Of a DNA stretch of 64,000 nucleotides, positions 1 to 64,000 are shown in pieces. A model generated the notes under the pieces. The model worked only from the letters and a program-made list of their open reading frames with translations. It was not told where the DNA came from and searched no databases. The stretch's first letter is position 1. Each line of letters starts with the position of its first letter. Source of the DNA: Bugula neritina (lineage: Eukaryota > Bryozoa > Gymnolaemata > Cheilostomatida > Bugulidae); assembly GCA_964035545.1 (NCBI GenBank), contig OZ037772.1:9087150-9151149 (forward strand). The letters are read 5' to 3'. The translations under genes and the position numbers were made by a program.

Positions 1-2010
1 TCTACTGACTTTTGGAAGGAGAACTCTAGCCATCGAAGCTCCTCCAAAATTCGGTTTGTGTTTCCAACCATTCCAAGAGAATCTCCTGATTTTTAGGAAA
101 AATTCTCAGAATGCGGATCAGAGTAGTTACCCGTACTGGATGCACAACTCCTCCGTGGTGACATCTCCATGTGCCCCACGTGATAATTAGCCAGATATCT
201 AAGTGGTCTCCTATTTCTCTGGCTCTTCTTGAGTGTGTCAGGCAGAGGTGTACTGGGCCGCTATGCAGATTCAGCAGGTGGCGGTGGTCCCGCCCCCGCG
301 CACTCCAAAGGTGGAGACGTTCTCCACTCTCGGGGCCGCCGTGTCTGGTCTCGAAGCTAGTGGATCTGGAAGTGTAGGCTGAGGTGGCGGTTCCAGTGCG
401 TCGTCAAGCTCAGTTGATCTGGGGACAAAGATCTCCTACTTACTGAGCCGTGTCATTTTTTCTCAGGTGATGGGCTAACAATTTGGCTTCAGTAGTGGGG
501 GGGGACTTGTCCCACAAGATGCGGGCTAGCACAGTATCACTTCAGGCGCTGCTCGCTCTGAACCGAGATCTGTCCCGAGCGCTCCACACAATACGTGTGG
601 TTGGGCAGCACCTCCACCACACAGTAGGGTCCCATGAAGTTGGGCTGAAGCTTAGCCAACTGCCCGCGACGCCTACGGTGGCTGACCATCCATACCTAGT
701 CCCCTACTTGGTACAAAGGGAACTCCTCTGAGTCCTCCGCCCGCGCCTTTCACTGCTTTTTCCGTAGAGCATCATGAGTTTCTTCCATTCGCCTCATCAA
801 TCTTCGCACATACTAATGTACGGGGGACTTGGGCGCTGGAGCATGGTATGTTAGGTGTTCCGGAACCCGTGTCTCTCGGCCAAGCATCAAAAAGTTAGGG
901 GTCTCCTGTGTGCTGAAGTGTGGTGTGCTGTGGTAAGCCCGCATTATTTGAGGCAGCACCACGTCCCATTTCTCCTCGCTCCTGCTTAAAAGTGGGCTCC
1001 TGAGAGCGTCGCCCAACATCCGGTTGTTACTTTCTACAACTCTGTTCCCTTGCGGGTGATATGAAGTGGTCCAACTCTGATTCACCCTCATTATACAGCT
1101 GAGGTCTCCTGTTAGCTGGGATAGGAACTGGGCACCCTGGTTCGTATGTATCTGCTCCGGTAAACCAAAATAACAGAATACATAATGGTCCAGGGCCCGG
1201 GCTGCCATGAGGACCGATGCGTATGGAATTGCCAAAGCGTCTGCCCACCAAGTGAAGTGGTCCGTGAGCACCAGTATCCAGGTCTTTTTTTTGGTGAATA
1301 ACGGCATAGGCCCGACTAGGTCTACCACAACTACTTGCCATGGTCGACGAGCATACAGCAGGTGTTGCCCAGCGGTTTCTGCAGGGCGGCCATGCTTGCT
1401 AGCTAGCAGTTCTACATCTCGAGTCATTCTGCGAAATACCGCCGCAGCTGCAGACACCTGACGACACCTGACGTCTCGACTAGCTCCAGCATGAGCCTGC
1501 TTATGGGTGTCCCAGATCAGTTCCCATCGGAGAACGCGTGGACATATGGCGCAGTCCCTCTCCTGTTGACGGTTGTCTGCCACGAGTGATATGATTAGAA
1601 GGCCATCCTGGTTGACTTTGAAGAAATCCCAGCAATGACAGAGATGTTGGAACTCAACGTCTCCCTGCCGCTGTTGTTCCTTGATAGGTTGACTGCCTTC
1701 CTTCCTGGCCCGGAAGATGTTGGCTACCGCCCCTGGTAGTGTCTCCTGGAATCGGTACAGCTTTCTTATGTTCCAGTACAGAGTGGGGGTTAGCGCGGAG
1801 AGCGCTGAAAGTGTCTGAGTAGGTTTCGGACGTCATCTTTCCCCAACTGTTCCTCAACATCAAGGCGAGCGGGTCCCTCATCCCATCTCTCAATGTGCAG
1901 GCACTGCTTACAGTCCTCCTCTGGCCGGCAGCTCATGCTGTCGGCATTCCCATGCTTGTTCCCAGCACGGTGTTCTATCCGATAGAAAAACTTAGCAAAA
2001 TTTTGCTGGA
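1..2010 (-). pseudogene. Degenerate Ty3/gypsy element fragment (integrase region)
   Basis: Read on the minus strand, this stretch matches the gypsy element at 20376-28217 across its integrase part. About 1600-2010 corresponds to 24075-24500 (end of RNase H and the linker), 813-1583 to 23290-24060 (zinc-binding region and catalytic core), 440-731 to 22980-23200 (integrase C-terminus) and 1-440 to about 22440-22980. The core keeps LTDHFT, HTNQGAQF and YHPQGNRVVESNN, that is the D-D-E triad region. Reading frames are broken and many bases differ, so it is an old, inactive relative. It runs off the left edge and no LTR is present, so its full extent is unknown. Confidence 0.85.
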
Positions 2011-2480
2011 CTTTTTAGAGAGAAAATGTAGTTTATCTGTATTGAAGCTTGTTCAAAGTTTCTTTAAATTGGGCGCATGGAAATTGGGCAGACAAGTTCT
2101 CGCCAAACAGTACAACTATCTTTGCTATTCTATAGCAAAGGAGATCTTTGTTATCAAAGATGTACCTGCTACTATTGTAACAGATAACAGCTTACAGTTT
2201 TCTAGTTAGGAAAATTCCTGGCTGGAAAGCTAATTTCTGCAACAGTTTCTACATCAACCGTGTTACGTCACCTCCATACCTTCCAATGGTGAAGCTTAAC
2301 AATTTGTTAAAACTTTCAAGAACTCTGTGAACAAGAATTGTGAGGGAGGAGCATCTCTAGACGAGAGTATCAGACTCACATTAACGTCATACAGAACCAT
2401 TCCACATCCTGCTTTAGAGTGAAAAAACACCTGCAGAAATCCTGCATGGCCGCCTGCCCAGGGGTATGCTTTCTCATCTT
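2011..2480 (+). pseudogene. Second gypsy-type integrase fragment, opposite orientation
   Basis: On the plus strand I read, across frame breaks, ATIVTDNSLQFSS (2160-2205, the integrase D-N-G-x-Q-F block with Gly replaced), then SNGEA and VKTFKNS (about 2285-2325), LDESIRLTLTSYRT (about 2355-2400) and EKTPAEILHGRLPRG (about 2418-2465). This order is that of the integrase core and tail of K02A2.6-like gypsy elements in invertebrates. The family differs from the fragment to its left. The sharp change near 2010 suggests one element inserted into, or was joined to, the other. It is not functional. Confidence 0.7.
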
Positions 2481-3317
2481 TAACCTACCAATCACAAATA
2501 CACTAAACATGACAAGTCACACACAACACAGCTCACTATTGACTCACTTGTAACTACCGTGCTGATTCAATAGGTGGATTCCAGAAACTATTGCATAAAA
2601 AAAAGAAAATTTTATAGATCTACATAGTGCAGACAGTGGAAACTGGAAGAGGCATGCTAATCAACTTCAAATTTATCTGCAGTCTACAAATACGAACAAA
2701 ACAGTTGTACCCAACACACACCAAGCTGATAATAACATTATCTATCCTAAGTTGCGCTAAGTTGGTACAAAACATAACTCTCAAGTCTAAATTTGTGAGG
2801 AAAGAGTGCTATGTATTGAACTAGCCTTGTCAATACACTACATAGTATAACATACCACATTTTATGCACATAATCAGTAAATGTGATTACCTCTTATTCT
2901 AATGCTTATTTATTTAACCTCATTATATACAGTTTTGTCATACCAATATACATATGAGTTGCCATTCTGTCTCTTTTTATGTACATGTATTTTCAATGTC
3001 GGTTACTTGCTAGCTTCAATACAGTACAGTCATACATTCTACTCAACAGCCACTGTTGCTTATATGTGTGTAATCTTACTGTTTACTATCTTTTAACAAT
3101 ATTACAAGAAAGCAACATAAATTACGCTAATTGTATCAGCTCAGACTCAAACCAACTTTGTTTTATGCTCACGCACCAATCACACACAAGCATGTAACAG
3201 AGGTGCAAAAATTGGTAAAAATGAACATAATTGTCATGTAACTATTCACTGTATACATATTATAGTAATATGAGCCACGCCTCCTTCAATGTTATATGAA
3301 GGTAGTTACAGTAAAGC
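2481..3317. other. AT-rich spacer without recognised gene
   Basis: I see no coding exon here. I looked for the N-lobe exon of the first kinase domain of the gene that resumes at 10873 (glycine loop and VAxK lysine) and did not find it, so that exon lies left of the window or was lost. The short open frames have no recognisable motifs. Confidence 0.5.
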
Positions 3318-3321
3318 TTAA

Positions 3322-3500
3322 AGAATCCCTGACACACTTTACTTATATAGCATGAAAATATTCATCTATATCTTAGCTATCAATTGAGCATCCTTTTAAG
3401 GGTGGATGGCTATACTATTTCGTTTTATAACAAGATTAGTGCATGCATGTCCAGAAAACTTTCGGATTTCTAAGCTCTCAGTGCACACGTATTACGCCGG
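3322..3500 (+). repeat. Left terminal inverted repeat
   Basis: The first 60 bases match the reverse complement of 10680-10740 with two visible substitutions (tCC/cCC near the tip, and TATATC/TATGTC). The homology continues with indels through GTGCATGCATGTCC (3439-3452) to ACGTATTACrCCG (about 3488-3499). Outside it lies TTAA. Confidence 0.85.
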
Positions 3501-4057
3501 TTTCCGGTCTGCTTCGAGTCCTAGTTACTATATAACTAATAGTAATAATTGCATACTTTCACAGCGTTTTATTTTTAGCCACTGCAACACACAGATAAAT
3601 CACTAAACTGACATAAATTTTAAAACACAGAGTACAACTAAGGCTCAATGAAAAAAACAAATGATACCATTTTATTATTGATATTAAGAGCTAAAGTTAC
3701 TTCCGTTAGAAATTTTGAGCATCGGAAAAATGAAATAGCCTCACCCTCACGATGTAATTAGAACGGGTGGCTAAGTACGGCGATAACACGATATTGTTGA
3801 AAGAAATTAGCTAAATCCAACGAGTGGTAAACTTTTCTATAAAACATTACAAATAATTGCATATTCAATTATGTAACTTATTACGCTTCCAAATAGATTA
3901 TCATTACCGTAACCGGATATTACCAATATAACCTGTGCCTAGTAGTACTACTACTAGTAGTAGTCGCTCGCTATCTATATAAATTAGATTTCATATTGCC
4001 ATTGGACTCTAATGAACAAACTTATTACCTATATTACTAGTTACACTTACTGTCGAC

Positions 4058-7000
4058 ATGACTACACGAATGGCTTCAAGTTCTAAAGGCAAATGCAAAA
4101 GAAGAGTGTGTGAAGCTGCAATGTGTTCGTACAAGGAAAAACACATGTTTAAATGGCCTGCTGATACTGCGTGTGGTGAAAAATGGACCAAGTTTGTCAA
4201 TACGAAAAGAAAAAACTTTCTGCCTGATAACAACTCTCGTTTGTGTTTTCAGCATTTTGGTGATGAACAATTTACAAACATGGGCATGTATAAAGCAAAA
4301 CTCATTAACATGTAAGTGAATAACTCACTCAAACTCATAGTCATAGTGATACTGACTTAGTGATTGTGATATAATTAGACGATAGGCTAATGATAGTTTT
4401 TTTAATGTTGATTTTCAACAATAAGTATAACTATAACTATCAAGTATTACTACAAGTTGGTATAAGTCAATAGGATTGTCATGACCGTGTTGATTCAATT
4501 TCATGTGACTATGACATAAACTTGCAAGTACAAGTTTGCATTTATGATTTACACGATAACCATTATTGTAAGGAAATTCATTTATAATGGCGATAATATG
4601 AAAGACTTATGATTATCAGAATGAGAATGTGTCATAGTCACTTGGATACATACCATTAATATTATGATTTATACGCACTGATACTCATGCTATGAGTATG
4701 ATACTGGTAATGGTGCCCATCATCAATACCAGTAAAAATTAATGGTAAATATTGTTCACTTAGCTTATTGAAAAAATAAAAATTCATTGTCTTTGATTTA
4801 CTCTTTAGATTGCATTTAGAGAAAACAGCAGTCCCAACTATTCATTTAGTGGAAACTGAGGGTGCAACTGGATGCACTCCATTAACTCCTCGGAAACAAA
4901 GTCAGCAGGCGGCCACTATCACACCTAAAGAAGCTCGCTGGTTAAAAAGAACAGACCCTGGTTTTCTGTAAGGATTATAATATTGAAAATGCGATCTTGA
5001 GCAATAAAATTGAAATATGATATAGACAGCAATTGAGATTTTCTGCAGCTGTTTCAATAATACTTTTCCAGTTACCTTCATATATAATAATATTTTAGAG
5101 CTTTGCCAAGTCAAACAAAAAAACCAGCTCTCCATCGTAAGCCAGAAAAGAAGGGCCTACAGAAAGGAATAGGACACAACAAATATGTGCAAACACCTAA
5201 AAGGACGCAGAAAAAGATTAGAAGCAAAGCTGTTCAATGCTGGTATATAGAAATATGGCGAAATAGTATTGTTCACTTAGCTCAAAAACTGAATTCATAG
5301 CTTTTCTCCATATTTATTTTTATTTAAAATGCATGTTCTAATGCAACAAAAAACCAAATATTTTTGTGTAATGGAAATAATATTTTTAATTTTCCACCTC
5401 AAGGTGTGTCAAAAATAAATTTGGACAATATATCTACTTGTAGTCTCAGTTTCCATTGAAATGTAGATATTCGTTTTCACTGTAGAGCAGCTGTATGTTT
5501 GGTTTTGTTGGTACTTTATTAGAGCCATAAATAGCAATGTGAAAACAATAAATAGCAATAAATAAAACAATATATTGGTAAAAATATGTAAAAAGTTATA
5601 CTATGTCACAAAGTTTCATAAAAACAATATTGTTATATTATATTATATTACATTGCATAAGATATTCTAGTGTACTAGGAATATTGCAATACCTGATTGC
5701 TCTACATAGCTTCTACAAAGTGGCTGCAGCACCTGACCTACCATGGCTAGGTCAAGTCTAGAACAATCATGGTGTGCAGCTTCCAAGCATTGATACATGG
5801 CTAAATTAAATTGTTAGCAGGGTTTTTATTTACTAATACACATTCATAACAGTAACTTTAACAAAACAAATGTTAATGGTAATAAGGTTAAAAAGATATT
5901 TTCTGGGCCGTTAATTAAATACATTTCATTACTAAATTACTGATTATGTGCACAAACAGGATGTATTACAAAAGGGACATTCTGACTGTTACATGAATGA
6001 ATATGAAATCTTGATAAGGTTTATAAAGTGTTACTAGTACGACTTTGTAAGGACTATAAGAAGATATGTAGTAGCAAATGTTCTGCTGCATGCATATATT
6101 TTATTAGCTTGGCCCCCATTAATGTACTAGAGGAATCTACAACTCCACCAGAAAGATGCGTTACAGATTATGAAAGCTCAGATACCGAATATGCTGCAGA
6201 AAGTGATTTTGAATGGGCACCGGAGGAAGAAGATGAGATAGAGTATTTAAATTCAGCAGCTTCCAATGTAGATGAAGAGCAGAGGTTTGAAAAGAATGCA
6301 CAATTTTGCAATAAGGCAATATCTTGAAAACTTGCAATGCTTAGTTTTTGTCTATCTAATTAAGGATATACTTTATGATTTTATGTAGGTTGGACGTAAT
6401 GTCTCCTGTAAGTATTAGTGATAAACTTTATGTGGTTTGTGTGCTCATCTTACAGCTTTGTACCAACAGCTTTGAAAATTAATTGGTTTTATGTACCTGT
6501 ACCTTACTTCTCATTTCCCCACATTTCTTTTATTTGCACTCTAACCAACTGCTTCCCTGTCTACTTAGGCTAGTATGGTTTATTTCCACCTATTAATTGC
6601 ATTTTGAAATTATTGTTAAATTTGCTGCTTTTGCAGGAAAGGTCAGTTTCATGAGCCAAAATATATTGTGAGTCACAGCAACCTCGTGAAACTCATGCGA
6701 AGATGTAATGTATGTGGCGGTGAGGCTACTGGTCGTAAATCTGCAGTACATGGTGCACATGCACAATTATAAATATTTCTCAACTTGAAAATCTGGTATA
6801 TTGCATAATATTGCAAATATCATTTGAATTTATCTACAATTTGGCATTTTGTTCCGTTACTAGAACATAACATCTTCTAATGCAATGGAGCTTGAGGGCT
6901 TAATACGATGCAGAAATCAGCTAGAGAAATTAGGGATACCAGTGATAAGTCTAACTACAGATAGACATGTACAAATCCAAGCCTACATGAGAACCAAATG

Positions 7001-8221
7001 GCCAAATGTTCAACATTTTTTCGATACTTGGCACATTTGTAAAGGCAAGTTGTTTGTTACCCATGTTGTTAGTCAATTTTCTTTACTGTATCTTGCAATA
7101 TTTTGTGACATAACATTTAAGTGGTGATATTTACTATTTCATGTACCATGTTTCAGGATTAAAGAAAAAACTTGCTGCTTTGTCATTGAAAAATAAGCAC
7201 AGAGTATTGGCAAAATGGATTAGGAGCATATGCAACCATATGTATTGGGTTGTTGACACAACTGAGCACCAGACTAAACTCAGGGAAAGTAAATGGTTAT
7301 CTATTATCGACCATATTGCTAATGAGCACACATTTGACTACCCAGAATTTTCAAGCTGTGAGCATGGCCTGCTTGACAACTTGGTTGACGATGATGGGAG
7401 ACAAATTCAACGAATTTGGATCAATAAAGGTTGTAAAATATTACCTTTCTTATTCTGAAATTAGCCACTTTGAAAATTGTAGTGCAACAATAGAAATATT
7501 TTAGATACGGAAACACACCGAGAATTGAAGCCACTTCTCAGCAATAAAATCTTGCTGAAAGCTATCGAGCGAGCTGGCAAAGAAAACACTTCTGAACTGG
7601 AGTCCTTTCATGCTTTGTTAAACAGCAACGCACCAAAGATGTTGTCTTTCAGTTACAGTGGAATGCTCACCAGGTTAGTGGGTTGCCTTAATTAGTCGAG
7701 AAACTATTATATATGTTGGGGTTTAAGATTTTGAAGGTTTCGAGATAGAATAATTGGTATAACATTTATTTGTATTTGCAGAACACAAATATCTATCTTA
7801 CATCAAAATGAAAACTGCATGCGGCCAATTCATTGCAACAAAGATGGAACAATTCAATACAAAATCATCAGAAAAAAAGCTAACAACTTGAGAGCTACTG
7901 TATCTAATTTAAGAGTTGCACCTACATTTCGTAAGTATCATGCAATACCGTTCACACTGGTTACCATAAACTGACTTGAAATTGGCTCTTGGCCACCCAA
8001 ACCTTTAATAGAAATTTACTTCATGTGTAGTATACATACTTTTAGAGTACACTGAAGATTTATTGAGATGTCTTGAGAAGCACATAATTGATAGAACTAG
8101 ACCATCAAGTGGCGATGCTGAACTGCCAACGTTGGGCAGTAAGGTAGAAGAAGTCAGTAAAAGTGACTTGATTGCTGGGATCAGCAGAAGAGGGCTGAAA
8201 ACTAAACCACACTATCTGTAG
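4058..8221 (+). CDS. THAP-domain transposase of the Kolobok-like element (internally deleted)
   Basis: Exons read as 4058-4311, 4809-4967, 5099-5242, about 6132-6300, about 6637-6764, 6866-7033, 7157-7429, 7505-7673, 7782-7930 and 8046-8221. The N-terminus is a THAP zinc finger: CEAAMC, a conserved Trp (EKWTKF), CFQHF, and the closing AVPTI motif at the start of exon 2. A basic region and an acidic region follow. Exon 5 ends with a Cys pair (CNVCGG). Later exons carry SNAMELEG, TTDRHVQI, FDTWHICKGLKKKL and NHMYWVVD, which look like the second half of a Kolobok-type DDE transposase. The segment expected between CNVCGG and SNAMELEG, which should hold the first catalytic Asp, is absent and replaced by 101 bp of filler. 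The intron at 7034 uses GC-AG. The junction between exons 3 and 4 does not keep phase in my reading, so an exon may be missing or wrong there. Confidence 0.75.
6765..6865 (+). repeat. 101-bp filler, inverted copy of DNA flanking the transposon
   Basis: This segment is, base for base as I read it, the reverse complement of 10748-10848, which starts four bases outside the right TTAA. It sits inside the transposase gene exactly where a large coding segment is missing. It ends in TTACTAG and could act as a splice acceptor for the exon starting AACATAAC. Confidence 0.85.
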
Positions 8222-8572
8222 TTTGAAACATCATGAATACTAATTATCATAGTTTTCTGCTTACATCAAAACTAAGTAGAGTGAAGTAAATTCTATTTGT
8301 TGAATCAAAATTCAAGCATTGTAGAATATGATCTTAGAGTCACTTGAAAAGTTCAGCGCAAAAATAGTCACCATATTGAAGTATATTCACCATTATTGCA
8401 ACTCAAACTCAACGGTAAATTAATTTCAAAGGTCAGGGAGATTGCAAATAATGAGGTTTATTCTCATAGTAAGCTGTACACACTACAAGAGGCAGTAGCA
8501 ACTGACTGCTACTAAAAATCACCAGAGTGTTAATGTTCATAAATCTTCATTGTACACGAATTTGCTGAACAT
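8222..8572. other. Spacer between the two convergent transposon genes
   Basis: AT-rich sequence between the stop of the transposase gene and the stop of the minus-strand gene. I see no further coding exon. Confidence 0.5.
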
Positions 8573-10282
8573 TCATTCAGCAAATTCTTCCTCATCACCA
8601 GTTGGGGGGAATGTAGCTTGCACCCAATCATATAAGCAAGCTGGCAAAGGGCGTCTCTCACCTTTTTAATATCTGGAAACAGCCAGAACACCAAAAACCG
8701 GTAGCTGCAGAATCTTTTTTTAGTGTTGAGAGAATGGGCCTTCTCATCAAACAAATCATCTACCAAAATAAATGATTGGCTAAATAATCAAGTAAGACTA
8801 TCTAGAAAAGCTAACAATGACAGTTACTGATATACAGTAGCAATTGACTAACCATGATATCTCAGGTAGCTGCTGTATGCAACTTCTAATACAGCTGGTT
8901 GCGTCAATTGCTGTACTCCCGGGTGCTGTGTTATACATTCCATGCTGCTATCTAATCGAAGGTTTGCAGCATGATCACGGCAACAAACAGACTGTTCCAC
9001 TGTAGGCTGATTTTGGCAGCGGTGGCAAGTGCACCACTCCGTGGCTGGCCTTATATTTTTCTACAAAACAAACAAGCTTTTCTAAAAACGTTATTACCAG
9101 TATCATCCACATTAAGTCCATTAATTACTGTGTCTAAATTTGTTTCCTGTATTTTTCTTTGTATTGAAAATTGAGTCCAATGAGGCTGAAGTTTGAAAAT
9201 ACTTTAAAATCATGGGTTTTAAAATATTCCAAGTTTGCATTACTGTTCAAACTATTTTTATATTTATAGTTGAAAATTAATTAGATTTTTTATATTAAAA
9301 CAAACTCATAATTTTTGCTATGAAATAAACTAATTTTCAGAAATTTTAAATATTTTATTGTTGTTAGTACTATATGTTATACTATAAAAGCAGAAATTCA
9401 GAGAAATAGGGGGCTTAGAAATAAAATACTAAATGCTATCATCGTGAATGCAAGTTTGACATGATTATGCATGTGATTAACTTATTTTGTTAAGGATCGG
9501 TATAACCACAATTACAATAAAAGTGAATAATAATTATCATTATTATGCATTTATAAAAATACAGTCTTTCCCTTGACTTAAACTATCAGGTAAATCTAAC
9601 TACAAATAATTAATACTAATACCTGTATTGGTAGTAGTAATAACAAAATTAGTATTGATCAAATATTTAATTACTTGACTGGAATTTGTAATCATTAAAT
9701 TTAATGATTATCACTTTATTATTAATAATATTATATAAACCGATAGCAATCATCAAATATTTAGCTTGTAATTTGATATCATGCTTGCTAGTGAGTGAGT
9801 GATGCTTGCTCTAAAGCTTTAGTAGCACAAAACTCAGCTATATTAACTAATTAAGCCAGGATCAATACGAGCATTGGCATTGAGCATTGGAATTACGATT
9901 ACAAAATGAAAATGAAATATTATAATTATAATAATTTATAACTTATAGTTATACTAGCTTATACTTATAACTTAAAGTTAAAGTATTACTATTAGTATTA
10001 GTATTAGTATTACGGTATTAGTAACACTATAGTTTATAAAATTAAATCGTACTGATACTGTAAAATTATAAATATTATCACCTGTTGCTCATCAGTAACA
10101 GTAAAATCCTTGTCATGACTATCAGTATCATCTCCATTTTCATCTTGATACGTAAACGGCTCAAACTGATAGCCCATTACTTCAGAAATCTCAGTGACAG
10201 CGTGAGTGTGATTGTCATAGTCATACTCATTGCGATTCTCACTGTGCTCTAAGTATTCTTCGTCAGAGCCAGATATGTTCAT
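8573..10282 (-). CDS. P2X7 ballast-like zinc-binding domain protein carried by the transposon
   Basis: Three exons in phase: 10082-10282 (ATG at 10282), 8853-9060 and 8573-8759. Exon 1 is acidic and low-complexity. Exon 2 has the Cys/His pattern WCTCHRC, VCCRDH and MECITQHPGV, followed by AVLEVAYSSYLRYH. Exon 3 has RFCSYRFLVFWLFPDI; then, after a one-base deletion in an A/G run near 8663, a second frame reads RRPLPACLYDWVQATFP and stops at 8573. This order matches the C-terminal cytoplasmic ballast domain of vertebrate P2X7 (a zinc cluster fold) and the many stand-alone invertebrate proteins related to it. No channel segment is present. The gene is convergent with the transposase gene and lies wholly inside the TIRs. 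As it stands the frameshift changes the last ~30 residues, so it is damaged or contains a sequence error. Its function is unknown; the domain may bind nucleic acid or nucleotide. Confidence 0.8.
9061..10081 (-). other. Intron of the ballast-like gene
   Basis: A GT-AG intron on the minus strand, strongly AT-rich, with short repeats of AGTATT-type units near 9985-10025. I see nothing coding in it. Confidence 0.55.
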
Positions 10283-10561
10283 ATTGATATCGTATTTATG
10301 TTATTTCTGTATTAGGTTTATCTTTATCACAATTACACTGCACAGACTCGGACACGGTAAGTTGGTAGCTATGTATTTATTGCCGCGAAATTTGTTCATG
10401 AAATAAAACCTAAATTCCACAAAAAAACACTAATTGGGGGGCTAGACAGACATCCGATAAATTAAAAATGCTAAAACTAAGGTTACATGCAACGGAAAAT
10501 ATAGCCTATACTTATTTTCCGAATGTCTTACAGGCGGCGTTTCCATCTATTTCTTGCAACT
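10283..10561. other. Upstream region of the ballast-like gene
   Basis: Sequence between the ATG at 10282 and the right TIR. It would contain the promoter of the minus-strand gene; I see no clear TATA motif that I would defend. Confidence 0.35.
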
Positions 10562-10740
10562 GCGGTGTAATACGTCACAGAAGGGCGAAAAAAATTCTCG
10601 AAGTTTTTTGGACATGCATGCACTAAAATTGTTATAAAACAAAATTGTTTAGACCTGAAACCCTAAAAGAGTGTTAAAATGATAGCTAAGACATAGATGA
10701 ATATTTTCATGCTATATAAGTAAAGTGTGTCAGGAATTCT
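10562..10740 (-). repeat. Right terminal inverted repeat
   Basis: This is the reverse complement of the left TIR, most conserved in the outer 60 bp and followed by TTAA at 10741. Both arms share the palindromic GCATGCATGC-type motif near their inner part. Confidence 0.85.
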
Positions 10741-10747
10741 TTAAGCC

Positions 10748-10848
10748 TTCTAGTAACGGAACAAAATGCCAAATTGTAGATAAATTCAAATGATATTTGC
10801 AATATTATGCAATATACCAGATTTTCAAGTTGAGAAATATTTATAATT
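10748..10848 (+). repeat. Flanking source of the filler DNA
   Basis: Host DNA immediately right of the Kolobok-like element and just upstream of the kinase exon at 10873. An inverted, apparently identical copy lies at 6765-6865 within the element. Confidence 0.8.
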
Positions 10849-10872
10849 ATAATAATTATGCTCTTTTTACAG

Positions 10873-13800
10873 CTAATTAAACAACTGCAAAAAGAAACAT
10901 CTGTGATAGCAAAATTAAACCACAAAAGGGTAGTGCAGTTCATTAGAGAGGAAATGGACCTTAGGGCTTTTTGCCTGTATATGGAGTTTATGCCAAACGG
11001 CTCAGTTTCTGCCAGGATAGAGAAAACTGGTCCATTCCCTGAAGCAACAACAAAAAAGTGCGCATTTCAAATTCTGGAAGGCCTAGAATATCTTCATGAC
11101 AGGAGGATAATTCACAGGCATTTAAAAGGTAGACTCAGGTCTCAAACATTACAGTTATTTGACTTAAATTGGTTTGACTGAATTATGTGTCTTTTGCAGT
11201 TCATTATATGCTAAAGTGAAGCAGTTTCTATTAACTTTGAGCAACTTCTGTGCAACTGCTTCATCATTTTCAGGCAGAGAATAACTTTAAAATAAATCGC
11301 ATATAAATAAAAAACTTCAAAGTTACCAAACAATAATACTATAATGAGGGTAATTTCAGGATCCAACATCCTATTTGATAAAAATGATGATGTAAAACTG
11401 GCTGACTTTGGGAAATCTAAAGACATGAATTGTTTCAACACAATACTTGGTGGTGGCAACACAGGTGGTGTCGGGACAGCTTATTGGATGGCTCCTGAAG
11501 TCATAGAGGCAAAAAATTATGGAAGAAAGGCAGATATTTGGTAATTTGGCTGTTATAAGTATATTAATAGTAACTGAACTTTATAGTTGAAAGATATAAA
11601 AACTGTAGGCTATATAGAAAATATAGCGCAGTCTTGTTTTTCCAACGAATATAATTTTCTATGAAATTTCCATTTCTTAAGAAGCAAATTATATATAGCT
11701 CCTAAATCCACAGTTTATTTGAAGACTAGAAAATATCTTTCTAATAAAAAGTCTCCTTTTCAATTAGTTGGAAGCAGCTTAAAATATAGCTAGTTCTTTT
11801 GAAAATAATTAGTGTTTTCAATTATACATATAAACAAATTTAGCTTACCGTAAAGCAAAGCTTTGATAAAATTTGTACAAAATAGCCGTAACATTATTGT
11901 TATGATCATGCTTGACTTTGAAAAATAGTTGAAGCCTTAGTGACTAGGGCATTTCCGCAATTTATTAAAGACTTCAGTGCCTTACAAACTGTTTGCTTAA
12001 CTGACTATCCATTACAATCATACTGTGCCAGTATTCACCTGCGCGTGAGTGTGTGTGTGTTTGTGTGTGGTGTATAGTGCATGTTCTTTCTTCACTCATT
12101 GTTCTAGAGTGTCAGAGTGAAGGGAATATACTTACTAGATCAATTTTAATTTTATTTGCAATGAAAAGTTTAGCTGAATTTTACAATTTCATACTTTCAT
12201 AAGATACTGAATTTTCTGCTGCGTATCACATTTTAAAAAATTTATTGAAACAAACATTAAATTTCGACTAATTATTAAATATGCCTTTGCTATCTTATTC
12301 CAATAACATCATTAACTCCATTTTAGATGGTTCTAAATTTGAGCCCTGAGATTAAGTTTCAGTTACATCTGATGTGCTGGCCAAACAAACTATACTTACA
12401 TTTTTTACTTCAATTGCACAAAAATCTACAGAACATTGTCAGTTAGCAAAACTACTTTATCTATACCTGCAGGAGTTTAGGAGCTACTACAGTTGAGATG
12501 TTGACAGGACACCCGCCCTGGCACCAATGCGGCATATATGAGGCTATCACTAAAATAGCAAATTTGAAAACTGCTGATTACCAGCTAAGCCCAACTATCA
12601 GTGATGAAGCTCAGGAATTTTTGGATAAGGCTTTTACCCCAGACGATGAGCAGCGACCTAATTGCGAAGAGTTGCTGACACATAAATGGTTTGTAGCAAA
12701 ACCAACACAAGGTAAGTTTATCATGAAATAAATCTCTTCCAATTATTCGTGTAGGCACACATGAAATAGTGTTGTATAGACTTTTGAATAAATCTATTTC
12801 TTTCAAATGCTGATCCCTTTCAATGGCAGTTTAAATGTTATTTTCTTGTTGTTGCACTAATTGTTTATACCAATAAAACAAATGTGCTTGAGAATTTCAT
12901 AGTAAAAGAAAAACAAATATTTTTAATGTTTAGTAAAAGAATTATTGAGAAAATAAGATATTGCTGTTGATAAATATCAACACTTTCGTTATAGAATAAT
13001 AATAGTCAACAATCTTATTGGTGTTGTAATATTATATATAATATACACACGCACACACCAATTAAGAGAAACATACCGTTTGTAATTATAGACCGGATTG
13101 CAAAACAAGGCATAAATTCTGCAAAGAACTTGCTAATTAACTTAAATACATTTAATAGTGTAACTAATTGTAATTCTTGATAGAAACTGTGACTGATGAA
13201 CCTTTAAGCTCTACGTCGGTGGAGTTCGAAAATCAAAACATTGCCGTGTCTCGTAAGTTAACATCATTTGTTAAAATACTTCACATAACTTAATGAATGG
13301 TTTAGAGGAATTGTTACACAGGTTTAATAAGTGTTATATCACTAAAATACTATATTTAGTATTTAAGAATATATGCTCAATTTTTATAGCTGCACATGTT
13401 TTATAATTTCTGGATCGTCAAAAATAAAGAGTGTATTGATCATAAAAATACTTTTGCGCTGAAACAAGGTTTATATCTTATTCTAAATATTATAATGAAG
13501 GCTAACTAGATGTTTGTAATACTTTTCTCTATATATCTAATTGCTATTTTTAAGCACCTGTGGCTTTAGAACAACCAAAAAATTTGGCGCAAGAGATGGA
13601 ATTGCTTGAAATGAAAGGCAGTTGGAGGCTTGTTGGCAAAGGATCATTTGGCAGTGTGTTTTCTTTTCAAGATGGATTAACTGGTGTAAAATATTCTGTA
13701 AAGGTAGTTAAAATATCTCCAACAAAGAACAAAGAAAAACATATAAGACATGTAAGTTCAGAACCATAAATTTAAAAAGGCAGAAAATATGCTGTACTAG

Positions 13801-16800
13801 AATGGTGTCATATTAGAAGTTTAGTTTTGATCTATTTTTGCAACAATTTGAGACACCAATTGAATGGGATGCATATAGGTTACAACTTTTAGAGAATTTT
13901 GTAACAGCTATCATTAACAACTGCAGTTAATATGTGCATATTTCTATGTTTATAGATTAAGTGTATTCAGATGCATGTTAAACAGCCTTGAAACATATTT
14001 TATTATAATATTTATATGTGACCAATCGAGACAAAACCGGAAACTTGGCGGCATTAATGAATTTTGTAGTAAATGAAAGTTCAAGTTGAAAAAAACTGAA
14101 AATTGAATTTCTTTGTCACTTTTCAGATTTTATACTTTTCTTACTGAAAATAAAATCTAAGAATTTCAAAAATCATATTTTTGCAAGCATCTATCAACTC
14201 CTGTAGCCTTAAAAATGCTTTTGAAGTTGGTAACTAAGGTGCATTTTTTTAAAATAACGGATCATGGTGAAATTAATGCAGAGTAATTAATAATTTTGAA
14301 AGGTTCTATAAAAAGTTCCTCGTTGGGGGTGATTAAGTGCAGTAGTTTGGGGTTCTCGAGTTTGGAATTGCCAACTCTAAATTTGAGAACAGCAAACTAC
14401 TGCACTCAGTCACCTCTAACTTGGAGCTGCTTATAGAACCATTCTATTATTTTTACTAAAAAAACAACTTTATTGTTTATTATAGCGCATGATTTTGCAA
14501 ATAAATGTTTGTATAAATAAAGGTAGCCTACGAATTTTTCTTCGTAGTATCAGAAGTTTCATATTGAAAATGGAGGCAAGTCTTAGTTATTCTTGGCATT
14601 CACTGCAACTATCAAGTTAGCTTTCAACGTAATTGATTAGATTTATCGTAGGGCCACATGATGTGGATTTTCCATAAAAATCCGTCGCAGGAACGCCACA
14701 TACAGTGCGTCGGCTGTGGCTGTTGAAATTTTATTAGCCAATGATGTGGCTTGCCCAAAAGCGTTTTTAGTAGTTACATCATCTCTGCGGCAGGAAGATG
14801 ACTTTAGATAATATGACACGAAATGTTATTACGATTAAAAATAGTTTTAATTCAATTCACTAAAAATTAAAAACGCAAATTGTAGCTCAAAAAGTGTGCT
14901 GTCTAATAGCAAACAGCGAATTAGATTGAATTCACACTATATTCTCGCAATTGATGGTGTCCATCTTAACATTTTTCTGTGGCACAGTTTTCACCGCAAC
15001 ATGTGAAACTTCAGCAGTTACTTCTGTTCTCCTGTCATTTACAGCTTTGAGTACCAGACTCACATGTCTGGAGGGGCATAGGAGGCTTCAATCGTCCTGA
15101 CTTTTCCTGCAGTTCTCACTTTCCCTAATATTTCCACCACTCTGATGTGTTTAGTGGCAACAACTATAATTGGACATGCATTCCTGTTATTGGGTCTTTT
15201 TTAGATGTGAAGTAGTGGGAAGTTGTGTGGCGTGTACAGTCGCAATTCCTGAAACATCGTCTGTCTGAGTAGCAGCAGAATGAAATGTTGTTCTATTGTT
15301 TGGTGAAACAGTTTGAAAAAGGTTGATTGTGCCTTCGTGGGATGGAAACATTTGATCACACTGTTTACATTTTTGACATATCTGTCAACTCAGTCCATCG
15401 GCATTGTTATGCTTTCGCCCTTTCCGGTGTTGCACGCTGTTTGTATTCAGATAGTGTTTCCAACCATCTTGCCATTTGTCCTGTTGGGGCAGGGTTTTGC
15501 AACAGCCAAACAAATGAAGCATGATCAGTTCTTACAATGAACTGACGGACGAAACAAAAATATTATTTGACCAATGTGTTAATACTAAATTTGTTGCTAT
15601 TCATTTAATAAAAAAGCTTGTTGCAAATAAACCATAACTTATCCTTAACTTGCTTACAAATAAAAGGCGAATTTCTAAAAAATGCAAAATAAAAATTCTA
15701 AAGATGCTAAGGCTTTAAATGTTGATATCTCAAGTTCTATATTTTGCACTAGAGATTTCACATAAAATGCAAAATGATTAGAAAAATTTGCTTTATAACT
15801 CCATGTTAATAATTCAGTTTTGAATAATTCACCTACATTCCTGGTTTTGTGGTGACAGGCTCTCAAAGAGACAAAAATCCTGGAGAAGCTCAATCATAAT
15901 CGAATTGTCAAGTTTTTCAAATCGGAACAGACTGCCAGCGAGATTCGAATTTACATGGAATACATGGCTGGAGGCTCTATCAGAAATCAAATACAGCTGC
16001 ATGGGGCATTTGATGAACAGTTAACCAGGCATTATACTAAACAGGTGTTAGAGGGGCTTGTTTACATTCATGAGAAAAAACTCATTCATGGAGATATCAA
16101 AGGTACTATACTAGCTTTTTATGTATATTTTAGCTACAATTATTTAGTGGATTGTGCAAACTGAAGCCTAAATAGCTTTGGTTTGACTTGCATTGCGTGA
16201 AATATTTAACCTTAATTTGTCGGCTGATGATGAAAGTGTTAATTTTAGTAACGTGGAACTTGCAGTTTTCAATTAAAGCTATGGATGTTGTAACTGTAAG
16301 CAGCTGTGAAAATAAAACATTCTGGAATGGGTCTAGACTCTATAGACTCTAAAATAAACACAAAGAAACAACAACTTTGTCAAAAACAATCACTGGCAAC
16401 AGTATATACTGTGTAATTAAATTAAAGAAAACTATTCAAAAGTAATCTAATAATTAGAAAGTCAGCAATGTTTTAAATGACAGGCACTAAATACCCACAT
16501 CATAGCTACACCATACAAATTTGCTACAACGTCGAATAGATTGCTATAGATGTAAAATTAAAATTGAAATTAGCTATTTAGAGTCTAAAACTGTTTGGCA
16601 CGAATACTAACATTTTGGATTGTATGGTTTAAAGTTTTGTTCATGTCCAAGTCAATTTTGTTTGTGCTGTGGTTATACAGAAGAAAAATAGCTATCTGTG
16701 CAAGAAATAATATCTAAGATTTATGTTATAGTAGATAGCTTTTATTAACAAAAAGAAAACAATTTTATAGTTGTTCATTATTAATTATAAAAATTGTCTG

Positions 16801-19800
16801 TTTTCAAGCTGCTGATTAAATTTTTAGAAGCTGAAATACAAGTATTATAAAGAAAAAAGTAAATGTTAATGATTTTTTATTTTGCAAGTTTTAAATATTA
16901 ACAGCTATATAAATGTTGTATTTAGTTAATTGCTTCTATAAATCAACTTACCAATTTTTAACGCTATTTTCTTTTATAGGTAGCAACATACTACACGATG
17001 GGAAGTCAAATATAAAGATTGGAGATTTTGGAGTAGCCAGATTGACAGAACCTGAAGCTACTGAGCAGGCTATTAGTAAAATTGATGAAGTTGAAGGAAG
17101 CGATACTCAGTTTGCAGGAACTGTACATTGGATGGCACCAGAAGCTCTAAGTGGTGAGAGATATGGAGGAAAAGCTGATATCTGGTGAGATGAACATGCA
17201 TTTTATTCTGCTGACATTCTAGTTCTTTGCTAAACTTTTTAGTAGCTGAAAAAGTAATTTTTTTTGGCTGGAAAGCAAACTTAAGTTTCAAATAAGTTTT
17301 TGATTAAATCAAACTTTTTATATGCTAATGGAGATGTGCAGCATCTTGCAAATAAAACTAGAAAAGTTAGAAAGAATTTATTGGAAGCATTAAAAATTTA
17401 AAATAAGAATAAAAAGTTAATTAAATTAATTTGTTACAATTGTTACAATTGACTAATCTTTTAGTAGCAACTATTACCACTCTCAGAGTGCTACAAATGC
17501 ATGAAAAAACTTTGTAGATTATATAAAATTAGTATTATTAAAAATTAAATAATTTAACCTACAAAATAAGATTTACAGTCATGGGTGCATAAAAGTTTTG
17601 ACGCCCCCAAATTTTTTACCAGTTTACCTTTTTACTTGCAATTTCTAAAATTCTACAGGCTAAAACTATTTAAATATGTATATCAAATGAAACCTTATTG
17701 TCTTGGCTACAATTCTAGATAATTTCTAATTGCATAACATAAGCTTATAGCACTAGAAACATGTTGAAAATCCCTGTGCCATCAAATTTGGCACCAGAGC
17801 ATAATAATGTGAGATTTGAAACGTTTGTCTTATTTGGTGAGAAAATAAAGAAACAAAAAAAAATTCTTGCACATATATCAGTGTTTTGCTGTGTTGGTGG
17901 GTAACTATATCAGCATCAACGACTGCTCGGCAGTAGGCTGACATATTCTCTACCGGCACAGCCGGTTTTGTGGTTACAATCTTGCATTATCTTCTATCAT
18001 ATGTTGATGACAGTTCAAGCTACATTGACCATGTCAGTTAGTTCTATATCTCGACAACTTTTCTTAATTTGTATTGTCAACAAAGTTTTTTCTCTTTTGA
18101 CCTGTAGTTTGGGCTTTGCACGGGCCACTGAAGTAGTTGAACGTTCTCTCTTTTAGACCCTTTTTCAAATTGTTCTGGTGATACACTAAGAAATCAAGCT
18201 AGAAAGTAAACATTTTTCTAATCTCTTTTGAGTGACTTCTTTCTGCATAATCTCTAGGTTATAGCTAGCAGCAAGGATTTACCCTTAAGAAACTTATAAT
18301 TTAGCAGGCCTTGCCGTAGAGTGGTAATTTTCATAAGCCAACTTCAAGTGCAAAATCGCCTGGGTCGTAGCCTGCACTGCTACAAAACCAAACCCAACGA
18401 CTTCTGATGTTATCTTTTTCAGTAATTTTTAGCTAGATAGATGTAATACAACTGCTCTCTGCTGAAAAGTTAATCTCCCACCATTCACCATATATAGTAG
18501 AAAGAGCAAATTTTGATTTTAGAGAAATGATAAAACTGTGAGGTAGACTATGCCACCACTGTGTACCTAGTTAGTAATAAAATTGGATTTTTAGTTGCAA
18601 AACATTTGTTCCAAGGTTTAAACTTGGTAAATATCCACTCACAATACACTATTTTGCTTTGAATGTGTAATGAGATAGGGGCGAAAAATCATATAAATTG
18701 GTATAGAAACACTTGAAAATTTATGTTAGATTACAGGAATTCTTTAGAGCAAATGTAGTTCATCCATGTAATTTTTTTTAAACATATTTAATCAGCTAGA
18801 GTAGAAAAGACATACAAAACCATACGCAATGCCGTGGCTTTACTTTAAATCGCTGGAGGTATCAGGAGATTTAAAACCTGGTTAGAAATTTATCAATGCT
18901 ACAAAATGGATAGCAGGTGTTGAAACTTTTATGCATGACTGTATATTGAAAGCTATAGAATAGCATAGATGGCAACAATTGTTGCTGAAACGTTAATTAA
19001 TGATTATTTTGTTAATTGATTCAAACAAATCTTTGAATAAATTTTGAATTCTTAATATCATTTTTTATTTTTGAATTTTCTTACCTTGGTTAGTATTTTC
19101 AACCCACAATGTTTAAAAATGATCTTGTAGGCAACATTTGATGTTACCTTACAAAATTTGACAGGCAATGATTCATGATCAATTTTATTCTTGATGTTAA
19201 AAAAATTACATTTGGTAGCATGTCTAGCACAAAAAACATACCGTCCCAATTGCTTATTTGCTAACAAATTAGAATTTGGTTCATTATTGTTAAAAATTCG
19301 ACATATATAGTGCAATACAAATTTACAGAAAACTGTTTAAAACTAAAAAATATCTTGGTTTTTCTCTGCTTATCACAATATTGGGCTGATTTTCAGTTGC
19401 CTTGACTTATATGCTCATAATTCCTATTATTTTTGATGAAGCAAATGCTACAATGCTTTCAGGAGTGCTGGAGTAACTGTAGTAGAAATGCTGACAAAAT
19501 TTCCTCCATGCTGTGATTTGACAGACATCCAATTTATGTTTTGGATTGGTAAAAAGCGCAGACCTATTTACCAATTACATTCAGATATCAGCAAGCAAGC
19601 CCAAGAGTTTTTGGACCTGATTTTTACATATGAGTCTAAGCAGAGACCATCAGCAATGGAACTGATAGAACACCCCTGGCTGTCTAATTCTCAAGGTATT
19701 AAATTCTATTTCTTCATATTTTTATAAGAAGCGTTTTATAAAAGATGAATTAATAATTTTTAGATTAAAAATTGAGTCATATTTGGTTTACCTGAGATCT

Positions 19801-22800
19801 GAGAGATGAAAAGCTATATTATAATCAGTACGCATTCACACAACTTTATTGATCCTAGCACTGCATCAACTTATTAGAGTTTTGACTTGCGTGGCTACCT
19901 AAGTTACCACTATAACCAAAGTTTCTAAATTAAATTATAGTTTTTATGCATTGTAATTTTAATAAGATGTTTTAGAAAGGTTTTCACTATAATATAGTTT
20001 TTATGATTGGATGTAATATTGTCAGTGGTCTCCAAAAAATGCATTAATAAAATTTTGTATTTTATCTTCAGCATCAAAGACTTTTGATATAATTGTACAT
20101 ATAATAAAAGATGGATTTGTTGCACTATATTATGTTAAAATTAAAATTAATACTTAACTCACTAGGAGACATCTTTTACATCAATTACTAATTGATACAT
20201 ATCAATGTCAAAAGTACAAAGTGACATAAATTGTTCTAGCTAAACTCTCTGAATTATTTATGGTATTTGGAAGAATAAAACAACCGGCCCAAGTGCACAA
20301 ACTTCACAAACTAGTAAATTTTTATCAAAATCGCTTGAAGATTTTCTGCCAACTAACTATTAGAAGCATGCATATTGTGATAGTTTTGTGGGTTATGAAT
20401 GAAACTAGTGCTTTACATGCTTGTTATGAGAAACAAGGCGAGAAATAAGGTAGAAGATAAGATAGCTTTATTGTAGTCCGAGTGATCCAATAATCTGTAT
20501 CCAGCGAGCTCCAGTAGTAGACTGAATCTACACTGAAACTCGCTGGCTTTTATATACATGCAGGACAAAGACATTCCTTTGTTTGCCGAGATCGGAGGCC
20601 TGAAATGCCGAATATCGGCACCTCGGGAATCCGAAATGCCAAATTTGGCATCTCGGCACTTCGGTATTCCGATATGCCCAGAATCGGCATATCGGTGTTT
20701 CAGAGGACCGAAGTGCCGATCTCGGCAACAAAGGACACACACACGCAACATAAATTTACCACACACACCCCCCATCGGAAAGCATGCTTTCCGATAAAGA
20801 GGCGTACACAACATCAAACACACAACAGGAATGACACGACAATAAAACACACAGTTGATAGGTAACATACAAAAAAACAATTACGGTAGCCATGCAGTGA
20901 TAATAATAAAAAAAACAAGGAAAATTGTGCACACATAAGAAAAACGGAGCATGGATAAGTACATAACATTACATGAAAGAATTTACATACACATAAAAAA
21001 ACAAAGAAATAAGAACAGGAAAAAAAAACAATATACAAACAGTCTCATTGGCGGTCCCCAGATCGGCCCTGCTCCAGGCGGCTTACACGTCTCCTGAGTT
21101 GCCCCAACTCCTCCTCATACCTGCGGAGCCGCCGGCGTAGGTGTTGTACTTCTTCCGCCAACTGGGCCGACGTCTGGTGTCTGGGGCGGTCGGTGGTACC
21201 ATGGCTGGGACGTCGCTGGCGGTACGTCTGCTTCTCGCCCGCCGCCGAGGGCCGGGGGCCCAGGTCCGATGAATCGGTCCTGGCGCCTAGTCCGACCCGT
21301 GCCAGCACGACCCGAAGTGGCTGGGTGGCTGCCGGTTGGGGTGTCGCGGCGGGCTCTCCTTCTTCCTCACGAACAGGCCTACACGCTGGGAATCCCAGAG
21401 CGAGAGCAGCCCGTTTATGGGGATCTGCCACGTGTGGCAATATCAGGTTCCGAAACTCGGGAAAAGAGGCCTGGTCTACAGCGAACGTGTAGCCCGTGTG
21501 GCAGTGAGCTATGCGTTGATGTCTCAACACATAGTCTCTCTAGTAAGAGAATTCGCCACACGGGCAAAACACGTTGATGTAGTGCTGTGGGGCGTGTACA
21601 CGTAACCGCCGTGCAGAGGAGAACTTCCTCTTGCACTGATGGCAGATGCGGTTGCCCGGCTCACCGCAAGCTTCACCAATCTTAAGATTGGTGGGTCCAG
21701 TCACCCAATACTGGCGGGCGACCAGGGCCCGAGGCAGGGCCAGTATTGGGGAGTCATCTTCTTCGGCTGTCAGGTGGTCGCCGTGTAGGATGCCCGGCTG
21801 CTCCCCGGCCATGAGCTGAAGCTCGACCGGTTTGGGGTCAGGGCCACTAACGATGGTGGAACACACCTCTGTGGAGGAGGTGGCGGCCTGCTGGCTGTGA
21901 GAAGCCGAAGCAGGGGCCAGTGGGAGAGGGGAGTCGGACTGACTGGCCTCCTCAATGTCCATACGCTCCTCTAGAACAGATAGTAGAGGCTGTGATAAGC
22001 CGGTCTCACTATCGCCGAAATTCGGCACAGGTGTGTATGGAGTTAAATTAAAAACCGGGGGCCGAGGTGTATCGCAGAAATTGACTGAGCCCACGTCATG
22101 ATTCAACAAAGTATCAATGGCAGAGTCATCTCCGAGATCCATCTCGGCCTCCGGTTCTAAGAAATCAGAACCCAGTAAGTCTAATAAAGACCAGTCTACT
22201 CTAGTTTGACTAGACTTTGTAACTGGAGGATCTAATCTAGAAGAAATACCTGATTGCGTGTCTGGTAAAGTAATTCCCATAGCTGCTGATAGCGTCTGGA
22301 GAACAGTATTTAAATCAAACTTAGTATCAGAATCAGAATTCAACTTAAGCTGTAACTGACGTGCGAGCTGTGTGAAATCAGAACTAGAAATGGCCGAACC
22401 TCGTGCTTCAGAAGTATTACCTGCCAAAGCCCAAGTCACGTGGCCCGTGGGAATTTCCCCCGGATTTCGAAAAGACAACTCGCGTGATCGAGTGTCTTCC
22501 GAAATTCGGTCGGCCGTTTCTTCTTCTTGGTGAAATTCTCCGGGGTGATGGAGGGAATTTTCAACCAAGATGGGGTGGTCGTCAGTACGGGGGGGGGGGG
22601 GGGGGTTGTCCTCGTGAGGGGGCCACTCCAGGTGCCCTTCAGCATAGTCTGCCAGATACCTGGGGGGTCTTCTTGATCGCTGGCTCCTCTCAATTGGAAC
22701 AGGCACCGGTGGTGTTGGTGGCTCCTGGGCTGCCCTAGTAGGGGGTCCCGCCTTCACCCAGCATGGGGGTGGGGGTGTCCTCCCCCAGGGAGGGTGGTGG

Positions 22801-25800
22801 TCCTAGGGCTTGCTGCCGTTCCTGTTCCCGCTCCTCTCTCTGCTGTCGCTCCAGCTGCTCTATCAAGGCGGCCTGCTCCTGATCCGCCTCTCTAGGAACT
22901 ATAATTTCCACCTCTCGGGGCTGGGTGGTCCGTCCTCGACGGTTGGGCTGGCGGTGGGGCTCCAGGAGGGGTGGAGCCTGACCCACAGCGTCTGGGCTGG
23001 CATGATAAAGTTTGAGGCGCTGCTCACTCTGGACGGAGATCTGTCCAGAGCGCTCCACACGGTACGTGTGGTTGGGCAGCACCTCCACTACGCAGTAGGG
23101 ACCGACGAATTTGGACTGAAGCTTAGCCGACTGTCCGCGTCGCCTACGGTAGCTCACCATCCAGACCCAGTCTCCCACCTGGTACAACGGGGGCTCCTCT
23201 GAGTCCTCTGTGCGGATCTGCCACTGCTAGGCGCGCAGCGCATCATGAGCCTTGCCCATGATGTCCATCAGACCCTCCACATATTCGTGTACCGGTGACT
23301 CGGAGGCAGGAACATGGTATGTCAGGTGTTCCGGGACCGGCGTCTCTCGGCCTAGCATCAGGAAGTTTGGGGTCTCCTGCGTGGCGGAGTGCGGTGTGCT
23401 GCGGTAGGCCCGCATGATTTGCGGCAGCACCACGTCCCATTCTTCCTGACCTCAACCAAGGAGCAGGCTCCTGAGGGCGTCACCCAACATCCTGTTGTTC
23501 CGCTCGACGACTCCGTTCCCTTGCGGGTGATATGGGGTGGTCCGACTCTGGTTCACCCCCCATATTTGGCAGAGGTCTCCCATGAGCTGGGACTGGAACT
23601 GGGCGCCCTGGTCTGTATGTATCTGCTCAGGTAAACCGAGGTAACAGAACACATGTTGGTCCAGGGTCCGGGCCACCGTGGGGGCGGTTGCGTCTGGAAT
23701 AGCCAGAGCATCCGCCCACCGGGTAAAGTGGTCCGTGAGCACCAGTATCCAGGTGTTCCCTCTGGCGGATAAGCCCGACGAGGTCTACCGCCACTACTTG
23801 CCACGGTCGACCAGCGTACAGCCGGCGTCGACCAGTGGTTTCCGTGGGGCGGCCATGCTTGCTAGCTTGGCAGACCTCGCATTGCCGTACCCGCAGTCGT
23901 ACGTCCCGAGTCATTCCGGGCCAATACCAACGCAGCCGCAGACACCTGATGACTCGACTGACTCCAGAATGAGCCTGCTTATGGGTGTCCCAGATCAGTT
24001 CCCGCCGGAGGGCCCGTGGACAGACGACGCGGTCCCTTGCTTGCTGGCGGTTGTCTGCTGCTAACGTTATCATCAGGAGGCCATCAGGACTAACCTTGAG
24101 GGCGTCCCAGTGACGACAGAGGAGTTGGAACTCAACGTCTCCCTGCCGCTGCTGTTCCTTGCTCGGTCGTCAGCCCTCCTTCTTGGCCCGGAAGATGTCC
24201 GCTACCGCGCCGGGTAGCGTCTCCTGGAGTCGGCACAGCTCCTTGACGTTCTGGTGCAGAGTAGGGTTGGCGTGGAGCGCCTGGACACCGTCCTGGTGGG
24301 TTTCGGTCCGAAGATGGCCGTGCTCCCACAGGTAGGCGGTGCCCTCCACTAGCTCCGCTTCCACGTCAAGGCGAGCGGGTCCCCCGTCCCGCTGCTCAAT
24401 GTGCAGGCATTGCTTACAGTCCTCTACCGGCCGGCGGCTCATGCTGTCGGCGTTCCCATGCTTCCGGCCTGCAGGGTGCTCTCTCTGGTAGGAAAACTCA
24501 GCAAGAATCTCTAGCCAACGAGCCACCTGGCTTGAGGGCTCTGCACATTTACACAGCCATATCAGTGATGCATGGTCTGTTCGCAAACGGAACGATTTCC
24601 CATACAGATATGGCCGAAAGTGCTTGACCGCCTTGACTACTGCTAGGAGTTCCTTCCTAGTGGTGCAGTAGTTCTTCTCGGCGGCCGCGAGAGTCTTGCT
24701 ATAGTAAGCCACAACCACCTCACTTCCACCCTGGACTTGAGACAGGACGGCTCCCACGCTGTGGTCGCTGGCGTCGGTGTCCAGGATGTACTCCTTGGCT
24801 GGATCAGGATACGCCAGGATTGGCGCTTCCATTAGCCGTTGCTTGAGGTGGTCGAATGCCTGCTGCTCCTCCTGTGTCCACTGCCACCGGACTCCCTTTT
24901 CGGTCAGCCGATTTAACGGCTGAGCCACTCCTGCGAAACCAGGTATGTACTGCCGGTAGTACCCTACTAGGCCCAGGAATGCACGCAACTCAGGGAGGTC
25001 ACGGGGGACAGTCCACTCCTTCACAGCTTGTACCTTCTCTGGATCGGTAGCGACCCCATCACGGCCAGCCACATGGCCCAGGTACGTGACTTCTGGCTGC
25101 AAGAGTGCGCACTTGGAGGGCTTCAGCTTCAGTCCAGCTGCCCGGAGACGGTCAAAGACCTCCCGCAGAGGACTGACATGAGTCGAAAAGTCTGGGGAGA
25201 TGACAATGACATCGTCCAGATAGTTGAGGAGGGTCTTCCAGTGTAACCCACTGAGGACTTGCTCCATGAGCCGTTGGAAGGTTGCCGGAGCGGACGTTAG
25301 TCCGAATGGCAGTACTTTCCACTTCCAGAGCCCGTCGCGAGTAATGAATGCTGCTTTGTCCTGGGCATCAGGACTGAGGGGCACTTGCCAGTACCCGCTA
25401 AGCAGATCCAAAGTACTGAAGTACTTGCTACCCACGAGGGCATCTAGAGACTTATCTATCCGTGAGAGAGGGTAGGCGTCCTGGATGGTAACGCTGTTGA
25501 GTCTGCGGTAGTCCACGCAGAATCTCCAGCTACCATCCTTCTTCTTGACCAGGACCACTGGGGAGCTCCACGCACCGTGGGCAGGCTCAATCAGATCCCG
25601 GTCCAGAAGATCCTGTACCTGTCGGCTCACCTTCTTCTCCTTCTCCGGGCCTAGACGTCGGGTAGGCTGCCTGATGGGAGTGGTGCCGGCTGCCAGAGGT
25701 ATTTCGTGGGAGATAACCTTAGTCAGCCCCATGTCTCCATCGCCACGACTGAAGACATCACTGTACTCCGCGAGTAGTTGAGCCAGTACTTGGCGTTCAG

Positions 25801-28800
25801 TACTACTCGTACAGTTTCCGCATGCTCCACCATACAGGTCAGCCAGGTGCTCCGGGACTGCTCCTCGTCTGGTGTGAGGGAGGACCCACATCCGCCTCCT
25901 GGATGGAGTGGTACTTCCCCACCAGCGCTCCGGCCGATAATCGGACAGGTTCCGTGAAGGGGTTGATGCACTACACGAGGAGCTCTTGCCGACAATCTAG
26001 CCGATTCAGGCTGTTCGCTAGTCGGATGGCTCCGTGCGTTCCCTCAACCATCCCCAGGCCGGCGATCCCCTTGCAGTTGACTCTGCAGCGGAGAGTCGCC
26101 TGGGATCTCCCCGAAACCGTGCAGTCCCGCACTACCTGGACTCCGCCCACCAAGGGCCTGCCAAACTTGTCAACACAGACAAGTTCCTTCCCAGCCATCA
26201 CCACCACTGACTTCTGGAAATCCATGTGACACTGGTGTTTCTCCAGAAAGGGCATTCCCAAGATGGCGTCCTCCTTCAGCTGGCTGACTATGAACGTCTC
26301 GTGAATTGCTTGATCACGGACGCGTCCAGGCAGTGAGATGACGCCGTAGAAAGGGATGCATGATCTGTCCGCCAACGTACCATGCGCACCTTCATACGGC
26401 TCGAGGCTCACCCGCTCTCGAGCACCAAGAGTGTCAAAGAGACGCCTACTCAGCAGGTTGGTAGTGCACCCAGTATCCAGTAGGAATGTGGCAGCTTTAC
26501 CCGAAATCTTTCCGGGCAAGAAGTAGCTGCTTCCGTATGGCTGGGTGCTCCTGGAGCGGTCAGTCTCTGGGGGAGACACAACTTGGGTTCGCACAGCGGG
26601 CCTCCTCTTCGTCTTAGAGACAACGGGGGTTTTCTGAGGTTGGGAGGGTAGCTTGGGGTACTCTTGCGAGTAAGCTGAATCCTCCTCCACAACCTCCTCG
26701 GGCAACCCCGCGAACCGGTTACGGAGTGGCCAGGCTGGAGGATCGGGTAGACCTTGCGGTCTTCGAGATCTCCGGTTTGCTTGCCACTCGATGTAGGTCG
26801 ACTCTGGAGAGGTCTCTTCTGTTGTCCTCCGAGTCCTATCCCGGACCGGATTGGCGTGGGGCCCACGGGTGGCGGAATTCACCGTGAGCCTCGAGTGTTT
26901 AAAGGCTTCTGTCCCTTAGGGCAGTGCCTTCTCACATGTCCTGGCATCCCGCACTCCCAACAGGTGGACAGAGGGGGGCGGACAGGGTCGTCCCGCGAGC
27001 GGGGAGCCCGCCTGTTCGTCTGGTTGCGCTGCAACTCCGTCACCATAGTCTGCAGGCCTTTCATCATGCTCATCAGCATGTTGAGCTGTGTCTGCTCAGG
27101 CGACGGAGTGGCTGCTGCTGCCACTTGTGGGCTTGGGGGTACCTCTTGTGTATCTCCGGCCACCTGGCGAGCTGCGTAGTTCGCCTTCCGTGGTTCTTCT
27201 ACTTGGAAGTAGGCCTTCCCCATCTCTAGTGCCTCTTCCAGGCTCTTGACCTTGGCGGCCAGCCAGTACCGCTGGAGGTCTGGGTGGTTCACGCTCTGGA
27301 AGAACGCGTTAAAAACGAGGCGCTTCCAATCTTCGCCAGTGGCGTGACCGAAAGCAGCCTGAGCCAGGCGCTCTACCTCGTTAGCGTGATCTTCCAGAGG
27401 TGTCCTTCGGTCTCTCCTCATCACTTGTAGCTGGTCTGACGCCTCTTCCGTGGTCAGACCGAACCGGGCCCTAAGAGCCCGCATGATGTGGGCTTCGTCG
27501 GGTCCCAGTGCGAAGTTCCTGGCCCGGCCTGTCAGACAGGCCCGGAGTTGGAGGACGCGCACCCGTACTGGCCATTCAGCGGCGGTGGCCACGTCCTCGA
27601 ACTCCTTGATGAATTGTTCCATGTCTCCATCTCCTCCGAAAGTCGGGGGCTAGAGGCGATACCTGTCACCAGGTGGTGCCTGTCCTTGCCCCCGCAATCC
27701 TTGGAGGGCTGTGACCAGCGCCTCAACAGTGAGGGCTGGTGGTGCTGCTGCCTCAGGGGCTGGGTCCCCTGGGGCCATCCTATTCCTCTCAGCAACTAGC
27801 TATTCGTAGAATCCCACCGCTGCCACCAATGTGATAGTTTTGTGGGTTATGAATGAAACTAGTGGTTTACATGCTTGTTATGAGAAACAAGGCGAGAAAT
27901 AAGGTAGAAGATAAGATAGCTTTATTGTAGTCCGAGTGATCCAATAGTCTGTATCCAGCGAGCTCCAGTAGTAGACTGAATCTACACTGAAACTCGCTGG
28001 CTTTTATATACATGCAGGACAAAGACATTCCTTTGTTTGCCGAGATCGGAGGCCCGAAATGCCGAATATCGGCACCTCGGGAATCTGAAATGCCGAATTT
28101 GGCATCTCGGCACTTCGGTATTCCGATATGCCGAGAATCGGCATATCGGTGTTTCGGAGGACCGAAGTGCCGATCTCGGCAACAAAGGACACACACACAC
28201 AACATAAATTTACCACAATATTTTAGTTTACTTTATTAAGGAATATACATGACTCAGTTTTCTTTAAAAGAAGCTAGCTCACTCTGTTATCAAACTCTAG
28301 ATGTAACTGATGTAGCTGGTGGACCCTCCAGCCAGATTGCTAAGACCTTGACCACAGAGAATGATGACAGTATCGAGCTAGACTTGGATTACTATCTGAC
28401 CAATGTCCCTTTGCCAGATTACCAGAGACAGCTAGACAGCATTGCTCAGAAGCTTAAACAGTAATTATATATATAAATATCTTTTACTAGAAACATTTTG
28501 AATCTTATGGTACCTATATACTTATATTATATAAACGTAAAGCAGTTAATCTAACAAAAGTTTAAAGATCTTCTGGGTCTAGGCCAAGAAAATTCGCATT
28601 TTAGTAAGTTTTCTTTTTGTATAAGATGCTCTTAAAATGTCTGTAATTTCCTAACCTAATTACTGTAGCGAAATCAATAATCACCTGACCATAAAAACTA
28701 AAAGGATGCTTTTCATTATTTTTCAAAACTCAATTTTATAATTTTGATTAGTAAGATTTCCTCAATGCAAGCACAACAAATTACTGTAGTGCAGACTTGT

Positions 28801-30322
28801 TTACCACACTTCTCTACCAGGAAAACAGTTGGTTAATAAAAAATAAATTATTTATGCTAATTTTTTTAACATAATTATAATTAAAAGGAACTTTTCTGGG
28901 TTTTAATTACTTTACCTTGATGTTTTTAGAGTGTGTAAGAAGTATGCTGTTGAACATTCTTCTACGGTAAAGGATCCCGATGACCCTAATCATGTGCTCT
29001 TACTGGGTGAAAATGTTGAGAATATTCCAGAAGAGGAGATAGTTTCAGTCACTAGTGGAACTTCTTTCACAGTCACAAGACAAACAACTGAAGACTTGCT
29101 ACTCACTGAAATGCTTTCTTTGACATTTGCACTGTCACTCGAAAAAAAGGAATGGGAAAACGAGCGTTGGGGTAGAAGTGAAGGGGCTTCTACTCAACTC
29201 TTGGTTCAGGCAAAAGAGAAAAGTAAAGAAAGGCCCAAACCAACCGGATCAGCATTTATTGTTGGCCCAGCTCACATGGTGCTGAGGAATGAAGCTGCTA
29301 GAACATTGTACGCTCAGGTCAACAAAAGCGCAGACGTTCGAATTGAGGTTGAAAGCAGAACAACTTGCAGCAGATATGCTATTCAAGTACGAGAAATGAA
29401 TGATGGGTTTGATTTGAAGCATCCTATTTTGTTCAGTTACCGGTACTGGTGCAGCACAGCGAATAATCCAAACTGCCGTTCTTGTAGACAGCTTGCTTCT
29501 AACCCTAGCCAAGCAGTCAGATTCTGTCAGCACATTTTACTCAATGACATTGTTTTCCTTCCTTTGAAAAAATCTACTGCCAGTGAACTTCATGAAAGAC
29601 TCCACCGTGAACTAAACCACAAGTTTGGGCCAATGGTTGATGTTAACACAACTGGACAGCTTGAGGCATTAAGCAAGAACGAGATGCCAATTGCAATTGG
29701 TGGGGCAGAAGGAAATCTCATTCCAATTATAAATGAACCAGATGAGCACAGCTTTGTGGGATATCATTTTCAGTTTACACTACGTTCCAGAGACCCTGCT
29801 ACAGGCTTCCTGCAGTTAGTATGAATTATGCTATTTAAATTCTTAGCCTGTTGAGAAATTTAAAACATTTGTTTATATTATAGTTTTATTTTTACGAAGT
29901 TAATAATCATCAATTAAGTTATGTTTGATTATGTAGTTAAATGAAAGCTCTGTAGCTGTAATCTAAACCATAGCCTGTACCAAAAAAGAAAACAGTGGAA
30001 TAGACAAAAGTGAGAATACAGCAGCCATATTTTTTTTAGATGTTCCTGTTTAAATATTCAGCAAATTAAAAAAAGCTGTGTAGAATTGATGACTTTTTTC
30101 TATTTCAGCACACTTGAAGCAGGTGACTGCGGAAAAATTCTTTTCTTCAAAGGAGGTCCCAAAAGTCAACCAGTTTACCACCCTTTAGGTGTGTTTATTG
30201 GCAAATCTAAAGCAGAAATCACCCGCCCTATTTACCAAGCTGTCATATTGAGTGCTGCCATTGAAGATGTGGGACGTGAATATAGACATCACGTCAGTGA
30301 CATTGAGATCTACAACCCTTGA
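10873..30322 (+). CDS. Tandem-kinase (pseudokinase-kinase) MAP3K-like protein, 5' partial
   Basis: Exons: 10873-11128, 11360-11540, 12473-12711, 13184-13252, 13555-13751, 15859-16102, 16980-17184, 19463-19695, 28301-28460, 28930-29814 and 30109-30322. All junctions keep phase and the total (2883 nt) is divisible by three: 960 residues. Domain 1 lacks its N-lobe (off-window) and has IIHRHLKGSN, LADFGKSKD, GTAYWMAPEV and ADIWSLG. The HRD Asp is His, so it is probably catalytically dead. A 23-residue linker exon follows. Domain 2 is complete: GKGSFGSV, VKVVK, KETKILEKLNH, LIHGDIKGSN, IGDFGVARL, GTVHWMAPEAL, ADIWSAG. HRD is HGD with Asp kept, so activity is plausible. Both resemble STE/MAP3K kinases of the MEKK type. 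The last three exons (about 420 residues) form a region I do not recognise, with Cys-rich NPNCRSCRQL and, near the end, LEAGDCGKILFF and HPLGVFIG. An AATAAA follows at about 30350. A gypsy element and MITE-like DNA lie in its introns. Confidence 0.82.
11541..12472 (+). other. Intron between kinase-1 exons
   Basis: GT-AG intron splitting the codon of the Trp in ADIW/SLG. It is AT-rich with a short GT-rich run at 12045-12070 and has no other recognised content. The equivalent intron position is shared by the second kinase domain (17185-19462). Confidence 0.7.
13752..15858 (+). other. Intron within kinase 2, holding a foldback repeat
   Basis: GT-AG, phase 0, between the N-lobe and the helix-C exon. 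It holds the foldback element at 14302-14440 and, at about 14650-15540, less AT-rich sequence with short open frames that may be an old transposon remnant I cannot identify. Confidence 0.6.
14302..14440. repeat. Foldback (hairpin) repeat, family member 1
   Basis: The sequence starts GGTTCTATA and ends TATAGAACC. The arms pair over most of their length: TGCAGTAGTTTG on the left pairs with CAAACTACTGCA on the right. Related copies are at about 35803-35941 and 51895-52017, which share CAGTCACCTCyAACTyGG and GAGCTGCTTATAG. Confidence 0.75.
16103..16979 (+). other. Intron within kinase 2
   Basis: GT-AG intron splitting the Gly codon of the K-G-S-N motif, at the same place as the intron 11129-11359 in kinase 1. 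AT-rich, nothing else recognised. Confidence 0.65.
17185..19462 (+). other. Long intron within kinase 2
   Basis: GT-AG, splitting the Trp codon of ADIW. AT-rich with several short open frames of no recognisable family on either strand. I see no mobile element with clear ends. Confidence 0.6.
20376..20763 (-). repeat. 3' LTR of the gypsy element
   Basis: Equal in length to the other LTR, with eight substitutions and no indel that I see. It is preceded on the plus strand by ATAT and ends TTTACCACA. Confidence 0.92.
20764..20773 (-). other. Polypurine tract
   Basis: Read on the minus strand, ATGGGGGGTG abuts the 3' LTR, as expected for the plus-strand primer. It is short and carries two pyrimidines, so it is weak. 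Confidence 0.55.
21045..22757 (-). pseudogene. gypsy extra 3' ORF with zinc fingers and coiled coil
   Basis: This frame overlaps the end of the integrase frame by 23 bases and runs to TGA/TAA-free 21540, where there is one TAG; the same frame then continues to 21045. It begins with SQRSRRPPRYLADYAEGHLE, an integrase-tail-like motif, so a frame break may have detached it from pol. A long acidic, Ser/Pro-rich middle follows. Near the end are a classical C2H2 finger (CHQCKRKF ... LRVHAPQH, spacing 2-12-3) and a second C/H set (CPCGEF, stop, RHQRIAHCH) interrupted by the TAG. The C-terminus has Leu heptads (AQLAEEVQHLRRRLRRYEEE). It has no signal peptide or membrane span, so I see no envelope gene. 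A role in nuclear or nucleic-acid binding is only inferred. Confidence 0.7.
22735..24169 (-). pseudogene. gypsy integrase (frame-broken)
   Basis: Downstream of the TGA at 24170 the same frame gives the zinc-binding HHCC region (THKQAHSG, CEVCQASKHGRP) and then PWQVVAVDLVG. A deletion near 23760, relative to the fragment at 813-1583, breaks the frame. A second frame gives LTDHFTRWADALAIP, IHTDQGAQFQSQL and YHPQGNGVVERNN, with the D-D-E residues present. Another break near 23450 leads to RAYRSTPHSATQETPNFLML. The C-terminal domain (YQVGDWVWMVSYRRRRGQ, LQSKFVGPYCVVEVLPNHTY) ends at 22735. No chromodomain is evident. Confidence 0.85.
24170..25891 (-). pseudogene. gypsy reverse transcriptase and RNase H
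   Basis: An open frame of 573 codons. RT motifs in order: VKKKDGSWRFCVDYRRLN, YPLSRIDKSLDAL, FSTLDLLSGYWQVPL, LPFGLTSAPATFQ, the catalytic YLDDVIV, and LGHVAGRDGV. RNase H follows with ILDTDASDHSVGAVLSQ, ACKTL-type YYSKTLAAAEKNYCTTRKELLA, and LRTDHASLIWL. A His-rich linker precedes a TGA at 24170. The integrase zinc-binding region continues in the same frame beyond that stop. Length and order are normal for gypsy pol. Confidence 0.9.
25971..26915 (-). pseudogene. gypsy protease domain (5' part of pol)
   Basis: The frame is in -1 register relative to gag. After a basic, Pro/Ser-rich linker it carries LLDTGCTTNLLSRRLF, with the D-T-G active site of a retroviral-type aspartic protease, and later AILGMPFLEKHQCHMDF, the conserved ILGMxFL segment after the flap. 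It ends at an in-frame TAG (25971), beyond which the same frame continues for about 25 codons before a frame break leads into the reverse transcriptase. Confidence 0.85.
26879..27778 (-). pseudogene. gypsy gag (one in-frame stop)
   Basis: Starting at the ATG at 27778, the frame runs through one TAG (27650-27652) to a TGA at 26879. After the stop it begins PPTFGGDGDMEQFIKEFE, a typical gag entry motif. The middle region (FALGPDEAHIMRALRARFGL, then NHPDLQRYWLAAKVKSLEEA) fits the capsid helices of gypsy Gag. The C-terminal CWECGMPGHVRRHC is a CCHC zinc knuckle for RNA binding. Without the stop, Gag would be about 299 residues, which is usual. The downstream pol frame overlaps its end by 37 bases. 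Confidence 0.85.
26897..26903 (-). promoter_or_regulatory. Likely -1 ribosomal frameshift heptamer
   Basis: On the minus strand the gag frame reads CCT TTA AAC, containing the heptamer T TTA AAC. Slipping by -1 enters the open pol frame, which is open from just after a TAA at 26916-26918 to beyond the gag stop. The heptamer lies within this 37-base overlap. Confidence 0.65.
27811..27828 (-). other. Primer binding site, tRNA-Leu
   Basis: One base inside the 5' LTR. The plus strand reads ATCCCACCGCTGCCACCA, which equals the 3' end of an animal tRNA-Leu (AAG type) plus CCA; the two bases before it (GA) also fit the tRNA. Confidence 0.8.
27830..28217 (-). repeat. 5' LTR of the gypsy element
   Basis: On the minus strand a TATATAAAAG box lies at about 28003-28011 and an AATAAA signal at 27921-27926, the expected U3 and R/U5 signals. 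The part at 28040-28190 is a dense set of TGCCGA/TCGGCA inverted words with outer arms GCCGAGATCGG and CCGATCTCGGC. Confidence 0.92.
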
Positions 30323-31328
30323 TTCATCACATTGATATCTACATTCTTAAATAAATTACATTTAGCTATACAACTCTTGATTATCTATGCAGACAGGTAT
30401 ATGCAATAAGTATTAACTGTAGCAGCTATAATGACACTTGTTACATTTTCTCTGCTTAACATTAAACACCAGATATATTTTATAGTATGTGCTAACAATG
30501 AAAATATAAAAAAAGATATTAATAATGTGGTTTTTGAGTACTTTTAAAAAACTTCTGGACTATTTTTAAATTTTGAATTTTTTTTTAATTGCCAAATTTT
30601 AGAATTAATTGGTGTTTTTAAAGATTACTAATTTTCTCTTTTATGTTATATGGTATTTTTGTGTATCTTTTTGAACGCATAAATTGAAAAAGTTTTACTA
30701 GGTACTTAATAAATGTTGAGTTGAGAGGCTGGAAAGAATTGCCAAAATTACTCTTGCAGATTATTTGGGAAAATATTTGTCAATATATTCTGTATTTAAC
30801 TTGGAAGCTATGAAGAATGATTTTAATCATATACTATAATTCTGAAGCTCAACCCTAGTTTCAATTCTTGACTTTTTTGATGTTGTAAATTAAAAACTAA
30901 ACATATATATATATTGGGAGGTACTATATTTTGATTGATACTTTAATACAAGTTAATAATTTAAAGCTTTGTAATTTTGGTCTCGGTGAATTGAAATCTT
31001 TCCCAAATAGCAACTTTAAATGTCTAATTATTTGAAAATCAGCCATAAATATAAAATAGGCAATAAAAAAAGTAAAAGAAAATGGAAAAATTTAGAGTGA
31101 CATTATATAGACTTAGATGTGAAGACAAATGACATGAGATTGAATAAGTTTTGAGTTTCACTCAGGCAAAGACAGAGACTTGATTCAGAAACTAGAGAAA
31201 TCAATCGAATGAGTATATTGATTACAAAGGGACACTTATATATGAGCATTGCTATGTAACGCCATGAACAGCTCAGCTGGTGCCTATAATAATAAATTGT
31301 ACTGCAACATCTACAAGTTGTACACATA
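30323..31328. other. Spacer downstream of the kinase gene
   Basis: It contains the AATAAA signal of the kinase gene at about 30350 and is otherwise AT-rich. No exon is recognised. Confidence 0.55.
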
Positions 31329-31750
31329 ATAGACCCTTTTCAAAGGTCCCCAATGTCCCCCTTACAATTAAGAGTTGTGTCCTTTCAAAATGAAAATGTT
31401 GAACAAAATAGACTTGAACTCATTCTCGTGGATTTGGTTGCTGAGCAATGCTGAAGTGCTACTCCAGCCTCGCTCAGTAACCAAAACCACAAAAATGCTT
31501 TCAAGTTTATTTTCTTTAAAATTATCCATGAAGAAATATTTTAAAATATTTTTTTGACTGCTAATATATTTTGTGCTTATAATATCAAAATATTTATCTC
31601 CTAAAAAAACAATTCTATAGCATAATTATAATTTTAAATAGCAGTCAAACTTTAATTTTTTAATGAGTTTGCTCTTTATACAAAGGTTCAACATTTCATT
31701 TTGAGAAGACACAACTCTTAATTGTAAGGGGACTTTTGAAAAGGGTTTAC
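31329..31750. mobile_element. MITE with ~65-bp inverted ends, TA-flanked
   Basis: The left end reads AGACCCTTTTCAAAGGTCCC and then CTTACAATTAAGAGTTGTGTC. The right end is its reverse complement with a few changes (GTTGTGTC and AATTGTAAGGGGA). TA dinucleotides lie outside both ends (31327 and 31751). The left arm has a 5-bp insertion (AATGT). Tc1/mariner-type mobilisation is inferred from the TA only. Confidence 0.7.
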
Positions 31751-32094
31751 TATATTGTTAAAGTCAAAGTATTTTGCTTTTAAAGTTTAAAAACTGGTGA
31801 CACAAAATTTGATAATAAATATTTATGGAAACTAAAACACCGAAAAAGAAAGTTGACTGCTATAATTGTAATTAAGCTTGTTTTAAATGTGTTACAGCTA
31901 AATTCTTCAACATATTTTTGCATATTTTAAATTGCTAAAGAACATTATTACTCTGCAAACATATAATACAATTATAAATTTCAACATTACTATAATGATT
32001 AAATAGTTTACTATGTCTTCTCAATTTTTCTCAGTATTACGATGCAACAACAGTGTGACAAATATTACTCAATATGTCAGCAGGTAATAAAATA

Positions 32095-32345
32095 TATCAC
32101 TGTGTCAATTTATCAATGTGTCAGACTATAATTGCGTCAGTCTATCAATGTGTCAGTCTATTAATGTGTCAGTCTACTAATGTGTCAGACTATCACTGTG
32201 TCAGACTATCACTGTGTCAGTCTATCAATGTGTTAGTATATCAATGTGTCAGACTATCAATGTGTCAGACTATCAATGTGTCAGTCTATCAATGTGCCAG
32301 TTTATCAGTGTGTCAGTCTATCAATGCGTCAGTCTATTAATGTGT
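32095..32345 (+). repeat. Minisatellite, ~18-bp unit (TCTATCAATGTGTCAG)
   Basis: About 14 degenerate copies of TCTATCAATGTGTCAGTC and variants (ACTATCACTGTGTCAG). The core TGTGTCAG recurs in the unrelated-looking 15-bp minisatellite at 47566-48240. Confidence 0.85.
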
Positions 32346-32868
32346 CAGCATTTAATAAAGTTTTTTAAAGTTCTCGCAGATAGTTGAAATGTTCTAATAC
32401 GGTGACAATAATCAAAACTTTGTCAGAGAAATTATCCAGCTTACAAATAAGTACAAATAGAAATGCTCTCAATCGGTCAACCTAAAAGGAGCAACACTGC
32501 TAAATAAGTCAGCATACTGTCGGATGCGTATAATCAGTGTTAACATGTCTCCTGACTCTTAAAATTGTACTTTATCTAAAAAGTTGACGTGTCCATCTGA
32601 AGATACTGTAAATATGTTAAAAACTATTAACAAACCAAAACAGCAATTTATGAAAAAATTTAAAATGTTTTAATTTTTTGAACACTTTTTGGCAAAAATT
32701 ACACACATCTGATTAGTAAAAAATTAAAATGAGTCCCACGTACATGTAGGATCTATTTCCAAATGGTTCAAGTAAAGATAATGTTTATATTATTGCATAA
32801 TTTTTCTTGTTTCTGCCAGAATTGATCTATAATTAACTAATCTTTATACTTCTCAACTCAATTTATAG

Positions 32869-35800
32869 GTGGCAGCACCAAGGAAGAAGATTCATCTCTA
32901 AGTCTACTTTGAATAGAACTCCATTTCCTGCCAACATATCAGAGTTGGTATCAGTGACGGACTTTAAAACTCATCTCAACATAGCTAAGCGGAAAGAAGA
33001 TGCAACTTCAAGAGAGCATTTAAAATATTATATGCCCGAATTTAAGTGAGTTTTTGCAAGGTTTTTTTTATCAAAATCTAAAATTCACTGTTTCTAATAA
33101 CGTGTATAGCATCAGAAAAAGAATTGATATAGATCAGGAAATAAGTGGTTACTATGAATGTGCTGTCTATCATTGAGTAGGCCCTAAATGCCTACATCGT
33201 TGAATGTTATTTTTTCTCTACATGTGCTGAATATGCTATTCTTAATATGTATAAAAGTACATTATGAATCATAACCCATGAGCTTTTAGTTTGTTTTAGT
33301 ACAATAGACAATAAAAATTTTATATCTTTTTAAATTTTCAAAATTAGATGCAATTAAATATTTAGTTTTATCTGGCCACCTCTGGAATTATTTCAGTAGC
33401 CTAAACAAAGACCTTTGATTAAAAAAGAACTGTGGTTATACTTCATGCATGCTATAATATGATGTATCTAATATGTTGACATATGAATGATTATAATAAA
33501 ATTCAACATTTTATTTTTAGAGCGTCAGCAACTGTAACCATCAAACCAGATACAATAGGAGAAAATGATGAATGGGAGATCGGGTGGATTACAGGTTGCA
33601 AAAGCTTTGAACACAACTATTTATTTAACTCTTATGAAGCCTTTGGAAAATGGTACATACCAGCATTGCTTTTAGGTTTGTGTCTGCTTACACACCGCAT
33701 TTCTATCACTCATAAGATAAGAATCTAAGACAGATTGCATGGAGTCTAAGATAATTTTTTTTTTAATTTTTGCTTTGTGGTAATTATTAGTATTGAGCTA
33801 TAACTGTAATAGTTTCAGTTCAGTGGCTAAAACTATTAACAAAATTCAATATAAGTACTATAAGTTAATAACTCTCACTCAACTCACTCAAGCAAGTTTA
33901 TAGTAAGCTATCCCTGTGAGAAACTCCTGATGGAAAGGGTTCTTGATTGTACGGCTAAGGACTTGTTTAGATGAGGCACAGGAGCAATTATGACTGGGTG
34001 CTTTTCCTAACATCAACAATGGCCTTTACCGGGGTTTGAACCCATGACTTCATGTTCTCAAAGCAAACACTTTAACCCCTAAACCACGGCTGCTCTCTAT
34101 AAGTACTAGTTAATAGTTGGTAAAAAAATGAAACATTATATATATTAGTATTTACATCACCAGCAATACAGTAATGTAGTAATGTGACATTTTATTCTGT
34201 CCTCACTTGCAATTAGGACACCTGGTGGAGATTGCTTTTAGACAGATCTCTGCTTGGAACACAAAAGCCTACCTGACATTATCAGTAGTTAAGAGTTAAA
34301 TCTAGAACTTTGTACTTTAACATTACACCTGTCCCTAATACTAATATGGCGACATTTGCATATGCAACAGATTTGAGAAAATAACATTTGATAAATATAA
34401 ATTGAAAGCTTTTACCAATATCTAACCTATATAATTATATCTACAAATATTTAGAATAACAGATGGATTAGCATTTATTATGTATACATACAAAAATGAA
34501 GTCTATTACATTTAAGATACATTATATGAAGTTTAATTTTTATGTAGCAAGATGGATACAGTATTTAATATGAAATATCAGATATATTAGTTTCAAAACA
34601 TACATTCAATTTAATATTTTACATACTATGTCAATTTAATTTCATTTAGGAGGTCATTAAACATTGAACAAATCCCGTTTCAAGTATACCAGACCTTGAA
34701 AAATAATATATATTCTATACTATAATTTATATAACATAGTTTTCTATTCTATTTTTAGAAGAAACAGACATGATTCATGTGTTTCATGATGGGAAAGGGC
34801 CTTGGCATAAAGTTTCCAAGGACTCGGTAAGTTTTTCATCTCAGAATACTGAGAGATGTTCATTTTCAGCTTTCTCCAAACTAAGTAAAATAACTTACAA
34901 CCGTATTATAGTGATGGGTTTACTCAGTGGTCCCCGTGGTGTAATGGTCACCACACTTGCTTGCAAGCCAGAGGTCTCGGGTTCGATTCCCAGTGGAGGC
35001 AAAATTATTTTTCACTTATAAATGAGTTTTTTTACTAAGTAAGATAAAACTATGTACATTATTTGCAATTAAGCCTGCCAGAAAAAGCATTAATTATGAA
35101 CCAAAAGTGAGTACGTATCAACTTTGCAAGACTGAGATCCCTTTACTTTGCCATCTAAATATTGTACAATCAGAGATTCATGGCAATGAAAATGGGCTTT
35201 TTAATTAGACTCACGACTTCTTTTCTATTAGGCTACAAAGAAGCAAATATGGCTGAAGGAACTTTTATCATTATCACGGGCTTTTACTGAAATTAGAACC
35301 CCTGACCTTGTGCTTACCAAACCCAACTCACTTTCAAGTCAGAAGCCTGTTTAATCTAATACTAAACTAGTACTAATACTAACACTAAACTAGTACTAAT
35401 ACTAATACTAAACTAGTACTAATACTAATACTAAACTAGTACTAATACTAATACTAAACTAGTACTAATACTAATACCAAATTAGTACTAATACTAATAC
35501 TAAACTAGTACTAATACTAATACTAAACTAGTACTAATACTAATACTAAACTAGTACTAATACTAATACTAAATTAGTACTAATACTTATACTAAACATG
35601 ACAATTTTACAGTTAGTGAGGTTCAATTCTCAATCAAATAAGGAAAAGGAGATCAGTACGAACTTGAAGCTCTCCAGTCAAGCCATTATGCAATGCAAAT
35701 GGCACACCCCAGCAGACCCGAGATATGCCATTAGCCAACTCAACTTTGTCTCAGGATTAGAACAATTCTCAACTTGGCTGGTGCTCAAATCCTGCCCCTC

Positions 35801-38055
35801 AGGTAGAGTTGAGGGTGGCTTAGTGCATTAGTTTGGGTTCTCCAGTTTAGAGTTTGGAGCTTTATTTAAAGCCCTAATTCTAAATTTGAAAAATCAAACT
35901 ATTGCACTCAGTCACCTCCAACTCGGAGCTGCTTATAGACCAAAATACTGTACTTCAGCTTACAATCTGATTGCATTGATATCATAGCCACTTATTCTAG
36001 TGTTTATACTATTTAGTGTTTACCAAAGATAAGCATACAATGCACCCACTGAAAAAGTTTTTTAATGTGATATATTATAGGCATGTAAGCAGTACCTACC
36101 ATTGGTGCTACCAATAAAGCAGACAATCATAACTGTGTCTCTGCTGCAATAAAATGTTTAAAAGCAATGTTGGTAAAATTCACAATGCTTTTATATAGCT
36201 ATATATTTTGAAGAATAAAGCCACTTAGGTTTTTATAGAAATTTGGGTTTCCATTAATATTTTGCTTTTAAACAGGAATATATCTTTATTAGATAACATT
36301 GAAATAATGAAGTTTAATTTTTTAGTATTTTGGTTTGTATTTGAATAAATGTGCAACAGTTTATGTGAAAGCTGTTGTCTCTAGAATGTTCTAAAAACAA
36401 GTAAAATATTATTTTTGTATAGATGAAATATGATGTACACATTATACCATGTTTGTAGATGAAATACAAATAAAGAATAATAAGTTTGCAGAAGAATTCC
36501 ATGTGCTGAAAACTATTGAATGGTGTACATATTTTCAAGCTTATGTAGTTTGGAACAACCAATTAGGTACGAAAGAGATCAGCATTCTTCCAAAAAGTAA
36601 GTTTATTACGCAAAAAAAATTGAATTATCTTTTGCTATTAGTCAATCACATAAAACTCGAACCTGGAAATTTCCCTCCCCTTTTGCCTTACACTTCACTA
36701 TAAAAGCCGAAATAGCTTGTAATTATAAACTCTGCCTTTACCAAGATTTGAGCAGCAGACCTTCAGCTTGCAAGCAGAAATGTTATCCATAACACCACAG
36801 GGGCTGCCCTAGGTCAACTCAACATTACAAAACCCTTGCTTGTTAATGAATCTTGTGACTGATTGTCAGTTTTGAGAGTCATATACATAAAGCCAATTAT
36901 TACCAGTTCTCATGCACTATGATTAGCAAATCAGATATATTTGGTTAACTTGATCAATTTCAGTATATTATATGTCTGTTCTCGCTGAGTTGATAAACTT
37001 GAACGCTTTAGTCACAAAAAGATTCTGATTAAAGTAGAAGAATATGTTGCATTTAAGTTTATAAAATTGTTTTTTTTTAGCAATTCAGAATGAGTCTAGA
37101 CCCTTGAAACTTGCCAAACCTCTTCCAGAAAACATCCTAGCAGGACCAAATTTCAACGACAATGTAGCCTTTACGTTCCTTCGAGCTGTAAATGGTGGCC
37201 AAAGATTTTCGTCGGTAATTTTTTTTATTTCTTACACTTTGAAAATAAATGTTATTCTGCAGAGTCATACTGCAAGACAGGTTGAAAAGAAATATGCAAA
37301 ACTGTCTTTTGCAAATAATAAAATAAATGAGGGGCTAAATTTGTCTGGCTATAACATGCCAGTGTAGGATGAAGTGTTCCATTGACTGACCGTGACGTAT
37401 ACGTTTCTCGCAAGAAATAACATAATTATAAGAATTTTGTGAATATTTTTGATTATCCATAACTATATTTCTCACCTATCTCCGCTTTGTCTTGTTCGGT
37501 AGATTTTCTGCATAATTATAAAAGACAAAGTAAATTTTACGTACATATTTTATACTCAAATATCTATAAGCTCAAGTGTTTCATTAGTCTCATCTCTTTA
37601 AAAAAAACCTTTGATGTGTTCAGCCAAAGTAAATATTTGATTAAAATTTTAAGATAAAATATCAACGTTATTTTCTCTTGTGAGTAAGGAAAACATAATA
37701 ATCCTAATTGCTCAGAGGTCAAAGGTGAATTGTAGGCTAATATGAGCGTGTTACATAAAAAGTTGATTCTTTTTAGCAAAATTTATTTACCAAAGCTTTC
37801 TCACCAGTTACCATTAATAACCTTGTTTATTTTAATAACAGAAACTCTTACAATTTTTGAAATACTTTTAGAACAATATTTTTGTATTTTAATGATATTC
37901 ATCAAAAATTATTTTTTCTATGCAGTATAAATATATGAACAAAGAAGCTTTGTATGGCAGGTATTTTATTATTCAATTTAATTTATATGTTATACGTACA
38001 TTTATTCTAGGCTGTTATCCATCGCCCTGATGTACCTCTACCAACATTCAGCTGA
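32869..38055 (+). CDS. FAM78-family protein, cluster gene 1 (first exon not found)
   Basis: Exons 32869-33045, 33521-33675, 34759-34826, 35613-35802, 36459-36596, 37081-37214 and 38011-38055, all in phase, stop TGA. FAM78 landmarks in order: LKYYMPEFKASATVTI (FAM78: LRYKTPYFKASA-like), NDEWEIGWITGCKSFEHN (the W-x-x-G-W-I motif), DGKGPWHK, FSTWLVLKSC, VLKTIEWCTYFQA and PLPENILAGPNFND (FAM78: PIPPNALxxPNxND). FAM78A/B are vertebrate proteins of unknown function, about 280 residues; the visible part here is 301. The exon 35613-35802 is the most diverged. The model needs an upstream phase-2 start exon. ATG with GT at 32045-32087 was considered but its phase does not fit the acceptor at 32869. AATAAA at 38192. 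No signal peptide or membrane segment is visible. Confidence 0.75.
33885..34100 (-). repeat. tRNA-derived SINE, family B
   Basis: Read on the minus strand the head is GAGCAGCCGTGGTTTAGGGG with an A-box-like start and GGTTCAAACCCCGG as B box. The body then has AAGCACCCAGTCATAATTGC and CTGTGCC. Related copies are at 40500-40702, 42718-42936, 53347-53542 (minus) and a 5'-truncated plus copy at 54213-54380. It lies in an intron of cluster gene 1. Confidence 0.8.
34911..35025 (+). repeat. tRNA-derived SINE head, family A
   Basis: CCGTGGTGTAATGGTCACCA is A-box-like and GGTCTCGGGTTCGATTCCCA is B-box-like, with a ~70-bp tRNA-sized span and a short T-rich tail. The acceptor and T stems have mismatches, so this is not a functional tRNA. 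Other copies are at 41925-42150, 52268-52372 (+), and 36678-36830, 39262-39352, 42160-42285, 49245-49560 and 59248-59352 (-). Confidence 0.78.
35356..35597 (+). repeat. 23-bp minisatellite before a splice acceptor
   Basis: About ten tandem copies of ACTAATACTAATACTAAACT followed by AGT. The array ends some 15 bases before the acceptor of the exon starting at 35613. Its CTAAT words resemble intron branch-point motifs. Confidence 0.9.
35803..35941. repeat. Foldback repeat, family member 2
   Basis: Shares TTAGTGCAnTAGTTTGGG, CAAACTATTGCACTCAGTCA and CTCGGAGCTGCTTATAG with the copy at 14302-14440. Its left arm abuts the donor site of the exon ending at 35802 and may even include the last bases of that exon. 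Confidence 0.65.
36678..36830 (-). repeat. SINE, family A, minus copy
   Basis: On the minus strand a degraded tRNA-like head (CTGTGGTGTTATGGATAACA, CTTGCAAGCTGAAGGTCTGC) is followed by a body with TATTTCGGCTTTTATAGTGA, shared with the copy at 41925-42150. Confidence 0.65.
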
Positions 38056-38934
38056 TTGCCTTAAGGAGAGAAAAAAGTGCCTTATGCCCAGGCCAAGAAC
38101 AATGTGCAGCTATTTAATTTGCTATAGCAATATATTGTGAAAAAATTGTATTTTGTCTACACTGCCACAAAAATGAGCAGTGATATCTAAAAATAAATTT
38201 TAGTTTTTTGAATGAATATTTGTTGATTTGTTTATTAAGTTAAAAGCAATACCAAAAAGTGTTGACAAAACCCTTTGTCCATTACGTTTTTAAAATCAAA
38301 TAACTTTTTTGAAAAGGTAATCATATCATGAATGCAACAATAGTAATAATTATAGGCTTAATAAATTTAAATTCAATTAGACTTAGTTTAGCTACCATGC
38401 AGTTATAATCCTGATATATCAGTATACATGTATACATGCATGCACAGTAATTAATCTTCAATATATAAGTTTAATAAAATTGATAGGCCAATGAATACAA
38501 TTGAATAATCTACTGTTTTGTACAAATAACGTTTTATCACTATAACTCAAATTTGTGAACTACTTGAATAAAACATACAAATTGAAAATTGCAACTCTTC
38601 AAAAACTGCTGGACAAATTCAATGTGTAAACAACTTCATATAAAGGCTATAGTTTAAAGGGTTGTTCAAATAAACTTATATTTTACAATTTTTAAATGAT
38701 GAAAGAAATTTTTAAACTATGCAATGAATTTGTAAATCAAGCTAGCAAAATTAATTAAATATTACTGTTGCTAGTAAACTAATTTTTTTTTAGAAAACTG
38801 TTAAAAATGTTTCTTTCAAAATAATATGTTTTTTGATTATAGTTGATTATTCCTAAAAACTTTCTTGAAATAGAAAAAAAAATAAACCTTTTTGTTTTGA
38901 TTTGAGAGTTTTTCATGGACCATACTCAATAAAA

Positions 38935-41900
38935 ATGCTCATTAATAAACTGAGAACTATTGCTTCAGCTCTTAAAAGATGCCAGCAACTAAAGAAATGG
39001 TCTTGTTCTAATATACCACACAACTTCCACACTTCTAGGTATGTGTGCATCTTACACTTTTACTGGTTTCAAGATTCCAGTTTCAAACTTTTAAACTGAA
39101 TGTTGTTCTCTAGCTGCAATCAGTTGAGAAAAAGCATTAATATTGTGAAATTTGGTTTATACAACAATAGGATTAAAAGAACATTAGGTAAACTGTGAAC
39201 AATTTTTTAATGATACATGAGTTTTGTTATATAATGATTCTAATTTTGTGAAATATAAAACTTTTGCCACCACCATATGGGATTCAAACCTGAGACTTCC
39301 AGCTCGCAAGCAAGCGTTAACCATTACACTGTAGAAACTATACTGCGACCACATCAAATTTAAAACTGTTTAAGTTGCAACCCATTTTTTTTAAAAATTG
39401 TTCCTGCAAGTTATACATTAAGGTGAGCTTGAAAAGTGCTCTTTTGTTAATGTTACATGTGCTCCCATTTAGGTGCAGTAAAGGATAAATTGAGATAGCT
39501 TAAGTCTTTTAGATTTCTTTATAAATTTTTGTTTGGGGCTCCGGTTGAAGTGTTTGTGAGAACACAACTTTTTTTTGCTACATTTCTAATCTAGAACACA
39601 GGCTTTTCTCAATTTCCTCATTACTGCACCTATAACTGTACCTCTGCTTGTGAACACTCATGGTTAGTTGTTTACAAACTAAAGGTTCTTTTCAACATCT
39701 CATTGGAGACTGGCTGGTCTACCGGACAACATAGAGAGTGTGGTTGATGTGTTACATCTGGAATATTCTATAAAAAAGCCTAAACATCCTGTAGAGATCT
39801 ATGCAAGTTCAATTGGCCCAAAATTCAACATGTATAATCTTTTGTGAGTTTTTCTCCCATTTTCCAGTCATACTGCAAGTTGTAAAAATTTCAGTATCAA
39901 CTGTAAACTATGAGTAGTTGTGAACAAAATATAGCTCAAGTAACTCTTAAGTAGCTCTTAAACAATGTTACTTAAGTAGTTCTTAAACTATGTTACTCAA
40001 GTAACTCTTAAGTGTTAATAGAAAATCAAAAGTAGTTATATTACCTAACTATAACTTAAATGTATTATAGTTCTTGACAAAAAAATTAAGTATCTAATAA
40101 GTTTAAGCTAATTACAACTTAAGTGGGTCTTAGTCAAATAAAATTAAAGTATAGCTATATTAACCTACTATAATTCAAGTAGCTCTGAGGTCTTGACCAA
40201 CTCTACATTAAGTGGCTCTTGGCTAATAATACTTTAAGTAACTTTTATAACTCAACTATAACTTGGGTAACTTCTTCAACCAACTGCAAATTAGAGTAAA
40301 TTTTGACCAACTATATAACTATACATTTTATGTGAACAGTGTTAAGGCATTAGTACACATACGTAAAGAGTGTGATGATGACGAGTGGACCATTGGCTGG
40401 ATTCAGGGTATAAACACAAACTTAGCATCTCATTATGGTGACTATGGATGTGTAAGGGTTGTCAACCCTACCCTTGCACCAGGTAAGCATTAAATAAACT
40501 CACACAAGTCGAAATCTCTGTGCAAAACCCCTGATGTAAAGGGAGTTTTAAGCAGGCTAAGAACTTATTCATATGTGGCACAGGAGCAATTATGATTAGA
40601 TGCTCTTCCTAACATCACCAATGGTCTTTACTGGGGTTCAAACCCATGACTCCGAGTTTACCGAGCAAGCACTCTAACCCCTAGACCACAGCTGCTCCCT
40701 ATTCACTATAAGCTCTACTAAGCTAAAACTGTAACCCCTAGAGAAAGTGAAAGCAGTTTATGATGTAGATGCAAGAGTAGCAAAAAACTGCTGATTTTTG
40801 ACAGTTTTTATTTCAGCCTTAAACCAAATTTATTAGGTGAATTAACTGTTTTGGCAAGTAAAGCTTTGTTCTACTGCATGCACGTAAATAAAAAAAATAA
40901 AAATTAAAAAAATTAAATAGTTATTATCTTGCTGCAATATATGTGAAAAATTATTATTAGAAAAATACTGTTTTAATTTCTAATCCCCCAAAAATTAGAA
41001 TTCTATAAGTTTACAAATTAGTGTGTAAATTAGAATTTATTAGAGTCAGCTAGAAATCACTTCGTATGCTTTTGAAATCACTTTAAGGATTAATATGTCG
41101 CAATATATCTTGTTTGGCTTCAGATCCAAAAGACAAGAAATATCTGACTAAAGATGGCCACCAGACAACAGACCAGTATCTGCAAAGTTTAGAACGTAAG
41201 GCTAAGCTTTCTATACTGTAAAAGTTGTAATAAATTTAGTCTCCACGGTCAGTTATACACTACCTCAATTTCCATTATCATATTATGGGAATGGATTTTT
41301 TCATTTGGCTAATGGAAGTAGTTTTATCAAATGAAACTGCAACTATAAGTTAATGCAAACTGCAAACCGCAAATAATGCATAAAGAAAAGCAGTGATATA
41401 GTATGTTTCAGGAGTAAAAGTCTATAAACTAATATATAAATAACTCTCAGTTCATAACTTTATGGCAGTTCAGAGCTACCTTGTATCATGCAAATGTTGT
41501 AATTATCTTGACTTAATAAAGTAGATCAGCAATTTTAAGTGTTACAGCTTTTCAATTTTCTATTCAGCACTTAATTGTTCAAATTTGTAAACGGTTTGTT
41601 TAGCAATAATTAAAACAATGCAGTAGGTACTCGATAAATAAATTTTGTTTTCTTTACATGGTTTTCCTCAAAAACACATTTTATAAAATATTTGCTAAAT
41701 GGATTAAAAATGATCAATTTTTGAACATAGCTTAATGAAATATGTCTTTTTTCTTGAAAACATGGTACTGCTAACTATATAGAAAACACATAATATATAT
41801 ATTCACTGTTCTTATTTATAGATGGTTACGAGTGGTCAAATGATTCAGATGGAAGTTCTGAACTTCCCTGGATGTATTTCTATACTGTAAGTTTATTTCC

Positions 41901-44900
41901 TGATGTAGTGATGAGATCACCCATCAGTCTCCGTAGTGTAATTGGTTAGCACACTTGCTTGTCAGCCAGAGGTCTTGGGTTCGAATCCTAGTAGAGGCAA
42001 AGTTTTTTTATATAAGCTATTTCGGCCTTTAGTGAAATGTAGTAGTACTTCGAGGGAGTTGAGTAGACAGGAGAGCCTGAAGACTAAAGGAGTAGTAGCC
42101 AGGCCAGTGGAGTTGAGAGAACTGGGTGGGTTGTAGTAATGAATTTACCCAGTTTACTATAATGCTCTTTACTAAAGGCCAAAATAGCTTATAAAAAACT
42201 TTGCCCCCTTCTGAGACTTGAGACCTGAGACCTCTGACTTGCAAGCACGTGTGCATGGGTGAACTCATCACTACACATGCAATATTTTATATTCTAAGGG
42301 CACTTGCATCACTTGTTCATTCTGTCAGCTATACCAAAGTATGTGCTATAACATGTTTTGGTTGACACTATTAGTTTGGTAGATTATAGCCAATTATATC
42401 TCAATTCTTCTACTTTGAGGGCATAATCTGACCCTTGGTGCATATGGTTATATATTATATATGACATAAAGCAATTGCCTATATACTATGCTGTTAGCAA
42501 TATATAATTTTATTAATTTCAAATTTAATTTAAATGGTATCCTTTTCCATAAATTCACATTATGCAAATGAATGCCTGTACGGATTGTTTGTGGTTTGCA
42601 TTCACTTATATTTGCAGTTTCATTCAATATGTAACTATTTTCATTAGTTGGGTGGAAAAGTTCATCCACGATAATAGAAACACAAGTGATTATGCAAATC
42701 ATGGATAAAAAACTCATGCAAGCTTATAGTCGCTATCCCTGTGAGAAACCTCTAATGCATGGAAGGTGTTTCGTTAAAGTGGGCTAAGGACTTATTCGAA
42801 TATGGCACAGGAGCAATTATGACTGCATGGATGCTCTTCCTAACATCACCAATGGCCTTTGTCTGGGCTTGAACCCATGACTTTGCGCTTCCTATGAGGC
42901 GAACGCTCTAACCCTTAGACCACGGCTGCTCCCTTGCAAATCATGAATGCCTGTACAGAATTATTTGTTGCTTGGGTTTGCATAATGTTATGGTTGTAGT
43001 TTCATTAGATCAAATTAATTCAATTAAGTCCTGAGTGAAAAATTAGTTTGCATAATGTGAATCATGGAAATGTAATAAATAAAATGTAATAAATAAAAGA
43101 CCTGTAATTTGAGAGTTGTGTTGAGAGCGTTTTTGTAAATTATTTTACTTTAGAATGCAAAAATATTAGATAGCTTTCAAATGCATTAATTTTGAATTAT
43201 GGTTGCAAATAAAATTATCAGAAATTTTTTACTCTCCTATGCATAATATTATATGAACTATATATAACTTTCTATAAAATATTATAAGTAAAACATACAG
43301 AATATTTTCTGTGATCTATAATGCTCTACACCAATCTTATACCATGGTATAAAGCATTTATTAGCTTTGCGTTTAAACCTCTTAAGTCTTTACCTCTAAG
43401 TTCAAAAGAGTTTTGTAATCAACACAAAAAATTTAACTCAGGCATTAAAACATTAAAAAATTTGAATTCTTTTCATTAAAAACTCTATCATGCAATCTTT
43501 TTTTAAATAATTTGCTGAAACAGAAATATTTCTTTTTACAAACTCGAGTTGGAAATATTATTATTTTTTTTAAAAAAAGAATTACAAAAAATTTACAAAA
43601 AAAATTTACATTATATTTTAATTACCAAAATTGCTACCTTACCGTATATACCTGTAGTTTGGGTGTTTCAGATAATTCAATTCTCCCATCACTGAGCTCA
43701 AAAATAAATTTTCTGCTTTAGAGAGAGCCTAACGTAACTGACACTAAAATGATTCCGTGGGTGTGTCAATTATTTTCAACTGACAAGCCTTTCATGCTGC
43801 CTTCATGGGAGCATCCTTTTAGCAAAGAAAAACAACCGACTCTCACTAAAGTCACAAGAAAAGACCAATTCCTTTTGTGGCTGGCTATCAAATCTAAAAA
43901 ATCCAGTAAGTTGAAAAGCTTAAAAATGGAAGATATAAATATTAGCACTTTTTCTTTTATTTCAACACTGAAAAAACCTTGTTATACTAGGTTACATTTA
44001 AAATTTTCAACTACCTAAAACAAAAATTTGTTGCCTCATAAAACAATTGTGAACTGGGAACTTTATTTAGTACAGATCAGCAAGTTGTGATCAAACGTTA
44101 AAGTTTGCTCAAAATTAATTGGAGTTTACTATATTTGGTATGTTAATGTGCTGATTATATAGTAAAATCTATACAATACAGTAATGGTATTGATATTGGG
44201 TAATCTATACACTAAAGTAATGGTATTGATATTTGGTTAATCTATACAATACAATAATGATATTGATATTGGGTAATCTATATACTACAGTAATGGTATT
44301 GATATTAGGTAATCACATAGTAATATGGTACTGGTATTGTAGAAGAAGTAAGGGTATTAAGAACTCTCAGATGGAATACAAGTCTACATGCTGACTTTGA
44401 CGTAACAAAGCCTCCTTTTGACGGAGGCATCACAATCACCTTCCCAGGTAATTGGCAGCAAATCTGATTATAATCGGCAGCTGGTTTGATTATATTACTT
44501 TGTTAGCCTAGGGCCACACTGTGCGTGTTTTCGCATGCAAAAATTGAAACCACAAGTAGCAAAGGTGTCCACTGTAGCGTCAGTGATGCGTGATGAATAA
44601 AGCTTTCATTTTTAAATCGCACTTGCTTTCAATAAAACGCAATTCACTGGAATGTAGCACTAAAATAAAGAAATTGGGCTTGCTGAATAACTACCAGCCA
44701 ATTAGGTGACGACGACAGAGACAATTCGCACTTGCGTTGAGAATGCTGAGCGACAAGTGCGAATGTTTTCTCAACGCGTACAGTGGACACCTTTGCTACT
44801 TGTGTTTTCAATTTTCGCATGCGAAAATACGCACCATGTGGCCCTAGGCTTAGTGTTTACGCAGAGATACCAAATTTTATGTATCAAATTGAGGTTTTTG

Positions 44901-45580
44901 AAAAGTTGAGTCCAAAATTTGAGTATTGAAACTAAAGAAATCTTCTATAAGACAAAAAAATTGCTTTGTCGATTAAAATTATATGTTAATTATTGAAAAT
45001 ATACGATTAACAGATTAACACATACATGTAGCTGAAACTTTGTTGATCAATTTATTATAAAAATAAGTTTCTGATCAATTTATTTTAAAAAATCCGATTT
45101 GATTCTTTAAAAATTATTGCTCTATTTGAGTATAGTTTTTTAATATAAATTGTTGAAGGCGCTCTTTTAAAGAGTGCATTTATATTCTAGGCAATAAATG
45201 TAAATGTGAAAAACATACCGGTAATATGATTTTTAGAAAGACTAAAGTCATAGTTGTTAATATATAACATAAAGGAATAAAATAAATTTTTTGTTAGTAA
45301 AAAAACAATAACAAATGTTGATGGAGCTATTTGTGCTAATAAAAACTTTTTTATTTCATAATTACAGTAGGGCTAAAATTCTCTAAAGACACTACTGATG
45401 TAACAGAATGATTTAATATATGAATATTTTTGTCTCTGTAACAGATGAGGATAACTATATCAAACTGTTGGACAAGAATATAGATATTCCTCCGAATGTA
45501 TTGAAATTTCCTAGAGCTAACAAGGCCTTTACACACCTCTGGCACCCAAAAGATTCCCCAGATAACCCAGTAGTAAGTGG

Positions 45581-45628
<48 letters not shown>

Positions 45629-46806
45629 GATTTTTATTGGTGAATGATTCAAATTTAATAGATTTTTATTAGTGCTGAAATGAAAATGGGCATTTGTTTA
45701 GGGTTAGCTCTTTTGCAAAGAAGGAAAGATTTTACTTTCAGGAAGTGTATGATTATGAGGGTGGCCTGTTACCAGACAATGGTCAATCAGCTTCGGAACC
45801 ATCGGGTAGAAGCAGCAGTTCACCTTCTAAAGTGAATTTATCAGACTCAAACAGTTCTGACGTCATGTCTGCTCCAATAAAGAGAAAGAGATCAATTTCA
45901 ACATCTCCTAAAGAGTCAAGTTTCGAAGGTGTGTTGTGAATTTATGCTTTCACTAATTATGGGTATTTATAAAAGCTAAATCAACACTGCCGACTCGGAG
46001 TAAAGGCCTGGCCTCACAATCGTGAAAACCACACAAAATCGTGTGACCATTTTCGTGAGTTATCCTCTCATTATGACCAGCCACACACATAATAAATAGT
46101 CCGTGAATGAGTTTTGCACAAGATACGAGAAACAGAAAATTGCCAAATAGAGAAACATGGTGGAAATGAAATTATTACCATTGCTTAAATTCTCTTGACC
46201 AATCAAATAGTGCTTATTGTCGATTGTGATTTTTCATTTATCGTCATCATTGTGTACACCCAACAATGACAATTTTATTTGAATTCTCTCAAATTTTCTT
46301 GTACAAATATTTTTTCAAGTCAAATAGACGATTTCGATTTCGTGTGATTCTCACGATCGTAAGGCCAAGCCTTAAGAATATAGTTTATTTAGGCGAATGA
46401 TACAAGAATAACTATCAAGATACACAAGTAGGCCTATTACATAATTTCACAAGAGTATAAACACAACATAACTAGTCCACTGCTATCAAACAACTGTGCG
46501 CTATACGAGAGCGCGTTGTCAATCACCTTATCCAATTAGCCTCATCCCTATCGTGGACTATACATCCCATTGTTCCGAGTGCCAGTATATATGCTGCATA
46601 TAGACCTCCTCTGGTGCACGGTAGATAATAGAGCAATCAGACAAGGAGTTGCCTGTTCGATATAATTATATAAATTCCTTACAGGTGTAGCCAGCTCTTA
46701 TTCAGGAAAGAAAAGGAGAGGTGGCTCATTCAATAAACCAGCTGCGTCAAGCAGCGGTCTCGCAAAAGATGCTGCTAAGAAGCCTGAGAAAGATTCTGAT
46801 TCCTAA
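38935..46806 (+). CDS. FAM78-family protein, cluster gene 2 (complete)
   Basis: Exons 38935-39038, 39685-39843, 40340-40482, 41124-41195, 41822-41886, 43722-43905, 44343-44447, 45445-45572, 45742-45928 and 46685-46806: 1269 nt, 422 residues, every junction in phase. Landmarks: AGLPDNIESVVDV, DDDEWTIGWIQGINTN, WSNDSDGSSELPWMY, KMIPWVCQLF, FLLWLAIKSKKSS, VRVLRTLRWNTSLHADFDV and DIPPNVLKFPRANKAF, all corresponding to FAM78 segments. Beyond the usual FAM78 end it has about 100 extra residues: EVYDYEGGLLP, a Ser-rich stretch, a basic cluster (IKRKRSIS) and a Lys/Ala-rich tail, probably disordered. Exon 41124-41195 has no counterpart in the other cluster genes. The start is the first ATG of a short basic N-terminal exon similar in character and phase to that of gene 4. 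AATAAA at 46941. Its molecular function is unknown. Confidence 0.82.
39262..39352 (-). repeat. SINE, family A, minus copy
   Basis: The minus-strand head has TGTAATGGTTAACGCTTGCT and GGTTTGAATCCCATA; head only. Confidence 0.7.
39930..40270 (+). repeat. Degenerate tandem repeat of TAAGTAGCTCTTA words
   Basis: Intron sequence made of imperfect 30-50 bp units containing CAAGTAACTCTTAAGTAG, repeated five or more times with decay. It lies between exons 39685-39843 and 40340-40482 of cluster gene 2. Confidence 0.65.
40500..40702 (-). repeat. SINE, family B, minus copy
   Basis: Head on the minus strand: GGAGCAGCTGTGGTCTAGGG and GGGTTTGAACCCCAG. Body: GGAAGAGCATCTAATCATAA and GCTCCTGTGCC. It follows directly after the donor site at 40482. 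Confidence 0.8.
41925..42150 (+). repeat. SINE, family A, most complete copy
   Basis: tRNA-like head (AGTGTAATTGGTTAGCACAC, GGTTCGAATCC), then a body with TAAGCTATTTCGGCCTTTAG, GAGGGAGTTGAGT and GGCCAGTGGAGTTGAGAGAA, ending near GTTTAC. A second, minus-strand head at 42160-42285 makes an inverted pair. Confidence 0.8.
42718..42936 (-). repeat. SINE, family B, minus copy
   Basis: Head on the minus strand: GGGAGCAGCCGTGGTCTAAG and GTCATGGGTTCAAGCCCAGA. Body with GGAAGAGCATCCATGCAGTC and GCTCCTGTGCC. Confidence 0.8.
44164..44330 (+). repeat. ~57-bp tandem repeat beside an exon
   Basis: Three to four copies of a unit with GTAATGGTATTGATATTGGG and TAATCTATACAnTAC. The array ends about a dozen bases before the acceptor of exon 44343-44447. 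Confidence 0.8.
44506..44849. mobile_element. Harbinger-like MITE, 344 bp
   Basis: Inverted ends of about 75 bp beginning GCCTAGGGCCACA and continuing GCATGCrAAAATTGAAA and CAAGTAGCAAAGGTGTCCAC. TTA lies on both sides (44503-44505 and 44850-44852), a 3-bp target duplication as used by PIF/Harbinger. It lies in an intron of cluster gene 2 and has no coding capacity. Confidence 0.85.
45582..45624. repeat. (TA)n microsatellite
   Basis: About 21 TA units starting ten bases after the donor site at 45572. Confidence 0.95.
46004..46372. mobile_element. MITE, 369 bp, TAA-flanked
   Basis: The left end AGGCCTGGCCTCACAATCGT matches the reverse complement of the right end (ACGATCGTAAGGCCAAGCCT) with few changes. 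TAA flanks both sides (46001-46003 and 46373-46375). The interior is non-coding. It lies in the last intron of cluster gene 2. Different in sequence from the MITE at 44506. Confidence 0.8.
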
Positions 46807-47565
46807 CAGTGAAAGGATGAAAAATCAAAAAATCCTTTCACTTGCTGTGTCTATACGAGCTTAATTAGTGCACAAATTGTTGCTGAAGTTCCAATTGCAG
46901 TTATTAATAACTGCTTTTGTTAAAATTTGTATTTAGACAGAATAAAAGCTCCTTCTATATATAATAGTTATTTAAATCTCAAAATCTTACATAGGTACCT
47001 AAAAATGTTTAAATAATTATGAAAACTTTTGAATAGAACAATAATTAATGACAAAAATCAATTTCTAAGACTTTGAGTGCTAAAATAGATTTATGTTTAA
47101 TATTGTAACGTTTTACAATCAATTTAAATCAAGTCATCCAAACTCCTACAGATACTGGGATAATCAAATATTAAAACTGTTTGCTCGGTGAAGCTGTAAA
47201 AACATCATTTTACATTACACTACGTAAAGCAATTCTTGGAAAAAAAAACTTTAGTGAAATTTCTTTGTTCTTTAAAACTCTGACTAAATTATTTTTCAAT
47301 TGTAGATATTTTTTATTACCAGCAAGATACTTTGTATACAGTTGATTTAGGTTGCTAGCGCATGTTTAATGCTAATATAATTTTAACAAGTATTTTCCAC
47401 TATAGTCTCAAATTATATTTATAGCAAATTTTGAAGATATAGTTAAAAGTTTATTTCCTAGCTATATATACTAAAATAAGTTGTTTATTTTGTAAAAAAA
47501 TAATTGATCTAGTTCAAGTTATTTATAAGCCATAGAATCATCTGAATCTTTTTTATCCTTTGCGT
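46807..47565. other. 3' region between convergent cluster genes 2 and 3
   Basis: Holds the poly(A) signal of gene 2 (46941) and AT-rich sequence. I see no exon. Confidence 0.55.
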
Positions 47566-48146
47566 CAGTTGCAGATGTGTCAGTTGCAGATGTGTCAGTT
47601 GCAGATGTGTCAGTTGCAGATGTGTCAGTTGCAGATGTGTCAGTTGTCAGTTGCAGATGTGTCAGTTGCAGATGTGTCAGTCGCAGATGTGTCAGTTGCA
47701 GATGTGTCAGTTGTCAGTTGCAGATGTGTCAGTTGCAGATGTGTCAGTTGCAGATGTGTCAGTTGCAGATGTGTCAGTTGCAGATGTGTCAGTTGTCAGT
47801 TGCAGATGTGTCAGTTGCAGATGTGTCAGTTGCAGATGTGTCAGTTGCAGATGTGTCAGTTGCAGATGTGTCAGTTGTAGATGTGTCAGTTGCAGATGTG
47901 TCAGTTGTCAGTTGCAGATGTGTCAGTTGCAGATGTGTCAGTTGCAGATGCGTCAGTTGTCAGTTGCAGATGTGTCAGTTGCAGATGTGTCAGTTGCAGA
48001 TGTGTCAGTTGCAGATGTGTCAGTTGTAGATGTGTCAGTTGCAGATGTGTCAGTTGTCAGTTGCAGATGTGTCAGTTGCAGATGTGTCAGTTGCAGATGT
48101 GTCAGTTGCAGATGTGTCAGTTGCAGATGTGTCAGTTGCAGATGCG

Positions 48147-54560
<6,414 letters not shown>

Positions 54561-55392
54561 CTTTGAATACAAACACAGTATAGATAAAAATTATTTTAAC
54601 CTACTATAATAATATTTCATAAGAAAGAGTTTAATTTAAAATAGCCACATTAGCTGTTGATTTTAAGGTTAAATTTGCTTGCAACCCTTCCTGGCAACTG
54701 TGAAATGCTAAATAAAGCATAGCAGTAGTTTATTTAGCAAGGTGGCCTAGTAAAAAGTACCAACTTATGAGTAAAAATTATGGCTAGTCATCAGAAAAGG
54801 CAAAATACGATTGGTTCTACTGTAAACTTTATGAACAAGACAAGTGGCACATTTATCCGACAACAATAAAATGTTCTCAGAGGAATACAGGCTACTGAGA
54901 TTTATGAATTATGTAGACTGGGTCATATTTTAAGACTTAAAAATATACAAAATCCTTTTTCAGAAAAATAGCTATATGGAGCTAATTATTATACAAACCT
55001 AGCTTGCCATTGAGGGTTTTGAAGGCAAACCATAGAAGGCTGGCATTTTAATAAAAGAGAATTTGTAATTACAGGTATAGCTCTCTTTAGCATTATGAAA
55101 ATTCACATGACATGTGAGTTCCTATTTTTTTTTATTTAGCTCTAAATTATATTGAGCTGGATAAAAATATTTTTTGGCAATTTCAAATATTTTAGAATTA
55201 CAAAGTTGTAAATAACTATAAATATGATTAAAAACTGCTGTTATAATATTTTTATTGGTTATGGTTCAGTGTAAGCTAGAATAACTGTGAGAATATTTAA
55301 CTCTTGAAGTTATACTGGCATAGACTATACACTATAACTGCATGCTTTACTGAGCAAACGTTAACTAATATAGTATAATATAATAATACAAC
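54561..55392. other. Region upstream of the first visible exon of cluster gene 3
   Basis: It should hold either an intron or the start of cluster gene 3. I found no convincing minus-strand start exon that ends in the required phase. Confidence 0.4.
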
Positions 55393-57179
55393 CAGGGATG
55401 TAGTGGTACCCATACGGTCCCATACGCCGTATGGCCTAGAAGAAAATAGGCTGTTCTTGGCCATACGCCCGTATGGGCATATTTTTTTTGAAAGTGTTAC
55501 TGATTAGTGCACAGGATAGTTAGGGCATCCTCACTGAGAACATCATAAATTTTGCTCACAATCTAGTTTAAGTTCTTGTTATGTTAATGCTATGTGGGTG
55601 GCATGCGTGTTGCCTACTTGTGATTGTTTAGCCTGAGATTACACTATGAATAATAAGCAGCTATCAACATTCCATCTTCTCATCTCTAGGTATTCACTGA
55701 AGCGCGAAGTGCTGCGCATTAGTGATTACTAAGGAAAAAATATTTCATTTTCAGTGTATAAATCACTAATTTGTAGAAAATCTATGAAGGCTATTGAAAA
55801 GATAAAAAAATTTGCTATGCATAAATTTCTCAGGTTTTCGACAGTGTTTGTTTTATTCGAATGCTATGCTTTCCTGCTGAGATATTTGGCAGGGATTGAA
55901 AAATAAACTTTTCAGGTAAAATTTGGCCAAAATAGTAGATTTTTGTCTATAACCTTGCAAAAAAAATATTGAAAATTCGAAAAATCAGGTGCTCTGAGGA
56001 ACAGGGAGATCTAAAACATAGTTTTTAAATTTTAATTCTAGCACAATTAAGTATGGTTTTATTTGGCAGGACTGAATTCTTATAATATACCAATAATGTG
56101 GCCTCAGCAAGGCAGTGTCAGCTAGAAAGTTGCCATTATTTATCTTGTGTGGACTTGCATTTTGTCAATAAGCAATGAAATTTGGAAAAAAAACCAACAT
56201 GAAATCCAGAAATAAAATCAAAATGTCTTCAGGAAACAGTACCAGGTGTGTAGGAGAGGTTAATGAAAATTTATCACTGAGGTCTACAGGTACTATATCC
56301 ACATTTTGGTTGCGTTATTCCATGTTAATTATCAATGCAATGAGGTTTTGCAAACTGTACACCACCATAAGTAACCTTTTATGTTTGATTGTACCAACGT
56401 CTGGCTTTACATTTAATCATCTTCTAGGTTAACACATATTGAACCTGTCAAATTTGTTCTTTTGGGTATATTTCCTCGATGTGTCTAGTGGAAGCTCAGG
56501 GGTTTTACTTTAAAACCAAGTTAACATACTCTTCTTTGGTGTGCTTTATTGTGTGCAAGGAGGTGCGGTGGTATCTCCTTATGGATTAGACTAGTATACT
56601 CTAATAAACTCCAACTAGGTTTTCAACCAATTTCTGCTTGCCAATGAGTTATCAATTCAAATTGCTCTTTATAAATAACCAACACACATTTTCTGATTTG
56701 CAATCTTCCTCTGTTCTGTTCTATAATTCTTTTTCTGTGCACGTCAGTGTATTAGTTATTTGAAGTAATCAGGTTACATTTGGAGAGCACTTGTTACCTG
56801 TCTCTATCCTTCCATCTTTTTGAGATCTTCAGCAATTTTTCTGTACAGGTTGGACTTAGTGTCAGTTGAGTAAGACTTCATTTAAAATTACAGTCAACAG
56901 GTATGGGACAATACTGAATATTTATATAGTTTGCAGCAATGCCCAGTGGTCATGTAGCTGGTATGGTATGAAAATAATAGTGAGGTGCACATTTCAACAC
57001 AGATTTTTTCAGAAGAATTAGAATTCACAATGGCTTTAAATTGCATAAATTTGCATCAGAAGCGCTCTGAGGGCTTCGGCGGCCGGGGCGCTACCCCGGA
57101 CCCCGCCGGGGGCCTGGGCGGCCCCCTGGACCCCCGGCCTGAGAGTATGGCCTAGAATATTTTTGCCACTACATCCCTG
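55393..57179. mobile_element. hAT element, 1787 bp, non-autonomous
   Basis: Tips CAGGGATGTAGTGG and CCACTACATCCCTG are perfect 14-bp inverted repeats. Both sides carry AATACAAC (55385-55392 and 57180-57187), an exact 8-bp target duplication. This is diagnostic of hAT. I see no transposase frame. The left end carries repeated CCATACGG/CCGTATGG words. Close to the right end is a strongly GC-rich block (57060-57145) unlike its surroundings. TATGGCCTAGAA occurs in direct orientation near both ends. Confidence 0.9.
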
Positions 57180-57364
57180 AATACAACTACTTAAGTGCAA
57201 ATTGGGAACTTTAACCAAAGTTACTCAAATAATACAATATTTCAATGAACAAGTCTATCAATTAATATTATCATCAACAGTTTATAATTGTAGTAGTATT
57301 TCTCATGTAATACTGGAATAGGATTTAGACATTGATATGAAACAACATTGGCAATAGGTGTATA

Positions 57365-57735
57365 GTTTATATAATAGGTGTGGATATAGGTATATATAGA
57401 GGTATATGGATAATTATTATTTAAGTATAATTATAGGTACATATATTATAGATGTTATACGTGTGTAGGTATTATAGTTGTAGGTATTATAAGTGTAGGT
57501 GTATAAGTATTATAGGTGTAGGTGTATAGGTAATATATGTGTAGGTATTATAATGTAGGTGTTATACATGTGTAGGTATTATAGGTGTAGGTATTATAGT
57601 TGTAGGTATATATGACTCATTATTGTAGTTATATATAGCCATATATATTATATAAGGCATTATACAAGAGATAGTAATGAAATAATTTTGCAGTTGCACA
57701 CGATTTAGGTAGAGTTGTTGAAGAAAATTAGTAAA
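57365..57735 (+). repeat. GTAGGTATTATAGGT minisatellite and unique arm, inverted partner 1
   Basis: Tandem GTGTAGGTATTATAG-like units (57365-57610), then about 125 bp (TATATGACTCATTATTGTAG ... GATTTAGGTAGAGTTGTTGA) that recur inverted at 58920-59045. Confidence 0.8.
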
Positions 57736-57863
57736 ATAATATTTAATAGCCATTAATCTATTTTCTAATTTCATACATAAGATATGTAATGAACAAAAAA
57801 TCCCATTATGTTAGACAATTTATTGCAGATGAGAGAAGCTCCTTAAGGATCTCTCCTCTCGGA

Positions 57864-63231
<5,368 letters not shown>

Positions 63232-64000
63232 CTTTGTAGGATTTATTAATCAGCTCTAAAAACTAGGAAAATGATATGTTTTATTATAACTATTAACCAA
63301 AATGATGAACAATAATAAATTCTAACAATAATATAATTGTAAAGCAAACTGCAAGAACTATGCAAACTATTTTGAAATCACAAAACAGTTGTGCATATTT
63401 AGTTTTATTGTGAGCATGTTGGCTGCAAATAAACATGTTGAAGCTCTTAAAACATTTTATGTTTAGCAATCCACCAAATTGCAATATGTCAGACAAGTGG
63501 TTTTGAGAAACATGACAATTTTGAGTTTGAAAAAGTTTTGGTTCACATGATTATTATTAGCAAAAACGTAAAAAAAGCTATAAAATATTTGAAAATTACT
63601 TTCACTTCTTATATAGTATATTTTAAGAACATTGAGTTAATAATTTCCTATTATGCCTTTGGTGCAGTATTTCAGACTGTTGAGCATGATCAGTACTAAT
63701 TTTGTTGTATTAATTGACTTTTAAGACCTGCATTCATCTACTCTAAGTGTATATGGTGTATAGCCGAATGCATTATCTGCTGCACTGTTTACCATATGTG
63801 TAATATAGTGCTTATTTGTTATACAATCCATGTTTATTGTATTGAATGGCAATACATAACAATACTATCAAGAATGTTTAATAATATTTTGCAGAAATTA
63901 ATCAGTGAAATCCAACCCCATTAGTAATATTATAGACTTCGCCTTTAACCAAACTTATGTTTAATATATAAAATACTCTTATATGTTGTTAGTATAATAT
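63232..64000. other. Upstream region of cluster gene 4
   Basis: AT-rich, no recognised exon; it should include the 5' UTR and promoter of gene 4. I see no distinct promoter motif I can defend. Confidence 0.45.

Follow-up and report, generated by a model that had tools for sequence, protein, structure and literature searches.

How a gene for a relative of the cytoplasmic zinc domain of P2X7 comes to stand inside a DNA transposon, and why it should persist when the transposase has gone, is the question raised by a locus in the bryozoan Bugula neritina. The window, the whole 64,000-nucleotide stretch of DNA analysed here, was described in a first-pass annotation as holding TTAA-flanked terminal inverted repeats (TIRs) that enclose a THAP transposase gene and, convergent to it, a three-exon gene. 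We confirm this arrangement at 3322-10740. Most probably we are dealing with a Kol0-group Kolobok DNA transposon, now defective, which bears a putative accessory gene, KolX, and has undergone an interrupted break repair.

The annotation further knew of no description of a transposon paired with a P2X7 ballast domain; that the pairing is undescribed can be ruled out. According to Kojima & Bao (2022, PMC9587614), KolX is the second protein of the Kol0 lineage of Kolobok transposons, whose type is Kolobok-1_XT and whose hosts include vertebrates, annelids, cnidarians, and sponges. Those authors describe KolX as similar to P2X7 residues 476-595 and as having the ballast fold. In their view a P2X4-like gene fused with KolX to give P2X7, and Nanor is likely a domesticated KolX. 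The suggestion that a transposon-borne ballast domain joined a P2X gene is therefore sound and plausible, and already contained in that paper. The supposition that the gene is regular cargo of such elements holds in its first part, KolX being the Kol0 second protein (PMC9587614); the sense of a captured gene that "cargo" implies does not. Stand-alone ballast domains in animal proteins, including one from a sponge, were reported by Rump et al. (2020, PMC7016195), whose main text does not contain the string "transpos". New here are the finding that most of the full-size relatives found kept KolX after loss of the transposase, and an account of how the window copy broke.

Bounds and setting of the element

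3322-10740, no strand: KolX-bearing Kolobok element, 7419 bp, termini AG...CT
3318-3321, no strand: left TTAA target-site duplication
10741-10744, no strand: right TTAA target-site duplication
3322-3461, plus strand: left TIR, part of the outer inverted repeat
10601-10740, minus strand: right TIR, part of the outer inverted repeat

The TIRs are imperfect and belong to an outer inverted repeat (3305-3461 and 10601-10757) of 157 nt with 85% complementarity. Two features of Kolobok elements are present, the TTAA target-site duplication and 5'-RR...YY-3' termini, here AG...CT. At the loci examined (L001-L060), TTAA followed by AG was found at all 37 distinct family ends, and comparison of their 100-bp flanks with each other yielded no matches at E 1e-5, which together indicate that the family copies are separate insertions. 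An exon encoding a protein kinase domain (10834-11181; Pfam Pkinase, E 2.5e-18) directly adjoins the element, which probably inserted within an intron of a kinase gene.

The transposase gene and its lesion

4058-4311, plus strand: exon 1, THAP domain (Pfam PF05485, E 8.2e-6, 26.9 bits, cut-off 23.9)
4809-4967, plus strand: exon 2, from the open reading frame and splice borders by eye, retained in deletion derivatives
5099-5243, plus strand: exon 3, from the open reading frame and splice borders by eye, retained in deletion derivatives
about 6120-6290, plus strand: acidic exon before the lesion, borders approximate, by eye
about 6637-6764, plus strand: exon with CNVCGG...GAHAQ before the lesion, borders approximate, by eye
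6765-6865, minus strand: 101-bp filler, an inverted 100% copy of the right flank 10748-10848
6866-8221, plus strand: putative DDE core exons with TTDRH (second D), DTWH (DxxH), and TSELESFH (E)

The plus-strand exons span 4058 to 8221. By motif, the DDD/E and C/DxxH signature is represented in the window core by TTDRH, DTWH, and TSELE, while the first D occurs only in a relative on C6, which also matches the GAHAQ-type segment. Against the Pfam Mutator profile (PF20700), the window core scored weakly (20.5 bits, below the cut-off of 26.5). We would assign the element to Kol0 from KolX and the ends; Pfam places its core among Mutator-like transposases only weakly and below the cut-off. The presence of a THAP transposase gene is borne out by PF05485, but its intactness is not, as the block holding the first catalytic Asp has been replaced: the filler stands where the C6 relative has a transposase block with GDGRCDSPG, which contains this residue.

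A search of the 215.8-Mb genome with the filler sequence found two copies, both at the window locus, and its source lies just outside the right TTAA. Since the sequence was found at this locus only, the patch was most likely made there after insertion, and interrupted repair of a break appears to be its simplest reading. A perfect inverted duplication of 101 bp is a possible scar of interrupted gap repair.

The window's transposase core is the only close one found in the genome; other core matches are 35-79% identical and fragmentary. The same genome-wide core search found no intact autonomous copy of the close family.

KolX and the ballast domain

10082-10282, minus strand: KolX exon 1, acidic N-terminus, with a copy-specific 6-bp insertion
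8853-9060, minus strand: KolX exon 2, WCTCHRC...VCCRDH...CITQHPG
8573-8759, minus strand: KolX exon 3, one base shorter than the 188-nt copies, frameshifted

The three minus-strand exons have GT/AG borders and join in phase. Read up to its frameshift, the spliced window KolX matched the Pfam profile P2RX7_C (PF20478) with E 7.4e-11 and 42.8 bits (cut-off 23.5), and a sister copy lacking the frameshift reached E 6.9e-14 and 52.6 bits. The sister-copy protein also aligned with P2X7 chains of known structure, at residues 470-586 (8tr5_A, E 5.8e-4; 6u9v_A, E 6.6e-4). Cys positions common to KolX and P2X7 are those of WCxCxxC, CC (this pair aligned by eye), CIT, FCxYR/HCxYR, and PAC/PSC. The proposed kinship with the cytoplasmic zinc domain of P2X7 is thereby upheld. 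The Cys/His pattern had been read through to PACLYDW; the domain stands, but in the window PACLYDW lies one frame off FxxWLF because exon 3 has lost one base (187 versus 188 nt). With both of its genes damaged, the window element is dead.

A genome-wide search with the PF20478 profile gave no match, and its control was silent too (0 of 14 genomes), probably because exons were matched singly: exon 2 alone scored 16.9 bits, below the cut-off of 23.5. KolX copies were found by a protein search of the genome instead. A search for protein homologues returned only two short fragments. The family frame was open through all three exons in 13 of 23 copy rows, the remaining 10 comprising broken copies, diverged copies, and copies only partly covered by the retrieved locus. 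All 13 open copies read past the window TGA at 8573, and 12 of them end in MFSKFVYNEDL near 8537; one of the 13, C1:13119077, shows AT for GT at the first KolX donor in the alignment.

In two more distant families (C5:13.49 Mb and C6:5.89 Mb), KolX lies on the strand opposite to the transposase core, in the same convergent order. Their identity is 56-57% in KolX exon 2, 63-70% in exon 3, and 61% in the best segment of the core, some exons of which contain stops. No TIRs of the C5 family were found in the first 3.5 kb of each side, and the search for those of the C6 family gave no settled pair.

Copies and deletion derivatives in the genome

Across the whole genome, a TIR pattern allowing up to 3 mismatches, and thus missing ends with more, found 56 ends, the reversed control none. 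Opposite-facing ends within 13 kb were paired, which joined 48 of the 56 into 24 elements and left 8 unpaired. This count is a better sample than an earlier candidate listing, of which only 40 of 272 had been scored. A close KolX exon 2 was present in 22 of the 24 paired elements; the two without KolX are about 1.2 and 0.4 kb long and both deleted across the element centre. Of the two genes whose recurrence between such TIRs the annotation asked about, KolX recurs in most paired elements, and the close transposase core was found in the window only. A regular absence of the minus-strand gene from other copies, which the annotation named as refuting, was not observed.

The transposase core is absent from 21 of the 22 KolX-bearing elements. 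These are internal-deletion derivatives in eight junction classes, given in window coordinates:

5708|8267: 8 copies
5471|8318: 7 copies
5861|8447: 1 copy
5650|8513: 1 copy
5627|8127: 1 copy
6051|8476: 1 copy, with a second deletion
6120|8574: 1 copy
6107|8540: 1 copy

By coordinates, all eight classes keep THAP exons 1-3 and the KolX ballast domain. As intact KolX runs to about 8537, class 6120|8574 cuts its last codons; class 6107|8540 touches the KolX end, and the other six spare the gene whole. The KolX frame is broken in the copies of both 6120|8574 and 6107|8540. On the tree, class 5650|8513 falls within the 5708|8267 copies, and the classes are thus not all independent. The eight deletions are centred close to the middle of the element (7031), none of their midpoints being more than about 320 bp away from it. 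Six of the eight junctions have an overlap of 1-4 bp between the arms, and unaligned bases stand between them at 5650|8513 (2) and 6107|8540 (55). In 6 of 22 rows, THAP exon 1 contains a frameshift or a stop. The loci retrieved for C5:11703749 and C1:34838217 did not reach KolX exon 1; as this exon matches inside the TIRs of both elements, several kb away, these two copies hold insertions.

Three copies of class 5708|8267 (C1:28249130, C5:14356904, and C4:6913368) have a common 2-bp deletion in KolX exon 3. This reflects either the movement of an element whose KolX was already broken or repeated slippage at a GA repeat.

Between family copies, 27 of 68 distinct insertion differences measure exactly 6 bp, the window having an example near 10120-10130. 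Five of the 27 are complex and 22 simple, and 21 of the simple ones duplicate 4 bp or more, against an expectation of 2.6% if insertions were random. Eleven of the 22 have a duplication of 4-5 bp, corresponding to a 4-bp repeat and a 2-bp spacer that by eye is often AG; in sequence these look like excision footprints of another element with a 4-bp target duplication. Another 10 are whole hexamer repeats, which could come from slippage.

Variation and selection in KolX

Rows C7:9001561, C1:34838217, and C1:34835002 were dropped from the variant counts, and C5:11703749 additionally from the tree. All variants in KolX among 21 sequences taken together look neutral (29 nonsynonymous, 11 synonymous, and 1 stop versus expected proportions of 0.694, 0.262, and 0.044), as expected for changes arising after insertion. 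Variants common to at least two copies occurred in KolX exons at about one third of their frequency in neighbouring noncoding DNA (uncorrected p 0.007-0.03), with 5 at 591 sites versus 39 at 1390 sites of the right-hand noncoding DNA (Fisher p 0.007). Singletons were alike in both (36/591 and 90/1390), and THAP exons had no deficit of common variants (14/558 versus 45/1579 noncoding). The ratio of common to single variants differed between KolX and THAP (p 0.036). With changes placed on trees, KolX differed from noncoding DNA (p 0.02-0.03), and the comparison with THAP was not significant (p 0.12-0.19).

By segment, common variants numbered 1/195 in exon 1, 0/208 in exon 2, and 4/188 in exon 3, the last not low, while one third of the intron was unusually rich in them (16/320). 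Of the common exon variants, 3 change the protein and 2 are silent, small numbers both. The deficit is only suggestive of selection. Over a longer time, the sister-copy KolX compared with that of the C6 family across 108 codons (pN 0.19, pS 0.97, the latter saturated) has clearly been under purifying selection.

Discussion

The window element agrees with the published description of Kol0 Kolobok transposons in its TTAA duplication, 5'-RR...YY-3' termini, and separate KolX with a P2X7 ballast domain, and probably, judging by motifs, in a transposase of DDE type, and its family, likened to Kol0 on that description, may already be listed in Repbase. It is unlike them in that 21 of the 22 KolX-bearing paired-TIR elements of B. 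neritina lack the transposase core. KolX in turn resembles the C-terminal ballast of P2X7 and the nanor/ZCD proteins (PMC7016195) in its Cys positions and its match to P2RX7_C; unlike P2X7, it has no P2X channel part and is encoded inside a transposon.

We propose that the element inserted at a TTAA beside a protein-kinase exon, the transposase of an intact relative presumably cutting at the TIRs and joining them into this site. KolX, a predicted zinc-ballast protein, would be a putative accessory factor of the element and not a chance passenger. A later break in the window copy, perhaps an excision repaired from the sister chromatid, may have led to an interrupted repair in which 101 bp of adjacent host flank were patched inversely into the transposase gene.

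Why KolX outlasted the transposase can be explained in more than one way. We consider it fairly probable that its survival is a by-product of interrupted gap repair that removes the middle of the element, where the convergent 3' ends meet. With the deletions centred near the midpoint, repair that acts symmetrically may suffice to account for them, and the short overlaps at six of the eight junctions and the two short KolX-less elements, also deleted across the centre, point the same way. What this explanation leaves unaccounted for is the shortage of common variants in KolX exons, if that shortage is real. It would find its place if KolX helped its own copy, as a cis-preferring helper, an anti-silencing factor, or a regulator, and KolX-sparing deletions were amplified by transposase made elsewhere. 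This we regard as a tentative and on the whole unlikely explanation, although all eight junction classes in the 21 derivatives spare the ballast domain. Under random placement of deletions, six classes would all fall short of the KolX stop at 8537 with a probability of 0.025, or 0.05 for five classes taken as independent; with the window's premature end at 8573 the probability becomes 0.009 for eight and 0.03 for six. The deficit relative to noncoding DNA, coupled with equal singletons and no deficit in THAP, argues for such a helper, as do the common-to-single ratio of KolX versus THAP and the tree-based comparison with noncoding DNA. However, the p values are uncorrected and rest on small counts. 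Part of the excess in noncoding DNA comes from a single intron segment, exon 3 by itself shows no deficit, the full set of variants looks neutral, and on trees KolX does not differ significantly from THAP. Recombination between copies is likely, the deletions of classes 6120|8574 and 6107|8540 extend to the final codons of KolX or its stop, in copies whose KolX frame is broken, and the 2-bp deletion common to three copies means that a broken KolX may have spread. That a transposase-less Kolobok lineage propagates in which selection keeps KolX working in the moving copies seems to us rather improbable.

A single capture of a host ballast-domain gene by this family is very improbable. Stand-alone animal proteins with the domain do exist (PMC7016195), but families sharing no more than about 56-70% identity have the two genes in this convergent order as well, and the published account gives KolX as the Kol0 second protein in several animal phyla (PMC9587614).

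Internal-deletion derivatives of the P element of the KP type keep THAP exons and ends and lose the catalytic core. The derivatives described here do likewise, and differ in that the gene open in most copies is KolX, not THAP. A THAP repressor of the KP kind is unsupported, since THAP exon 1 is broken in those 6 of 22 rows. For derivatives that keep the accessory gene only, the portions of the literature covered offered general analogues alone, the plant anti-silencing VANC proteins.

Our whole-genome search confirms the P2X7 ballast domain as a regular transposon protein. Because KolX outlives the transposase, its role becomes testable: whether it acts in cis, and whether it is needed for mobility. 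If selection does keep KolX working in moving copies, KolX would be a selfish helper of the very copy that encodes it, and we would have an initial clue to the function of the ballast domain before P2X7 acquired it.
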